From assembly GCA_030432025.1 (NCBI GenBank), contig JAUIIA010000008.1, positions 1 through 64,000 on the forward strand: a DNA stretch of 64,000 nucleotides, given 5' to 3'. A program made the position numbers and the translations under genes. The notes under the pieces are model-generated. The model was not told where the DNA came from and searched no databases. It saw only the letters and a program-made list of their open reading frames with translations. Numbering within the stretch: the stretch's first letter is position 1; each line of letters begins with the position of its first letter. Below, one piece after another: positions 1 to 64,000 of this stretch. The DNA is from Alphaproteobacteria bacterium (GTDB lineage Bacteria > Pseudomonadota > Alphaproteobacteria > Micavibrionales > Micavibrionaceae).

Positions 1-1135
1 CCGATTCCGCCGTGAACGTAATTCCGTTCAATGCAGGGTTATCTCCGGATTCGTACTGGAACTCGACATCCTTGAAGGTGATTTCAGGGTCCGTCGATTC
101 AAATGTTTTCGCATCTGCTGCGTTCTGAATTGCAGGTTGACGGTCGATAAGCCCAAATACCCGTTCCGCAGCACCAAGACCGAGCTGCAGGGTGTTATTG
201 AGTTTTGCCAACTTCTTCATTGGCTCGTACGCTAATGTGAAGGCCGTCAGGAATGCACCAAGCTGTCCTGCTGTAATATTCCCCCCCGCAGCTTCGTATC
301 CTCCATAAAGAATAATTGCGAAGAAAACCGTACCGACCAGAATTTCATTTACCGGTGTCGACAGATTACCGATACGCACAGATTGAACGTTGAGCTTTTT
401 CACTTTCGTAATAGCGGTCCCTGCACGTTCGCGCTCAAAATCCTCCATACCGTAAGCTTGCACCTGTCGAATGCCTTGAAAAATTTGCGACAGACGATCG
501 GACAAGCCACCCATTTCAGATTGAATATTACGGGACACTTTACGCAAACGACGGCCCAGCTTGGCCACAAAAAAGGCGATGAACGGGAAAATCAGGAATG
601 CCGCCATGGACAGCTTCCAGTCCTGATACAGCATCACACCACTAAGGAAAATCAGGGTCAGGACGCTTTTCCCAATACCCATCAATGTGTCGGAGACTGC
701 ATTACGCATAACCGTGACATCATTGATGACGTTAGAAATCAGCTGCCCGCTAGGATTACTGTGAAAAAACTGCAAGTCCAGTGTCATGAAACGGGAAAAC
801 AGATCCTTCTGAATGTCAGCCACAATAGATTGGCTGACCTTGTTCATGATGATCATATGCAGGTATGTCGATGTCCCCCGCAGTAAAAACACCACAAACA
901 CCGACGCGGCCACAGGGAAGATCAGCTCTTTCTTCTGCCCACCAAGGACATCATCCAGAATAGGCTGCATCAGTTGTGCCACGCCTGCAGTCATGGCAGC
1001 GGCAATCATCATGAAGAGCATCGCCAGCAAGATTTGCCCCGTGTAATTACTCACATAATCGCGGAGCGCTCTTTTCATTAAAAAAGGCGTAGAGTTTTGC
1101 GGCAGTGCAGTGTGTTCAGTGTTATCTGTAGGCAT
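1..1135 (-). CDS. ABC exporter, MsbA-like (partial, C-terminus outside window)
   Basis: The reading frame starts at an ATG at 1133-1135 and runs off the left edge, giving about 378 residues. The N-terminal ~15 residues are polar. A transmembrane exporter domain follows, with hydrophobic helices and the stretch FFHSNPSGQLISNVINDV, typical of the first coupling region of ABCB/MsbA-type exporters. The visible end (ITFKDVEFQYESGDNPALNGITF split over the edge) is the start of the nucleotide-binding domain, so Walker A and the signature lie outside. Family members are homodimeric half-transporters that flip lipids (lipid A core in MsbA) or export drugs and peptides; the substrate here is not readable. 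It is divergent from the patatin gene with a 50 bp gap. Family call is secure; MsbA identity is inference. Confidence 0.85.
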   Translation of the reverse strand, partial: MPTDNTEHTALPQNSTPFLMKRALRDYVSNYTGQILLAMLFMMIAAAMTAGVAQLMQPILDDVLGGQKKELIFPVAASVFVVFLLRGTSTYLHMIIMNKVSQSIVADIQKDLFSRFMTLDLQFFHSNPSGQLISNVINDVTVMRNAVSDTLMGIGKSVLTLIFLSGVMLYQDWKLSMAAFLIFPFIAFFVAKLGRRLRKVSRNIQSEMGGLSDRLSQIFQGIRQVQAYGMEDFERERAGTAITKVKKLNVQSVRIGNLSTPVNEILVGTVFFAIILYGGYEAAGGNITAGQLGAFLTAFTLAYEPMKKLAKLNNTLQLGLGAAERVFGLIDRQPAIQNAADAKTFESTDPEITFKDVEFQYESGDNPALNGITFTAES

Positions 1136-1146
1136 GAGCCTTGTGT

Positions 1147-1152
1147 TATAAT
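1147..1152 (+). promoter_or_regulatory. candidate -10 box for the patatin gene
   Basis: A perfect TATAAT lies 33 bp before the chosen ATG of the patatin gene, in the short divergent gap after the ABC exporter start. No good -35 hexamer sits at the usual spacing, so this is only a candidate. Confidence 0.3.
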
Positions 1153-1185
1153 AAATATCAGAAAAACTTCAAGAAAAGATGTTTG

Positions 1186-2193
1186 ATGACGGATATAGAA
1201 GGCGATAAAGAGGACATCAACAGAGACAATACCGAACCTCCGAAAACCACGCATGCATCGGGGATAGGCCTAGCTTTAGGCGGTGGTGTAGCCCGTGGCT
1301 TTGCCCATATCGGCGTTTTAAATGTTTTAGACCGTCATGGCATTAAACCTTCCATCATTACCGGTACATCTATCGGCGCAATCGTCGGTGCCTGCTATCT
1401 GGCAGGAAAGTTGAGAACATTCGAGGATTGGGCCTGTTCGCTGAACCGTATGCGTATCCTCTCCTATCTCGATTTTCATTCACGCAGTGCGAGCATGATC
1501 GGCGGTAAACGCCTCAGACGCGTTCTTGATGCCAATTTCAAAGATATGCTGATCGAGGACTTACCCCATCCGTTTATTGCGATTGCTGCGGATCTCTCTA
1601 CGGGTCATGAGGTATGGCTGCGTAAAGGTAACATTGTGGAAGCAATTACAGCTTCATACGCCCTGCCCGGCGTGTTTCCGCCCGTGGACCGTAACCACCG
1701 CATACTGGTCGATGGCGCGTTAGTGAACCCGGTTCCCGTTGCCCCCGCACAGGCTATGGGCGCACGGATGACGATTGCTGTGGATTTGAACGCAGACATC
1801 ATCGGCAAGGCCGTTAAGCCTGGAAACAGGTTTCAGACCGTCGCGGGATTTGACCTGTTTGACGAAAATGATGTGCCCATGTCAGCCCGCAAGCGATTCA
1901 CGTCCGCATTGACCGAGAAAATTTTCGGACGGCAAAGCAATTCACCCAGCCTGTTCGGCGTTATGGTCTCGGCCCTGAATATCGTGCAGGACCGTATCAC
2001 ACGTTCCCGTCTTGCCGGTGACCCGCCCGATATTCATATCAAGCCGAAGATTGGTGATATTGGTATGCTGGAATTCGAAAAAGCCGAAGAATTGATTGCC
2101 CGCGGTGAAGAAGCGGCCGTTAGGGCTTTACCCAAAATCAAAGATGCGATGCAGGTTTTACTGCCGCCTACTCCCAACGACCCGAAGGCCTAA
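1186..2193 (+). CDS. patatin-like phospholipase, RssA/YchK type
   Basis: A 335-residue protein with the patatin hallmarks: the oxyanion loop GGGVARG (residues 32-38), the nucleophile elbow GTSIG (Ser62) and the DGA motif (Asp176) that completes the Ser-Asp dyad. The family hydrolyses acyl esters of membrane lipids. There is no signal peptide or membrane helix, so it probably acts from the cytoplasm. An in-frame TTG at 1141 would add 15 residues, but it includes the TATAAT box at 1147, so the ATG at 1186 is preferred. The gene converges on the HAD gene; the two stop codons overlap by 3-4 bases at 2190-2193. Activity and substrate are not known from sequence. Confidence 0.85.
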   Translation: MTDIEGDKEDINRDNTEPPKTTHASGIGLALGGGVARGFAHIGVLNVLDRHGIKPSIITGTSIGAIVGACYLAGKLRTFEDWACSLNRMRILSYLDFHSRSASMIGGKRLRRVLDANFKDMLIEDLPHPFIAIAADLSTGHEVWLRKGNIVEAITASYALPGVFPPVDRNHRILVDGALVNPVPVAPAQAMGARMTIAVDLNADIIGKAVKPGNRFQTVAGFDLFDENDVPMSARKRFTSALTEKIFGRQSNSPSLFGVMVSALNIVQDRITRSRLAGDPPDIHIKPKIGDIGMLEFEKAEELIARGEEAAVRALPKIKDAMQVLLPPTPNDPKA

Positions 2194-3125
2194 GCGCGGC
2201 GCTTTTTGTGCTTTCTGTCAGGAAGCGGATCGCCCCATTTCAAGCTATCAACCAGAAACTTAGGACGTACATTGTTGAACTGGTTCGCCAGTAACATCAG
2301 TGCCTTTTCCAAGCCTGCGGGTGTTTTGGCGTGCTGGAACGACGCGGCATGCAACCCCGTCTTAACCAGACATGTATCAATGTTGACCAGATTCCCGCCC
2401 AGAATGTCATGCGCCAGTGCATCGCCGACAACTATAGTTTGACCAGGATAGATGTCCTTATCCTGCAAGATTTTGATACATTCCTTAAAGATCGGCTGGT
2501 GAGGCTTACCGATATAGTGAACGACACCACCAAAGTCGGAGTAACGTCGTGCGAGTGTACCCGGCCCCATAATACTTTGCTTACCCATTACGCCGCGGCT
2601 GTCAGGGTTCGCACACAGAGCCGTCAGGCGGTACTTCACGGCCTCTTTTAGAATTGGCTCGTAATCTTCGAGTGTTTTTTCCGGAGCGTCCGAACCGCTG
2701 ATGATCAGAAAGTCGGCTTTCGAGACTTCATCAACGACTTCAACGTCGAGACCGTCAACAATCGAGCGATCGCCGCCGCGGCTGATGACATATACTTTTT
2801 GGCCCAAGCCTTCGAAGATGCCGTCTGTCTGATTGCTGATCCCCTGCCATGTCATTTCACCGGATGTCAGAATTACATCATAGAGGCTGGGGCCGATGCC
2901 GATTTTTTTCAGGCGCTCTTTGTTTACGTCTGCGCGCTTACCGGAGTTGGATAGAATAATAATGAATTTCTTACGGGACTTGAGTTCTTTTAGGCATTCA
3001 ACCACGCCGTCATAGGGTTTTTCGCCGTTATGCAGTACGCCCCATTGGTCGATAATGAAGCCTGCATAGCTGTCAGAAATGTCGGAAATGCCTTTACAGA
3101 ATTTGGTTTTGCCGTCGCTGACCAT
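2190..3125 (-). CDS. HAD superfamily IIA hydrolase (TIGR01459 type)
   Basis: A 311-residue protein starting MVSDGKTK. It has the class IIA HAD motif I in the variant form DQWGVLHNG (residues 26-34, nucleophile Asp26), motif II ILSNSGKR (about 58-64), GKPHQPIF in the middle and motif IV GDALAHDILGG. This DQWGVLH version is characteristic of an alphaproteobacterial subfamily of unknown substrate, related to NagD-type phosphatases. An upstream in-frame start would add 22 residues that do not resemble the family, so the ATG at 3125 is chosen. The terminator at 3165-3186 separates it from the large coiled-coil gene upstream. Confidence 0.85.
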   Translation of the reverse strand: MVSDGKTKFCKGISDISDSYAGFIIDQWGVLHNGEKPYDGVVECLKELKSRKKFIIILSNSGKRADVNKERLKKIGIGPSLYDVILTSGEMTWQGISNQTDGIFEGLGQKVYVISRGGDRSIVDGLDVEVVDEVSKADFLIISGSDAPEKTLEDYEPILKEAVKYRLTALCANPDSRGVMGKQSIMGPGTLARRYSDFGGVVHYIGKPHQPIFKECIKILQDKDIYPGQTIVVGDALAHDILGGNLVNIDTCLVKTGLHAASFQHAKTPAGLEKALMLLANQFNNVRPKFLVDSLKWGDPLPDRKHKKRRA

Positions 3126-3164
3126 GGTGTTTAGCTGCCTTTGCGGAGTCACGTTATGAAGAGG

Positions 3165-3186
3165 AAAAGGCGAGCACGCTCGCCTT
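3165..3186 (-). terminator. Rho-independent terminator of the large coiled-coil gene
   Basis: On the minus strand this is an 8 bp perfect stem (AAGGCGAG / CTCGCCTT) around a 4-base loop, followed by TTCCTCTTC. It lies about 80 bp past the stop of the 1262-residue gene. A second perfect 8 bp hairpin (AATAGCCT / AGGCTATT, 3226-3246) sits between that stop and this one. Confidence 0.65.
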
Positions 3187-3263
3187 ATCACTACTATTAT
3201 TATTGTGTTTTTACCGCTTCAGATCAATAGCCTATCAGAGGCTATTTTATTCGAGGGTGGTCC

Positions 3264-6200
3264 TTACGCGGCTCTTTCGCTCTTACCGCCGAGTACGGAT
3301 TCCTTACCTGCAACCTCCGTCAGCGTGACATACAGGCCACCGATTTCGCTGGAACCGATCGTAGAACTCAGCATCGCGCCATGATCATTTTCCTGTGCTT
3401 GTGCGTACAGTTCTTCGAATTGGCGGATGAAGCGCAGGACATAGGTACGGAATTCCGTATCCTTCGCAAACTTGTCGCGGGCCTTATCCATAGACTCCGT
3501 GTCGGTCGCGATAGACTGCATGCGGCGGGTAAAGGCCGCCACATCGCCTTTCTGGAAGGACTTCCAAGTCTTCTCGGCAATCTCTCCGTCCTTCACGCGA
3601 GTCAGGTCAACAGAGAGTGAGTGCAAGCTTTCGACAATGAACTTGGCCGCATTCATGAAGCCCTCACGTTGGACACGTTGCGTTTTGTCCATCATCTTCT
3701 CTGCATAGCGTGATGCATCCTGAGATGCCTTGAACAATGCGTCAGATTGCTTGCTGAATGTTGTTGCGGCCGTGCGCGCAGATTCCAGAGCGGCGGTCGA
3801 CACACTGACCAAGCGTTCGGATTCGCCGGACAGATTCTCACGGGTTTTCTCGACCTTCACTGTTACGTCGTTCGCCGCTTCGCCGATAGCATACATACGG
3901 GACTTCAACGCCTTCACAGACTGGTCAAGGTCATGCACGGTCTTTGCGGATGCCTCGGAAATCTCGTTGGCTTGGGATTTCAGCTCAAAGCCGTATTTCT
4001 TTGATGTTGCCAGAGAGTTGTTCATTTGCTCGGCAATCTCACGAGATCTCAGAGCGAAGCTGTCGCCGGCCTTTTGCAGCTCAAACAGGCTTTCTTGTGC
4101 GCGCTCCAGCAGATCTTTGGCTTCTTCCTCGACTGCGCGGACCATAGCTTCGGTATCGATAACCGCCTTCTGACTGGCTTCGTGCAGCAATCCGGTTTCT
4201 TCGCGGGCCTTGGAACCCAGACCTTCGAAATGCATCGAGGTGCGGTCGGCTTCGGCCTGCAGGTCGCCTGATTGTTTAACGAATTCGGTTCCGGCGTCCT
4301 GAATACGTGCAATTGCCTGCCCTACGGATGCGGACAGCTCATGGAACTGCTCATTGATCGCTTTTTGTACGGTTTCGATCTTCAACAAGGCCTGGTCAGT
4401 GGTCAGGTGGATGTCGGAAGATTGATCGGACAATGAAGATGCGATCTCGCGCATGCGGATTTCCGCAGATTGTGATGCGCTTTCGATGTCCTCAACACGG
4501 GCCTTCAAATGGTCACTGGAGGACTTAAGAACGTCTGCGGCCTGGTCCGAACCTGTTTTGAGGTTTTCCAAACGCTCTTCGAACACGGAGCTGACATGCT
4601 GGATGTTCTGCATATTGCTCTGTGTTGTTGTCGCAATTGCGTCCTTGAGATTCTCAAACTTATCGCTTGCATCACGCGCTTGTTCGATAGCTATTTTATA
4701 AACAGGTTCAATATCTTCTGCTGTTTCTTTAAGTTTATCATTTAAGCCTGATAGCGCCGTTTCAGCACTTCCTGCCTGTGACTTGAGTGAAATGGCCTGC
4801 CCCTCGAGGCGGTCATCCAGATTTTCAAGCTGGGTAATGCTGCCTTTCGTAACATCGTCAAGCTCTCCACAACGGTTTGTGATCTCATCTTTAAGAATAG
4901 AAACACGCTCAACGGCCTTATCAGCACAATCCTTCAACTCATAAGTCTGGGACTTCAGAGCCTCACGCACACTGTCGACACTTTGCATGGATTCACGAAC
5001 CTGACTTGCCAGTTGGTCTTTTTGCTGGGCCATCTGGTCGTTGATTGTACGGGCATTCCCCGCAATCTGACCGGAGAGTGTTGATATCTCCTGCGCCTGT
5101 CCTTTAAGGATTTCACGGATATTCTCGGCGCTGGCTGTTGCTTTCTCACTTGCTTCATTCAGGTCGCTGACACGACGGCGCAGAACAGTTTCGATCAACT
5201 CGTGACGGGCATCTGCATCGGCAATCGTCGCCTTAATATCGGACAACGGCCCTTCCAGAGCCTCCTGTACGCTTTGGATACGCTCCTTCAATGCTGAACT
5301 GGACACTGTGATCTGGTGATTTTGCTCCTCAACCGCTTTGGAGAGGTGCTCGATGTGATCATGCGTAGCTACAGACGCGCTTTCAATTTGCTCACGGCTG
5401 TTTTCCAGCATTTTCGCAATATCACGAATTTCCTCGGCATGCTTACGTCCCGACTCGTTTAAGGCACCGATATGCTCTTCGGTAGCGGTCAGCAATGTTT
5501 GCGCACGTGTATCGGCTTGCGTGGAGGTTTCTTCCAGGGCTTCAACGGCACGGCGTACGGCGCTACCGATATTCTCGGAACCGGTAATGGCGATGGACAG
5601 CGCTTCACTGAGCTGGTTCGCGGCTTTTTGACCCGCAAGCTCGATCGCGTCGGCTTCTTTACCGATGCTGCCGATTGTTGTACGCAGACTGCCTGTCTTT
5701 TCATCAAGACGTTCAACCATTGAATCCGCCTTTTCTTCCGCGCTTTCGATGACGCGCTCGACATCCTTAACGCTTTCGGACAGCGTTTTGGAGATGTCAC
5801 GGGCCTGATCCGCCAACTCCTGCGCGCCATTATCAAGGGCAACCTTATGGTTCTGGATCGTACTGACGGAGCGGCTCATCGCCTCAACGCTACGGTCGGT
5901 CACGCTTTCGAGACCCTCCACCTCGTCACGGATCATTTCAGCAAGGCGTTGTGTTTCCGCAGTCATGTCATCAGCGGCGGCTGTAAGCCCCGCCTTGTGA
6001 TCGTCAAAACGACCACTCAAGGATTCAAGGCGCTCAGCAATTTCATCAACTGTGTCCGACAAGGACGCATACGTGTCATCCAGAGCTGTTTTGATGTCTC
6101 CCGTTTTATCACCAGCTTTATCAGCCGCATCGAGCAGCTTTTCAGTACCCTTATCAAGTGCGGCTTCCATTTCAGCTGTACGCTGAAGAACTGTCAGAGT

Positions 6201-7052
6201 GGCTTGATCCCACGCTTCCGCGCCCGCTTGGGTGCGCTCATCAATAGAGGCGGTGCGTTGCTCGATCTCATCCGTCAGAGATTGAAGCTTGGATGCGCGC
6301 TCCTGTAATGTGTCGGCAAGACGGTCGATGTGGAATTCCGTTTTCTTCGACACGCCGGAGAAATCACGGATCTCGACCCGTAACCCCTGACGGGCGCGTT
6401 GCAATGATTTCAGTGTCGCTTTGGACGCGGCAGCAATCTCCGCAGCCTGACGACACAGGTTCTCGACATCTTTATTAATCAAACTGGCTGTTTCTTCAGA
6501 TGGAAACAACAAAGACTGAAGCTCTGACCTTAAAGAAGCTGCATAAGTATTTATATCTGAACGACGATTTAGTGTTGTAATAAGCATCCAGAGCATTGCA
6601 GGCGGCGCAAGCACACCCGCCAAAAATGCGCCCAATGCCTGTGGAGCAAGGGAGAAGCCCGGTGTGATGATTGTGTAGCTAACGCAGAAAACGAGCCACG
6701 CCACGGTTGCGAATATGCCGAGCATTTCCATCGCACGTACAGCCTTGGAAGGCTTGGCCAGCTCCAGATTCTGGTTCGCCGGCTTCAGCAGGAGCACTGG
6801 CTCCTCGCCCTGATCGAAAGCTTGCGCTTTTTCCTCGGCCTCGTTCAGAACCGTTTCGGATGCCGCCATTTTAAGTCCGCCGAGGCTGCTGGCCTTGTGA
6901 CGTAGCTCTTCTGCTCTCTCCTGTCGCTTATCCGTGCTCAACGCGCTTTTAGACTGCTCGTCAACGGCAGCTTTTTGATCGGCCTTTTCTTCAACGGCCA
7001 GATCGTCTGTCATTTTGATGGAGGATTTGTTGATACCAAACGGTTTGCGCAT
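3264..7052 (-). CDS. large two-TM coiled-coil protein, candidate TipN/GPR-like polarity factor
   Basis: A 1262-residue protein. The N-terminal ~105 residues are charged and cytoplasmic. Two hydrophobic helices follow (about 108-130 and 138-160) with a short loop between them. Then about 950 residues of Glu/Ala/Ser/Gln-rich heptad-like coiled coil run to about 1115, in the style of apolipoprotein or MCP signalling helices. The C-terminal ~130 residues contain WKSFQKGDVAAFTRRM and look globular. An SD-like GGGAG stands 9 bases before the ATG. The order short N-terminus, two TM helices, very long coiled coil is that of Caulobacter TipN and the Rhizobiales GPR/RgsE growth-pole proteins. That identity is inference from architecture. 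The gene appears to be monocistronic with a terminator downstream. Confidence 0.6.
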   Translation of the reverse strand: MRKPFGINKSSIKMTDDLAVEEKADQKAAVDEQSKSALSTDKRQERAEELRHKASSLGGLKMAASETVLNEAEEKAQAFDQGEEPVLLLKPANQNLELAKPSKAVRAMEMLGIFATVAWLVFCVSYTIITPGFSLAPQALGAFLAGVLAPPAMLWMLITTLNRRSDINTYAASLRSELQSLLFPSEETASLINKDVENLCRQAAEIAAASKATLKSLQRARQGLRVEIRDFSGVSKKTEFHIDRLADTLQERASKLQSLTDEIEQRTASIDERTQAGAEAWDQATLTVLQRTAEMEAALDKGTEKLLDAADKAGDKTGDIKTALDDTYASLSDTVDEIAERLESLSGRFDDHKAGLTAAADDMTAETQRLAEMIRDEVEGLESVTDRSVEAMSRSVSTIQNHKVALDNGAQELADQARDISKTLSESVKDVERVIESAEEKADSMVERLDEKTGSLRTTIGSIGKEADAIELAGQKAANQLSEALSIAITGSENIGSAVRRAVEALEETSTQADTRAQTLLTATEEHIGALNESGRKHAEEIRDIAKMLENSREQIESASVATHDHIEHLSKAVEEQNHQITVSSSALKERIQSVQEALEGPLSDIKATIADADARHELIETVLRRRVSDLNEASEKATASAENIREILKGQAQEISTLSGQIAGNARTINDQMAQQKDQLASQVRESMQSVDSVREALKSQTYELKDCADKAVERVSILKDEITNRCGELDDVTKGSITQLENLDDRLEGQAISLKSQAGSAETALSGLNDKLKETAEDIEPVYKIAIEQARDASDKFENLKDAIATTTQSNMQNIQHVSSVFEERLENLKTGSDQAADVLKSSSDHLKARVEDIESASQSAEIRMREIASSLSDQSSDIHLTTDQALLKIETVQKAINEQFHELSASVGQAIARIQDAGTEFVKQSGDLQAEADRTSMHFEGLGSKAREETGLLHEASQKAVIDTEAMVRAVEEEAKDLLERAQESLFELQKAGDSFALRSREIAEQMNNSLATSKKYGFELKSQANEISEASAKTVHDLDQSVKALKSRMYAIGEAANDVTVKVEKTRENLSGESERLVSVSTAALESARTAATTFSKQSDALFKASQDASRYAEKMMDKTQRVQREGFMNAAKFIVESLHSLSVDLTRVKDGEIAEKTWKSFQKGDVAAFTRRMQSIATDTESMDKARDKFAKDTEFRTYVLRFIRQFEELYAQAQENDHGAMLSSTIGSSEIGGLYVTLTEVAGKESVLGGKSERAA

Positions 7053-7246
7053 GTTTTAAAGCTCCCAAAAGCGTCCGCATTTCTGCGAACAGGTCAAAAT
7101 TAATGATGTGAAGAGACTTTAAAAAGCCATGATCAAAACATTGTCGCAAGGCGGTTTTTTCGGTTATTCACAGGGTCGGGTGTGAGGGTTGCGCAAACCG
7201 TTGAAAATGCTCAATTCGACTTTTGGGAGGCTTGTGGATAAAAAAT
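7053..7246. other. intergenic region with two DnaA-box-like 9-mers
   Basis: A 194 bp gap between two minus-strand genes. It holds TTATTCACA at 7164-7172 and TGTGGATAA (reverse of TTATCCACA) at 7233-7241, both fitting the DnaA-box consensus. No open frame or clear terminator is visible. It should contain the promoter of the large coiled-coil gene. Confidence 0.35.
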
Positions 7247-8791
7247 TTAGGCTGTGGCCTTTTCGGCTTTCATTTCCTGAATGTACGTCTTTAAGTCGCG
7301 TTTTATTTCCGGCGCGAACATGTAAAGCGCGATGATATTGGCAAAGCCCATGGACAGGAACAAGCCATCGGTGAAGTCAATGAAGCTGCCGAGTTTAATG
7401 GATGTACCTGCGACAACGACCAGCAGGAAGATGAATTTATACAAGTGTGCGACCCACATTTTCTCACCCAAGATATAGGTCATGCCGATCTCACCGTAAT
7501 AATACCACGTGATCAGCGTTGAATAAGCAAACAGGAAGACCGCAAGCGCCAGAACATAGGACAACCACGCACCGCCATTCTCCATCGCCATCGAGGTTAG
7601 CTCTACACCACTGATGCCATCCGCGTTTTGATACGCGCCTGTAACAACAATCAGCATGGCGGTCGTGAAACACACCACGATCGTGTCGGCGAACGGGCCG
7701 AGCATGCCAACAAACCCCTGACGCACGGGATACTCGGTTTTAGCCGTACATTGTACGATGGGTGCAGAACCAAGGCCCGCTTCATTAGAGAAGGATGCGC
7801 GCTGAATACCGACCAACATACCACCCAGTATGCCGCCTAAGCCCGCTTGGAAATCAAGAGCTTCACTGAATATAATGCCGACGGCCTCAGGGATGCTTTG
7901 CCAGTGCATGAGAATGACGGCAATCGCAGCGACCATATACACAATCGCCATTAATGGAACGAGCTTGGATGCAACATTTCCAATAGATTTGATCCCACCG
8001 ACAATTACGAGCCCAACGATAAAAGCCAGAAGAATACCGAATACCCAGCCATGATCGGCAAAGAAGCTTTGCTCCCCGCCTGTAATACGTACGACCTGCT
8101 CTAAGGCTTGATTGGCCTGGAACATGTTACCGCCGCCGAGAGAGCCGAAAATACAGCTGACCGCGAAGACGATGGCGAGGATTGAGCCAACATACGGGAT
8201 TTTACGTTTTGTGAAGGCGTCGCGCACGTAGTACATCGGACCACCGCAAATTGTGTGTGGCGAGTCATCCGCTGTACGGTCACGTCTGTATTTGGAACCA
8301 ATAGTGACTTCAGCAAATTTGGTCGACATGCCCAGAAAGCCCATGACCATCATCCAGAACACAGCCCCCGGCCCACCGAGGGACACCGCAACGGCCACCC
8401 CCGCAATGTTACCCAAACCGACTGTGCCGGACAGAGAAGCCGCTAGGGACTGAAAGTTGGTCAGCTCCCCCTTTGCCTCATGTTCCTGATACTTCTCTTT
8501 AAACACCAACGATAATGCGTGGCCGAAATAACGGATATTGACGAAGCCCAGATAGAGCGTGAAGAAAACCGAGCAGATCCCCAACCACGCAAGAAGCAAC
8601 GGAATGTCGAATGTTTCGATGCCTGTCGGGGTTTGAAGTTCCAACGGTATTGAATAGAAAATCGTACCGTTTGAAACGCAGGATGTCTGCGCAAAGGCGC
8701 AGTCGATCGTGTTGCTGTACCCTTCCCCTACACAGGATTCGGACAGCGCCTTTAAAGCTTCTTCAGTTTTTGGAAAGCACGCTTCAAACAT
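7247..8791 (-). CDS. sodium:alanine/glycine symporter, AGCS family
   Basis: A 514-residue polytopic membrane protein. The family signature GTVGLGNIAGVAVAVS, followed by GGPGAVFWM, is present, as is GGGNMFQANQ downstream. About ten hydrophobic segments follow an N-terminal ~60-residue section with several cysteines that probably faces the periplasm before the first helix. AGCS proteins import alanine or glycine with Na+ or H+ (DagA, AlsT). Exact substrate cannot be told. It is flanked on both sides by gaps and appears to be transcribed alone. Confidence 0.9.
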   Translation of the reverse strand: MFEACFPKTEEALKALSESCVGEGYSNTIDCAFAQTSCVSNGTIFYSIPLELQTPTGIETFDIPLLLAWLGICSVFFTLYLGFVNIRYFGHALSLVFKEKYQEHEAKGELTNFQSLAASLSGTVGLGNIAGVAVAVSLGGPGAVFWMMVMGFLGMSTKFAEVTIGSKYRRDRTADDSPHTICGGPMYYVRDAFTKRKIPYVGSILAIVFAVSCIFGSLGGGNMFQANQALEQVVRITGGEQSFFADHGWVFGILLAFIVGLVIVGGIKSIGNVASKLVPLMAIVYMVAAIAVILMHWQSIPEAVGIIFSEALDFQAGLGGILGGMLVGIQRASFSNEAGLGSAPIVQCTAKTEYPVRQGFVGMLGPFADTIVVCFTTAMLIVVTGAYQNADGISGVELTSMAMENGGAWLSYVLALAVFLFAYSTLITWYYYGEIGMTYILGEKMWVAHLYKFIFLLVVVAGTSIKLGSFIDFTDGLFLSMGFANIIALYMFAPEIKRDLKTYIQEMKAEKATA

Positions 8792-8805
8792 GCATTAACG
8801 GTTAC

Positions 8806-8835
8806 ATAATAAAACCGGTGGCGCAAGCCTGTCCC
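8806..8835 (-). promoter_or_regulatory. candidate promoter of the AGCS symporter
   Basis: On the minus strand GGGACA (8830-8835) and TATTAT (8806-8811) are separated by 18 bp, 15 bp before the ATG of the symporter. Both hexamers are partial matches to the sigma-70 consensus. Confidence 0.35.
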
Positions 8836-8850
8836 TGTTTTATCAAGGAG

Positions 8851-9324
8851 TTATCCATCACATAAAGGTTTGGAAACCGGATGAGATTTGTAGAAAGTGG
8901 AAGCCCATTTACGCAAATCCTGACTATCCATGGCGGACGCCTTGGTTATGCGCGGTGCGTATTTGGAACAGAAAACGTCAGGACGGAGATTAGCCGCATC
9001 TTTGGAAATCTTGTTAGCGAAGTCGGTGCGAAGCTTGTTCAATTTTGCTTCCGGTTTCCCGCCGCTCTTTGCGTAATGTTTAAGAAGGATTTTCTCATAT
9101 TGCTGAATAACGGCGGCATGATCGACCGTAAAGCGCTTGTAGGCGCCATAAAGGTTCAGGCCATGGCGGGCCCCGATTGCCTGACAATTCAGACCAATGA
9201 CCATGAGCTCACTGTGAATGCGAATGCCCTGCTCTGCTTCCGCCTCGGCGTTGGAATAGCAACTTCCGGCATAAGCGGGGATCGATAAAAGGCAGACAAA
9301 AATGGTCAGTAGAATACGGGACAT
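8851..9324 (-). CDS. exported protein of unknown function
   Basis: A 157-residue protein with a clear signal peptide (MSRILLTIFVCLLSIPAYA, cleavage before GSC). The mature part has four cysteines (in GSC, NC, FC and LC contexts) and is mostly helical with many Lys and Ala. No known domain is recognised. The last third has the pattern DVFCSKY, then I..A, then LRKWAS. It is probably periplasmic with possible disulfides. It is divergent from miaB across 131 bp and is followed by the symporter gene after a gap of about 60 bp. Confidence 0.6.
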   Translation of the reverse strand: MSRILLTIFVCLLSIPAYAGSCYSNAEAEAEQGIRIHSELMVIGLNCQAIGARHGLNLYGAYKRFTVDHAAVIQQYEKILLKHYAKSGGKPEAKLNKLRTDFANKISKDAANLRPDVFCSKYAPRITKASAMDSQDLRKWASTFYKSHPVSKPLCDG

Positions 9325-9455
9325 GAACGCGCTCTTCGTTATAAAAGTGAATTGAGGTTATATGATTAGATTAGCAGATATGTCCAGTAATTTGGCCAGT
9401 TTTTTCTCATGAATTTTATTGATTTTCCGTTGATGTCTGTGGTTTATAAGCGCTC

Positions 9456-10832
9456 ATGAGCGACACACAAACTAACAGCGCAAAAAAACTCTTTATCAAA
9501 ACATGGGGTTGTCAGATGAATGTCTATGACAGCAACCGCATGGCCGATATTTTGCGCCCCCTCGGATACAAGACAGTCGACGAGCCGGAAGATGCCGATA
9601 TGGTTATCCTCAACACCTGTCACATTCGTGAGAAAGCAACGGATAAGGTGTTTTCCGATCTGGGTCGCCTGCGCAACCTGAAGGACAAGAAGGAAGAACA
9701 AGGCGGCAAGATGCTTATGGCCGTTGCCGGATGTGTGGCGCAGGCCGAAGGTGATTACATCCTCGAACGCGCACCATATGTCGATATGGTGTTCGGCCCG
9801 CAGACATATCATGAGCTGCCCGAAATGGTGATCGAGGCCAATGGCGGCGAGCGCATCATCAATACCGATTTCGACGGCGAGAATAAATTCGACAAGCTTC
9901 CCGAGGAGCAAGAAAACTCAGGGTCCAGTGCGTTTCTGTCTATTCAAGAAGGCTGCGACAAGTTCTGCACATTCTGTGTTGTCCCCTATACACGCGGCGC
10001 AGAATATTCCCGTGATGTGCAAGCAATTGTCGATGAAGGAAAACGTCTGGTTGATAGCGGCGCGTTGGAAATTACCGTTCTGGGCCAGAACGTCAACGCC
10101 TTCCACGGCGATGGACCGGACGGCAGCACATGGGGCTTGGGCCAGCTACTTCGTGCTTTACATGACATAGATGGATTAGAGCGCCTTCGCTACACCACGT
10201 CACACCCGCGTGATATGGATGACGACCTTATCGCCGCGCATGGCGAGCTGCCGAAACTGCAGCCGTTCCTGCACCTGCCCGTTCAAAGCGGATCGAACAA
10301 GATACTGAAAGCGATGAACCGCAAGCATGATCGGGATTTGTATTTCGATGTGATTGAAAGACTGCGTAAGGCACGTCCTGACATTACCTTCTCTTCGGAC
10401 TTTATTGTCGGCTTCCCCGGCGAGACGGATCAGGATTTCGAGGATACGATGGATATGGTTCGCCGTGTGGAATTCGTATCCTGCTATTCCTTCAAGTTCA
10501 GCGCCCGTCCCGGCACGCCCGCGGCCAACATGCAAAATCTGGTTCGCCCGGATATAGCAAGTCAGCGTCTGGCCGCCTTGCAGGGATTACTGAATGAGCA
10601 ACAAGCCGAGTTCAACCGCAAGTCGGTTGGTCTTACTCTGCCTGTCCTCTTGGACCGCAAAGGCAAGAAAACAGGACAGCTCGTTGGACGCTCCCCATTC
10701 ATGCAATCCGTATTCGTACAGGCCAATGACCGTCTGATGAACACTATAGTTGATGTGAAAATTACCGAGGGGTTTGATAACTCCCTGACGGGTGAGATTG
10801 TGACATCCGAGAGTGTCACTCACTCCGCATAA
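9456..10832 (+). CDS. miaB: tRNA-2-methylthio-N6-dimethylallyladenosine synthase MiaB
   Basis: A 458-residue radical-SAM methylthiotransferase that converts i6A37 to ms2i6A37 in tRNAs reading UNN codons. The N-terminal UPF0004 domain has Cys19, Cys55 and Cys93 for the auxiliary [4Fe-4S] cluster. The radical-SAM motif CxxxCxxC is Cys167-Cys171-Cys174 (GCDKFCTFC). A C-terminal TRAM domain follows from about residue 385. Length is normal for MiaB. It heads the conserved alphaproteobacterial run toward phoH and ybeY. The cell's SUF system, encoded later in this window, would supply its clusters. Confidence 0.96.
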   Translation: MSDTQTNSAKKLFIKTWGCQMNVYDSNRMADILRPLGYKTVDEPEDADMVILNTCHIREKATDKVFSDLGRLRNLKDKKEEQGGKMLMAVAGCVAQAEGDYILERAPYVDMVFGPQTYHELPEMVIEANGGERIINTDFDGENKFDKLPEEQENSGSSAFLSIQEGCDKFCTFCVVPYTRGAEYSRDVQAIVDEGKRLVDSGALEITVLGQNVNAFHGDGPDGSTWGLGQLLRALHDIDGLERLRYTTSHPRDMDDDLIAAHGELPKLQPFLHLPVQSGSNKILKAMNRKHDRDLYFDVIERLRKARPDITFSSDFIVGFPGETDQDFEDTMDMVRRVEFVSCYSFKFSARPGTPAANMQNLVRPDIASQRLAALQGLLNEQQAEFNRKSVGLTLPVLLDRKGKKTGQLVGRSPFMQSVFVQANDRLMNTIVDVKITEGFDNSLTGEIVTSESVTHSA

Positions 10833-10871
10833 ATTAAAACCCTGTACTTTCAGTGTCTTAGCTATTTTTCT

Positions 10872-10900
10872 TTGACATCACGGCTATAGATGCTTATCCC
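10872..10900 (+). promoter_or_regulatory. candidate promoter upstream of the 192-residue gene
   Basis: A perfect -35 TTGACA (10872-10877) lies 17 bp before a poor -10 (TATCCC, 10895-10900), in the 115 bp gap after miaB. It suggests that the unknown gene and perhaps phoH can be expressed apart from miaB. Confidence 0.35.
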
Positions 10901-10947
10901 TAGCGTTTATTAGAAGATTAAAAAGTAACTGAGTAATCGGAACAGGG

Positions 10948-11526
10948 ATGACAAAAAAAGCAACGAAACGCGCCCAAAAAGGGCCGCAGGACATATCAGT
11001 CCATGTATCTTTTCAGGATGTTAACTCCGGTATCAACAAGTTGGTAGCCGCACGTACGATGGTGACATCTGATCACAAATCGCGCAGTGGCTTTGGAATG
11101 TATGCCAGCAGCACCCCGATGCGCGGCCTGAACCATGCGGATACTAAAGCCATTGATATCAAGGTTAAGCCGAAAGACCGTGCCTCTGCTTTTGAGGCAC
11201 GAGTTCAAGCTGTTAGCCATTTCCTTAAAAAAGCCCGGCCGGAAGACCATGTTACGCTCGCGACAGATGATGCAGACTTTTTAGCCATCGTAAACGAGAC
11301 TGACCCCGCAGCCAGTAAAGCGTCGAAAAACTGGAAACGCTTCAGCAAGGACCTGAATATCGATGTTGTAGACCTACGCGGCAGTTTCGGCGAAAGCAGT
11401 GCCGATTTCGAGGACGAACAGATGTCCGACATGGATCTGGCACATAGATTAGTTTCGTGGCGCGTGAACAAACTCACAAAACCCAACAATGAATCAAAGG
11501 GTTACGTCAACACCCCTATGCGATAA
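10948..11526 (+). CDS. uncharacterised protein, possible divergent RNase H-like fold
   Basis: A 192-residue basic-to-neutral protein with no signal peptide or TM helix. The middle (residues about 75-115: an FEARVQAVSHFLKKA helix, then VTLATDDADFLAIV) resembles the helix and strand of RNase H that carry the second and third catalytic acids. A late DMDLAHRLV helix could match the last. The first catalytic Asp is not apparent. The likeness is weak and by eye only. It lies between miaB and phoH. The start ATG at 10948 follows GAACAGGG. Confidence 0.6.
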   Translation: MTKKATKRAQKGPQDISVHVSFQDVNSGINKLVAARTMVTSDHKSRSGFGMYASSTPMRGLNHADTKAIDIKVKPKDRASAFEARVQAVSHFLKKARPEDHVTLATDDADFLAIVNETDPAASKASKNWKRFSKDLNIDVVDLRGSFGESSADFEDEQMSDMDLAHRLVSWRVNKLTKPNNESKGYVNTPMR

Positions 11527-11595
11527 CCTGCATGAAAATGTGGTTTATTAACCTTCATTTTGTTATACTATAGATATAACAAACATGGAGCGCGC

Positions 11596-12564
11596 TTGAG
11601 CACTACACAGACTTTAGAATTCAGGCATAACAACCTGCTACCGCTACTTTTCGGCGAGCACAACTCCCATTTGAACTATCTTGAACAAAAGCTGGGCATC
11701 CAGATATCCGACCGCGGTAATACAGTCACGCTTTCGGGCGACGATGTATCCGTCAAAACAGCTGAAAACATTCTTAATTCCCTGCTAGAGAAAATCGAGA
11801 AAAAGCGCGAGATCGGTAAGGCTGAGATTGATGCAGAACTGCGTTTTATAAAGAACAAGCGCAAAAACAAAGATAAGGAGTTTGCGGTGTCGAAAAACAA
11901 AACCGTCATACAGACCAAGAAGAAATCGATCGCAGCACGTTCCCCTAATCAGGAAGCCTATTTAAGGGCAATGCTGGAGCATGAGATGGTATTTGGCCTC
12001 GGCCCTGCCGGTACGGGTAAGACGTATCTGGCTGTTGCGACGGCGGTGTCGATGTATTTAGCAGGCGATGTAGAGAGGCTTATTTTCTGCCGCCCTGCCG
12101 TTGAAGCAGGCGAGCGATTGGGCTTTTTACCCGGTGATATGAAGGAAAAGGTCGATCCGTATTTGCGCCCGATATATGACGCTTTGCACGATATGTTGCC
12201 GCATGACTTGATGATGAAAAAGATTGAGACGGGCGATATTGAAATCGCACCCCTCGCTTTCATGCGGGGGCGCACACTGAGTAACGCTTTTGTTATACTT
12301 GACGAGGCGCAGAACTCGACCACAACCCAGATGAAAATGATCCTGACGCGCCTTGGTGAATCCTCACGTATGGTGATCACGGGTGACCTTTCACAAACAG
12401 ACTTGCCTGTCGGTGTAAAATCGGGCCTAAGGGATGCGACTGAAATTCTGAATGATGTCGATGACATTAAATTCATCTATTTCGACAGAGAAGACGTGAC
12501 GAGACACAAGTTGGTGAGTAAGATCGTCAAAGCATACGACCAAAAGGGCGAGAACACGCGCTAA
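11596..12564 (+). CDS. phoH: PhoH-like ATPase
   Basis: 322 residues from a TTG start preceded by GGAG at 11587-11590, five bases before it. A longer in-frame start at 11560 would swallow the SD and the TATACT box at 11564, so TTG is preferred. An N-terminal ~65-residue KH-like segment precedes the PhoH P-loop domain with Walker A GPAGTGKT (residues 136-143) and Walker B VILDEAQN. PhoH-like proteins bind ATP and associate with YbeY in RNA metabolism. ybeY begins 8 bp downstream. Confidence 0.93.
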   Translation: MSTTQTLEFRHNNLLPLLFGEHNSHLNYLEQKLGIQISDRGNTVTLSGDDVSVKTAENILNSLLEKIEKKREIGKAEIDAELRFIKNKRKNKDKEFAVSKNKTVIQTKKKSIAARSPNQEAYLRAMLEHEMVFGLGPAGTGKTYLAVATAVSMYLAGDVERLIFCRPAVEAGERLGFLPGDMKEKVDPYLRPIYDALHDMLPHDLMMKKIETGDIEIAPLAFMRGRTLSNAFVILDEAQNSTTTQMKMILTRLGESSRMVITGDLSQTDLPVGVKSGLRDATEILNDVDDIKFIYFDREDVTRHKLVSKIVKAYDQKGENTR

Positions 12565-12572
12565 CACCTCCT

Positions 12573-13040
12573 ATGGCTGTGATTGATATATCCATTGAAT
12601 CTGACGACTGGACCGAGTGCGCACCCGATATTGCGGACGTAATCGAGCAGACTGCTGAAGCTGCGCTGAATGCTATGGAATTACCAAATCAGGATACCGA
12701 AGTCAGTATTGTCCTGTCCGATGATGATTTTATTCAGAGTTTAAACAAACAGTGGCGCGGCAAGGACAAGCCGACTAATGTCTTATCTTTCCCACAAGAC
12801 GAGCCGCAATTACTGGGCGATGTAATTGTTGCATTCGGTACAGTTAAGCGGGAAGCCGAGGAGCAAGGAAAGCTGTTTGAAAGCCACGTCAGGCACCTGA
12901 TCGTGCATGGAATTCTTCATCTTTTGGGCCATGATCATGAAAATGACGAGGAAGCCGAAGAAATGGAGTCACTGGAAATTGAAATTTTGCACGCTTTAGG
13001 GGTAAAAAACCCTTATGAAAGCGGTAATTTCATGTCATAA
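12573..13040 (+). CDS. ybeY: endoribonuclease YbeY
   Basis: A 155-residue single-strand-specific metallo-endoribonuclease for 16S rRNA 3' end maturation and 70S quality control. The zinc motif HGILHLLGHDH gives His112, His116 and His122. Length is normal. It starts 8 bp after phoH and is followed after 25 bp by the CorC-like gene, the standard phoH-ybeY-corC-lnt order. No SD is visible before its ATG, only CACCTCCT, so translation may depend on coupling to phoH. Confidence 0.95.
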   Translation: MAVIDISIESDDWTECAPDIADVIEQTAEAALNAMELPNQDTEVSIVLSDDDFIQSLNKQWRGKDKPTNVLSFPQDEPQLLGDVIVAFGTVKREAEEQGKLFESHVRHLIVHGILHLLGHDHENDEEAEEMESLEIEILHALGVKNPYESGNFMS

Positions 13041-13065
13041 TTAGATTTTAGACTGTTAATTAAAA

Positions 13066-14097
13066 ATGCGCACCGAACCCGAAGCTTTTTCATCATCACC
13101 CACCTCCGCTGAAGCGGACGAACCGGATGAGCCCTCCAGGGCACTGAAAACACCTGACACCTCAGCAAAAACAACAAATGGTAACGGCAATGGTAACGGG
13201 CAGGAAAAGCCCGGCTTTATGGCGCGCCTGAAATACCTTTTCACCGGTGAGCATGAAAAAAACGATAGCGGCCTTCGTGAAGCGATTGAAGAATATATCG
13301 TCGAGCCACTGGAAGAGCTAAGCACAGACCCCGTAACCAGTCATGAAAGATTGTTACTTTCCAACATCCTTAAACTGCAGGACCTTTCAGTCGTAAACGT
13401 GATGGTACCCCGCGTCGATATCGTTGCGATAGACGTAGATAGCTCCAAAGATGAGCTTTTCGCCCTTCTCGCGGAAAAGCAATATAGCCGCTTGCCTGTC
13501 TACAAAGACACTCTCGATGAAGTTTTAGGCACCGTCCACATCAAGGATATTGTCGAACAGATCGCAAACAAGAAAAAGATTAACCTTCTGGATATTATGT
13601 CAGAGGTACCCATTGTTGCACCATCAATGCCCGTGCTTGATCTGGTTCTGAAAATGCGTCATTCCCGCCGTCACATGGCTTTGGTCGTCGACGAATACGG
13701 CGGCATCGACGGGTTGGTTACGATTGGTGACATTATTGAAGCCATCATCGGCGAAGTTGATGATGAGCATGATATTCAAAATGAACCATCGATGAAGGAA
13801 AATAAGGACGGCTCCGTTATCGCCGATGCGCGTGTTAACCTCGAGGAATTCGAGGATCGTTACGGTACAATCCTAAGTGACGAAGAGCGCGGGGAGAGTG
13901 ACACACTCGGTGGTCTAGTTTTTGACATTGCCGGGCGCGTACCGGCGCGTGGTGAAGTTATCACACATGATACAGGTATGGTTTTTGAGGTTCTGGAAGG
14001 CGACCCACGCCGCATTGACCGTGTAAAAATCACACATATTCCCGAGCCTGAAGAAGATCAGGATGAAAAAAGCACTGGTCAACGCGAAAACGCTTAA
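13066..14097 (+). CDS. CorC/HlyC family CBS-domain protein
   Basis: A 343-residue cytoplasmic protein. The first ~60 residues are low-complexity (acidic, then a GNGNGNG stretch). Two CBS domains follow (about 105-225, with VMVPRVDIVAID, YSRLPVYKD and HMALVVDEYGG), and then a CorC_HlyC C-terminal domain (about 250-325). Relatives are linked to magnesium and cobalt efflux; this version lacks the membrane DUF21 domain, so it is the CorC-like soluble form. Position between ybeY and lnt is conserved in Proteobacteria. Confidence 0.92.
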   Translation: MRTEPEAFSSSPTSAEADEPDEPSRALKTPDTSAKTTNGNGNGNGQEKPGFMARLKYLFTGEHEKNDSGLREAIEEYIVEPLEELSTDPVTSHERLLLSNILKLQDLSVVNVMVPRVDIVAIDVDSSKDELFALLAEKQYSRLPVYKDTLDEVLGTVHIKDIVEQIANKKKINLLDIMSEVPIVAPSMPVLDLVLKMRHSRRHMALVVDEYGGIDGLVTIGDIIEAIIGEVDDEHDIQNEPSMKENKDGSVIADARVNLEEFEDRYGTILSDEERGESDTLGGLVFDIAGRVPARGEVITHDTGMVFEVLEGDPRRIDRVKITHIPEPEEDQDEKSTGQRENA

Positions 14098-14111
14098 ATA
14101 AAAACAAAGGC

Positions 14112-15668
14112 ATGAATGAGCCTTTACCTTCAGATACACGCGCGGCGTTATCCCTAAACACAATGCTAGAGAAAAGCTGGCTGAATGTTGCACTTAGCTT
14201 TGCCGCAGGTGCGCTAGCATCATTGGCTATGCCACCTGCTCCGCAATGGGCTGTCCTGTTTGTGAGCCTACCGATACTGTATGGAGCCATTTTCAAAGCA
14301 AAGAACAAGCGCGTTGCGTTTTTTAGCGGCTGGTTATTTGGCTTCGGCTATTTTGTGTTCAGCCTATCTTGGATTGCGAACGCGCTTCTGGTCGAAGGTA
14401 ACCCTTATGCTTGGGCGTGGCCTCTAGCTGCATGCGGTCTACCTGCTCTCCTTGCATTTTTCCCAGCCTTTGCATGTTTGTTGGCTAAGCGATTTATGCA
14501 GCTGGACCAGATATATGGCTGGTTCGGCTTTATTGCTGCTTTTTGTACGTTTGAATGGTTACGCGGACACATATTCACCGGTTTTCCCTGGAATTTATTT
14601 GGTTACACATGGGTCGATATCTTACCGATGATACAGGTCTTGTATCTTAGCGATGTCTACATGCTGACATTGCTGACCACGGTCTGGGCCTGCGTCCCTG
14701 CCCTGTTTTTTGTGAAAAATGTATCGCAAAAAGTGATCGGCGGGCTTGTCAGTATTGTATCCCTGTTCTGTGTCTTCGTTTACGGTCAGTCGGTTTTATC
14801 GGCGAACCCTCCCGAAGGCACAGCCCTGAATCTGCGCGTCGTGCAGCCCAACATTGCACAACACGAAAAATGGGATCGGCGTAAGCTCTTTAGTAATTTT
14901 GAAAAGCACCTACAGCTCTCGCTGCAAGAACCGATGCCTAAAGAACCTGTCCTGGTGATCTGGCCGGAAACAGCGGTTAGTTTCCACTTGCTGAAAACAC
15001 ATCCTGCGCAAATAGCATTGAAGGACATGTTGGCCCGGCTGCCCGTCGGTTCATCCCTTATGACCGGTTACTTACGCTTCGATAAAGAGAGCCAGCAGTA
15101 TTTTAATTCTGTCGTAGAGTTTAACCGCATGGGCGAAATCGTAAACACGTACGACAAGCACCATCTTGTTCCGTTCGGTGAGTACATACCATTTCAAGAA
15201 TGGATACCGCTTAAACCCGTCGCGCAATTTACGGGTATGGGGTTCGGCGAAGGCCCCAGAACGTTAAATTCCGTGCAAAATGCAAAAATAAGCCCGCTTA
15301 TTTGCTATGAGATTATTTTCCCCGGAAAACTGAGCAATCCGGAACATAAAGCAGGTCTGATCGTAAATGTTACTAACGATGCATGGTATGGGATTAGTGC
15401 AGGCCCTCACCAACATCTTGCTAAAGCAATTTACAGAGCTGTGGAAACAGGCACACCGGTGGCAAGGTCTGCGAACACCGGAATTTCGACCATAGTTGAC
15501 CCGTATGGGAGACAGGCCGCCGCAAAGTATTTATTTACAGAAGATGTAATAAATGCAAAAATGCCTTCCGTACGCGCGACAACTATTACTCAGCATTGGT
15601 TCAAGCATAATTTTTATATAATTATTGTTTTGTTGTTTTTTAGCCTCGGGTTATTTAGAAAGACCTAA
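14112..15668 (+). CDS. lnt: apolipoprotein N-acyltransferase
   Basis: A 518-residue inner-membrane enzyme that adds the third acyl chain to lipoproteins. Six or more N-terminal TM helices (about 24-225) lead to a periplasmic nitrilase-fold domain with the catalytic triad Glu286 (IWPETAVSF), Lys349 (YDKHHLVPFG) and Cys398 (PLICYE). A final TM helix closes the protein (about 495-515). It starts 14 bp after the CorC-like gene. Intact and full length. Confidence 0.95.
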   Translation: MNEPLPSDTRAALSLNTMLEKSWLNVALSFAAGALASLAMPPAPQWAVLFVSLPILYGAIFKAKNKRVAFFSGWLFGFGYFVFSLSWIANALLVEGNPYAWAWPLAACGLPALLAFFPAFACLLAKRFMQLDQIYGWFGFIAAFCTFEWLRGHIFTGFPWNLFGYTWVDILPMIQVLYLSDVYMLTLLTTVWACVPALFFVKNVSQKVIGGLVSIVSLFCVFVYGQSVLSANPPEGTALNLRVVQPNIAQHEKWDRRKLFSNFEKHLQLSLQEPMPKEPVLVIWPETAVSFHLLKTHPAQIALKDMLARLPVGSSLMTGYLRFDKESQQYFNSVVEFNRMGEIVNTYDKHHLVPFGEYIPFQEWIPLKPVAQFTGMGFGEGPRTLNSVQNAKISPLICYEIIFPGKLSNPEHKAGLIVNVTNDAWYGISAGPHQHLAKAIYRAVETGTPVARSANTGISTIVDPYGRQAAAKYLFTEDVINAKMPSVRATTITQHWFKHNFYIIIVLLFFSLGLFRKT

Positions 15669-15846
15669 AATACAAACTGAAATTGATTTTTTTCGATAAG
15701 TACATACCTAAGGTTAGTTGCATACGATGGAAATCGCGTTTAAAGAAGAATTTATACCTATTTCTCATATGCTCCGTCCCTAAGGGTATGAAGACATTGA
15801 TAAATAGCCCAATAAAAACTTGAGATGTCGCCAGAAGTTATTGCGT

Positions 15847-16269
15847 ATGAGCACAATGAAAACTAAAGGAACGCCCAATGAAATGGATATTCACGTTGGG
15901 CAAAGGATCAAAGTTCGAAGATCCTTACTTGGTCTAAGCCAAGAGAAGCTGGCGGAAGCAGTCGGCATCACCTTCCAGCAAATTCAAAAATATGAAAGAG
16001 GCACGAACCGAGTTAGCGCGGGCCGCCTTTTTGACCTCAGCAAAGTTTTGGAAGTTCCTGTTAGTTTTTTCTTTGACCAATTTGGCAACGCCAAAACGAT
16101 TGCCAACGGCATGGCGGATAATGATCAGGATGGTTTCGAGCATGACGACATCATGACGCGTAAAGAAACCACGGACTTGTTACGTGTATATTATTCGGTA
16201 GAAGACGAAAATGCCCGTAAGGATATTATGAAGTTCATAAAATCCATGGCCGACCGCCTATCTAGCTAG
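15847..16269 (+). CDS. XRE-family helix-turn-helix regulator
   Basis: A 140-residue protein. Residues about 15-75 form a Cro/C1-type HTH (IKVRRSLLGLSQEKLAEAVG, then FQQIQKYERGTNRVSAGRL). The C-terminal ~50 residues contain RKETTDLLRVYYSVEDE, a helical tail found in the alphaproteobacterial XRE regulators encoded next to metK. Two ATGs nine bases apart (15847, 15856) are possible starts. Targets are unknown; position between lnt and metK is conserved in the class. Confidence 0.85.
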   Translation: MSTMKTKGTPNEMDIHVGQRIKVRRSLLGLSQEKLAEAVGITFQQIQKYERGTNRVSAGRLFDLSKVLEVPVSFFFDQFGNAKTIANGMADNDQDGFEHDDIMTRKETTDLLRVYYSVEDENARKDIMKFIKSMADRLSS

Positions 16270-16299
16270 CCTGAACCTCCTCTTGAAAACACTCACTTT

Positions 16300-16371
16300 G
16301 GGGTTGCCACCCCTATACATAATGATTAGGGTCGATTTTTAACTGGTATTAAAGTCGTGCAATTGTGCACG
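16300..16371 (+). promoter_or_regulatory. metK leader with two small hairpins
   Basis: The 128 bp between the XRE gene and metK holds GGGGT-TGCC-ACCCC (16300-16313) and CGTGCA-ATTG-TGCACG (16356-16371). Neither has a U-run. I cannot match it to a known SAM riboswitch class. The second element ends 26 bases before the chosen metK start and could be an operator or a translational element. Confidence 0.3.
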
Positions 16372-16397
16372 TAGAATTGAAACAAATGGAAAAGAAC

Positions 16398-17630
16398 ATG
16401 CAAAACACTTCCGCTGCTCTTGCACAAGATGCACCTATCGCTCCCGAGAAATCTGAACTTAAAGATTACATTTTCACTTCTGAATCTGTTTCAGAAGGTC
16501 ACCCGGATAAAATCTGTGACCGTATCTCTGATGCGATCGTTGATTTGTTCCTTGCCGCTGACCCACAATCCCGCGTAGCCGCCGAAACACTGGTCACTAC
16601 GGACACAGTTGTTATTGCCGGTGAAACACGTGGCCCAGATAGCGTAACAAAAGAAAAAATCGAAGAAGCAGCCCGCGAAGCGATCAAAGATATCGGTTAT
16701 GAGCAAGAAGGCTTTCACTGGGAAACAGCCAACGTTGATGTGAAACTGCACAAGCAATCCGTGGACATCGCGCAAGGCGTTGATGCCGGAACAGGTATCG
16801 ATACCAATGAAGGGGCCGGTGACCAGGGCATTATGTTCGGTTACGCTTGCCGCGAAACAGATGCACTAATGCCTGCTGCCATCCACTACTCACACCAGAT
16901 TTTGCGTGAACTTGCAAATGCCCGTAAAGGCGGTCCTCTTGCCGGTAAAATCGAGCCTGACTCAAAATCTCAGGTCACATTGGAATACAAAGACGACAAG
17001 CCAGTGCGTGCAACATCCGTCGTTGTGTCTACACAACATGCTGAAGGCCTTTCTCATGAAGAAGTTAGAGAATTGGTTCGCCCATATGTCGAAAAGGTTC
17101 TACCTGAGGGCTTCATGCCTCCTGAAGAAGAATTCTACGTTAACCCAACAGGTCGCTTCGTTATTGGTGGTCCTGTAGGTGATGCCGGTCTGACCGGTCG
17201 TAAGATCATCGTTGATACTTATGGCGGTTCTGCGCCTCACGGTGGTGGCGCATTCTCCGGTAAAGATCCTACAAAAGTTGACCGTTCAGCTGCTTACGCT
17301 GCGCGCTACCTTGCGAAAAACATTGTTGCCGCAGGTTATGCAGATGGTTGTACAATTCAACTTGCATACGCGATCGGCGTATCAAAGCCACTTGGCTTCT
17401 ACGTCAATACGCACGGCACAGGTACTGCACCTGAAGCTGAAATCATCAAAGCTGTAAACCAGTTGATGGACCTAAGCCCGGGTGGCATCCGTAAACATCT
17501 GGACCTGCATAAGCCTATCTACTCCCCAAGTGCTGCATACGGTCACTTTGGCCGCACACCGACAGCCGATGGTGGGTTCTCATGGGAAAAAACAGACCTC
17601 GTAGACGGCCTACAGAAGATCCTTGGCTAA
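16398..17630 (+). CDS. metK: S-adenosylmethionine synthetase
   Basis: 410 residues; makes SAM from methionine and ATP. The MetK signature [14 protein letters not shown] is near residue 30, [12 protein letters not shown] near 135 and [19 protein letters not shown] near 280. The chosen ATG has GGAAAAG seven bases upstream; earlier in-frame starts at 16365 (GTG) and 16386 lack an SD. A ~25-residue Ala/Pro/Glu-rich N-terminal extension precedes the usual start of the fold. The last 8 bases overlap trmB. Confidence 0.96.
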
Positions 17631-18327
17631 ACGAAAAGACAGAAATTTTTACGGACGGCGACAAGGCCGCCCTTTAAGAAAACAGCAGGCAGAAGCGATA
17701 GACGCGCTTCTGCCTCAACTTTGTCTGCCTGAAGATAGACTGACACAAGACGGTGGACTTTCCCCCTCCTCACTGTTTGATGCTGATTATGATGAATGCT
17801 GGTTCGAAATCGGATTCGGCACGGGCGAGCATTTAAGTGGTTTGATGCGTCGCCACCCTGACAACGCTTATATCGGCGCAGAGCCCTTCATGAACGGCAT
17901 GGGGGCCTTCCTGAAAGATATTCGGGATGAACCGCATGAGCGTATCCGTATTTATGACGATGATGCGATGGTCGTGGCCAAATCACTGGCAAATGAAAGT
18001 CTGGACGGCATATACATCCTCAACCCCGACCCGTGGCATAAAACACGCCACCATAAGCGCCGTATCGTCCAACGCGCCAATCTGGAACATTTTGCGCGTA
18101 TCCTGAAACCGGGCGGAAAATTAATTTTGAGCACGGATGTGCCCTACCTCGCCGAATGGATGGTGACGGAAACTTTGCTATGCGGGCATTTCGAATGGAC
18201 TGCAAAGTCCTGTAAAGACTGGCAAAACAAGCCTGATGACTGGATCGATACGGCTTATCAGACCAAAGGCGCAAAAGGTGCGGATAAAATGGTGTATCTC
18301 TTTTTCGAGAAAAAGGTTGAAACCTAA
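17623..18327 (+). CDS. trmB: tRNA (guanine-N7)-methyltransferase TrmB
   Basis: 234 residues, methylating G46 of tRNA. The SAM-binding motif [10 protein letters not shown] lies near residue 60, with [15 protein letters not shown] and [11 protein letters not shown] further on. Translation starts at a TTG inside the end of metK, with AGAAG six bases ahead, so the two are translationally coupled and cofactor synthesis sits beside a user of SAM. Confidence 0.94.
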
Positions 18328-18372
18328 GGCAAGCGGCGCTATACCTACCTCCAACATCTCAGATTAAATGAG

Positions 18373-18402
18373 GGTGGGCTCAATAAGAGGCCCGCCTTTT
18401 TT
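18373..18402 (+). terminator. terminator or attenuator between trmB and rimP
   Basis: A G+C-rich stem (GGTGGGC with GCCCGCC, one G-U pair) is followed by TTTTTTA. It lies 46 bp after trmB and 22 bp before rimP. It may end the metK-trmB transcript or attenuate entry into rimP-nusA-infB. Confidence 0.7.
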
Positions 18403-18423
18403 ATTGGAATTTAACGGGAACAC

Positions 18424-18921
18424 ATGAGACAGACGCCACTTGAAAGACGCTTAAGCGAATATGCCGCACCGGTCATCGAAGACCTCGGCTTCGAGCTTGT
18501 TTGTGTGAAAGTGATTGGCGCTGACGGCTCGCATACGGTTCAAGTCATGGCCGAGGACCCGAAGACACGACGTTTGGGCGTTGATGATGCTGCAACAATC
18601 AGCCGCGCCCTATCCGCCGTATTTGATGTAGAAGACCCGATTAACGGTGCATACCGTCTGGAGGTTAGTTCTCCCGGTATCGACCGCCCGCTGGTAAAGA
18701 TCGAGGACTTCAAGGATTACGAAGGCTTTGAGGCCAAAATTGAGAGCGACCGTCCCGCCGAAAACGGGCAAAAGAAATTCCGAGGCCGTCTTAAGGGCCT
18801 GAATGGTGAAAATATTCTGATCGAAACCGACCAAGGTCCTGCCGAAGTGGCATTTGCCTCGCTTGTAAAAGCAAAACTGGTTTTGACGGATGAGTTAATT
18901 GAGAAAACAGCAAACCTTTAG
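18424..18921 (+). CDS. rimP: ribosome maturation factor RimP
   Basis: A 165-residue 30S assembly factor. It has the N-terminal RimP domain (VIEDLGFELVCVKV, then LEVSSPGIDRPL near residue 80) and a C-terminal Sm-like domain (FRGRLKGLNGENI). It stands 12 bp before nusA, the conserved start of the nusA operon. Confidence 0.94.
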   Translation: MRQTPLERRLSEYAAPVIEDLGFELVCVKVIGADGSHTVQVMAEDPKTRRLGVDDAATISRALSAVFDVEDPINGAYRLEVSSPGIDRPLVKIEDFKDYEGFEAKIESDRPAENGQKKFRGRLKGLNGENILIETDQGPAEVAFASLVKAKLVLTDELIEKTANL

Positions 18922-18933
18922 AGGAGAAACATA

Positions 18934-20562
18934 ATGGAATTGCTGCAAGTTGCCGACAACGTCGCAAGAGAAAAGAATATCGACCGTGAAATCGTGATCA
19001 CGGCCATGGAGGAAGCGATCCAGAAAGCTGGCCGCTCCAAATATGGTCATGACCATGACATTCGTGCTGAAATCGACCGTAAGAACGGCAATATCGAGCT
19101 GAAGCGTTACCGCGAAGTGGTTGCCGACGATGTCGAAATTGAAAATGAAATGGCCCAACTTTATGTTGACCAAGCCAAGCGCATCAAAGGTGATGCCAAA
19201 GTTGGCGACTTCTTGATCGACGAGCTTCCACCTTTGGACTTTGGTCGTATTGCTGCACAGACAGCGAAACAGGTCATCATGCAAAAAGTACGCGAAGCCG
19301 AGCGTGCCCGTCAGTACGGTGAATTTAAAGACCGCGTTGGCGAAGTTATCAACGGTGTTGTTAAGCGTGTTGAATACGGTAACGTTACTGTTGACTTACA
19401 AGGTCGTGCAGAAGCCCTGCTTCGCCGCGACGAAGGTCTACCACGTGAGCACCTGAAAACCGGTGACCGCGTTCGTGCGATTATCTACGAAGTACGCGAA
19501 GAGATGCGTGGTCCGCAAATCTTCCTTTCACGTACTCACCCTGAATTCATGGCTAAACTGTTTACACAGGAAGTTCCTGAAATCTATGACGGTGTGATCG
19601 AAATCAAATCCGTTGCCCGTGACCCAGGTTCCCGTGCGAAAATTGCTGTTGTATCCAAAGACAGCGGTATCGACCCTGTTGGTGCTTGTGTAGGTATGCG
19701 CGGTTCCCGTGTGCAGGCTGTTGTAAACGAGCTTGGCGGTGAGAAGATCGACATTGTGCCTTGGCAAGAAGACATTGCAGGTTTTGTTGTAAACGCATTG
19801 CAACCTGCCGAAGTGACCAAAGTGGTTCTGGATGAAGACACACAGCGTATGGAAGTGGTTGTCCCTGATGAGCAGCTATCTCTTGCGATTGGCCGTCGCG
19901 GTCAGAACGTACGTCTGGCGTCCGATCTGGTTGGTTGGTACATCGATATCCTGACAGAAGCGCAAGAATCCGAGCGCCGTGCAGAAGAGTTCAAGACACG
20001 TTCCGCGTTGTTCATGGAAGCTCTGGACGTTGATGACGTTATCGCACACTTGCTGGTTGCTGAAGGCTTCACGAAGGTTGAAGAAGTTGCCGAAACTCCG
20101 GTTGAGGAACTGAACCAGATTGAAGGTTTTGAAGAAGAAATCTCCATCGAGCTGCAAAATCGTGCTGCTACATGGCTTGATGCCAAGCAGAAAGAGCTGG
20201 ATGAGAAGCAAAAAGAACTCGGTATTGCCGATGATTTGATGACAGCCAAGGGTTTGACCCCTGCGCAAATCATCAAGCTTGGTGAAGGCGATGTTAAGAC
20301 ACTCGATGATCTGGCTGATCTGGCTGCTGATGAATTGCAGGAGCTACTCGGTGAAGGTCAAATCACAGAGAAAGATGCGAACACCGTGATCATGGCTGCA
20401 CGTGAGCACTGGTTTGCAGAAGCAGATGCTAAAGCCGCCGAAGAGGCCGCAGAAGCTGAAACCGAGGGTGAACCTGCGGCGGAAGCGACTGAAGCGACTG
20501 AAGAAAATGCTGATGATGCAACCGATGGCGATGACAAAGTCGCCGCCGGTGGCGCAGCGTAA
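18934..20562 (+). CDS. nusA: transcription termination/antitermination factor NusA
   Basis: 542 residues: N-terminal RNAP-binding domain (1-125), S1 domain (about 135-200), two KH domains (about 205-345; GACVGMRGSRVQAVVNELGG and LAIGRRGQNVRLAS), then helix-hairpin-helix acidic repeats (from about 370) and an Ala/Glu-rich tail. A strong SD (GAGGAG) precedes the ATG. It is the second gene of the rimP-nusA-infB operon. The usual ylxR gene does not follow it. Confidence 0.96.
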   Translation: MELLQVADNVAREKNIDREIVITAMEEAIQKAGRSKYGHDHDIRAEIDRKNGNIELKRYREVVADDVEIENEMAQLYVDQAKRIKGDAKVGDFLIDELPPLDFGRIAAQTAKQVIMQKVREAERARQYGEFKDRVGEVINGVVKRVEYGNVTVDLQGRAEALLRRDEGLPREHLKTGDRVRAIIYEVREEMRGPQIFLSRTHPEFMAKLFTQEVPEIYDGVIEIKSVARDPGSRAKIAVVSKDSGIDPVGACVGMRGSRVQAVVNELGGEKIDIVPWQEDIAGFVVNALQPAEVTKVVLDEDTQRMEVVVPDEQLSLAIGRRGQNVRLASDLVGWYIDILTEAQESERRAEEFKTRSALFMEALDVDDVIAHLLVAEGFTKVEEVAETPVEELNQIEGFEEEISIELQNRAATWLDAKQKELDEKQKELGIADDLMTAKGLTPAQIIKLGEGDVKTLDDLADLAADELQELLGEGQITEKDANTVIMAAREHWFAEADAKAAEEAAEAETEGEPAAEATEATEENADDATDGDDKVAAGGAA

Positions 20563-20563
20563 G

Positions 20564-20670
20564 ACAATGTTAGGAAGGACCCCATACTCTTGGATAACGC
20601 CCAATTTACAGAGCGAAACCACCGAGTACTGTTTGCGATAGGCCGCAAACAGGGTCCTTCCTGTGTCTTA
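20564..20670 (+). ncRNA. candidate structured RNA between nusA and infB
   Basis: This non-coding stretch folds by eye into a closed multi-branch structure. The outer stem pairs AGGAAGGACCC (20572-20582) with GGGTCCTTCCT (20652-20662) and continues across a bulge as TAAGACA with TGTCTTA (20670 end). Inside, TACTC (20585-20589) pairs GAGTA (20624-20628) around a TTGG/CCAA hairpin. A 9 bp perfect hairpin CTGTTTGCG / CGCAAACAG (20629-20652) follows directly. No U-run follows, so it is not a simple terminator. Likely cis-acting in the infB leader; function unknown. Confidence 0.55.
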
Positions 20671-20733
20671 AAATCAAAGCCTAATCTATTACTTTTAAAG
20701 AATATTTTGCACTGCCGCTGTGGTGGTGTATAA

Positions 20734-20756
20734 CCCTTATGCGTCTTGATTAAGGG
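20734..20756 (+). promoter_or_regulatory. small hairpin before infB
   Basis: CCCTTA (20734-20739) pairs TAAGGG (20751-20756) in the infB 5' untranslated region, 24 bp before the ATG. With the larger structure upstream it makes the whole 217 bp nusA-infB gap rich in secondary structure. Confidence 0.35.
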
Positions 20757-20779
20757 CGTTAACAAATTAAGTGAATATA

Positions 20780-23275
20780 ATGAGCGAAGCTAAAAACAAA
20801 GAAAACGACGACAAAAACGAAGACGAAAAGAAGTCCGGCGGTAAGAAGACATTAAGTCTTGGCGGCACATTGAGCCTGAAAGGCGGTTCAGCGCCTTCCG
20901 GTCCACGTGCATCCAACCCCGGTACGGTTGCCGTCGAAGTTCGCCGTAAGCGAGCTGCGCCGACCACTCCAGAAAAAAGCGAGAGCAAGACAACTGAAGA
21001 GCAGCGCCTGACCGATGAAGAGCGCGAAGCCCGCGCCGAAGCTTTGAAAAAAGCACAAGCCTCCGGCGGTAAGACAAAAAGCTCTCTGCCTAAACGTCGC
21101 GTGACGATTGAAGACAAGAAAAAAGAAGAAGCCGCCGCAGCCGAAGACGCGGAAAAAACAGCCCGTGAAAAAGAGCTGGAAGAGCTGAAAAAAATCGAAG
21201 AAGAAGAAGGTGCCAAAGCGGCCGAAGTTCAAAAGAATGCTCCACCACTTCCGGATCCTGACTCCCCGGCGCGCCGTAAATTTGGCGATGACAAGGAGCC
21301 TGAAAGCTACCGTGACAAGTTGAAAAAGGCCCAGCCTAAATCAAAACCACGTACAAACAACAACCGCGGCGGTCGCATGACCGTTACGCAGGCGATTAAC
21401 CGCGACTACGAGCGTGACCGCGGCCCGTCAATGGCGGCACAGCGCCGTGCGCGTGAAAAAGCCCGTATGGCAGCCAAAGGCCCGCAAGAGCCGGCGCAAA
21501 AGGTTTTCCGCGAAGTGATCGTTCCTGAAACAATTACAGTCGGAGAACTGGCCAACCGTATGACAGAACCGACAGGTGAAGTTGTTAAAAAATTGATGGG
21601 GCTTGGTGTTATGGCCACAGTTACCCAAACAATCGACGCTGATACTGCGGAACTGGTTATTGAAGAATTCGGTCACAGCATCAAACGTGTTACCGACGCC
21701 GATGTCGAGATCGGTCTTGGTGGTGACGAGGACAAAGAAAAAGACCTTCAGCCTCGTCCGCCTGTTGTGACAATCATGGGTCACGTTGACCATGGTAAAA
21801 CCTCCCTGCTGGACGCCTTACGCGAAACCAATGTGGTTTCCGGTGAAGCAGGCGGAATTACTCAGCATATCGGTGCGTATCAGGTAAACATGGAATCAGG
21901 CCAGAAGATCACATTCCTTGACACACCAGGCCACGCAGCCTTCACTGAAATGCGTGCACGCGGTGCGCATGTAACCGACATTTGTGTGATTGTTGTATCC
22001 GCAGAAGACAGTGTTATGCCGCAAACGATTGAAGCGATCAGCCATGCGAAAGCGGCTGAAGTGCCGATCATCATCGCGGTGAACAAGATCGACCTCCCTG
22101 CAGCTGACCCTATGCGTGTTAAAACTGAATTGCTTCAACATGAAGTGGTTGTCGAGGACATGAGTGGTGACGTGCAGTGTGTTGAAGTCTCTGCCAAGCA
22201 AGGAACTAATCTGGACAAGCTTGAAGAAGCGATCTTGCTGCAGTCTGAATTACTTGAACTGAAAGCCAACCCTGGCCGTAATGCTGAAGGCGTTGTGGTT
22301 GAAGCCAAGCTTGAGCAAGGACGCGGTTCTGTTGCGACTGTTCTGGTTCAACGCGGTACATTGCGCGTTGGTGACGTGTTCGTAGCAGGTGCCGAATTCG
22401 GTAAGGTGCGTGCATTGGTGAACGACCAAGGCAAGAACGTCGATGAAGCCATCCCGGGCCAACCTGTAGAGGTTCTCGGTATTAACGGCACTCCTGATTC
22501 AGGCGACCCGTTCAACGTGACTAACGATGAACAAAAAGCCCGCGAAATTAGCGAATATCGTCAGCGCAAGCGCCGCGAGGCACTGGCTGCTGTGGCCGTG
22601 AGTGGCCGTACTACGATTGATGATCTTATCGCCGCACGTGAAGCGGGTGAGAAGACCGCCCTGCCCGTTATTGTTAAAGGTGACGTGCACGGTTCCGTCG
22701 AAGCCATCATGGGTTCATTCCAGAAAATGGCTGATGAAAATGAAGGTATCGAAGTGCAAGCCCTGCATGTCGGTGTTGGTGGTATCACGGAAAGCGACGT
22801 CAAACTCGCACAAGCGTCCGGCGGTATCATTATTGGCTTTAACGTCCGTGCAAACGCACAGGCTCGTGACCTTGCGCAGCGTGAAGGCGTGGACATCCGT
22901 TATTACAGCGTGATTTACGATGTTATCGACGATGCGAAGTCTATCCTGAGCGGTATGCTTTCCCCTGCTCACCGTGAAGAGTATCTGGGTCAAGCGACGA
23001 TCAAGCAGGTCTTCCGTGTCTCCAAAGTCGGTATGGTTGCCGGTTGTTATGTGGACATGGGCGTTGTTAAGCGCGGCTCCGGTGTTCGCTTGCTGCGTGA
23101 CGATGTCGTTATCCACGAAGGTACGCTGAAAACGCTTCAACGCTTCAAGGACGAAGTGAAGGAAGTCAAAGAAGGTACCGAGTGCGGTATGGCGTTCGAA
23201 AACTATGATGACATCAAAGAAGGCGATGTTATCGAATGTTACGAAGTTATCGAGGAAGCCCGTACGGTCACCTAA
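20780..23275 (+). CDS. infB: translation initiation factor IF-2
   Basis: 831 residues. A long charged N-terminal region with an alphaproteobacterial Lys/Glu/Ala-rich section (to about 200) leads to an IF2-N module ([16 protein letters not shown]), then the GTPase core with G1 GHVDHGKT at about 334-341, G3 DTPGHAAF and G4 NKID, then domains II-IV that bind fMet-tRNA. A GTG at 20771 is also in frame, but the ATG at 20780 is the more natural start; the SD is weak (AAGTGA). Confidence 0.97.
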
Positions 23276-23277
23276 CC

Positions 23278-23475
23278 ATGCATAATCTGCGTTTCATATT
23301 GTCTCAGGAGCAGCGCAAAGGCAGCTTTGATTGCTGGAACGATGTTGATCAGAACGGTCATGAAGCGCGTATAATTACATGCGACAGGCCCGAGCTGTTA
23401 GGCCGACTGTTCGATGCAATGAAAGACCGGGATGATCCGGTGCATGATTATCTAGAAACTCTGGCGCAATCCTAA
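23278..23475 (+). CDS. small protein of unknown function between infB and rbfA
   Basis: 65 residues, beginning two bases after the infB stop. It has CW and ITC cysteine contexts and a DRPELLGRLFDAMKDRDDP segment. It is not the DUF503 (YlxP) protein sometimes found at this place; I recognise no domain. The tight spacing on both sides (2 bp and 9 bp) argues that it is a translated member of the operon. Confidence 0.6.
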   Translation: MHNLRFILSQEQRKGSFDCWNDVDQNGHEARIITCDRPELLGRLFDAMKDRDDPVHDYLETLAQS

Positions 23476-23484
23476 AAGGGTATT

Positions 23485-23880
23485 ATGGGCAGTCACAATT
23501 CAAAAAAAGGTCCCTCGCAGCGACAGCTGCGTGTAGGTGAGCAGCTTCGGCATATTATTGCTGAAACGATGGCACGTGGACATTTTCAGGATGAAGCCTT
23601 GTTGGATGCACCTGTAACGGTTGCCGAAGTGCGCGTTACCCCCGACCTCAAACAAGCTAAAGTTTATGTCATGTCGCTGGGTGGTGAAGATATGGAGAAT
23701 ATCCTGCCTGCGCTGAACAAGGAATCCAACCTGTTCCAAAAGGAGATCGGCAAGCAGTTGAATATGAAGTTCACACCCAAGGTGCACTTCCTGCGTGATG
23801 AGAGCTTCGAGGAAGCGCAGCGGATTGATGAAATCCTGCGCACCGTACATATCCCTGAAGATGACGACAACGAAGAGTAA
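23485..23880 (+). CDS. rbfA: 30S ribosome-binding factor RbfA
   Basis: A 131-residue KH-fold protein that binds the 30S subunit and helps process the 16S 5' end. It has the N-terminal SQRQLRVGEQLRHIIAE helix, VTVAEVRVTPDLKQAKVYV in the middle and the RIDEIL end segment. It is followed 6 bp later by truB. Confidence 0.94.
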   Translation: MGSHNSKKGPSQRQLRVGEQLRHIIAETMARGHFQDEALLDAPVTVAEVRVTPDLKQAKVYVMSLGGEDMENILPALNKESNLFQKEIGKQLNMKFTPKVHFLRDESFEEAQRIDEILRTVHIPEDDDNEE

Positions 23881-23886
23881 CCAACC

Positions 23887-24828
23887 ATGGGGCGCCGCAA
23901 GAAGGGTCAAAAAATCCATGGCTGGATCAATCTCGACAAGCCCGACGGACTAACATCCACACAGGCTTTGGGCAAAGTCCGCCGTATTCTCGATGCACAA
24001 AAAGCCGGACATGCGGGCACACTGGACCCCGCCGCGACAGGTATCCTACCCATCGCGCTTGGCGAGGCGACCAAAACCATCCCGTTCGTTCAGGATCGGC
24101 TGAAAACTTACGAATTCGAAATCACATGGGGCGAACAGCGCGACACGGATGATCGTGAAGGCGATGTTATAGGCACAAGCGATGTGCGCCCCGCCAAGGC
24201 CGACATAGAGGCCCTGCTCCCTGACTTTACGGGTGAAATCGAGCAAACACCTCCTCGCTATTCCGCAATCAAGATTGATGGTGAACGGGCATATGACCTT
24301 GCCCGTGACGGAGAAGAGTTCGAGATCAAAAGCCGCATTGTGTATATCGAAAGCCTTGAATTGATCGAAGCTGCGAAAGATACGGCCAAGTTACGTATGA
24401 CGTGCGGTAAAGGCACGTATGTACGCTCGCTGGCCCGTGACATGGCCGAGAAACTGGGCACTTTGGGGTATATATCAATGTTACGCCGCACGGCCGTAGG
24501 TGGATTTACGCTTGAGAATGCGATTTCTCTTGAAAAGTTAGAGGAATTGGTCAATAGTGCGGCCTCCGACGCTGTGTCGGAAGGAGTTTTGTTGCCGCTT
24601 GAGGCGCCGCTGGACGACATCCCGGCTTTAAATCTCAAGCATGATGAAGGTGCGAAGCTCCGCAACGGACAGGTTGTTTCGTTTGTTGCCAAGCCTGATT
24701 TTGAACGGATTAAATCCATCGGGCTTGAAAATGACCAGACCGCAATCGCGATGTTAGATGACAAAGCTTTTGCTCTGGTGGAACGTAACGGACCGAACAT
24801 TAAGCCCGTTCGTGTTTTTAACCTATAA
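23887..24828 (+). CDS. truB: tRNA pseudouridine-55 synthase TruB
   Basis: 313 residues. The catalytic motif HAGTLDPAATG places the nucleophile at Asp47. KGTYVRSLARD (RNA contact) and a C-terminal TruB_C domain are present. Length is normal. It is part of the rbfA-truB-rpsO run; 15 bp separate it from rpsO. Confidence 0.95.
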   Translation: MGRRKKGQKIHGWINLDKPDGLTSTQALGKVRRILDAQKAGHAGTLDPAATGILPIALGEATKTIPFVQDRLKTYEFEITWGEQRDTDDREGDVIGTSDVRPAKADIEALLPDFTGEIEQTPPRYSAIKIDGERAYDLARDGEEFEIKSRIVYIESLELIEAAKDTAKLRMTCGKGTYVRSLARDMAEKLGTLGYISMLRRTAVGGFTLENAISLEKLEELVNSAASDAVSEGVLLPLEAPLDDIPALNLKHDEGAKLRNGQVVSFVAKPDFERIKSIGLENDQTAIAMLDDKAFALVERNGPNIKPVRVFNL

Positions 24829-24843
24829 AAGAAGGAGAAACCG

Positions 24844-25122
24844 ATGTCGATTAGTCCAAACGTAGCTGCAAAAAAAGCAGAAACAATTGAAGAGTACGCC
24901 ACCAAAAAAGGCGATACAGGCTCACCTGAAGTACAGATTGCTGTACTGACAACACGTATTAACGAGCTGTCCAACCACATGCAGGAGCACAAGAAGGACC
25001 TGCACAGCCGTCACGGTCTTTTGGCGATGGTTGCCAAGCGTCGTAAGCTTCTTGATTACCTGAAGAAGAAAGACGATGCGCGTTACCAAGACCTGATTAA
25101 GCGTCTGGGTATCCGTCGTTAA
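24844..25122 (+). CDS. rpsO: 30S ribosomal protein S15
   Basis: 92 residues, close to the usual 89, with the S15 motif [21 protein letters not shown] strong SD (AAGGAG) lies before the ATG. It is followed by a terminator at 25150, so the operon ends here and does not run into pnp as in many relatives. Confidence 0.97.
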
Positions 25123-25149
25123 TTCGACCACAAATCAGAATTCATAAGA

Positions 25150-25176
25150 AAGCCGTCCTTTTTGGGCGGCTTTTTT
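25150..25176 (+). terminator. Rho-independent terminator after rpsO
   Basis: AGCCGTCC pairs with GGGCGGCT (one G-U) around a T-rich loop, followed by TTTTTT. It lies about 30 bp after the S15 stop and ends the long translation operon. Confidence 0.9.
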
Positions 25177-25241
25177 ATTGCGGAACCATGTGTGCATTCA
25201 TCCGTTGTATAAGCAGAACTAAATGACGAAAGGATAGACAA

Positions 25242-25487
25242 ATGGCTGATAATAATAACAAACCAATCATGTATGGCATACTGGTCGCATTGGTTGCTGT
25301 TGTGGGTGTTGGTGCTTACGCAATGCTTACTGCACCGGATGACCGCACGGTTAACGAACACATAGGTGATGCAATTAGCTCACTTGATGCAGGTGCGGAT
25401 GATGCAGCTAGAGAGTTGCAAGACCGCACACCAGCAGAGCGTATTCAAGATGAATACCAAGACGCTACTGATGGTGACGCAAACTAA
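25242..25487 (+). CDS. small single-TM protein of unknown function
   Basis: 81 residues. A short polar N-terminus, one TM helix (about 9-29, IMYGILVALVAVVGVGAYAML), then an acidic soluble tail with DDAARELQDRTPAERIQDEY, probably periplasmic. An SD (AAAGGA) stands 8-9 bases before the ATG. It has its own flanking terminators on both sides, so it is likely a single-gene transcript. No family recognised. Confidence 0.6.
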   Translation: MADNNNKPIMYGILVALVAVVGVGAYAMLTAPDDRTVNEHIGDAISSLDAGADDAARELQDRTPAERIQDEYQDATDGDAN

Positions 25488-25510
25488 TTAGGTCTTTGAA
25501 ATGAGAACGG

Positions 25511-25538
25511 AAAAGCCGCTTTTTTAAGCGGCTTTTTT
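25511..25538. terminator. bidirectional terminator shared by the 81-residue gene and gpmA
   Basis: AAGCCGCTT and AAGCGGCTT form a perfect stem flanked by A-runs on one side and T-runs on the other, so it works on both strands. Its right half encodes the last Lys-Lys-Ala-Ala-stop of gpmA on the minus strand. Confidence 0.85.
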
Positions 25539-26159
25539 GTCGTCCAGGAAGTAACGATTCTGAACTTTACCGTCTTCAATTTCGAAAACGAGCGGCTGTC
25601 CGGTCGGGATTTCTGCCTGATTAATGCTTTCAGGTGTTTCAACACCCAGAATGATCAGCATCGCGCGCAAAGAATTGCCGTGCGCGGCGATCAGGACGTT
25701 CTTGCCCTCTTCAACCAGACCTTTGATATTCGCATCGTAGTAAGGGCGTACACGGTTTTCGACCACGTCCTGCAGACACTCACCGCCCGGCGGCGGTGTG
25801 TCGTATGAACGACGCCAGATATGAACTTGCTCTTCGCCATACTTTTCGCGCGTTTCGTCCTTGTTCAAACCTGTCAGATCGCCATAGTCGCGCTCACGCA
25901 GGTCGTCGTGATAGATCATGCTTTCGATCAATTCCGGCTGATCTGTGTTTTCGAGTGCCAGTTTGGCCGTCTTGTTCGCGCGTGTCAGTGTGCTGGTAAA
26001 CACCTGATCAAACTCGATGCCTGCATCTTTCAGCTTGGCACCCGCGCTCTTGGCTTCCTCTACACCATTGTCTGTAAGATCCACGTCCTTAAAGCCCGTA
26101 AAGCGGTTTTGCAGGTTCCACTCGGACTGACCGTGACGTAATAAAACTAGATAATTCAT
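25524..26159 (-). CDS. gpmA: 2,3-bisphosphoglycerate-dependent phosphoglycerate mutase
   Basis: 211 residues from MNYLVLLRHG; interconverts 3- and 2-phosphoglycerate in glycolysis. The phosphohistidine motif LRHGQSEWN has His9, and YGDLTGLNK and AAHGNSLRAM carry the other active-site residues. A GAGGGA SD lies about 9 bases before this ATG; a longer frame of 12 more residues is unlikely. Its stop codon lies inside the bidirectional terminator. Confidence 0.93.
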   Translation of the reverse strand: MNYLVLLRHGQSEWNLQNRFTGFKDVDLTDNGVEEAKSAGAKLKDAGIEFDQVFTSTLTRANKTAKLALENTDQPELIESMIYHDDLRERDYGDLTGLNKDETREKYGEEQVHIWRRSYDTPPPGGECLQDVVENRVRPYYDANIKGLVEEGKNVLIAAHGNSLRAMLIILGVETPESINQAEIPTGQPLVFEIEDGKVQNRYFLDDKKAA

Positions 26160-26291
26160 GTACCCATTCCCTCTGTTGAGATTTAGCATTAGCAAACTTC
26201 AGGAATTCCGCCGCGGAGTCAATATGCAAAAAACTTGCATTTTCAATAATCACGGCCTATAAACCAACTGTTGCGTACAACAGGGAAAATT

Positions 26292-27176
26292 ATGAAAGAC
26301 TGGCTTGCAAAAAAGCGTCAGCAACTTAGCCGCAAACATCCTGACTTATCCGAATATAAGCCCGGCGACCTTGTGTACGTCACAGCGGGCGGCACATATC
26401 AGGGAAAAATCGCTGAAGTCGGCCCCTTTAACCGCCCTGACCGTATCGACCTTCTCGACCCTTTTACACTTTCCAGCCTTACCTACTTCATTTCCAAAGA
26501 TTGTGTTAGCCCGGCCTTGGAACATGAAGTTGCCGAAGTCGCCGAAATGAGAGCCGGTGATAAATACTTCATGACCAAAGAAGTCGTGCTCAGACGCGAT
26601 GCGGAGGCTAAACAAACCGTTGACTTCTCCCCCGTCTACAAAATCATAGCTGTATCCTCAACAAGCGGTGGCGTGAAGCTGGAGAACATTGAAACAGGTG
26701 ATATTTTGATGGGGGAAAACGGTGAGCCGGAATACATTATGAGAGCGGTTGAGTTGAGACCCCCGAATACTGACGAGATGCGTAATGCCAGGGTTCGTCA
26801 GGCTACATTCAAAGCTGCACAAGTCTCCGGCCCCGATTCAGACAAAGTCAGAAAAGCCGTAAGCGCTCCAACCGAGGAAGACACAGCTCTCATGGAGGCG
26901 GCAGCGGCGAACACAGATACAACTTCATTTGATATAGGGCGATCCCTCGGTGAGATGGAAGATGCGCATACGCAGCTGGCACACCGCATAGGGAACCTCA
27001 AAGTACGCACGCCTTTCAAGCAAGCCCTAGCCGCTTCAAAATCCGGCGCGACACTTACGAGCGTGCAGAAATCTGCCGTCGAATTCATTGAAGGCATGGA
27101 AGATGCCCTACGCCGTGCCAGAGACGCACAAAGAGCTGTGTTTGAGCACACTGAAGACTTTATTGTACGGCGTTAA
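26292..27176 (+). CDS. uncharacterised soluble protein
   Basis: 294 residues from an ATG preceded by CAGGGAAAA. The first half (about 15-160) is beta-rich with a KOW-like start (YKPGDLVYVTAGGTYQGKIA). The middle is Ala/Thr-rich. The last ~90 residues are helical (RDAQRAVFEHTEDF). No signal peptide or TM. I recognise no family. It sits between gpmA (opposite strand) and pnp. Confidence 0.6.
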   Translation: MKDWLAKKRQQLSRKHPDLSEYKPGDLVYVTAGGTYQGKIAEVGPFNRPDRIDLLDPFTLSSLTYFISKDCVSPALEHEVAEVAEMRAGDKYFMTKEVVLRRDAEAKQTVDFSPVYKIIAVSSTSGGVKLENIETGDILMGENGEPEYIMRAVELRPPNTDEMRNARVRQATFKAAQVSGPDSDKVRKAVSAPTEEDTALMEAAAANTDTTSFDIGRSLGEMEDAHTQLAHRIGNLKVRTPFKQALAASKSGATLTSVQKSAVEFIEGMEDALRRARDAQRAVFEHTEDFIVRR

Positions 27177-27400
27177 AATATATTCCCCCGCCTTGCATAG
27201 CAGCATACGCCATAAGTCCCGTATTACAGGCGTTTACACGGCATTTGAAACCCAAGTCACGCCTCTTAAATCCTTTGACTTTAACGGCTGATCGTGTATC
27301 AATGTGCTCGGTAGTTGGAATTGACCTGTGAGGTTGACTGTAAAACACAGACCGTTTTGTTTTTTACTGTCCACCCCACATCTATTCCAAAAATTTTAGA

Positions 27401-27442
27401 GGCTGTGACGCTAGGAGTTTTTGCTCCATGCGCGTCTTGGCC
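27401..27442 (+). promoter_or_regulatory. pnp leader stem-loop, candidate RNase III/PNPase autoregulatory site
   Basis: An interrupted hairpin: GGC/GCC, then GACGC/GCGTC (27407-27411 with 27432-27436), then GGAG/CTCC (27414-27417 with 27424-27427) around a T-rich loop. It ends 29 bases before the pnp start. In E. coli, pnp is autoregulated through RNase III cleavage of a leader stem-loop; this one is placed similarly. The rest of the 295 bp gap shows TTGACC/TTGACT hexamers near 27330 but no clear gene. Confidence 0.45.
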
Positions 27443-27471
27443 ATTTATCAAACCTAAGAAAGGTAAACTAT

Positions 27472-29607
27472 ATGTTTAACGTATTCCGCAAAGAAATTGA
27501 TTTTGCAGGTAAAACACTCACTCTGGAAACAGGGAAAGTCGCCCGTCAGGCTGACGGTTGCGTCATCGCCACAATCGGCGAAACATCCGTTCTTTGTGCC
27601 GTAACAGGCGCAAAAAGCATTAGAGAAGGTCAGGATTTCTTCCCGCTTTCCGTTCACTATCAAGAAAAGACATATGCCGCAGGTAAAATCCCCGGTGGCT
27701 TCTTCAAACGTGAGGCACGTCCTTCCGAGAAAGAAACACTGACAAGCCGTCTGATTGACCGCCCTATTCGTCCGTTGTTCCCGAAAGGCTTCCTGAACGA
27801 GGTTCAGGTTGTTCTAACTGTGATTTCTCACGATCTGGAAAATGACCCGGACATGGTTGCGCTGGTTGGTGCATCTGCTGCCCTGACAATCTCCGGTATT
27901 CCATTCATGGGCCCAATCGGCGGAGCGCGCGTGTCTTACAAAGACGGTGAATACCTGATCAACCCACCAATGCATGAAGTTGCCGATACCGACCTTGATC
28001 TGGTTGTTGCCGGTACAAAAGAAGGCGTGTTGATGGTTGAATCAGAAGCGCAAGAGCTTTCCGAGGAAGTTATGCTCGGTGCTGTTGCTGCAGGTCATAA
28101 AGCATACCAGCCTGTCATTGACGGTATTATCGAGCTGGCCGAGATGGCTGCTAAAGATATGTGGGATGTTCCTGAAACACCCGATGCGATCAAGAAGCTC
28201 GAAGAAGACATCAAATCCAAATATGCTGCTGATGTTGAGAAGGCCTATGGCATCCTCGACAAGCTTGAGCGTCAGGAAGCCGTTGGTGCTGTTCGCGATG
28301 CCGCAGTTGAAGCTTATCTTGATGAAGAAAACGGCATTGATGCCAACATGATCAAGAGCAAGTTCAAGTCTCTGGAAGCCGACGTTGTTCGCGGCTCTAT
28401 CCTGAAGACCGGCAAGCGTATCGATGAGCGTGACACAAAGACTGTCCGTCCTATCGTTGCTGAAGTTGGTGTATTGCCACGTACGCACGGTTCCGCCCTG
28501 TTCACACGCGGTGAAACACAGGCTCTAGTCGTATCCACATTGGGTACAGGTCAGGACGAGCAAATCATTGATGCTCTGGAAGGTGAATATAAAGAGCCAT
28601 TCCTGTTGCACTACAACTTCCCTCCATATTCTGTTGGTGAAGCTGGCCGTATGGGCCCTCCGGGTCGTCGTGAGATTGGTCACGGTAAGCTGGCATGGCG
28701 CGCGGTTCACCCGCTTCTGCCTTCTGCCGAAGACTTCCCGTACACAATGCGTACAGTGTCCGAAATCACTGAATCTAACGGTTCATCCTCTATGGCAACT
28801 GTTTGCGGTACATCCCTTGCGTTGATGGATGCCGGTGTGCCGTTGAAGGCTCCGGTTGCAGGTATTGCGATGGGCTTGATCAAGGAAGGTGATGATTTCG
28901 CCGTTCTGTCCGACATCCTGGGTGATGAAGACCACCTTGGTGACATGGACTTCAAAGTTGCAGGTACAGAAAACGGTATCACAGCATTGCAGATGGACAT
29001 CAAGATCACATCGATCACGGAAGAAATCATGCAGATTGCTCTGGATCAGGCCAAAGACGGCCGCTTGCACATCTTGAAAGAGATGGCGAAAGCGCTTACT
29101 GAAGCCCGTCAGGAAATGAGCCAGCACGCTCCGCAGATTGTATCTATCACTATTCCTACTGACAAAATCCGTGATGTTATCGGTACAGGCGGTAAGGTGA
29201 TCCGTGAGATTATTGAAGTCACAGACACTAAGATCGACATCGACGATGACGGTACAGTGAAGGTTGCTGCGACGAACAAGGAAAACATCGATAAGGCGAT
29301 TGACTGGATCAAGGGTCTGACTGATGAGCCTGAAGTCGGTAAAGTCTACACTGGTAAGGTTGTGAAAACAGTCGACTTCGGCGCATTCGTGAACTTCATG
29401 GGTGCCAAAGACGGTCTAGTTCACATTTCCGAGCTGCAGGAAGCCCGCACAGCCAAGACAGAAGACGTTGTCAAAGAAGGCGACGAAGTCAAAGTCCTGC
29501 TGATGGGTATTGATGACCGCGGCAAGATCAAGCTTTCTATGAAGCGCGTTGATCAGGAAACAGGTGAAGAAATCCAACAGGAGGACCGCAAGGAAGCCAA
29601 TGGCTGA
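27472..29607 (+). CDS. pnp: polyribonucleotide nucleotidyltransferase (PNPase)
   Basis: 711 residues; phosphorolytic 3'-5' exoribonuclease and degradosome component. Two RNase PH-like domains (first from about 10, second from about 325 with [17 protein letters not shown]), a KH domain (about 560-615, [11 protein letters not shown]) and an S1 domain (about 625-690, [15 protein letters not shown]). A frame extension of 17 residues upstream overlaps the leader hairpin and is rejected; AAGAAAGG precedes the chosen ATG. The next gene starts inside its last codons. Confidence 0.97.
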
Positions 29608-30154
29608 TCCCTCTAGCGATACAATAATCACCGACGGGGACTTCCCCAATAAACCGAGATGGCAAGGATTGATGCGTGCATCGATCCTTTCCACGACCAC
29701 ATTCAAGCTCTACAGCTATATCAATCTGGCCGATCAAAAGGCTATGGCGCTGATCATTATGAACTCCATCATCGTTCCTGTAGCGATGAAGAGTCTGGAT
29801 GAACACAATTTCATGTTCCCTGCTACGCTTGCGATTATCACGGGCGTGCTGAGCATTTTGATTGCGATTGTCTGTATTTTTCCCAAGCGCGGCCGTAACT
29901 ATAAGCCGGATGGCAGCAAAAACTTGCTACATTTCAGCGACTTGGGCGCGCTAACCGAAAAACAATATCTGGAAATGATGCAACCCATCTATAATGACCC
30001 TTCCAAGCTGGGTGTCGAGGTGCTGAAGGATATCCATGACGTTAGCCGTCGTGTGCTTATTCCCAAATTCCGTCTACTCAAAGTCGCTTATACAGTGTTC
30101 TTTATCGGAAATTTATTAGCCCTGGTTGCTTTCTTTACCAATATTTGGACCTAA
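29600..30154 (+). CDS. membrane protein resembling Pycsar effector (DUF5706/PycTM-like)
   Basis: 184 residues. It starts inside the pnp stop region, with a strong SD (AAGGAAG) in the pnp 3' end, so it is translationally coupled. Features match DUF5706: a DQKA motif (45-48) entering TM1 (about 48-66), TM2 (about 73-94) ending FPKR, then HFSDL (111-115), a helix with KDIHDVSR, an IPKFRLL segment, and TM3 (about 161-180). DUF5706 is the membrane effector domain of Pycsar anti-phage systems but also occurs elsewhere. No nucleotide cyclase gene is adjacent. Domain call is by eye. Confidence 0.6.
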
Positions 30155-30197
30155 TTTGTTCTATAAGCCATTCAAACAATGGTAAAATGGAACTGTT

Positions 30198-30599
30198 ATG
30201 CCGAAAAAAGCCATACATCCCGTTCGTAAAGCGTTCAGACATGTTCTGTTCATATGTTTGTGCGCCAGTTTAGGCTTTTTTTTCGCCGTGGTGGCGCTTC
30301 GCATTACTTATAAAGACGACAAGCCGATTAAAGGGCCGTTACAAACTCATATCTTCCATATGGATGTAATGAAACATCAGGCTTATGCGATTATCAGTGA
30401 TGATGAGGAAGATATGCGGATCGCGGAGCAACTGCTGCGCCTAGGCTTTTTCTCCCGCATATATAGCGACGCAGGGCTGGATATGCTTGAGGCCAAGGCA
30501 GATGCAGGCTATCAACCCGCGATAGACAGGTTGGCGTTAATTAACCCCGAGCCGATTGCCCCTGCACAAGAAGAGCCTGTACAAGACGCGGAAAAATAG
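30198..30599 (+). CDS. single-TM protein of unknown function
   Basis: 133 residues: basic N-terminus, one TM helix (about 15-33), then a soluble part whose helix pairs (EDMRIAEQLLRLGFF, then GLDMLEAKADAGYQPAIDRLA) look like a Sel1/TPR-type repeat, and a Pro/Glu-rich tail. Follows the PycTM-like gene by 43 bp and precedes the GDPD gene by 15 bp. No family assigned. Confidence 0.5.
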   Translation: MPKKAIHPVRKAFRHVLFICLCASLGFFFAVVALRITYKDDKPIKGPLQTHIFHMDVMKHQAYAIISDDEEDMRIAEQLLRLGFFSRIYSDAGLDMLEAKADAGYQPAIDRLALINPEPIAPAQEEPVQDAEK

Positions 30600-30614
30600 T
30601 TACAACCCCCTCCC

Positions 30615-31361
30615 ATGAGCTTACGTGTTCCACAAATTATCGGCCATCGCGGCTGCGCGGGCTATGCCCCTGAAAACACTCTCGAAGGTATCCATACGGC
30701 TGCGGATATGGGAGTCGAATGGGTCGAGTTTGATGTGAAGCTGACAAAGGATCAGGTGCCGATACTGTTTCATGATGAGACATTGGAGCGCACTACAAAC
30801 AGTAGCGGTGATGTTAAAGACCTGACGCTGGCAGAAATTAAAGAGCTGGATGCCGGAAGCTGGTATGCGGAAGGCTTCTTCGGCGTGACTGTCCCTACTC
30901 TGGAAGAAGCGTTAGAGACCGTTATCGAGCGTGACCTAGGCCTAAACCTTGAAATCAAGCCCTGTCCCGGTCGTGAGAAGGAAACAGCCGAAGTTGCCCT
31001 CGATATATTATCATCGATCTGGGATGACCATAGCCGCATCCTGATTTCCTCCTTCCAGCATGTCAGTTTAGAGACCGCGATGGATATGGCATCGGACTGG
31101 TCCCGCGGGCTATTGCTTCCCACCGAATGGCCTGAAAACTGGAAAGAGCTGGCGGAATACCTGCAAGCAACAACCATTAACATCAATGGCAATGAAGTAA
31201 CGCAGGAACAGATTGAAGAATTACTGGATCTGGAAAAGCCGATCCTCGCTTACACGATCAATGACTTTGAACGCGCACGGTATTTACAAAGCTGGGGAGT
31301 TGATGGATTTTTCAGCGATACGCCGGATGAACTACAGAACGGCTTATTCAGCGTTCATTAG
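30615..31361 (+). CDS. glycerophosphodiester phosphodiesterase, cytoplasmic
   Basis: A 248-residue TIM-barrel enzyme that splits glycerophosphodiesters into glycerol 3-phosphate and alcohol. The catalytic pieces HRGCAGYAPENT and EFDVKLTKDQVPILFHDE are near residues 8-55, and LNLEIKP near 115. No signal peptide, so it is of the UgpQ type. Its end overlaps the converging small membrane gene by 4 bases. Confidence 0.92.
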   Translation: MSLRVPQIIGHRGCAGYAPENTLEGIHTAADMGVEWVEFDVKLTKDQVPILFHDETLERTTNSSGDVKDLTLAEIKELDAGSWYAEGFFGVTVPTLEEALETVIERDLGLNLEIKPCPGREKETAEVALDILSSIWDDHSRILISSFQHVSLETAMDMASDWSRGLLLPTEWPENWKELAEYLQATTININGNEVTQEQIEELLDLEKPILAYTINDFERARYLQSWGVDGFFSDTPDELQNGLFSVH

Positions 31362-31618
31362 TCCTTCTCATCTTCTATTCCCCATGATCGGTTTGTCCAT
31401 TTCACAACCAACCCGTCGGTGGCTTGGTTGATAACCGACATTAGAAACCATAGAGATATAACACCGAGCGCCAGCTTCGTTGAGAGAGCCGGTTCAGCCT
31501 GTGACATATATCTGTAAACGATAAAGATGGAGCATGGGGTAACCAGCAACGGATGCCATGCAATGGTGTCATAAGCCCTGTTGAGCTTCAAAAACCAGCT
31601 TTTATTTTTAATTGCCAT
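31358..31618 (-). CDS. small membrane protein overlapping the end of fabI
   Basis: 86 residues starting MAIKNKSWFL. The ATG lies inside the last codons of fabI (11-base overlap) with AAGGG ahead of it, so it is translationally coupled. Two hydrophobic helices (about 22-38 and 48-66) and a charged C-terminus. Longer frames upstream merely read through fabI in another phase. It is the last gene of the fabA-fabB-fabI unit. Function unknown. Confidence 0.6.
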   Translation of the reverse strand: MAIKNKSWFLKLNRAYDTIAWHPLLVTPCSIFIVYRYMSQAEPALSTKLALGVISLWFLMSVINQATDGLVVKWTNRSWGIEDEKD

Positions 31619-32429
31619 TACCCTTGCCAGCCAACTCGTCCAAACTGTCGTGCGGGGGCATGCCGACAGCGTTGAAGCCGCAATCGACGTAATGGACTTC
31701 ACCCGTAACGGCAGATGACAGATCGGACAACAGGTACAAACCTGTACCACCGAGTTCATCCAGTTCGACGGAACGGCGTAGAGGCGATGTCGCCACGTTA
31801 TATTTGAATGTCTTGCGTGCACCGCCGATAACCGCGCCCGCCAGTGTTCTCATTGGCCCTGCAGAGATCGCATTCACACGCACACCTTCGGGACCGAGGT
31901 CAGCAGCGAGATAGCGCGTGGAAGCTTCCAGAGCAGCTTTTGCAACGCCCATGACGTTGTAGTTCGGCATGACTTTTTCCGCACCATAGTAGGACAACGT
32001 CACCGCAGCCCCGCCATTCGGCATCATTTCCTTAGCGCGGCGCATGACGGATGTGAATGAATAACAGGAGATATGCATAGTCTTCAGGAAGTTATCCAAA
32101 GTGGTATCCACATAACGCCCCTGCAACTCGTTCTTGTCGGAATAAGCAATAGCGTGGACAAGGAAGTCCATCTCGCCCCATTTATCCTTCAATGTGGAAA
32201 AAACCGTATCGAGATTATCCTCAGATGTTACGTCACAGTCGATTAAGATGTCGGAGCCGATAGATTCGGCGAGCGGTTTTACACGTTTACCGAAAGCTTC
32301 CCCCTGATAGGTAAAGGCCATTTCTGCACCGGCTTCATGTAAGGCTTTCGCCATTCCCCAAGCGATGGAGTGGTCATTGGCGACCCCCATGACCAAACCT
32401 TTTTTACCCTTCATAAAATCCGAATGCAT
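31608..32429 (-). CDS. fabI: enoyl-[acyl-carrier-protein] reductase (NADH)
   Basis: A 273-residue SDR-type reductase that completes each elongation cycle. NAD motif GVANDHSIAWGMA (residues 15-27); active-site Tyr157 and Lys164 in the Y-x6-K pattern (YNVMGVAK), with a second tyrosine pair at 147-148. It starts 4 bp after fabB. FabI is the triclosan/isoniazid-type target family. Confidence 0.95.
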   Translation of the reverse strand: MHSDFMKGKKGLVMGVANDHSIAWGMAKALHEAGAEMAFTYQGEAFGKRVKPLAESIGSDILIDCDVTSEDNLDTVFSTLKDKWGEMDFLVHAIAYSDKNELQGRYVDTTLDNFLKTMHISCYSFTSVMRRAKEMMPNGGAAVTLSYYGAEKVMPNYNVMGVAKAALEASTRYLAADLGPEGVRVNAISAGPMRTLAGAVIGGARKTFKYNVATSPLRRSVELDELGGTGLYLLSDLSSAVTGEVHYVDCGFNAVGMPPHDSLDELAGKGNGN

Positions 32430-32433
32430 GCTT

Positions 32434-33654
32434 TTAATCCTTATACTTGCTCATAGCCAGACAGCAGTTGGTACCGCCGAAACCGAAACTGTTAGAAATG
32501 ACGGTTTCATGCTCAACGCCGTCGACACGCTCAGTAGCGATCGGCATGCCTTTCGCACCCTCATCCATATTTTCAACGTTAATACTTGGTGCGACGAAAT
32601 CGTTATTCATCATCAGCAGGGAGTAAATCGCTTCCTGAACACCTGTCGCGCCCAAGGAGTGCCCTGTCATTGATTTTGTCGCGCTGATGTGCGGAATATC
32701 CTTACCGTCAAACACCTCGCGGATCGCATCCAGTTCGCCGATATCACCGACAGGCGTAGATGTACCGTGTGTGTTGATGTAAGTAACGGGCGTTTTAACC
32801 GTATCTAATGCACGTTCCATTGCACGACGACCGCCCTCACCGCTTGGTGCGACCATGTCATGCCCATCGGATGTTGCGCCGTATCCCGTAATCTCACCAT
32901 AAATCTTCGCGCCGCGCGCTTTGGCGTGTTCCAGCTCTTCCAGAACAACAATACCGCCGCCGCCTGCGATTACGAAACCATCGCGGTCAGCATCATAAGC
33001 GCGGGCTGCACGCTCCGGCGTATCGTTATATTTGGATGACATTGCCCCCATAGCATCGAACAGCACAGACAATGTCCAGTCCAGCTCTTCGCCGCCGCCT
33101 GCGAACATTACATCTTGTTTGCCCCACTGGATTTGTTCGGCAGCATTACCGATACAGTGAGCGGATGTAGAACAAGCAGACGAGATTGTGTAGTTCACGC
33201 CTTTGATTTTGAAGTTCGTAGCGGCCGTTGCAGATGTGGTTGAACACATGGCTTTCGGTACAGCAAACGGGCCAACGCGCTTCGGGCCCTTTTCACGGGT
33301 TATATCGGCAGCAGCCACTTGTGCACGTGTGGACGGGCCACCTGAACCAACAACAATACCTGTGCGCTCATTAACGACGTCCTTTTCCTCAAGACCCGAG
33401 TCAGCAATGGCTTGCTCCATTGATAGGTGCGTATACGCCGCGGCGTCACCCATAAAACGGAACAAACGCTTATCAATCGACTCTTTCAAGTCGATGTCAG
33501 GCTTGCCGTGTATTTGTGAACGAAAGCCCAATTCAGCGTACTCAGGCGCGAACGAAATGCCGGACTTACCGGCCTTCAGGCTTTCCAGAACTTCTTCTTG
33601 ATTATTTCCGATACAGGATACGATCCCGATCCCTGTGACGACGACTCGTCTCAT
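32434..33654 (-). CDS. fabB: 3-oxoacyl-[acyl-carrier-protein] synthase I
   Basis: 406 residues. Condensing enzyme with Cys161 ([10 protein letters not shown]) and the two histidine motifs [11 protein letters not shown] and [10 protein letters not shown]. With fabA it makes unsaturated fatty acids; the neighbouring fabA supports FabB over FabF. It begins 3 bp after fabA. Confidence 0.94.
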
Positions 33655-33657
33655 TGC

Positions 33658-34179
33658 TTACTCCTTAGCAGAGTTGTCAAACAAACCGACTTTCAAGCCA
33701 GAGGCCTCATAGGCCAGCTTATCATCAGCATACACCTTACCGTCAGCGACGCCCAAAACCAGAGCACGGTTAATGACACGCTTAATGTCGATAACATATT
33801 TCAGCATCTTGGTTTCAGGAGTGATCATTTCAGTCATCTTCAACTCACCCAAACCAAGAGCGCGGCCGGAACCTTGCGCACCCGTCCAGCCCAGATAAAA
33901 ACCAAGCAGTTGCCATAAGCCATCCAAGCCCAAGCAGCCCGGCATGACCGGATCGCCTTTGAAGTGGCACTGGAAAAACCATAGGTCAGGCTTAATATCG
34001 AATTCAGCTTCGATGACGCCTTTACCGTTGGCGCCGCCCTCTAGGCTCGCGTTGGTAATCCTGTCCAACATCAGCATAGGCGGATGCGGAAGCTGCGGAT
34101 TGCCCGGCCCAAACATAACGCCCTCACTGCAGGTGAGGATTTCTTCATATGTGTAGCTGGATTTTTGCTCAAAGCTCAT
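33658..34179 (-). CDS. fabA: 3-hydroxydecanoyl-ACP dehydratase/isomerase
   Basis: 173 residues, bifunctional enzyme that introduces the cis double bond at C10. Catalytic His72 and Asp86 lie in [20 protein letters not shown]. First gene of the fabA-fabB-fabI-(86 aa) unit. SD AAAGGG is about 6 bases before the ATG. Alphaproteobacteria often pair this operon with fur/irr-type genes; here fur is 17 kb away. Confidence 0.95.
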
Positions 34180-34223
34180 AAAAGGCCCTTTAGCGTTTTG
34201 AAATGGTCAAAGATAGTATGGAA

Positions 34224-34252
34224 TTTATAGGGGTTATAAAGAGGGCGTGCAA
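34224..34252 (-). promoter_or_regulatory. promoter of the fabA-fabB-fabI operon
   Basis: On the minus strand -35 TTGCAC (34247-34252) and -10 TATAAA (34224-34229) are separated by exactly 17 bp, 44 bp before the fabA ATG. This is the best sigma-70-like pair I see in the window. Confidence 0.6.
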
Positions 34253-34257
34253 GCCCG

Positions 34258-34283
34258 TAAAAGCCTTTAATTTTGAAAGGCTT
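34258..34283 (-). terminator. weak terminator after the 324-residue gene
   Basis: AAGCCTTT and AAAGGCTT form an 8 bp stem immediately after the stop of the unknown gene, followed on the minus strand by TTTTAC. The tail is short. Confidence 0.5.
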
Positions 34284-35258
34284 CTATACCGACATCATAG
34301 ACGGGTCCATGCAGACTGACTTGTATGTTTCGGTCATGGCGGCCATGGCCAAAGGCTTAGCGATGGCGGGTTCCATTTCCGGCACCTCTCCGCCCGCTGC
34401 TACGGCTAGCATACGTCCGGCAGCTTTTGCACAAGAGACGGACTGCTCATACTGGTTATGCATGCCTATCGTGGAGAAGAAACTTTTGCAGTACGGCTCG
34501 ATTCCGTAGACCAGATCAGTCGGCGGATTCACAGGTACGTCATTCGCGGCCAAACCAAAGCGCCAGTCCGTACCAGCAGGCACGCCCAGACGAACAGCTT
34601 CCTGCGTCATAACATAGACAACATGATCGAGATTGTCGGGCAATTCGCAGCCACGGAAAATCATACATGTCTCGGAATTCAGTGATAGCGCCAAACGGCG
34701 ACCAGCAACGGCACTAAGTGAAGCAATACACTCACCAAGGCCCCAGCCTTCGAATGCGACTTTACGGTCAATAACGACATCGCAGAGCTCCTGTGCAGCC
34801 AACTCAAAGCCCATGGCTTTCTGGGTGCACTCTATGAGCAAACGTAGCGTCTCTTCACGCGGTTGTTCATCTTCTTCCCAGCTAATCAGGATATTCTGGA
34901 TCAACATCAGCATCAGATTGTGGAATTCGAATTCACAGTCGAGCCATTCTTCGAAGAAAATACGAGCAGCCATGCGCCCACGTTCTGTCTCGTGATCAAT
35001 AAGGTGTGCAGGCGGCAGCGCGCGCGGCAGTAAAGCGTCCTCTACAGGTTTGCAGTTCATTTCACGGCAAAGCTGCTGTAGGCTGGCCTGCATCGCCTGG
35101 TCCGGCTCATCAAACACTAAATAGGTTTCCACCAACACACCGGCGAGGTGCTGGATGAGCTTCATGCAATCAGTGCCGCGTTCCTTGTCGGAAGCAAGAC
35201 GGATTAATCCGGAATATAGCCGTGCGCCCATATCGGGCTTATTGGTCAATGCAAACAT
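34284..35258 (-). CDS. uncharacterised cytoplasmic protein
   Basis: 324 residues from MFALTNKPDMG. A GTG 42 codons earlier (35384) would overlap the SH3 gene and encodes a low-complexity Ser-rich lead, so the internal ATG is chosen. The protein is helical with acidic clusters; a flagellar FlaF-like or type III-like resemblance could not be supported. Residues about 85-150 carry FEEWLDCEFEFHNLMLML. No known domain, signal or TM. Downstream of the SH3 gene on the same strand. Confidence 0.5.
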   Translation of the reverse strand: MFALTNKPDMGARLYSGLIRLASDKERGTDCMKLIQHLAGVLVETYLVFDEPDQAMQASLQQLCREMNCKPVEDALLPRALPPAHLIDHETERGRMAARIFFEEWLDCEFEFHNLMLMLIQNILISWEEDEQPREETLRLLIECTQKAMGFELAAQELCDVVIDRKVAFEGWGLGECIASLSAVAGRRLALSLNSETCMIFRGCELPDNLDHVVYVMTQEAVRLGVPAGTDWRFGLAANDVPVNPPTDLVYGIEPYCKSFFSTIGMHNQYEQSVSCAKAAGRMLAVAAGGEVPEMEPAIAKPLAMAAMTETYKSVCMDPSMMSV

Positions 35259-35355
35259 AATTAACGCCTGGAAGGTGAAAGGCTTTGAACTGGGTTTGTG
35301 GATAGAACTGTGGAAAGAACTAAGAGAGGACGCAGAATCAACTGCAAATACAAGG

Positions 35356-35880
35356 TTAGTTAAAATTTTCGTCTTCGTAAACACCCCAAATTACACTTTG
35401 TTCGAGGTAGCCCGTGTATTCCTTGGCGTCTACTTCACACCAGCCGTTATCACACGAGTCGATAGCAATTAGAAGTTTTGGTTGAAGGTACGCAGCTACC
35501 CTACTGTCTTTTCTGGGTTTTTTGTAGAGACTGACAAGCTCTTCACCTTTGATGAAGCCTGTACGCCTACCGCTAAGCAGGGTTTTATGTACCCAGCCTT
35601 TTTGCCCGTCAAAATCGTGGATTTTTCTCCATACGTCGTACTCCAGAATGATTTCAACGGGCACGGAACGCTTTTTATAGACCCATAAAATCGGATATTT
35701 TCGCCCCGGGCCGCTGCGGACATAAGCTTCATTCGAGCCTAAGGAGACAAATCTGGGCAGTGGATATTCGGTTGAGCGGAACGCATTCGGCACATTTCTG
35801 GCCGTTTCTTGCGCCGAAACAGGCGAAAAAGCGCCAAAAACCAACAAAACACCAAGTATCGAGACAATTTTTTGGACCAT
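35356..35880 (-). CDS. exported protein with tandem SH3-like domains
   Basis: 174 residues with a signal peptide (cleavage after VSA, before QE). Two bacterial SH3-type repeats follow: AYVRSGPGRKYPILWVY (about 52-68) with WRKIHDFDGQKGWVH, and LVSLYKKPRKDSRVAAYL with WCEVDAKEYTGYL. This two-repeat secreted protein is common in Alphaproteobacteria, thought to bind cell-wall material. Divergent from dusA across 28 bp. Confidence 0.85.
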   Translation of the reverse strand: MVQKIVSILGVLLVFGAFSPVSAQETARNVPNAFRSTEYPLPRFVSLGSNEAYVRSGPGRKYPILWVYKKRSVPVEIILEYDVWRKIHDFDGQKGWVHKTLLSGRRTGFIKGEELVSLYKKPRKDSRVAAYLQPKLLIAIDSCDNGWCEVDAKEYTGYLEQSVIWGVYEDENFN

Positions 35881-35908
35881 ATCAACGCAATTATGCTAAA
35901 AACCCGCC

Positions 35909-36913
35909 ATGAATCAAGCGTCTACAGATGAATACACAATAAGCGTCGCCCCGATGATGGATTGGACGGACCGGCATTGCCGGTATTTTCACCGTCTAAT
36001 CTCGCCGCATGCACGGCTCTACACCGAAATGGTGACGACAGGCGCCCTGCTCCATGGTGACGCGGAACGCTTTTTACGGTTTGATGAATGTGAGCATCCT
36101 GTCGCTCTGCAATTAGGTGGTTCGGATGCAGACGATCTGGCTAAATGTGCAGAGATGGGTCAGAGCGAAGGCTATGACGAGATCAACCTGAATTGCGGCT
36201 GCCCTTCGGATCGTGTTCAGAACGGTCGCTTTGGCGCATGTTTAATGAAGGAGCCGGACCATGTTGCCGATTGCGTGGATGCTATGGCCAAGTCCGTCGA
36301 TATTCCTGTAACTGTGAAATGCCGTATCGGCATTGATGAGCAAGATGACTTTGATTTCCTCGATGAATTTGTGGACAAAATTGCGGATAAAGGATGTAAA
36401 ACTTTCATCATCCACGCCCGTAAAGCCTGGCTACAGGGACTTAGCCCGAAGCAGAACCGTGAAATCCCACCGCTGGATTATGATCGCGTGAAGGCGATTA
36501 AGGATAAATACCCGTCTTTACGCATCATTGTGAACGGCGGTATTAGAGACACAGCGCTTACAAAGGAGCAGCTGCAAAATTGTGACGGCGTTATGATCGG
36601 CCGTGAAGCTTACAGCAATCCGTACTTTCTGGCCGAACTTGAGCAATCCGTATTCGGGGCAAACACAATGCCCGACCGCGATGAAATCGCGCTGAAGATG
36701 GCTACTTACGCACAGGCACAGTTCGAACAACATGAGACGCCTGTGAAGTCTATTACACGTCATATTCTGGGGCTGTACCATAACCAGCACGGTGCAAAGG
36801 CGTGGAAACGCACCTTAAGCACCCTGCCTTATGAACAGGGTGCCGATGCTCAGGTCATAGAAAGTGCTTTGAAAGCGAAAAACGAGGCAGTACAGTTATT
36901 AGAGAATGCTTGA
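35909..36913 (+). CDS. dusA: tRNA-dihydrouridine(20/20a) synthase DusA
   Basis: 334 residues, FMN TIM barrel that reduces U20/U20a of tRNA. SVAPMMDWTDRHCRYF (12-27) and YTEMVTTGALLHG are DusA-type; the catalytic Cys98 lies in NLNCGCPSDRV; IIVNGGI is the FMN phosphate-binding strand. Length normal. The following gene may start within its end. Confidence 0.94.
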   Translation: MNQASTDEYTISVAPMMDWTDRHCRYFHRLISPHARLYTEMVTTGALLHGDAERFLRFDECEHPVALQLGGSDADDLAKCAEMGQSEGYDEINLNCGCPSDRVQNGRFGACLMKEPDHVADCVDAMAKSVDIPVTVKCRIGIDEQDDFDFLDEFVDKIADKGCKTFIIHARKAWLQGLSPKQNREIPPLDYDRVKAIKDKYPSLRIIVNGGIRDTALTKEQLQNCDGVMIGREAYSNPYFLAELEQSVFGANTMPDRDEIALKMATYAQAQFEQHETPVKSITRHILGLYHNQHGAKAWKRTLSTLPYEQGADAQVIESALKAKNEAVQLLENA

Positions 36914-36951
36914 AGCGTTCTTTTTCCAACCCCTTGTGCGTGGCGACAATC

Positions 36952-38091
36952 ATGCAAGAACAACCACCTGAAAACGAATATGACTGGCATGAATTAGGTA
37001 CGTACGAGACCAAAAAATTCATAGAAGAAGTCACGGATGAGGCCTTCAAAGAGCTGTTTGAAGGCCCCGCATACGAGCTATGGTCCAGAAATCTAAGGTT
37101 TTTTGACGGTTATGAGCATTATTTGCTGTGTAACAAGTCGATGGTGCCGTTTTTTACACTGGAATATATCAGTAACGGGGAAAATCACTATTTTCTGGAT
37201 GGATCAGAGCACCCTCTCGAGCTTTTGATCCAAAAAGGCTGCTTTCGCCTGACTATTCGTAATGTCATGGATTATGTGCAGTTTCACAGCGATGTGACAT
37301 TTTACCCTTATCGCAAAGTCAAATTCATCGCCGATCCGTCAAAATCGCCCTATTCCGGTGCGAGTTCGATGGGGCATCATTTTAAAACGCTGAAATACCA
37401 CGCCAAAATGGACGTGCAGGAAAGCGAAGCTGATGAATGTTTCTACATCACAATGCCTGTGATTTATAACGGCGACACAGTGGAAGGACACGTACAGGTT
37501 AAAAAGACAGGTGAAATCAGCATCTTAGAGCCAGTAAACATCCCCCTTATGGATGGTCAGACAGATCACAACCCCTTGGATTACGATCACCCGCATGAAG
37601 AAGAGCTGTTGGCACAGAATTTAGCAGTTTTGTGCCAATCCGAAGAAGGAAAACGTCTTTGGGAGACGGTTAAAAGCTATGGCGGTGAAATCAAGATTGT
37701 TTCAGGTGTCGGCTCAAACGCCTTCGCACCGAGCGCCTCCAAAGGCTTTATTGTTGCACCTGAACATCTCGAATTTCAAAGCCCCTATCAGGTGATCGGG
37801 TTGGCGGGTGTTTTGCGCCAAATGGAGCACCACCTGATGGAGGAAAAACGCCCCGATCCCTTTGATGACATTAACGAAGTGCTTGAGCGCAATGTCGCGT
37901 TAAACTTGGATATTTTACTTAAAATCTGTATAATTGTAGATGAATTGTACGAGGCTGGCGAAGAAGAGGTTTTACGCCGTTTCAAGAAGGCCGGTTTCGA
38001 AGAATTATATGGCGGGTATAAAAACAACGTACCCGAGGAACAATTAGCCGGATTAATGGCTAAATATATGCACGTGAAAGTGATGGAATAA
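36952..38091 (+). CDS. uncharacterised protein, possibly a degenerate DUF6782-type metallopeptidase
   Basis: 379 residues from an ATG; an in-frame TTG at 36910 would overlap the dusA stop. The N-terminal half is rich in aromatic residues (FFDGYEHYLLC and FHSDVTFYPYRKV) and beta-like. The C-terminal half runs KIVSGVGSNAFAPSASKG, then GLAGVLRQMEHHLME, then helices with LDILLKICIIVDELYEAGEE. That order is reminiscent of DUF6782 putative peptidases, but an HExxH motif is absent. Weak likeness by eye. No signal peptide. Confidence 0.5.
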   Translation: MQEQPPENEYDWHELGTYETKKFIEEVTDEAFKELFEGPAYELWSRNLRFFDGYEHYLLCNKSMVPFFTLEYISNGENHYFLDGSEHPLELLIQKGCFRLTIRNVMDYVQFHSDVTFYPYRKVKFIADPSKSPYSGASSMGHHFKTLKYHAKMDVQESEADECFYITMPVIYNGDTVEGHVQVKKTGEISILEPVNIPLMDGQTDHNPLDYDHPHEEELLAQNLAVLCQSEEGKRLWETVKSYGGEIKIVSGVGSNAFAPSASKGFIVAPEHLEFQSPYQVIGLAGVLRQMEHHLMEEKRPDPFDDINEVLERNVALNLDILLKICIIVDELYEAGEEEVLRRFKKAGFEELYGGYKNNVPEEQLAGLMAKYMHVKVME

Positions 38092-38095
38092 TAAT

Positions 38096-38404
38096 ATGAA
38101 TATGCCATTTTTCGCATCGAGTGACAAAGCAACGACGCTCTCTTCGGGTGGCGGCTCTGCTAGTGCTTGCTTCTTTAACGTTCCACCAACGCAGGATTAC
38201 GGCTCGGTTAGTGACGGCTATGTACGCCTTGCTAGCGTTGCACCTGTGAGCGCCGCATTGCGACAGCGCTTTCGTCCGATCTATCAGCCGGGTCAAAGCC
38301 GGTATGTCAGCGGACCGCAAAACGCCGGAGACAGCGAAACACGTCAGGCATCTCAAGGCGGCGGTTCACTTGCCACTATGGGACAAGGCAGTAGCGGCGG
38401 CTAA
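38096..38404 (+). CDS. small Gly/Ser-rich protein of unknown function
   Basis: 102 residues, low complexity: LSSGGGSAS near the N-terminus, SQGGGSLATMGQGSSGG at the end. Starts 4 bp after the preceding gene. No domain. It could be a real small protein coupled to its neighbour or a chance frame; the tight spacing favours the first. Confidence 0.4.
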   Translation: MNMPFFASSDKATTLSSGGGSASACFFNVPPTQDYGSVSDGYVRLASVAPVSAALRQRFRPIYQPGQSRYVSGPQNAGDSETRQASQGGGSLATMGQGSSGG

Positions 38405-38426
38405 CCACCATAAGCACACTGCGCTT

Positions 38427-38780
38427 TTACGCCTCTTCTTTTTTAGGTTGAATCTGGAAACTTTCACCGCATCCACAGCGGCTGATCTCGTTTGGATTGA
38501 CGAAATCAAAACGGGCATTACCGAGTTCATCAGTAATATAGTCAATTGTGGAGCCAATCAGCATCCATGAATATAGCTTGGGGATATATAGTCTGGTCCC
38601 GTTATCTTCGACCAGATCATCCCCTTCGATGCCCTTGTCCGCGTATTCCATTTTGTAGGAATTACCCGAGCACCCTGTCGCCTTGACCGTGAGGCGAATG
38701 CCACCACAGCCCTCAGGTGCCTTAGCTTTGAGGGCTTCTATTTGTTTCGCGGCTTCGTCTGTAATCGTGATATTCAGCAT
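38427..38780 (-). CDS. sufA: Fe-S cluster carrier, SufA/IscA family
   Basis: A 117-residue A-type carrier with the three conserved cysteines Cys37 (TGCSG), Cys102 and Cys104 (RCGCGESF). It passes clusters to target enzymes such as MiaB. Last gene of the minus-strand SUF set; 4 bp after sufT. Confidence 0.92.
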   Translation of the reverse strand: MLNITITDEAAKQIEALKAKAPEGCGGIRLTVKATGCSGNSYKMEYADKGIEGDDLVEDNGTRLYIPKLYSWMLIGSTIDYITDELGNARFDFVNPNEISRCGCGESFQIQPKKEEA

Positions 38781-38784
38781 GGCT

Positions 38785-39216
38785 TTAAGTAAACATGTTC
38801 AGTTGCATTTTGGCGGTTTCGGACATCATTGCGGGTGACCATGGCGGGTCCCAGATGATTTCAACATCCACCTCGCCTACACCTTCGATCGGCAGAACGG
38901 CGCCCTGGATCCAGCCCGGCATTTCCTGTGCCACCGGGCACCCCGGAGATGTAAGCGTCATTTTAATAGCGATGTCGGTCACGTTCTTGTCGTTATCATC
39001 CTCGAAATATACGCCGTAAATCAGGCCCAGCTCATAAACATTCACGGGAATTTCAGGGTCATAAATCTCGCGCAAAGCCGCCAGTGACGGCGCACACAGA
39101 GGATGCGCACGGTCTATCTCGATATTCTGCGGCTCTGCAAGCTCGTCATAGACATGCTTGCATGGCTCCTTGTCGGTTTTATGATCTGCCTGTTTAGGGG
39201 CGGTTTCTTCCGTCAT
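38785..39216 (-). CDS. sufT: SufT-type MIP18 (DUF59) Fe-S assembly protein
   Basis: A 143-residue protein with ALREIYDPEIPVNVYELGL and MTLTSPGCPVAQEMPG, the DUF59 motifs with the conserved Cys. The first ~35 residues are a charged lead. SufT helps cluster delivery when the SUF system is stressed. Its ATG overlaps the end of sufS by 4 bases. Confidence 0.9.
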   Translation of the reverse strand: MTEETAPKQADHKTDKEPCKHVYDELAEPQNIEIDRAHPLCAPSLAALREIYDPEIPVNVYELGLIYGVYFEDDNDKNVTDIAIKMTLTSPGCPVAQEMPGWIQGAVLPIEGVGEVDVEIIWDPPWSPAMMSETAKMQLNMFT

Positions 39217-40436
39217 CCGAATAACTCTTTCACTTTCTTTAAACCGTCTATTAATTGATCTATATCAGCTTTGTTTGAATACAAGCCAAGTGAGGCGCGG
39301 ATTGTACCCTCCACGCCAAAGCGTTGCATAAGCGGCATACAACAATGATGTCCGGCACGTACAGCCACGCCGCATTGGTCAAGGATCATACCCGCATCGC
39401 TCGTATGTATATCTTCGAGCGTAAAACTGAAGATGCCGATCTTGTCAGCCGCAGTACCAAAAAGTTTTAGCCCCTCAATCTCCTTCAAGCGCTCATGAGC
39501 ATAGTCACGCAATTCATTTTCACGCGCTTCAAGGGCTTCGAAACCAATGGCTGTGATGTAATCAATAGCGGCACCAAGCCCTATAACCTCTACAATTGCG
39601 GGTGTACCTGCTTCGAAACGGTAAGGTGGCTCTTTAAACGTGGTGCCGTCGAAGCTCACCCGTTCGATCATATCGCCACCGCCCTGGTAGGGGGACATAC
39701 CATCCAGTATGTCGTATTTTCCGTACAGGATACCGATACCGGACGGGCCATAGAGCTTATGCCCCGTAAAGACGTAAAAGTCACAATCAAGCTTCTGTAC
39801 ATCAACTTTGCCATGTACGACTCCCTGAGAACCATCAACCAGTACTTTAATTTTTGGATTAAAAGCTTTTGCTATCTTGTTGATTTTATTTACAGGATTA
39901 GCGACACCAGTGGCGTTCGAAATATGCACGACAGATACGAGTTTGGTTTTTTCGCTTAACAGCGTTTCGAAACTCTCCAGATCCAGGGAGCCATCATCAA
40001 AAATGGGCACGACTTTGATTTGAATACCAATTTGACGCTCGAGAATTTGCCACGGCACGATGTTGGCGTGGTGCTCCATTTCGGTGAGGATGACCTCATC
40101 ACCCTCCTCCATGTGTGTACGTGCCCAACTTTGTGCAATTAAATTAATGCTTTCTGTCGAATTCCTTGTAAAAACGATCTCTTTCTCAGTGGAAGCATTG
40201 ATAAAGGCTGCTACTTTACTGCGTACGCCTTCGAAATCGGCCGTAAGCTGCTGGGAAATGCTGTAAAGCCCGCGATGAATGTTGGAATAACCGCCTTCCA
40301 GCACCTTGTTCATGGCATCGATGACGGCCTTTGGCTTCTGTGCGCTTGCAGCACTATCCAGAAACGCCAACGGCTTACCGTTCATCTGCGTTGCTAAGAC
40401 GGGGAAATCATTACGTATATGGTCGAAATCGGCCAT
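39213..40436 (-). CDS. sufS: cysteine desulfurase SufS
   Basis: 407 residues, PLP enzyme that draws sulfur from cysteine. PLP lysine Lys227 in FTGHKLYGPSG; active-site Cys365 in RAGHHCCMPLM; ends RASLGLYSNKADID. The chosen ATG overlaps the last base of the sufD stop (TAATG). An ATG nine codons earlier, inside sufD, is also possible. No SufE gene is in the window. Confidence 0.94.
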   Translation of the reverse strand: MADFDHIRNDFPVLATQMNGKPLAFLDSAASAQKPKAVIDAMNKVLEGGYSNIHRGLYSISQQLTADFEGVRSKVAAFINASTEKEIVFTRNSTESINLIAQSWARTHMEEGDEVILTEMEHHANIVPWQILERQIGIQIKVVPIFDDGSLDLESFETLLSEKTKLVSVVHISNATGVANPVNKINKIAKAFNPKIKVLVDGSQGVVHGKVDVQKLDCDFYVFTGHKLYGPSGIGILYGKYDILDGMSPYQGGGDMIERVSFDGTTFKEPPYRFEAGTPAIVEVIGLGAAIDYITAIGFEALEARENELRDYAHERLKEIEGLKLFGTAADKIGIFSFTLEDIHTSDAGMILDQCGVAVRAGHHCCMPLMQRFGVEGTIRASLGLYSNKADIDQLIDGLKKVKELFG

Positions 40437-41392
40437 TAGCTGTTGAGCGCTGTCTGCAACCATGTGTGTGTTGCCTCCAGGATATCTTCGCGTACAGGTT
40501 CGTTCTCTACTTTTTCGATGACTTCGTCAACGAAGGCCTGAATAAGCAGCATGCGTGCCTGTGCTTCGTTTAAGCCACGCTGGCGCAAATAGAAGAGCGG
40601 GTCTTCGTCAAGCTGCCCTGTCGTTGCACCGTGGGAACATTTAACGTCATCGGCATAGATTTCCAGCTCCGGTTTTGTATCCATCTCAGCATCAGGTGAG
40701 AGTAACAACGCGTTTGAGAGCTGATATCCATCGGTTTTCTGCGCGGCCTGATGCACATGCACCTTGCCTTGAAACACACCGTGGGACTTATCATCCAACA
40801 ATGTGCGGTAGAACTGGTTTGATTGGCAATGCGGCGCCTGATGCTCAATCAGGATCGTAGTATCTGCGTGCTGCTCACCATTGAGCATATTGATACCGTT
40901 AAAGGATACCTCGCCGTTCTCGCCCTGAATTTCGGCATGAATCTCGTGTCTGGTTAGCTTTCCGCCCATATTAAGGCTGAAACCATTATAAACAGCGTCT
41001 CTCGCGGTCTTGATATGAACCAGATTGGTTTGAACGGCTTCGTTATTGTCATTTTGCAGGCGGACATGCTGCAAATTGGCGTTCGGACCGACCTCGATCT
41101 CCGTGACCATGTTCTTCCAGTATGCGCCGGTACCATCATGACGCTCGATAAGGGTTAGCTGCGCGCCTTCCTCCAGAACGATCCTTAAGCGAGGCTGCGT
41201 ATGTTGCCCGTCGGAACTTGTAAACACAATTTCCTCAGGTTGCTCACAGACTTCTCCACGGTTTTTGTGGATAACAATCTCTTCCGGTTGTTCTGCAACA
41301 GCCAGATTTGCAGGCAATGCGCGGCCCAGATTTGTGTATTTCCATTCCTCGACTTTAGGAGTCGGGAGATCATCAATATTAAGCGGTTTCAT
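40436..41392 (-). CDS. sufD: Fe-S cluster assembly scaffold protein SufD
   Basis: 318 residues. Beta-helix scaffold partner of SufB; SufB/D core motif PDAEMDTKPELEIYADDVKCSHGAT split here as KPELEIYADDVKCSHGAT near residue 235, followed by FYLRQRGLNEAQARML. Shorter than the usual ~400-440 residues at the N-terminus. Starts 5 bases after the small exported protein gene; CAGG precedes its ATG. An ATG seven codons earlier overlaps that gene. Confidence 0.9.
   Translation of the reverse strand: MKPLNIDDLPTPKVEEWKYTNLGRALPANLAVAEQPEEIVIHKNRGEVCEQPEEIVFTSSDGQHTQPRLRIVLEEGAQLTLIERHDGTGAYWKNMVTEIEVGPNANLQHVRLQNDNNEAVQTNLVHIKTARDAVYNGFSLNMGGKLTRHEIHAEIQGENGEVSFNGINMLNGEQHADTTILIEHQAPHCQSNQFYRTLLDDKSHGVFQGKVHVHQAAQKTDGYQLSNALLLSPDAEMDTKPELEIYADDVKCSHGATTGQLDEDPLFYLRQRGLNEAQARMLLIQAFVDEVIEKVENEPVREDILEATHTWLQTALNS
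41276..41284 (-). other. perfect DnaA-box 9-mer inside sufD
   Basis: TGTGGATAA on the plus strand (TTATCCACA on minus) within the sufD coding region. One isolated copy may be chance. Confidence 0.2.
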
Positions 41393-41397
41393 GGTTT

Positions 41398-41724
41398 TTA
41401 CCTGACTACCCATATCGTTTTGCTGCTTGCACCGTCTTCGGATTCCGAAAAGATATAAACCAGCTTTACGTCTGAGCCGGGAGTAACATTGCCTCTGATT
41501 TGAGCTCGCAATGTTTTCCCAATCTTACCTGACAGGCACCGTTTACCTTTGTTAGGCCCGTCTGCGATGATTCCTCGCTTCGGCCTGATATTGTATACGC
41601 CTTTGATTTCAGTCCTTCCGACTGCGCCTATTACGTCACAAGCATGAAAAACAGCTGTTTGACTTTGAGCCTGGGCTTCGGCAGACAATGCCAAAACACC
41701 AATTAATAACATTAAAAATCTCAT
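41398..41724 (-). CDS. small exported protein embedded in the SUF operon
   Basis: 108 residues with a signal peptide ([19 protein letters not shown], cleavage near QSQ). Mature part has two cysteines, HACDV and KRCLSG, and a beta-rich C-terminus ([12 protein letters not shown]). Its ATG overlaps the sufC stop (ATGA), with GAGGAGG ahead of it, so translation is coupled; sufD begins 5 bases after its stop. Unknown function; probably periplasmic. Confidence 0.6.
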
Positions 41725-42482
41725 GCTGCCTCCTCGATAAATTCGGCATAGCCTTTTTCTTCAAGCTCTAGCGCGAGCTCAGGGCCACCCGTTTTCACAA
41801 TTTTCCCTTTCGCCATAACATGTACGACGTCCGGCTTAATGTAATCCAACAATCGCTGGTAGTGTGTAATCACGAGGAATGAACGGTCAGGCGATCGCAT
41901 GGAGTTTACGCCATCCGCAACAATTTTCAGCGCATCAATGTCCAGACCTGAGTCTGTTTCATCCAGAACCGCGAATTTCGGGTCCAGCATCGCCATTTGC
42001 AAAACTTCATTACGTTTTTTCTCACCGCCCGAAAAACCAACATTCACAGCACGTTTCATCATTTCGTCGGAAATACCGAGATCCTTGCACTTTTCCTTCA
42101 TCAATTTGAGGAGCGCCAATGCATCCAGCTCGTCTTCACCGCGTTGTTTGCGGATTGAATTGATGGAGGTTTTGAGGAATGTGCTCATATTTACCCCGGG
42201 AATTTCCACAGGATACTGGAATGCCAGAAACAAACCGGCGGCAGCACGTTCTTCCGGCTCAAGCTCGAGAAGGTCTTCACCGTCCAGCTCTATTGCGCCT
42301 TTTGTGACTTCATAGTCTTCGCGACCAGCCAGAACATAAGACAGCGTGGATTTACCACTGCCATTAGGTCCCATAATCGCGTGAACTTCACCTGCCGGAA
42401 TATCCAGTGATATGCCTTTGAGAATTTCCACGTCGCCGTCATCTGTCTCGACATGCGCGTGAACGTCTTTGATGTTAATCAT
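41721..42482 (-). CDS. sufC: SUF system ATPase SufC
   Basis: 253 residues. ABC ATPase of the SufBC2D scaffold: Walker [10 protein letters not shown] (38-46), signature [12 protein letters not shown], Walker [12 protein letters not shown]. The ATG at 42482 begins [10 protein letters not shown] with AAGG upstream; a 28-residue longer frame reads back through the upstream gene and is rejected. Confidence 0.95.
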
Positions 42483-42495
42483 TACTAACCTTAAT

Positions 42496-42897
42496 TTATA
42501 AAACCAACATGGCTCCGCCGAGGATAATCCCCGAAATACCGTCGAGCCATAACCACTTTTGTACAAACTTCTTTTTCACTGTAGCCTGCACGATAGAAGG
42601 CTTTAGCAGTAAAATGACCGATTTGACAAACCCTAAATACCCCGTAACCATTAGAATTATCGCCGCCAAGCCGTCCCAGTTGTTATAGAACACCACAATG
42701 AACAAAGAGATAGGTAGGATAAGTACGCCTAGAATCAAGCTGATAGCCTCTTTCTCGACGAAAATCTCCAAGAATTCCTCCCACGGTTTTTTGGCAAAAA
42801 ACATGGAAAAACCGATTACCATGTAAAAACCACCGAAAAACACTAAAAACGGGTCATTGTTAATATACGACCCAAGTTGTGAAAAAAATTCTTCCAT
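42496..42897 (-). CDS. four-TM membrane protein of unknown function
   Basis: 133 residues with about four hydrophobic helices (about 17-33, 52-70, 74-95, 113-133). A short amphipathic N-terminus and a cytoplasmic basic loop ([13 protein letters not shown]). SD GGAG about 7 bases ahead. It stands 13 bp before sufC on the same strand, so it may be the first gene of the sufC-D-S-T-A unit. No family recognised. Confidence 0.6.
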
Positions 42898-43042
42898 GTA
42901 TTTTCTCCATTATCAAACAAACTTAGTGTACACCCTTAAGCTTAACGCATCTACAGGGCTTTGAAAACAAAACCATAAGGTGTGCTTTGCAAAATGAGAC
43001 TAAACAATTCCCCTTAAAAACAGGCTGATGTAGAATATTGGT

Positions 43043-43831
43043 ATGGAGAATTCATCCGAGCAATCCGATCAAACTGGAAACACGAAAAAGAAAATCGAAC
43101 CGATGCGTTCGATGCCTATTTTTCTGGTTATTCTAGTTTTGGCAACGATGTTTGTGATCAAGGTCCCGTTTCACATCATATTCATCATAATATCACAGGC
43201 GATTCACGATAACCCGCCAATCGCCACGCCCTTTCTGGGCGGATGGCTTCGCATCAACGACATCTTGTTGTTTACTCACATCGCAGCGGCAGTGCCTTGT
43301 ATTATTTTCGGTCCGTTGCTGTTCTATCGGGACCTATTGAAGGCAAACCCGACACTGCACCGAAAGATCGGGACATATTACGTATATGGCGTTTTATACA
43401 GCGCGGTCACAGTCATCCCCCTATCAATGTCAAAAGTTCATATATTGCCGCAAACGGGCTTCACGGTGATGGCAATTGTGTGGTTTTGCGTTACGTGGTT
43501 CGGGTTTATGGCGGCGAGGAACAAGAATTTCGTCACCCACAGGCGATGGATGATGCGCAGCTATGCTATGAGCTTTGCGTTTATTCATGTGAACCTGACC
43601 TATCACTGGATCGGGGTTTATCAATTCATGAATGATGCCGTCGCTATCAAGGTCATGCAAAGCATGGTCAGCTGGCAATTCAATCTGTTTGTAATCGAGT
43701 TCTACCTGGCCGCGACAACGTTTAAAGGTAAATTCGTGGGATGGAAAAAATGGGGCAAAAACATTTTCTCTTGGTCGCCGGAAGACAAATTTTTCTTCAA
43801 ACCGCCACCAAAGGCGCTTGAAGCGGCTTAA
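43043..43831 (+). CDS. DUF2306 family membrane protein
   Basis: 262 residues. Seven or so TM helices with the DUF2306 patterns [20 protein letters not shown], then [16 protein letters not shown], and [12 protein letters not shown]. Histidines in the helices suggest a haem or cytochrome b561-like arrangement, which is family-level speculation. It lies on the opposite strand between sufB and the other suf genes; its end overlaps the sufB end by 4 bases. It splits the SUF set. Confidence 0.8.
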
Positions 43832-45303
43832 CCGACGCTGCCTTCTAAAGAAATCCCGACAAGTTTTTGCGCCTCGACAGCGAACTCCATCGGGAGCTTT
43901 TGCATTACTTCGCGGGCAAAGCCATTGACTATGAGTGCAATCGCCTCTTCTTCGCTCAAACCTCGCTGCATGCAATAAAAGAGCTGGTCTTCACCGATTT
44001 TGGATGTAGTAGCCTCGTGCTCAAGATTGGCGGATTTATTGCGGCTTTCGATATACGGCACCGTGTGCGCACCACATTGATCGCCGATCAACAGTGAGTC
44101 ACAAACGGTGAAGTTTCGCGCACCTTCGGCCTTCGGCAGGATTTTGACCATGCCTCTGTACGTGTTGTCAGACTGGCCTGCGCTGATCCCCTTCGAGATA
44201 ATGCGGCTTTTCGTATTCTTACCCATATGGATCATCTTCGTGCCCGTATCGGCCTGCTGCTTACCGTTCGTGATGGCAACCGAGTAGAACTCGCCTTGGG
44301 AATTATCGCCCTTAAGGATGCATGACGGGTATTTCCATGTGATCGCGGAGCCTGTCTCGACCTGCGTCCAGCTGATTTTGGAGTTACGGCCTTCGCAAAG
44401 CCCACGTTTGGTCACGAAGTTGTAAATACCACCCTCACCCGTTTCAAAGTCGCCAGGGTACCAGTTTTGCACAGTTGAGTATTTGATCTCGGCATCATCA
44501 AGCGCGACCAGTTCTACAACAGCGGCGTGAAGCTGGTTTTCATCGCGCATTGGCGCGGTACAGCCCTCAAGATAAGATACGTACGAGCCTTTATCGGCGA
44601 TGATCAACGTACGTTCAAACTGGCCTGTATTCAGCTCGTTGATGCGGAAGTAGGTCGATAGCTCCATCGGGCAGCGTACGCCCTCAGGGATGTAAACAAA
44701 GCTGCCATCCGTAAACACAGCGCTGTTCAGACACGCGTGCTTGTTATCAGCAGGCGGAACAACAGAGCCAATGTATTTCTTCACCAGATCAGGGTGATTC
44801 TGGATTGCTTCGGAGATGGAGCAGAAAATGACCCCTGCCTCTTTCAGCTTCTCCTTAAATGTTGTGGCAACAGATACGGAGTCGAACACCATATCAACGG
44901 CGACGGGTGCGCGTTCCTGCACGCCTGCCAGAATTTCCTGTTCCCGCACGGGAATGCCAAGCTTTTCATAGGTTTCAAGAAGTTTCGGGTCGACATCATC
45001 CAATGTCTTGGGACCGTCAGACGCGCTTTTCGGGGCGGCGTAGTAATATGCATCCTGGTAGTCCAACTCCTTGAACTTAACCTTGGACCATTTCGGCTCA
45101 GGCATTTCCTGCCAACGACGATATGCTTTCAAGCGCCATTCCAGCATCCATTCCGGCTCTTTCTTCTTGGCAGAAATAAAGCGCACGATATCTTCGGAAA
45201 GACCTTTCGGGGCCTTTTCGCTTTCGATATCTGTCACGAATCCGGCTTCATATTTGCCGGCCATATCGCTAACGGTCTGGATGGTTTCTTCTGAGACGCT
45301 CAT
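43828..45303 (-). CDS. sufB: Fe-S cluster assembly scaffold protein SufB
   Basis: 491 residues. SufB landmarks: [14 protein letters not shown] (about 50-65), [27 protein letters not shown], and near the end [19 protein letters not shown] split as [19 protein letters not shown]. The 146 bp gap upstream holds TTGAAT and ATATAA in promoter-like spacing (18 bp). It is transcribed apart from sufC because of the DUF2306 gene. Confidence 0.95.
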
Positions 45304-45449
45304 ATTCTTTTGATAACCCTTTATTTTGGTGACTTATATGGCATCTGAAGCGCAGAAATTCAAGGTAAATGCGTTTATAATCAGGGAAAACTCGCGGAAT
45401 GGGATAAAATCCGTTCTTTCGCAGCTGCAGAATCGTTAAACTCAAACCC

Positions 45450-47924
45450 ATGATAAGATTATACATACCGATATATGCCATTACGTTATTGATCAGCGCG
45501 ACGCTGCTGTTCTCTATCCAGCCGATGTTTTCGAAGATGATCCTGCCGCTTTTGGGCGGGACGCCGCAGGTGTGGAACACGGCTATGCTGTTCTTCCAGA
45601 TATGTCTTCTGGGTGGTTATGCCTATGCACACGGGACGAGTAGGATATTAAGCCCGCGTATTCAGGCAATATTGCATATCATCTTGCTCGGTGTGTTTAT
45701 CGGCGTTCTGCCGTTCGCTATTCCCGAAGGATGGGAGCCACCGGGTGGCGAAGACCCTACATTATGGCAGCTATCCTTGATGGCCATCACTGTCGGCGGT
45801 CCGTTCTTTGTTCTTTCCGGTTCCGCACCGATGATTCAGCGCTGGTTCTCCCGCACTGATCACCCCGATGCCGACAACCCTTACTTCCTGTATGGCGCGA
45901 GTAACCTTGGCTCGATGACGGGTTTGTTAGCCTATCCGGTCATTGTCGAACCGTTGATGACGCTGAATGTGCAGTTTGAATCATGGATGTACGGCTATTT
46001 CGGTCTGATCGTGTTCATGGTTTTATCCACATTGCTGCTGTGGAAGCATGGTGGACAAAAGAAAAGCGAAGCAAAAGCTGAAGGCAAGGCAAAAGAAGAG
46101 AGTAAGACATCCGATGTGACGTGGGGCTTGCGCCTACGCTGGCTTGTACTTGCGTTTCTGCCCTCCTCCCTGATGTTGGGTGTCACAACCTTCATCACTA
46201 CAGACATCGCGTCCGTGCCGTTGCTGTGGATCTTACCGCTCGCAATCTATGTCGGGACATTCATTCTGGTGTTTGCCCGAAAGCCGATTTTCAGCATGGG
46301 TGCGTTGAACAAGCTGTTCGGGATTTTGATGATTGTCATTATCTGTCAGGTGCTCGGTACTTTCTTCGGTGTTGTTAATCCGTTTCTTGTTATTGGCCTG
46401 CATCTTCTGTTGTTCTTTACAGCCGCTATGTTGTGCCACACCGCATTGGCGAATGCCCGCCCCGCAGCAGACAGATTGACCGAGTTTTATTTGCTTATGT
46501 CTGTCGGTGGTGCGTTGGGTGGATTCTTTAACGCGATTATCGCGCCGCAATTCCTCGTTCTTCCGATCGAATATGTGCTCGTACTTATTCTGTGTGTGTT
46601 CGTGCGTTTCAGCGACGACCCAAGCCAAACGGTGAAAGCATCCATAGCCAAAGTGAAAGCCGAATTTAACGCGACAGGTGTTGATGCGTTGTTCCAGCAA
46701 AAGCCATTTTACATCATTACCATCATGATCATCGGGCTGTTTGCCTTTGCCATTCCCAGCATCATTTTGCTGAAGCTTTGCGCCGTGATCCTGATTATTC
46801 CGTTACTCTTTCTCTACAAGGATCGCTGGTTATTCGGGATAAGCATGGCTTATTTATTCGCCCTGTTCCCGATCGGGTTTGAATGGGGACAACACAGCTT
46901 TACCGGTACAATTCACCGTGACCGTAACTTCTTTGGCGTTATGGAAGTTGTGAACACCAAGAACCAAGAGCGCATTTTGATGCATGGTACGACCAACCAT
47001 GGATCGCAGGCTCTTGCGGAGAACCTAAGACTCACGCCTTTGTCCTATTACAGTGAGGAAAGTCCGATCAACGACATGTTCGAGTATTATAACGGTATCG
47101 AACGCGAACAGCATGTCGGCGTTATTGGATTGGGGATTGGTGTTACCGCCTGTTTCACCAAAGAAAACCGTAACTTTGAGTTCTATGAAATTGATGCGGA
47201 TGTCGCCAAAATCGCCGAAAACCCTGAATATTTCACATTCCTGACGGATTGTGGCAGCCCGTATGAGATCATTCTCGGTGACGGTCGCCTGAAGATCGCT
47301 GACAAGCCTGAAGATTACTATGACCTTATTGTCGGCGATGCGTTTAGCTCCGACAATATTCCCGTGCATATCATGACACAGGAAGCGGTTGAGCTTTATA
47401 TCAGTAAGCTTAAACCCGATGGTGCAGTGACATTCAACATCTCCAACAACTATATCGACCTTGAACCCGTAATGACGGAAGCTGCAGAGAAGATCGGTAT
47501 TCCCGCTGTCGGCCATATTTCAAGCGGAGGCACGTTGGGGAATACGGATATACAGTTCTATCCTGCGCACTGGTTCACCATGAGTTATAATGAGGACTTG
47601 ATCGAAAAACTCAAAACTCAAGGATGGTCAGAAGGTATCAAGCGTGACGGCGTCAAAGCCTGGAGTGATCAATACTCCAACATTGTTAGCGTTCTCAACA
47701 ACGAGACGGCCTATATCCGTTACAACCAACAGGACAAGGAAGCGGCTGAGGAAAAGGATGGCCAAGCCGTAACTGAAGATGCCGCCGAAGAAACAGAGGC
47801 CTATGACCTACCCGAGAGCATGGGTGCAGACTTCCCAAGTGATGCGGGCGAAAGCGAAAGTGCTCCGGAAGAAACACAAATAGATGAAAACGGCTTACCT
47901 GAAGTCAGCGTCGACGAGCTGTAA
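45450..47924 (+). CDS. fused membrane/spermidine-synthase-like methyltransferase-fold protein
   Basis: 824 residues. Roughly 14 TM helices to about 490 (opening YIPIYAITLLISATLLFSIQ, with SKMILPLLGG), then a soluble Rossmann domain (about 540-760) with VGVIGLGIGVTACF, FYEIDADVAKIAENP, and VGDAFSSDNIPVH. This fusion is widespread in Proteobacteria; a polyamine product is not established. The last ~70 residues are acidic and low-complexity. Ends 14 bp from the converging prfC stop. Confidence 0.85.
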   Translation: MIRLYIPIYAITLLISATLLFSIQPMFSKMILPLLGGTPQVWNTAMLFFQICLLGGYAYAHGTSRILSPRIQAILHIILLGVFIGVLPFAIPEGWEPPGGEDPTLWQLSLMAITVGGPFFVLSGSAPMIQRWFSRTDHPDADNPYFLYGASNLGSMTGLLAYPVIVEPLMTLNVQFESWMYGYFGLIVFMVLSTLLLWKHGGQKKSEAKAEGKAKEESKTSDVTWGLRLRWLVLAFLPSSLMLGVTTFITTDIASVPLLWILPLAIYVGTFILVFARKPIFSMGALNKLFGILMIVIICQVLGTFFGVVNPFLVIGLHLLLFFTAAMLCHTALANARPAADRLTEFYLLMSVGGALGGFFNAIIAPQFLVLPIEYVLVLILCVFVRFSDDPSQTVKASIAKVKAEFNATGVDALFQQKPFYIITIMIIGLFAFAIPSIILLKLCAVILIIPLLFLYKDRWLFGISMAYLFALFPIGFEWGQHSFTGTIHRDRNFFGVMEVVNTKNQERILMHGTTNHGSQALAENLRLTPLSYYSEESPINDMFEYYNGIEREQHVGVIGLGIGVTACFTKENRNFEFYEIDADVAKIAENPEYFTFLTDCGSPYEIILGDGRLKIADKPEDYYDLIVGDAFSSDNIPVHIMTQEAVELYISKLKPDGAVTFNISNNYIDLEPVMTEAAEKIGIPAVGHISSGGTLGNTDIQFYPAHWFTMSYNEDLIEKLKTQGWSEGIKRDGVKAWSDQYSNIVSVLNNETAYIRYNQQDKEAAEEKDGQAVTEDAAEETEAYDLPESMGADFPSDAGESESAPEETQIDENGLPEVSVDEL

Positions 47925-47938
47925 AACAGCCTTAGAGC

Positions 47939-49507
47939 TTACTTAGTCGCTTTAAATTCTATGTCAGGGTGCTTTGTTTGTGCGTCATCCAGATGCCATG
48001 CGTTACGGGCAAGGAACACCGGATCACCGTCATGATCATTGGCAATCGCACTTTGGTTTGTATCCGTGAATTGCTTCAGCTTGGCCGAATCCCCTTCAAC
48101 CCAACGTGCGGTGTACAGCTCGGTTTGCTCGAACTTCACAGGGATCTCATATTCACTACGGATACGGTCTTTCAAAACATCAAACTGCAACGCACCCACA
48201 ACACCAACAATGTAATCGGGGCTATGAGTCGGTTTAAAGACGCGTGCAGCGCCTTCCTCCGCCAATTGTTCCAACGCTTTGCCTAAATGCTTGGCTTTTA
48301 GCGGGTCCTCGGGACGCGCGCGCTGCATCAATTCAGGTGCGAAGCTCGGGATATCAGTGAAGACAAGATCCTCACCTTCGGTCAGTGCATCACCGATGCG
48401 TAAACCGCCATAGTTCGGCAAGCCGATAATGTCACCGGGATATGCTTCCTCCGCCATCTCACGGTCCTGCGCAAGGAAAAGCTGCGGTGAGTGGATGACT
48501 TGCATTTTGCCCGAACGTACATGTTTCAGTTTCATGCCGCGCTTGAATTTGCCCGAACAGATACGCGCAAACGCCATACGGTCGCGGTGCTTCGGGTCCA
48601 TATTAGCCTGAATTTTAAACACGAATGCGGTGACCTTGTTTTCGGTCGGCTCGATCATGCGGCTTTCGGTTTTTTGCGAGCGCGGATGCGGTGCGTATTT
48701 ACCAATACCGTGCAGCATTTCACGAACACCAAAATTGTTCACGGCAGAACCGAAAAAGACGGGCGTCATTGTACCGTCCAGAAAGGCTTGCTCATCAAAT
48801 TCAGGACAAAGGCCGCGGACCATCTCTACATCTTCACGTAGCTTGGCGAGTTCGGTCTCGTTCAAAAACTCAGAAAGCTTTGGGTCCTCAAGACCGTCCA
48901 CCTTGATCCCCTCCTCCAGCTTTTCACCTTTGCTGCGGCCGAAAAGGACCAGCTGGTCATTCATTAAATCGTAGCAGCCCTTGAAGTCACGCCCCATACC
49001 GATGGGCCAACTAGCCGGTGTTACATCCAATGCGAGACTTTGTTCGATCTCGTCAAGAAGGTCGAACGGGTCCTGCCCGTCACGGTCGAGTTTGTTGATA
49101 AATGTGATGATCGGCATATCACGCAGGCGGCACACCTCGAACAGCTTCTTGGTCTGCGTCTCGATACCCTTTGCGCTATCGAGAACCATAATCGCGGAAT
49201 CAACGGCCGTAAGAACACGGTAAGTATCTTCGGAGAAATCTTCGTGACCCGGTGTATCCAGCAAGTTGTAGGTGATACCGCTATTTTCGAATGTCATGAC
49301 GGAGGATGCGACGGAGATACCGCGTTCCTGCTCGACCTTCATCCAGTCAGAGCGCGCACGACGACGTTCACCCTTGGCCTTAACCGCGCCAGCAGCCTCA
49401 ATCGCGCCACCGAAAAGCAACAGCTTTTCCGTCAATGTGGTTTTACCCGCATCGGGATGCGAAATGATGGCGAAGGTCCGCCGTTTTTCAACGATATCTT
49501 TTAACAT
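47939..49507 (-). CDS. prfC: peptide chain release factor RF-3
   Basis: 522 residues, GTPase that recycles RF1/RF2. G1 SHPDAGKTT (16-24), switch region ERGISVASSV, G3 DTPGHEDFSEDT, G4 NKLDRDGQDP. Length normal. First gene in a minus-strand run that may start from fur or before; 7 bp separate it from the upstream gene. Confidence 0.95.
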   Translation of the reverse strand: MLKDIVEKRRTFAIISHPDAGKTTLTEKLLLFGGAIEAAGAVKAKGERRRARSDWMKVEQERGISVASSVMTFENSGITYNLLDTPGHEDFSEDTYRVLTAVDSAIMVLDSAKGIETQTKKLFEVCRLRDMPIITFINKLDRDGQDPFDLLDEIEQSLALDVTPASWPIGMGRDFKGCYDLMNDQLVLFGRSKGEKLEEGIKVDGLEDPKLSEFLNETELAKLREDVEMVRGLCPEFDEQAFLDGTMTPVFFGSAVNNFGVREMLHGIGKYAPHPRSQKTESRMIEPTENKVTAFVFKIQANMDPKHRDRMAFARICSGKFKRGMKLKHVRSGKMQVIHSPQLFLAQDREMAEEAYPGDIIGLPNYGGLRIGDALTEGEDLVFTDIPSFAPELMQRARPEDPLKAKHLGKALEQLAEEGAARVFKPTHSPDYIVGVVGALQFDVLKDRIRSEYEIPVKFEQTELYTARWVEGDSAKLKQFTDTNQSAIANDHDGDPVFLARNAWHLDDAQTKHPDIEFKATK

Positions 49508-49514
49508 GGAGGCG

Positions 49515-50444
49515 TTATAGCGGCTTTATGACGAGTTGATCAACATCAATAAAGTCGGCGCTTAAATCCTCAAGAATAAGCGGCTCATCCGAAGGGACTT
49601 CAAATGTAACAGAATTCCCGTCTACGACCGGATCGATATTCGCGGTCATAATGGATTCGTCATATGGTTTTGTGAGGGTAAGGGTCACAACCGCAGGGTC
49701 GGTGAAGTAAATCTGGCGCTCGACCTGATCACCGTGCTTTTGCCCGATATAATTCAGGTACGGAGTCAGTTGCAGCGCAGACGCGGATTCGGCAACGTCC
49801 TCTGCACTTCCATCAAGTTCACCCAAAACGATAGGCTCCTGAAACACAGGTGCTGCAATATGTACGTATACGGGGTGCCCTGGTGGTGCCATCATCACGT
49901 GAGCGAAGTCCTTGTAAAAACTATTGTCGGCGCCCTCAGCCAGTTCAACGAAATAATCCTCATAGTTACCGCCACCCGACATAACAAAGCGCGCAGCATA
50001 TGGGCCAATTATAGCTTGAGACTGTTTATGAACAACAATGACACCAAGATGCGGGTCGAGGTGCTTAAAAATACTGTTCTCCATTTTCGCGACAACGATC
50101 TTCTTTTCACCCTTTGGCGCGATGACCGTCCAGGCTTCGGTATCAATCGATTGAGCCGTCAGCAACTTAATCAGATCATCAATGGCTTCGTCTTCGTATG
50201 ATCCCTTATATTTTTCAAAAACCTGCAATGTGGCCGCTTTCAATGTCTCATCAATTGAGGCTTCTTTTTGCGACTCGGTAAACGCACTGATTTCTTCGTC
50301 GGTAAACGGCTCGGGTGCAGCTTCCGAGACAATCATGGCAGAGGATTTGACGGAGGGCTTATCGGCCTTTTTCGAATAGTAATAAGCGCCGGCTGCGGCA
50401 GCGGCGACAAGTACAAGAACAATGATCGGCGTTTTGTTTTTCAT
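49515..50444 (-). CDS. membrane-anchored protein of unknown function
   Basis: 309 residues: uncleaved N-terminal TM anchor (about 5-23, rich in Ala) and then an acidic periplasmic domain. Residues about 105-185 (IVVAKMENSIFKHLD, then VVHKQSQAIIGPYAARFVMSG) look globular. No family recognised. It sits between the DUF1491 gene (5 bp) and prfC (7 bp). Confidence 0.6.
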   Translation of the reverse strand: MKNKTPIIVLVLVAAAAAGAYYYSKKADKPSVKSSAMIVSEAAPEPFTDEEISAFTESQKEASIDETLKAATLQVFEKYKGSYEDEAIDDLIKLLTAQSIDTEAWTVIAPKGEKKIVVAKMENSIFKHLDPHLGVIVVHKQSQAIIGPYAARFVMSGGGNYEDYFVELAEGADNSFYKDFAHVMMAPPGHPVYVHIAAPVFQEPIVLGELDGSAEDVAESASALQLTPYLNYIGQKHGDQVERQIYFTDPAVVTLTLTKPYDESIMTANIDPVVDGNSVTFEVPSDEPLILEDLSADFIDVDQLVIKPL

Positions 50445-50448
50445 GGAT

Positions 50449-50787
50449 TTAGCTTACACCCTCTTCGAAGGGATTGACCAGCCCTTCATCTTCGATTTCC
50501 AGAGCCCAAAGGTCGGGGTCACGTTGAATTGCCCTTTCAATATATGCATCGGCATCTTTTTCCTCAACGACCTCTTCCTCCAGCGCATGCGTCCAGACGA
50601 GTTTGTCCTCCATAAAGTCGCGCTCCTGTATCAGCAAGCGGACCTTACCGTTCAATGCATTGATTTTTAGAAGCAGTAGACCGGAGGAATGATTACCTTT
50701 TTGGATGAAGTAATAAGGCACTGCATTTTGCGTCATCGTCGCAAGATGCGCATCCACATACAGGCCTGTAGGCAAGGAGCTTCCCAT
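50449..50787 (-). CDS. DUF1491 family protein
   Basis: 112 residues matching the alphaproteobacterial DUF1491 layout: LPTGLYVDAHLATMTQNAVP, then FIQKGNHSSGLLLLKINAL, and the end AIQRDPDLWALEIEDEG. Role unknown. In many Alphaproteobacteria it lies near peptidoglycan or fur-type genes. Confidence 0.8.
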   Translation of the reverse strand: MGSSLPTGLYVDAHLATMTQNAVPYYFIQKGNHSSGLLLLKINALNGKVRLLIQERDFMEDKLVWTHALEEEVVEEKDADAYIERAIQRDPDLWALEIEDEGLVNPFEEGVS

Positions 50788-50792
50788 ACCGG

Positions 50793-50924
50793 TTAATGAA
50801 CGTGCTGATCCGCGATCCAGCGTTCAACCGTCAAGTTCGCATGATCCGGCGAATCTTCGGGGTGGTGGTGGCGATATACGCGCTGAGCGGCCTGCAAAGC
50901 TACATGGTGCGGTTCGTCGCTCAT
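50793..50924 (-). CDS. small conserved alphaproteobacterial protein
   Basis: 43 residues from MSDEPHH; the core ALQAAQRVYRHHHPEDS and LTVERWIA is a pattern I associate with short alphaproteobacterial proteins of unknown role. Other in-frame ATGs at 50942 and 51011 would give 49 or 72 residues; the extra sequence is Cys/Pro-rich and unlike the core. No SD decides between them. It follows fur and precedes the DUF1491 gene by 5 bp. Confidence 0.5.
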   Translation of the reverse strand: MSDEPHHVALQAAQRVYRHHHPEDSPDHANLTVERWIADQHVH

Positions 50925-51035
50925 GGATTTGTATGTACGCATAACAGCGCCGTAGCAGCGGCAATCGGCAGGCTGTCTGACATTTCCTTCAGTAGGGAGA
51001 TTACAAGGCATTACGCAATTTTTATCATCTAGGGG

Positions 51036-51437
51036 TTATCTGATTTTCTTACCGTAGAGCTCGAGGCGGTGATCCACCAGATCATAGCCGAGTTCACGGG
51101 CAATTTTGACTTTCAGCTCTTCGAGTTCTTCGTTCTGGAATTCAATCACTTCACCGGTTTCAAGATCAACGAGGTGGTGATGGTGGTCCCAATTTACTTC
51201 GTAACGGGAATAACCTTCCTGAAACTCGTGACGAATAACGAGGTCGAGTTCATCCAGCAAATTCAGAGTTCTGTACACGGTGGCGATACTGATAGACTTA
51301 TCAATGTCTTTAGCACGCTCGTAAACATCTTCAACAGATGGGTGATCTTCTGATGTATCCAGAACCTGTAGAATGACACGGCGCTGATCCGTCATTTTCA
51401 ATCCCGCTGCAGCACATTTAGTTTCCAATTCAGACAT
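51036..51437 (-). CDS. fur: Fur family transcriptional regulator
   Basis: 133 residues. Winged-helix N-terminus (MTDQRRVILQVLDTSEDHP, then SIATVYRTLNLL) and the metal-binding HHHHLVD motif (about 92-98). The C-terminal CxxC pairs of E. coli Fur are missing, as in many alphaproteobacterial Fur/Mur proteins. It may sense iron or manganese. Irr identity is less likely because the N-terminal Irr pattern is absent. The suf cluster is 6 kb away. Confidence 0.88.
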   Translation of the reverse strand: MSELETKCAAAGLKMTDQRRVILQVLDTSEDHPSVEDVYERAKDIDKSISIATVYRTLNLLDELDLVIRHEFQEGYSRYEVNWDHHHHLVDLETGEVIEFQNEELEELKVKIARELGYDLVDHRLELYGKKIR

Positions 51438-51503
51438 AGAAAGCCTCTTTATGTAGATATAATTCGGGTAAAAATACGACGTTCGGGATTAAAGAGCAAG
51501 CTC

Positions 51504-53066
51504 TCAGTGCGCTTCCACAGAGGCTGCCTCTTCTGCCTCTGCCTTCTTGCGCGGAATAATGCGATATGACGGGAAGTTCACGCAAACGGTTGTACCTTTA
51601 TTGATCTCGGAATCAAGCCTCAGCGTACCGTCATGCAGATCAACCATGGCTTTAGCAAGCGGCAAACCTAGTCCGGTTCCTTGATAAAGCGCGTTTTCGG
51701 CTTTGTCGGAGACTTGCCCAAAAGGCTCCATCGCCTGATCGATTTTATCTTTCGGAATGCCTACACCTTCGTCGATAACCTTAATTTGCAAGCGGCCATC
51801 ATCGATTACATAAGCGGATACGCTGACGGTATCGCCGCTTCTGGAAAACTTAACAGCATTTGTTACCAGATTAATTAGGACCTGTCGGATAAGACGGCCG
51901 TCACCTTGGAGGTTAGGCAAAACATCGGATACGTCCGATTTGAGCGACACGTCGCTACCGAAGGCGCGAGAGCCCATCATACGCATAACGGAGGCAATCA
52001 ATTCGGGAAGTGCGACTTCGCCCTCATCCATCTCGATACGACCGGCCTCGATTTTCGACATATCAAGAACTTCGTTGATGATCTCCAGCAAATGCTGCGC
52101 ACTTCCGTGCACATCGTTCAGATATTCGAGATATTTATCATGCCCCAGCGGGCCGAATGTTTCCTTGATCATCATTTCCGAAAAACCAATGATGGCGTTC
52201 ATAGGCGTACGGAGTTCGTGGCTCATATTTGCAAGGAATACTGATTTCGCACGGTTGGCCGCATCAGCTTGGTCTTTAGCCATGCGCAAAGACTGTTCCA
52301 TTTGCTTACGCAGCGTGATGTCCATGATCGTGGTGACCTGAAAGCGGCGCTTCTGGCTCAGCTCCAACGTTGCCGTCGTGAACAGCGCGTTAGCGACGCT
52401 GCCGTCCTTACGGATGAGCTTCATTTCGCCTGAAGACCTGATCCCTGAACGGATAAATTCCTCATGGTTACGTTTAGCAAGCTCGCGTTCATCCGGTGTT
52501 GTCAGTCCGACAAATTCAGCATTGATCAATTCGTCACGCGACCAGCCAAATGTGCGGATAAAGCTGTCATTCACACGCACGATGCGGCCGTTAAAGTCCG
52601 TCACGACAATCCCTACCTCGCTCACCTCAAAGATAGAGGTCAGAAGCAAAATCGCATCATCACGTTCGCGCTGTACGATTGACTGGTCAGCAACATCAAG
52701 CTGACCAATAACATCCAGATAGATGCTGTCATCATCTTCGTCGTGGATCGGGCTGATGTAAAAGCCATAAACACGTACCTTACCCGGTACACCGGGTAGC
52801 GCAGATATCGTTACGGATCGTTCTTTAGAAAGGCAGACTTCGAATGATTGCTCGAAGTGCAGTGTATTTTCGGAATCCATGAAGTCGGCAATCGGCTTAT
52901 CTACGACCTGATCCTTGCTGAGGTCAAAATAACCCAGCGCCAGCTTGTTAGCCGCCACCACTACATACTGGTCACCCTTTTTTTTGCCTTTCGTTTTTTG
53001 AACGACAAAACGGGGAATTTGCATGTCATCGAAGAACGTTTCGAAGATTTTACCTTTAGCTGTCAT
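51504..53066 (-). CDS. PAS-domain sensor histidine kinase (PleC/DivJ-like type)
   Basis: 520 residues without a clear TM helix: N-terminal PAS-like domain (about 1-125), canonical PAS (about 135-250; GIVVTDFNGRIVRVND), HisKA with phospho-His in MSHELRTPMNAIIGF (about 283-297), HATPase with N box NLVTNAVKFS, G1 DEGVGIPKD and G2 GTGLGLPLAK. The DHp sequence FSEMMIKETFGPLG is the alphaproteobacterial DivJ/PleC/CckA-like type. No response regulator is adjacent. Starts 13 bp after the GGDEF-like gene, so co-transcribed with it. Confidence 0.9.
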   Translation of the reverse strand: MTAKGKIFETFFDDMQIPRFVVQKTKGKKKGDQYVVVAANKLALGYFDLSKDQVVDKPIADFMDSENTLHFEQSFEVCLSKERSVTISALPGVPGKVRVYGFYISPIHDEDDDSIYLDVIGQLDVADQSIVQRERDDAILLLTSIFEVSEVGIVVTDFNGRIVRVNDSFIRTFGWSRDELINAEFVGLTTPDERELAKRNHEEFIRSGIRSSGEMKLIRKDGSVANALFTTATLELSQKRRFQVTTIMDITLRKQMEQSLRMAKDQADAANRAKSVFLANMSHELRTPMNAIIGFSEMMIKETFGPLGHDKYLEYLNDVHGSAQHLLEIINEVLDMSKIEAGRIEMDEGEVALPELIASVMRMMGSRAFGSDVSLKSDVSDVLPNLQGDGRLIRQVLINLVTNAVKFSRSGDTVSVSAYVIDDGRLQIKVIDEGVGIPKDKIDQAMEPFGQVSDKAENALYQGTGLGLPLAKAMVDLHDGTLRLDSEINKGTTVCVNFPSYRIIPRKKAEAEEAASVEAH

Positions 53067-53079
53067 CTATCGGGAGCCT

Positions 53080-53973
53080 TTACTCCTGTTCCTTACCATC
53101 GCTCTTCATAAAACGTTCCAAAGGACTCATTTCCTGATAAGCCAAAACAGAGCCTTCATCCTTGATCTGTTTATCCAGATCAACATAGAGGTTATCTATC
53201 AAGTCGTCGACATCATCACCCGGTAAAGGGGCAGCAACGCAGCATGACAGAGTAACCAGCTTTTCCTGATCGCCCAGTTTCACTTTCAGTTCGGCACTCT
53301 CCATAAGATCACGTAGACGCTCCAGACCTTTTTGCCCACCGACAAGGTCGGATTGTTTGAGACACATGATGAAATGATCGCGACTGACACGGAAAGCCTC
53401 GTCATATGAACGCAAGCTTTTCAGGACCATATCGGAAACGCCCTTAATGACCTTCTCCGCCTCTTCCTCGTTTGTACCCTTCGCAATGGCGTCAAAGTTG
53501 TCAATACGAGCCAGACCAAGGCAAAACGGGAAACCTTCACGCGATAAACGTTCCATTTCGATAGCCAGTTCGCGATGAAGCACGGCTTTGTTTTTCAGCC
53601 CCGTCATCACATCCAGTCCCCATTGCTCCAACAAAACGGACTGACAGAAGGTCTGCACTTCATTCATGAAGACGACATATTCAGATAAAAACGTATCCAG
53701 CTGTTTGTCAGCATCCTGATTAACGACCATAGACATGGACACCAGGACTTGATGCTTTTGTTTGAGTAACTCGGATTTGGCGGCGTAGCGACCATCAAGG
53801 TCGATATCTTTAAGAGAGAGCCCTTTGAGCCATTCAATCATTTTCTGCGGCGCGTCAGGCTTCCCCCCCTGAAGCATCAGGCTTTTAATAACCGCCGTAT
53901 GCCACTGGGTGTATTCCTCAAGAAATTCTCCGAGGATATTGAGTTTTGCGTCGAGTGAGTAATGTATAGCCAT
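53080..53973 (-). CDS. degenerate GGDEF-domain protein, candidate c-di-GMP sensor
   Basis: 297 residues. Residues 1-130 are an all-helical N-terminal domain. GGDEF fold starts at about 134 (LDVMTGLKNKAVLHRELA). The catalytic GGDEF is replaced by SRDHF (RVSRDHFIMC), so cyclase activity is unlikely. The inhibitory-site motif RxxD is kept as RSYD, five residues before that place, as in canonical proteins. This suggests ligand binding without catalysis. It is the first gene of a two-gene unit with the histidine kinase. Confidence 0.75.
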   Translation of the reverse strand: MAIHYSLDAKLNILGEFLEEYTQWHTAVIKSLMLQGGKPDAPQKMIEWLKGLSLKDIDLDGRYAAKSELLKQKHQVLVSMSMVVNQDADKQLDTFLSEYVVFMNEVQTFCQSVLLEQWGLDVMTGLKNKAVLHRELAIEMERLSREGFPFCLGLARIDNFDAIAKGTNEEEAEKVIKGVSDMVLKSLRSYDEAFRVSRDHFIMCLKQSDLVGGQKGLERLRDLMESAELKVKLGDQEKLVTLSCCVAAPLPGDDVDDLIDNLYVDLDKQIKDEGSVLAYQEMSPLERFMKSDGKEQE

Positions 53974-54069
53974 GAGAATCCAAATTTATTAATGCTAATA
54001 AACTATACCTTAAAGCTTAACGAAAAGTGAGTAAAAAGGCTTTAAAAAACAAGACTTAAGGGAGAGTTT

Positions 54070-55254
54070 TTATGATGGAAGCCATTCTTTTTCGAGCTGA
54101 TCCAGCTCACCGGCCTTGATCGCGGCGCGGACTTCGCGCATCAGACGGTTGATCGTGGCAACATTATGTTGCGCGAGTATTTGCATCCCCAAAATCTCTC
54201 CGGCTTTGAACAGATGGTGGATATAAGCCTTGGAATATTCAGTGGAAGCCGCAACACCGTTCGCTTCATCCAGCGGGGTTTTGTCCTCACGGTATTTGGC
54301 ATTGGTCAGGTTGATGGTCTCACCCTTTTGCCCCTTCATCAATGCAGTACCGTGACGAGCCAGACGGGTCGGAATCACGCAATCAAACGTATCTACGCCC
54401 ATACGAACGAATTTGAACACGTCCTTGATTTGACCGATGCCCAGAAAGTGCACAGGACGATCAGGGTGTGCGTATGGCAAGCTTTCTGCGACAACCAGCT
54501 CCATTTCTTCTTCCGAACCACCAAGGCAACCACCAACGGCCGTGCCGAAGAACGGACGATCCTTGATAACTTCAGCGGAATAACGGCGGAGATCGGAGTA
54601 AACGCCGCCCTGTACAATACCGTACAGCCCTTGCGCGCCGTTATCGTGACGTTCGAACTCGACGAGACATCGATCGCCCCAGCGGATGCTCATTTCCATG
54701 GAACGCGCCGTGTATTCCTTATCGACATGGTAAGGCGTACACTCATCAAACTGCATCAGCAGGTCTGCACCGAGCTTACGTTGAATTTCCATGGAGCTTT
54801 CAGGCGTGAGCTTAATTTTCGAGCCATCGACGTAGGATTTGAAAACGCAGCCCTCTTCGGTGATTTTCATCAGGTTCTTGTTTTCGTGCCCCTTATTCTT
54901 GCCCTTGATCTCGTTGGCCATCGTCCCCTCGCCCAGCGAGAAAACCTGAAAGCCGCCGCTATCGGTCAGCATAGGGCCGTCCCAGCCCATGAATTTGTGC
55001 AAACCACCCATTTTTTCAATGAGGTCGGCACCCGGCTGTAACATGAGGTGATACGTATTGGACAGAATGATGTCGGTCTTGGCCTCAACCATCTGCGCGG
55101 GACTAAGTGCCTTAATGGCGGCTTTCGTTCCACAAAAAATGTAATTCGGGGTCTCGATTGACCCGTGAGGGGTTTTCAAAGTGCCCAGACGCGCCCCCGA
55201 CTTTTCATCCTGATGATGAATATCGAAGCTGAAATTCGGGTAATTGAGGGCCAT
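54070..55254 (-). CDS. tgt: tRNA-guanine transglycosylase, atypical
   Basis: 394 residues from MALNYPNF; the TTG 10 codons earlier lies in the rpmB terminator. Exchanges G34 for a 7-deazaguanine base. Active-site parts are kept: DSGGFQVFSL, FDECTPYH, GIVQGG, nucleophile in FDCVIPTR. Two parts are unusual. The substrate loop that is usually GGLAVGE reads GGCLGGS, and the CxCxxC zinc cysteines before YSKAYIHHL are replaced by NGVAAST. His of the zinc site is still plausible (QHN). Not next to queA. The family call is firm; substrate may differ. Confidence 0.88.
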   Translation of the reverse strand: MALNYPNFSFDIHHQDEKSGARLGTLKTPHGSIETPNYIFCGTKAAIKALSPAQMVEAKTDIILSNTYHLMLQPGADLIEKMGGLHKFMGWDGPMLTDSGGFQVFSLGEGTMANEIKGKNKGHENKNLMKITEEGCVFKSYVDGSKIKLTPESSMEIQRKLGADLLMQFDECTPYHVDKEYTARSMEMSIRWGDRCLVEFERHDNGAQGLYGIVQGGVYSDLRRYSAEVIKDRPFFGTAVGGCLGGSEEEMELVVAESLPYAHPDRPVHFLGIGQIKDVFKFVRMGVDTFDCVIPTRLARHGTALMKGQKGETINLTNAKYREDKTPLDEANGVAASTEYSKAYIHHLFKAGEILGMQILAQHNVATINRLMREVRAAIKAGELDQLEKEWLPS

Positions 55255-55270
55255 GTCCGTTTTTTCCAAT

Positions 55271-55298
55271 AAAAAACCCGCCAACAGTCGCGGCGGGC
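55271..55298 (-). terminator. Rho-independent terminator after rpmB
   Basis: CCCGCC and GGCGGG form a stem with a 9-base loop, followed on the minus strand by TTTTTT. It ends rpmB and lies just before tgt, which supports the later tgt start. Confidence 0.85.
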
Positions 55299-55321
55299 AT
55301 TTTGATCTTTAACTGAAAAGC

Positions 55322-55615
55322 TTAAGCCGCTGTTTTGGCTTCGGCCTTTTCGATTTGCGCTTTAACAGGGCGCAATGCAGGGTCCAGCTTTGTTTTTGCT
55401 GTAGACTTCAAAAACTCGTCAAAGCCACCTTTGTGCTCAACGGTGCGAAGACCGGCTGAAGAGGCTTTCACCTTCACCCATTTGCCCAAGATGACGCTAT
55501 ACAGGCTTGTGTCCTGTACATTCGGCAAAAACTTGCGGCGTGTTTTGTTTTGCGCGTGTGAAACGCTGTTTCCGCTCATAGGCGCTTTTCCTGTAATCAT
55601 GCAACGACGGCTCAT
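55322..55615 (-). CDS. rpmB: 50S ribosomal protein L28
   Basis: 97 residues, start MSRRCMITGKAPMSGNSVSH with the KTRRKFLPNVQ motif. The Lys/Ala-rich C-terminal extension is usual in Alphaproteobacteria. A strong SD (GAAGGAG) stands before the ATG. TTGACT lies 74 bp upstream. Monocistronic with terminator. Confidence 0.96.
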   Translation of the reverse strand: MSRRCMITGKAPMSGNSVSHAQNKTRRKFLPNVQDTSLYSVILGKWVKVKASSAGLRTVEHKGGFDEFLKSTAKTKLDPALRPVKAQIEKAEAKTAA

Positions 55616-55689
55616 GGCCAGTCTCCTTCATATCTATAGGATTAATCTCGTGGAGCGGAAAATAAGCGAAATGGGCTTTCAAAGTCAAG

Positions 55690-56733
55690 CTATAAAATAC
55701 TATCCCACATATACATGCCTAATAAGGCGGCAATGAACAGGAAATGCGCGATTACATTTATGTAGATTGCACGGCGTAAGTGCTTGTAATTTATCTGTGC
55801 TGTCGCGTCTTTCGGACCAACCCACTCGCCCTTTAACGGATAGCCTTTATTATCCTTTACGGGACCGCCTATAGATACATTCAGTGCCCAAGCCAGCGCC
55901 GATACTGGAAATCCGCCTTGTTCATAAGGTGCCCTGCTCTTCGCCCCAAGCCATGATGCGATTCCCTTATGCAGTTTTGCCGTTGGGGTAATGCTGGCCG
56001 CCATTGTTATAAAGAGCGCACTCAGCATGGAGGGAATGAACCCGACCAGCTTTTCCAGCGCCAGAGGAACAGCAGCAAAACCACTGCCTAGTCCGTTTTT
56101 ACCGAAACGCCAGTTCATCATCGCCAGCCCTGCATATATGCAAGCAGCTGGAAAACCACCGATCAGGTACCACAGACATGGCGCGACCATTCCCTTATCA
56201 AAACTCCGCGCACTCAAAACCATCGCGGCACGTGTGAGGCCGAATTCATCGCTATTGGTCAATGTCAGGCCCGTTGTCTTGGCCAAGGAATAGGTTGCTG
56301 TCTCACTCGGCTTCTTTTTCTTGTCCGTTATGCCCTTACTCATTGAGAAATAGAGCTGCAGGAGAACGAACCACACGCTCCCCGCTGTCAGTAGCGTTGC
56401 GAGGAAAAGCGTGCGTAAAATCTCGTAATCTGGGTAAAAGATGATGGCTTCACGGTAAAAAATGCTGATTCCCGCACTTAGAGCCAAAATTAGCGCCGCA
56501 AGAATAAGTCCGCGAAACATCAGATCCGCATAATGACGCTTTTTACGGTCCAGCTTATCGCCAAAACCTCCAAAAACACCCCCTAAAACGTTCCAGAACA
56601 ATGGGTTAGCATTACCCAGTAACGGTCCGGTGATCATCCCCACAACCGCACATACGACGATAACCATGATCATCTCAGGGATCCTGTCGGTATCGAGGAA
56701 AAGTCTGTGCCATTGTGCGAAAAAATTGTGCAT
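55690..56733 (-). CDS. CobD/CbiB-like membrane protein
   Basis: 347 residues, about five TM helices. CobD/CbiB-type elements: FGGFGDKLDRKKRHYADLMFRG split as the short motif DRKKRHYADLM near 65, SLAKTTGLTLTNSDEFGLTRA near 160 (no standard RD), AWALNVSIGGPV near 285. CbiB attaches aminopropanol to the corrin ring, but no other cobalamin gene is here and several positions differ, so the true role is open. The start MHNFF is chosen because the longer frame runs over the TATAAT box at 56770. Confidence 0.7.
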   Translation of the reverse strand: MHNFFAQWHRLFLDTDRIPEMIMVIVVCAVVGMITGPLLGNANPLFWNVLGGVFGGFGDKLDRKKRHYADLMFRGLILAALILALSAGISIFYREAIIFYPDYEILRTLFLATLLTAGSVWFVLLQLYFSMSKGITDKKKKPSETATYSLAKTTGLTLTNSDEFGLTRAAMVLSARSFDKGMVAPCLWYLIGGFPAACIYAGLAMMNWRFGKNGLGSGFAAVPLALEKLVGFIPSMLSALFITMAASITPTAKLHKGIASWLGAKSRAPYEQGGFPVSALAWALNVSIGGPVKDNKGYPLKGEWVGPKDATAQINYKHLRRAIYINVIAHFLFIAALLGMYMWDSIL

Positions 56734-56769
56734 CTGCGAAATATGAACCTTTTTCTGATAGAATAGAGT

Positions 56770-56775
56770 ATTATA
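56770..56775 (-). promoter_or_regulatory. candidate -10 box for the CobD-like gene
   Basis: TATAAT on the minus strand in the 101 bp divergent gap between the CobD-like gene and phaZ; 37 bases before the start codon. The -35 is poor. Confidence 0.35.
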
Positions 56776-56834
56776 TTGTTTTGATATACGCGAATACCGT
56801 ATTGCAGGGAAGAACATAACCAAGGATTGGCCCT

Positions 56835-58217
56835 ATGCTTTATCATCTCCATGATCTGCAGCATGCAGCAATGACTCCGTTTAGAATTCAGGCGGAATTG
56901 ACGCGCACAGTGTTTCAAAGCCCTTGGAACCCGCTTTCATATACACAAGCCGGACGTACAATTGCGGCAAGCGCGGAAATGATTGAGCGCGGGACACGGC
57001 ATTTCGGCCGCCCTAATTTCGGTCTTACAGAAACAGTCATTGACGGCAAAAAGGTCGATGTTGTTGAAAATATTATTGTTGAGAAGCCGTTCTGTCGTTT
57101 GCTGCACTTCCAGCGCAAGACCAAGCGTAACGATCCCAATATTTTGCTGGTTGCACCGATGTCGGGACACTATGCAACATTGCTACGCGGTACCGTTAAA
57201 GCCCTGCTCCCGCATCACAACGTATATATCACCGACTGGGAAGATGCCCGTCAGGTACCGTTGGCCGAAGAACATTTCAACCTCGATACATATATTACCT
57301 ACCTGCGCGAGTTTATGAGCCTGATGGGTCCGCAGACCCACGTGATCGGCGTGTGTCAGCCTGTTGTACCCGTTATGGCGGCTATATCCTTGATGGCTAC
57401 GGACAATGACCCTAACCAGCCTTTATCAATGATATTAATGGGCGGTCCGATTGATACACGTGTTTCCAAGACCGAGGTTACGGAACTAGCCGAAACCCGT
57501 CCTACAAAATGGTTTGAACAGAATGCCGTTCATGATGTGCCGTTTTATTACCCCGGTGCATTCCGCCGTGTTTACCCCGGATTCCTGCAGCTTGGCGGGT
57601 TCATGTCGATGAATCTGGACCGCCATGTTGGTTCTTACATGTCATTCTACAAACACCTTGTGCAAGGCGACGGTGACAGTGCCGAGGCGCACCGCAAATT
57701 CTATAATGAATATTTGTCCGTCATGGATATTCCGGCCGAGTTCTATCTACAGACCGTGGATACGGTTTTCCAGCGCCACCTGTTGCCGCGCGGATTAATG
57801 AAGTGGAAAGATCCGTTAACGGGCGAGTTGATGGATGTTCGCCCACAAGACATTAAGAAGACAGCGATCCTGACGATCGAAGGTGAAAAGGATGATATTT
57901 CCGCCCGTGGCCAGACAACAGCGGCGCACGAGCTGTGCTATTCAATTCCACAAACCAAGCAATTCCACCACTTCCAATTGGAATGCGGACATTACGGTAT
58001 CTTTAATGGTCGTCGTTGGCGCAATCACATTATGCCGTGTATTCGTCACTTTATCCGCAAAATGGATAAGGGCGTGGACCCGGTTCCGAAGAAGGATCTG
58101 GAAAAAACGCCAGATGCGGCGCCAGAGCAGTATAACCGGGACATTCACGGGATTGCGGCAGTCCGCCGCTGGTTGCGCGAAAACCGTACCGAAAGTTTCA
58201 AAGAAACCGTCGATTAA
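56835..58217 (+). CDS. phaZ: intracellular polyhydroxyalkanoate depolymerase
   Basis: 460 residues, alpha/beta hydrolase of the i-PhaZ family that mobilises stored PHB. The nucleophile motif is GVCQPVVP near 173, with Cys as catalytic residue as in Ralstonia PhaZ1, plus GEKDDIS (Asp) and CGHYGIF (His). PHB_depo_C domain forms the last half. No signal peptide. No phaC or phasin gene is in the window. Confidence 0.92.
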   Translation: MLYHLHDLQHAAMTPFRIQAELTRTVFQSPWNPLSYTQAGRTIAASAEMIERGTRHFGRPNFGLTETVIDGKKVDVVENIIVEKPFCRLLHFQRKTKRNDPNILLVAPMSGHYATLLRGTVKALLPHHNVYITDWEDARQVPLAEEHFNLDTYITYLREFMSLMGPQTHVIGVCQPVVPVMAAISLMATDNDPNQPLSMILMGGPIDTRVSKTEVTELAETRPTKWFEQNAVHDVPFYYPGAFRRVYPGFLQLGGFMSMNLDRHVGSYMSFYKHLVQGDGDSAEAHRKFYNEYLSVMDIPAEFYLQTVDTVFQRHLLPRGLMKWKDPLTGELMDVRPQDIKKTAILTIEGEKDDISARGQTTAAHELCYSIPQTKQFHHFQLECGHYGIFNGRRWRNHIMPCIRHFIRKMDKGVDPVPKKDLEKTPDAAPEQYNRDIHGIAAVRRWLRENRTESFKETVD

Positions 58218-58297
58218 GCAGTATTTATGCACATTACACCGCATTGCAGCACATTAATTTGTGGCTGGGGCGCGTTTCTTTATGCTTCATTTAACGA

Positions 58298-59287
58298 ATG
58301 CGTGAGATATTTCACGGTGCCGGCATACAAGCTGACGCTGAACAACCAAAACAAAAAATACGCTTAGCGCTTCAGGGAGGTGGAACTTTAGGGGCATATG
58401 CCGCCGGAGTTCTGGATGTACTGGACCAGCAGGACGATATCGAGATTGACCAGATTGGCGGCCCCAGCGCGGCTGCCGTAAACTCGGCCGTATATGCCGT
58501 AGCAGGCAGCAAGGGGCTGGACACGTTCTGGAACCGTATCGGGCAAGCAGGCTCAGCTGCTCATGTTATTAACTTCTTTGATCCGCTTAAATTCTCCCAA
58601 ATGGTCAATGAATCCTATTTGATGAATGGTTGGCGGGCATCCGGCGCGTTTGAAGATGTCGGCCCCCAAGGTTTCCTGACCCATGCTTTGAAAGAAACAA
58701 TCGGCAGCCACCATAATTTACGCAACGCCGATATTCAGATGCGCATAACAACGGTTACCAAGATCGACCCGAACGGCGACCTATCGCCTGAAAATGTCGA
58801 AGAACACGTACATACAAACGAAGACCTGACCATCAAGAAAATCGTAGCCTCTGGCGCATTGAAAGAGCTTGGTCCCGTGCGCATTGACGGCCGCAGACAT
58901 TGGGACGGTGCGTATTCCGGCAACAACCCCGCCTTTGACAGTTTTGATCATCATGAGGATGTTCCGCTCGTGGTTATTACGGTCGACCGGCCGGAGATTG
59001 TCCGTTCAACGCGGGACCCTGACCTCGTCTATGGGCGTGTTCACGGTGAAATCCATGATTTGCGAAAACAGGGCCGTTCCCCGATTTACCAAATTGCTCT
59101 GGATCAACCCGACAAGTGGGATGAAAGCGTAAGAACAAACCCGCTTCCGAGCATAATCAATGAATTACGTGAAAAAGGTCGTCAGGACGCCGTAGCCTTC
59201 CTTGCCCGACTGAGACAGGACATGAGCCCAACAAGACGCCTACAAGCCGCTGTGGGAGCGGAATACACTGACAACGCACGTAATTAG
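58298..59287 (+). CDS. patatin-like phospholipase beside phaZ
   Basis: 329 residues. Oxyanion loop QGGGTLGAYAAGV (about 26-38), nucleophile elbow GPSAAAVNSA where the final Gly of GxSxG is Ala, and DGAYSGNNP for the acid (about 203-211). The C-terminal ~80 residues are helical and charged, with DPDLVYGRVHGEIHDLRK. Typical of DUF3734-type patatins found in PHB-storing Alphaproteobacteria. Separated from phaZ by 80 bp on the same strand. Substrate unknown. Confidence 0.82.
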   Translation: MREIFHGAGIQADAEQPKQKIRLALQGGGTLGAYAAGVLDVLDQQDDIEIDQIGGPSAAAVNSAVYAVAGSKGLDTFWNRIGQAGSAAHVINFFDPLKFSQMVNESYLMNGWRASGAFEDVGPQGFLTHALKETIGSHHNLRNADIQMRITTVTKIDPNGDLSPENVEEHVHTNEDLTIKKIVASGALKELGPVRIDGRRHWDGAYSGNNPAFDSFDHHEDVPLVVITVDRPEIVRSTRDPDLVYGRVHGEIHDLRKQGRSPIYQIALDQPDKWDESVRTNPLPSIINELREKGRQDAVAFLARLRQDMSPTRRLQAAVGAEYTDNARN

Positions 59288-59336
59288 CGTTTAAATATCT
59301 ATTGCACCGCGTCAGGTGCTAACCTAGTATGCCGAA

Positions 59337-60038
59337 ATGCTTTTAAGACAGGATAACCCATTCCCGCCATATATTATGGTCAAACGCAGCAAGCGTGCGC
59401 GCAGGCTGGCCTTACGTTTGGACCCTAAAGAGCGGGTCTTTAATCTTGTCATCCCTAACGGGGTAAGTCTGAAAAGAGCACAGCGTTTTGCCGAAGAACA
59501 CGAGGACTGGATGCTGGATGCGCTTAGCGAGCTTCCGCAGCCTATTCCGTTCGAGGACGGTAGTGATTTACCGATTTTAGGGCAAGATCGTCGCATCCAT
59601 GTTTTCTACGACGAGACTTTAAGAACAACCTCTATCAACCTCAAATTTAAAGAACTTATTGTCACAACCAATAAAGATGATCCTACGGTGCGTATTGAAC
59701 GCGCGTTGAAGCGTATCGCCAAAAAGGAGCTGACCGCCCTCGCCCAGCAAAAAGCCGCTGAAATCGGTGAGACAATCGAGAAGATCAGCGTCCGTGACAC
59801 GAAAAGCCGTTGGGGCTCCTGTAGCAGTGATGGCAACCTCTCATTCTCATGGCGCTTGATGTTCGCCCCTACCGAGGCGTTCGATTACGTGGTTGCACAT
59901 GAAGTCGCGCACCTCGTCCATATGGACCACTCCCGCTCATTCTGGAATTTGTGTCGTGATTTGTCCGAAGACTTTATCGAGGGGCAATACTGGATGCGTG
60001 AGCACGGTCACGAGCTTATGCGTTACGGCGCTCGCTAG
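59337..60038 (+). CDS. YgjP/M48-type metallopeptidase (DUF45)
   Basis: 233 residues. Zinc motif HEVAHLVHMDHSRSFW near 191-206 (HExxH with a further His). The middle has SVRDTKSRWGSCSSDGNLSFSW split as KSRWGSCSSDGNLSF, the family signature. Soluble, no signal. Ends overlapping the converging ruvX by 23 bases. Confidence 0.9.
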   Translation: MLLRQDNPFPPYIMVKRSKRARRLALRLDPKERVFNLVIPNGVSLKRAQRFAEEHEDWMLDALSELPQPIPFEDGSDLPILGQDRRIHVFYDETLRTTSINLKFKELIVTTNKDDPTVRIERALKRIAKKELTALAQQKAAEIGETIEKISVRDTKSRWGSCSSDGNLSFSWRLMFAPTEAFDYVVAHEVAHLVHMDHSRSFWNLCRDLSEDFIEGQYWMREHGHELMRYGAR

Positions 60039-60525
60039 TCAGGAAATCCAAAGCTCCCTGTAAAATTATCTGTGCCGCCAGCTTATCGATGAGGCCGGAA
60101 GCCTTTGCTTCTATTTTTGTTTTTCGCTTTTCCACGAAGTTATCCACAGCCTCCTCCACAGAAACTGTGGATAAACGTTCATCCCAAAGTGCAACCCACG
60201 CTCCACCGAGAGAATTGTCCATTTCAATGGCAAAATCACGAATGCTTTGCGCCCGCGGACCTTCGCTGCCATCCATATTGACGGGGTAGCCGATAACAAA
60301 GCCGCCGACTTCGTGTTCGGTAATCACGGCTTTCAATGCATCCATATCCTTTGAAAACTTGGTGCGCTTGATGGTTTCCAGCGGTGTTGCCAGCGTTTGA
60401 TCGGGATTCGCCAGCGCAAGCCCGATTGTCTTTTTACCAACATCGAGTCCCAAAAGCGGGACACCCGCCGGTGCGTCTTCTGCACAATCTCTGAGTAAAG
60501 CTACACTCACGTTGAAAAACCCCAT
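60016..60525 (-). CDS. ruvX: putative pre-16S rRNA nuclease YqgF/RuvX
   Basis: 169 residues, RNase H-fold: GLDVGKKTIGLA (26-37) holds the first Asp; GYPVNMDGSEGPRAQ and LWDERLSTVSVEEAV hold the other acidic residues. Essential in many bacteria for 16S 5' end processing. The gene contains two perfect inverted DnaA-box 9-mers. The end overlaps the YgjP gene. Confidence 0.92.
   Translation of the reverse strand: MGFFNVSVALLRDCAEDAPAGVPLLGLDVGKKTIGLALANPDQTLATPLETIKRTKFSKDMDALKAVITEHEVGGFVIGYPVNMDGSEGPRAQSIRDFAIEMDNSLGGAWVALWDERLSTVSVEEAVDNFVEKRKTKIEAKASGLIDKLAAQIILQGALDFLTSERRNA
60140..60174. other. inverted pair of perfect DnaA-box 9-mers inside ruvX
   Basis: TTATCCACA (60140-60148) and its reverse complement TGTGGATAA (60166-60174) lie 17 bases apart. 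They are in the ruvX coding sequence. They may titrate DnaA or be coincidental. Confidence 0.3.
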
Positions 60526-60590
60526 TGTTTCTTGGTGGCTACCTGTTTAAAACAAAAGACTACAAAAGAAAACACAGGCAAGGAATATCT

Positions 60591-60887
60591 ATGTCTTTGG
60601 ACGAACAAACCGTACGTAAAGTTGCCAGATTGGCCAATATCGAAATTCAGGATGATGATGTAGACCGCATCGGCACCCAGCTTTCCGGTATTTTGCAATG
60701 GGTCGAGCAGCTTGGTGAGGTCGATACTGACAATGTCGAGCCATTGGCCAATGTTGTGAATATCGATTTGCATCTGCGTGAAGATGAAGTGACTGACGGC
60801 GATTGCGCAGACAAAGTTCTGGCCAATGCACCGGAAGAAACCCAAGGCTTCTTCGTTGTTCCTAAGGTCGTGGAGCAAGAAGGATGA
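60591..60887 (+). CDS. gatC: aspartyl/glutamyl-tRNA amidotransferase subunit C
   Basis: 98 residues, from an ATG with AAGGA seven bases ahead. GatC motif VRKVARLANIEI and the end VLANAPEETQGFFVVPKVV. Helps fold GatA in the GatCAB complex, which converts Glu-tRNAGln (and Asp-tRNAAsn) to the amidated form. Its end overlaps the next gene by 4 bases. Confidence 0.95.
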   Translation: MSLDEQTVRKVARLANIEIQDDDVDRIGTQLSGILQWVEQLGEVDTDNVEPLANVVNIDLHLREDEVTDGDCADKVLANAPEETQGFFVVPKVVEQEG

Positions 60888-61108
60888 GCGCAGAGCAGCC
60901 TTCTCGTGAAAACAAAAAGCTCGTAAACACCATTATCAAAGCAGACGGAGCGCTCTTTACCCTTGGCGGTATATTCCTTCTGGCAAAAGATTACTTCATG
61001 GAGTTAGAGCTTTTAGGCGGCGACGGCGACATGTTCTTAGGTTTCGGCCTGATGGTCACTGGGATAACAAGTATAATTATAGCGGATAAATTTTTTCCAC
61101 CTCGATAG
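60884..61108 (+). CDS. small two-TM protein between gatC and gatA
   Basis: 74 residues with two hydrophobic helices (about 22-40 and 50-67) separated by GGDGDM. ATGA overlap with gatC and a GAAGG SD show it is translated in the operon; 6 bp separate it from gatA. No family. Confidence 0.55.
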   Translation: MSAEQPSRENKKLVNTIIKADGALFTLGGIFLLAKDYFMELELLGGDGDMFLGFGLMVTGITSIIIADKFFPPR

Positions 61109-61114
61109 AAAACA

Positions 61115-62599
61115 ATGACAGAACTGACACACTTAACAATTGAAGATGCTCTTACAGGACTAAAGAACAAAGACTTCAGCGCCAAGGAGCTAGCCGAAGC
61201 CCATATCTCAGCGATGGAAGGCGCGCGCGACTTGAACGCCTTTATCGTTGAAACGCCCGAGATTGCGTTAAAGCAAGCCGAGGAAAGCGACAAACGCTAC
61301 GCCAGTGGCGATGCGGGGCTGCTGGACGGTATTCCGTTTGCGAACAAGGACTTGTTCTGTACCGAAGGAACACAGACGACAGCGGCGAGTAAGATCCTTG
61401 AAGGGTTCGTACCACAATATACATCGACGGTCGGACAGAACCTTGCCGATGCCGGTGCGGTTATGCTGGGCAAGGCCAATCTTGACCAATTTGCGATGGG
61501 TTCATCGAATACAACGTCTGCATTCGGTAATGTGATCAACCCATGGAAGGCCTCAGACGGGAAAGACCTCGTCCCCGGTGGCTCCTCAGGCGGTTCTGCG
61601 GCTGCTGTGGCAGCGCGTATTGCTATGGGTGCGACAGCAACCGATACAGGTGGCTCAATTCGTCAGCCTGCCTCATTCTGCGGTATCGCAGGTATTAAGC
61701 CTACATATGGTCGTTGCTCCCGTTGGGGTGTGGTGGCGTTCTCCTCATCCCTTGACCATCCTGGTCCTATCGCCCGTACGGTGAAGGACAATGCGTTAAT
61801 GCTGCAAGCGATGGCAGGATATGACCCGAAGGACAGCACATCCGCGAACAAGCCTGTGCCTGATTATGCTGCGGCGATGACAGGTGACATGAAAGGTATG
61901 AAGATCGGTATTCCGAAAGAGTACCGTATAGACGGCATGCCTGATGAAATTCAAAAGCTCTGGGACCAGGGTGCGGAATGGCTGAAGGAAGCCGGAGCGG
62001 AGATTGTTGAAATTTCCCTGCCGCATACGAAATACGCCCTGCCCGCCTATTACATCATTGCGCCTGCGGAAGCGTCATCCAACCTTGCCCGTTATGACGG
62101 CGTGAAATATGGCCACCGCTCAAAAGATGCGGAAACACTGGCTGAAATGTACGCAAAGACACGTGCTGAAGGCTTCGGTGACGAGGTCCAGAGAAGGATT
62201 ATGATTGGTGCATACGTACTATCTGCAGGATATTACGATGCGTACTACATCAAGGCACAGAAGATTCGTCGTCTGATTTTGAATGACTTCGAGAAGGCTT
62301 ACGAGACTGTCGATGCCATCCTGACGCCGACTGCGCCGTCTGCGGCGTTTGCCATTGGCGAGAACGAGGACGACCCGATCAAGATGTATCTGAACGATGT
62401 GTTCACGGTTACCGCAAACCTTGCCGGTGTTCCGGGTATGTCCGTTCCTGCGGGTCTAGATGCCAACGGTCTGCCGCTCGGTCTGCAAATCCTTGGTAAG
62501 GCCTGGGATGAGGAAACAGTATTCAAAGTTGGCGGTGTGATCGAGGAAGCCGCACAATTCAGCGCACTGCCGCAAACAGTCATGAGCAAGGCCGCTTAA
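61115..62599 (+). CDS. gatA: glutamyl-tRNA(Gln) amidotransferase subunit A
   Basis: 494 residues, amidase-signature enzyme. The Ser-cisSer-Lys triad: Lys in [12 protein letters not shown] near 76, [14 protein letters not shown] near 155 and [15 protein letters not shown] near 175. Length normal. Confidence 0.96.
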
Positions 62600-62616
62600 G
62601 AAAGGACCTTTTTATA

Positions 62617-63285
62617 ATGTTCAGGAAAAGCATTTTACCGCTTTTTGTACTGCTAATCAGCGTTTTCGCTGTACCTGCGCATGCGCAAAACCCTGACCTG
62701 TTTGAAAGCCAGCAAGAACAGCAAGCCCCGACAGACTTGGAAGAACTTCTCGCTGAAGTGCCAGAGGGTCAAACATATGATGAACAACCGACCACGATTG
62801 AAGAGTTTGCCAACCAGTACTACGGCAACTGTTTACGTCAGGACCACCCTAAAGTTGACGAACAGGCTCTGGAAATCTTGTGTGCTTGTACGGCAGCCAA
62901 AATGCCGGACGAGATGGATCTGCGGCAAGCCATGTTAATGCAAACCAACACCAGCAGCGGACAACTACAGAGACTGCGCTTCATGGAGTTTATTTACTCC
63001 CCGTGCCTTAAGTTTCCGGTAGCTGATATGGTCGAAAGACGCTGTCTGGATGACAAAGCGAAGATGGACCCTATTCGTCGTGACAATGCTGTTTGCAGAT
63101 GTACAGGCGAGGCAATGGGCCAGTATATGGAGAGCAAAGCTCCCGGCTACGTCAATCTGGCTGTTCGCCGCAACTTGAGCAATGTAGACCCGCTCAAGCT
63201 GCTTTATGACAGCAAGCAATTCAACAATATCTATGAACGTAAGTTTTTGTACTGCAGAGACGTTCACGAATACGGGAAAAAGTAA
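62617..63285 (+). CDS. exported cysteine-rich protein between gatA and gatB
   Basis: 222 residues with a signal peptide (cleavage after AHA, before QN) and a Gln/Glu-rich linker. Mature part has pairs CLRQ, LCAC, PCLKF, RCL, CRC and YC, with [17 protein letters not shown], an arrangement like repeated Cys-x-Cys units. AAGGA precedes the ATG. Unknown function; 14 bp before gatB. Confidence 0.6.
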
Positions 63286-63299
63286 GAGGACAGCACGAA

Positions 63300-64000
63300 A
63301 TGGCAAAATTAATCCAAGGTGAAACAGGTGAATGGGAAATCGTGATCGGTATGGAAGTCCATGCACAGGTCATCGCGAAATCCAAACTCTTCTCGGGTGC
63401 ATCAACTCAGTTCGGTGCCGAACCTAACTCTCAAGTATCCCTCGTGGATGCGGCGATGCCCGGAATGTTGCCAGTATTAAATGAATATGTGGTGGAGCAA
63501 GCCGTGAGAACGGGTCTGGGGCTAAACTCCAAGATCAATAATGTCTCGGTGTTCGAGCGTAAAAACTATTTCTATCCTGACTTGCCGCAAGGCTACCAGA
63601 TTTCACAGTACGAGCATCCGATTGTCGGTGAAGGCGTGATCGAGATTGATCTGCCCGACGGTACGGTCAAAGAGATCGGCATTACGCGTCTGCACCTTGA
63701 GCAGGACGCAGGTAAGTCCATGCACGACCAACACCCGACCAAATCCTTCGTTGATTTGAACCGTTCGGGCTGCGCCTTGATGGAAATCGTATCCGAACCC
63801 GATATTCGCGGTCCGGAAGAAGCAGCAGCATATCTGTCGAAGCTGCGTATGATCCTGCGTTACCTCGGGACATGTGACGGCAACATGGAAGAAGGCTCCA
63901 TGCGTGCCGACGTGAATATTTCCGTGCGCAAACCGGGCGGCCCACTCGGCACACGTGCGGAGATCAAGAATGTGAATTCGGTTAAAGCCGTTCAGCAAGC
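63300..64000 (+). CDS. gatB: aspartyl/glutamyl-tRNA amidotransferase subunit B (partial)
   Basis: The first ~233 residues are visible; the C-terminus is outside. GatB motifs: [12 protein letters not shown] (13-24), [19 protein letters not shown] split as [27 protein letters not shown] and [12 protein letters not shown]. Kinase-like subunit that activates the tRNA-bound Glu or Asp. Confidence 0.95.

Follow-up and report, generated by a model that had tools for sequence, protein, structure and literature searches.

A folded start region of a small open reading frame, probably derived from ylxR, between nusA and infB in Micavibrionaceae-like alphaproteobacteria

In the 64,000-nt stretch of DNA that was analysed (the window), an elaborate RNA fold and a small open reading frame (ORF) share the space between nusA and infB. 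Both the fold and the frame are well supported and the gap is not simply non-coding, contrary to the original prediction. The element is most likely the masked start of a small, near peptide-indifferent ORF, and not a non-coding sensor RNA. From its place and its foldedness, it is probably a translation-start region derived from ylxR.

The nusA gene (18934-20562, + strand) ends with a TAA stop codon at 20560-20562 and infB (20780-23275, + strand) begins with an ATG preceded by a weak Shine-Dalgarno (SD) sequence, leaving 217 bases between the two genes. The minimum free energy (MFE) fold of positions 20540-20700 reached -54.7 kcal/mol versus -35.7 kcal/mol for shuffled sequences (z -5.0; 0 of 200 shuffles as low), and its pair list places the whole RNA fold at 20560-20670 on the + strand. 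The outer stem, P1, joins 20571-20582 to 20652-20663 and consists of 11 perfect pairs (20572-20582 with 20652-20662) and a G-U pair (20571/20663). An 11-bp perfect helix arose in one of 200 shuffles of the nusA-infB gap. P1 is extended by TAAGACA (20560-20566) paired with TGTCTTA (20664-20670), which brings the nusA stop codon into the outermost pairs of the fold. The gap length, the 11 pairs and this extension are all present as originally predicted. Enclosed by P1 are a left hairpin (20585-20628, + strand), containing the TTG start codon region of the small ORF, and a right hairpin (20630-20651, + strand). The latter had been described as a perfect hairpin of 9 bp; the hairpin exists, but it has 8 bp in the predicted fold, where the ninth pair, C-G (20629/20652), would compete with P1. 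In L003, the closest relative, P1 and the right hairpin are kept; the TAAGACA stem, the TACTC/GAGTA stem and some pairs of the left hairpin are not, and a different hairpin is found there. Between L002 and L003, two of the eight pairs of the right hairpin (gapless alignment) and three of ten pairs of P1 (allowing a one-column slide) were changed on both sides. The compensatory change foreseen for the stems was thus seen in these two, but not in TACTC/GAGTA.

As had been suspected, the fold could not be named as a known class. No Rfam family was matched at the gathering threshold in the whole window, and the five matches obtained at E up to 10 in 20300-20900 were at chance level, none overlapping 20560-20670. 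No intrinsic terminator was detected on the + strand of 20300-20900, and the fold lacks a U run. In L024 and L113 (genus g4), the 3' strand of P1 runs into eight T, and a terminator role is also possible there. A multi-copy or mobile repeat was rejected, the 161-nt element having a single match in its own genome.

The small ORF (20590-20733, + strand) runs for 47 codons from a TTG start to a TAA stop. Its SD sequence GGAAGGA (20573-20579, + strand), 10 nt ahead of the TTG, is buried in P1, the 3' strand of which lies within the ORF from about codon 21. When loci were retrieved with nusA as tblastn query, a small ORF was found at this gap in 15 genomes of Micavibrionaceae-like alphaproteobacteria. 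Their 831 codons contain no in-frame stop, although 45.9 would be expected and the two other sense frames have 50 and 45. In 14 of the 15, the ORF start lies 25-36 nt past the stop codon of nusA when counted from its first base, and 22-33 nt when counted from its end; in L011, the former distance is 45. Nine ORFs start with TTG and six with ATG, their lengths range from 47 to 75 codons, and they stop between 47 nt before infB and 4 nt into it. Their SD strength averages -5.85 kcal/mol; L102 has neither an SD sequence nor an outer stem. With a strict criterion (start 20-40 nt past the nusA stop, SD present, a minimum of 45 codons), 13 of the 15 selected genomes qualified, versus a mean of 0.23 and a maximum of 2 in shuffled gaps of the same 15 (300 rounds). 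Because these 15 had been picked for having the frame, all 18 family genomes with a gap of 140-600 nt were also listed, of which 13 counted. The remaining five were L011, L012, L023, L051 and L102, with L011 and L102 still belonging to the 15. L051, from the genus of the window, has a 46-codon TTG frame starting at offset 47 and running into infB, with no usable SD, and was left uncounted. Read-through of the nusA stop codon was rejected as a general route into the ORF, since ORF and nusA share a reading frame in the window, whereas in L004, L006, L007, L137, L086 and L102 they do not.

Strong folding at the same place recurred across the 15 genomes, in line with what had been foreseen: the 142 nt past the nusA stop gave a mean z of -4.1, with 11 genomes at -3 or below, compared with -0.2 for control windows at infB starts and -0.6 for the nusA interior, none of which reached -3. 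In the window, the probability that the SD of the small ORF is unpaired was 0.000, versus 0.34 when the downstream sequence was shuffled. The SD and start codon paired with the ORF's own codons beyond shuffles in 10 of the 15 genomes (p<0.05; Fisher P 2.3e-14 over all 15), the five at p >= 0.05 being L007, L025, L035, L102 and L113. The MFE fold of L086 has no outer stem, yet its start-region pairing gave p 0.010. Testing SD exposure base by base gave a less clear picture, with values at or below 0.047 in 7 of 15 genomes and L006 and L102 going in the opposite direction. The 3' strand that pairs with the start region begins at codon 16-30 of the small ORF. The ribosome-binding site (RBS) of the small ORF is thus buried in structure, as in an RBS-masked coupled cistron.

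The survey covered 86 family genomes with a parsed nusA-infB gap (89 with a gap less three mis-parsed). No gap was obtained from L028, L046, L047, L071, L128, L131, L140 and L141, which were left out; L091, L136 and L135, with misplaced nusA or infB ends, were unused. Ten further relative loci, five of which (L142-L146) look like duplicates by their coordinates, were not added to the counts. In G002, a genome from the window's genus that is 96% complete, an infB match was absent and only weak GTPase matches were obtained, probably owing to an assembly gap. The gap exceeded 600 nt in 21 of the 86 genomes, all of which match the YlxR profile. The small ORF was found in 15, none of which matches this profile, and the other 50, with gaps of 13-232 nt, have neither. 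On a tree built from partial NusA and IF2 sequences (L091, L136, L110 and L070 left out), the genomes with the small ORF fall into two separated groups, g4+g17 and g1+g11+g25+part of g28, with low support at the deep nodes. Sister genomes may differ, as for L102, which has the ORF, and L098, which does not. The element is therefore patchy and dispensable; this weakly resolved tree is best explained by repeated loss, the element having been kept in two or more lineages that lack ylxR.

The YlxR profile (PF04296) had no match in this genome. It was unmatched in 81 of 104 family genomes including this one (63 of 79 good-quality ones) and matched in 80 of 115 genomes of the class. The view that the fold stands in place of ylxR was therefore upheld. 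Among the 15 ylxR loci examined in the family, the longest ylxR frame starts 21-28 nt past the nusA stop codon in eight, three of them with TTG; the other seven start elsewhere by the longest-frame rule. In all 15, the end of ylxR falls within a range from 34 nt ahead of infB to 11 nt inside it. Folding likewise marks the first 142 nt past nusA in ylxR genomes (mean z -3.4; z of -3 or lower in 13 of 21), with mean z of -1.1, -1.0 and -0.7 for the next three windows (n=21). Start-region pairing gave a negative result in the ylxR genomes (none of 21 at p<0.05; Fisher 0.58; L039, L123 and L124 had their starts mis-set to TGG), and what links the two forms is therefore their position and their being folded. 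The YlxR domain begins about 40-60 residues into the protein, and later in g3 (judged by eye on 13 proteins; a motif search matched two), which places the fold in a freely varying stretch of ylxR.

In genera g3 and g31 (11 sequences), 91.7% of the cells of a ylxR hairpin were paired and 16 were double-changed, each value being reached in 0 of 500 shuffles; pairing fell to 42-46% upon a one-column slide, and two of five measures were not clearly beyond shuffles (27/500 and 152/500). The ylxR codons of these genera encode a recurring peptide and a covarying 11-bp hairpin at once, as seen at L050, L119, L122, L123, L124, L054, L126, L127, L132, L133 and L045. In other families of the class with ylxR, the post-nusA fold gave a mixed picture, z ranging from 0.35 to -3.2; of the 17 loci parsed out of 30, one reached -3 or lower. 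In ylxR-less genomes of other families, no such fold was found, the lowest z being -2.4 (34 searched, 30 loci, 26 parsed). In one of these, L191, the gap measures 263 nt and contains a TTG frame of 43 codons at offset 31, but shows no fold (z 1.0).

How might such an element work? We give an even chance to the reading that the folded start region of ylxR persisted after the YlxR domain had gone and would now act as a minimal translated relay from nusA to infB. By hiding the start of the small ORF, the fold would keep free ribosomes off. Ribosomes ending nusA, the stop codon of which lies mostly at or shortly before the stem, would open the fold, then translate the small ORF, melt what remains of the structure and terminate near the weak-SD infB. 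The relay would couple nusA and infB translation and keep read-through mRNA covered by ribosomes, and the peptide sequence would hardly matter. The coupling, its direction and its effect on infB are predicted from this layout. The distance from the nusA stop to the small-ORF start, about 22-33 nt, is long for efficient coupling, going by the available text of a review (PMC12548453). More tentatively, and at somewhat below an even chance, we propose that after the loss of ylxR selection kept the self-masking start region and the open frame and not the protein. The result would be a near peptide-indifferent ribosome relay, kept in at least two ylxR-less lineages, with fold and openness conserved and most letters and residues turning over.

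The weak SD of infB (mean -2.47 kcal/mol in small-ORF genomes) is not special to the element, since genomes lacking the small ORF (-3.10, n=45) and those with ylxR (-3.60, n=22) have a weak infB SD too. In L115, L116 and L117 (genus g35), GCCTTT...AAAGGC pairing directly upstream of infB buries infB's own SD. Moreover, infB seems to have its own promoter. The promoter-like TTGCAC-N16-TATAAC lies at 20707-20732 (+ strand), has complementary spacer arms and overlaps the 3' end of the small ORF; it is the only match in the genome to the pattern TTGCAYN{10,17}GTGTATA and was not called by a standard promoter scan. A TTGCAY-N16/17-GTGTATA element is also found near infB in relatives, for example L104, L105, L086 and L007. 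In the 21 family genomes with this element, the spacer arms are complementary despite differing letters (73 of 109 inner pairs, versus an average of 47.5 in shuffles, none of 5000 reaching this value), and a promoter and a hairpin seem to be combined in this infB-proximal element. In L042 and L043, a similar promoter-like sequence occurs within ylxR, some 230 nt upstream of infB. Given the promoter-like sequence of infB, which in the window follows the fold, only read-through mRNA would be affected by the relay. Control of infB by the RNA, as first suggested, is thus possible but would be indirect, the masked start being that of the small ORF.

The same layout lends itself to the chief rival, an RNase III-type processing site or a 3'-end or stability element that parts the nusA and infB messages, the open frame only keeping ribosomes on the RNA. 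A long stem placed at the nusA stop, and closely followed by infB's own promoter-like sequence, agrees with it. So does the plain strong hairpin found just past nusA, instead of the small ORF, in L012, L016, L032 and L033, and in E. coli the metY-nusA-infB transcript is cut by RNase III, the position with respect to the gap not being given in the part of PMC5371410 available. We nevertheless regard a processing site as unlikely, because it leaves unexplained both the pairing of the start region with the frame's own codons in 10 of the 15 genomes and the close clustering of the starts.

A functional, fast-evolving micropeptide, toxin-like or other, with translation controlled by the fold, is in our view quite unlikely. 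Some type I toxin mRNAs do have their SD buried by their own coding sequence, as here, and the patchy distribution would suit such a peptide. Only 4 of 105 peptide pairs align at E<0.01, however. Two of these, which speak for a peptide, join members of different genera: L005/L007 (41.5% over 53 aa, E 4e-5) and L004/L113 (24 aa, E 0.003). Three of the four detectable similarities involve peptides other than those of the closest pair. The peptides differ greatly in hydropathy and charge (GRAVY -0.65 to 0.80), with a best 19-residue hydropathy mean of at least 1.8 in 2 of 15 peptides. No Pfam match over the cut-off was obtained for the 7 of 15 peptides scanned, including that of the window (L011 gave a sub-threshold match, E 0.15). 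The ORF is at the same locus throughout, which also argues against this reading. In two close pairs, dN/dS of the small ORF was about 0.8 (L002/L003) and 0.45 (L024/L113), so that some peptide constraint is possible, more so from the second value than from the first. In these pairs, all sites of the small ORF change much slower than the synonymous sites of nusA and infB; the letters are therefore constrained, mostly not via the peptide.

This slow divergence bears equally on the idea of a decaying, functionless ylxR remnant, which we hold to be very unlikely: the start and end do lie where those of ylxR often lie, many sister genomes lack fold and frame and the peptide is weakly constrained, but a remnant would not account for 831 codons without a stop, compensatory changes, folding above controls in both forms and divergence well under the synonymous divergence of the neighbouring genes.

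In the seven elements of genera g1 and g11, 7 of 163 columns are invariant and mean column identity is 51% in a letter-based alignment; no common loop or junction sequence was seen by eye in the folds. RNAalifold on the MAFFT alignment of the g1/g11 elements gave only a weak 6-pair hairpin because these sequences are not alignable by letters, and per-sequence fold tests were therefore used. A ligand- or protein-sensing autoregulatory RNA for infB, possibly NusA-related, as the original prediction had it, would fit a highly structured element upstream of infB without an Rfam match, but has little probability, since a conserved sequence core is missing and the masked RBS is that of the small ORF and not that of infB.

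If the start structure of ylxR did outlive its protein, operon architecture, and not gene products alone, would be under selection at nusA-infB. Both are core genes, and YlxR/RnpM is a recently recognised RNase P modulator in B. subtilis that is missing from many alphaproteobacteria. The 15 small ORFs with their hardly conserved peptide represent a class likely missed by annotation and by covariance-based RNA searches. We found no report of a folded nusA-infB element in these bacteria in the literature that was searched, although such a search is no proof of absence.

Several known systems resemble this one in part. The rimP-leader, a terminator ahead of rimP in rimP-nusA-infB operons (PMC2965389, available text), is also an RNA element of this operon, but sits ahead of rimP and not between nusA and infB. 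The start region of ylxR/rnpM, whose product associates with the RNase P RNA of B. subtilis (PMC11898665, in the portion available), has the same place, a TTG or ATG start, a stop near infB and, in this family, a folded 5' end, and it lies at the same distance from the nusA stop in 8 of 15 loci; here, in contrast, the YlxR domain is gone, and pairing of the start region is not significant in ylxR genomes. As far as the accessible part of PMC8092293 goes, mgtQ, between mgtC and mgtB of Salmonella, is likewise an intergenic small ORF that overlaps stem-loops and promotes translation of the next gene, mgtB, the role proposed here with respect to infB. However, mgtQ has 8 codons and frees the mgtB RBS, whereas the present ORFs have 47-75 codons and their own RBS is buried. 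Finally, in translational coupling by RNA unfolding, for which E. coli atpHA is an example (PMC12548453, in part; atpHA from its reference list), a buried RBS is expected to open upon upstream translation, as we predict for the small ORF. The present case differs in that the downstream cistron is tiny, its peptide is hardly conserved, the 3' strand of the stem lies deep inside the ORF and the coupling is a prediction. RBS-masked coupling and intergenic upstream ORFs are thus known arrangements, of which the folded small ORF at nusA-infB is most likely a new variant.
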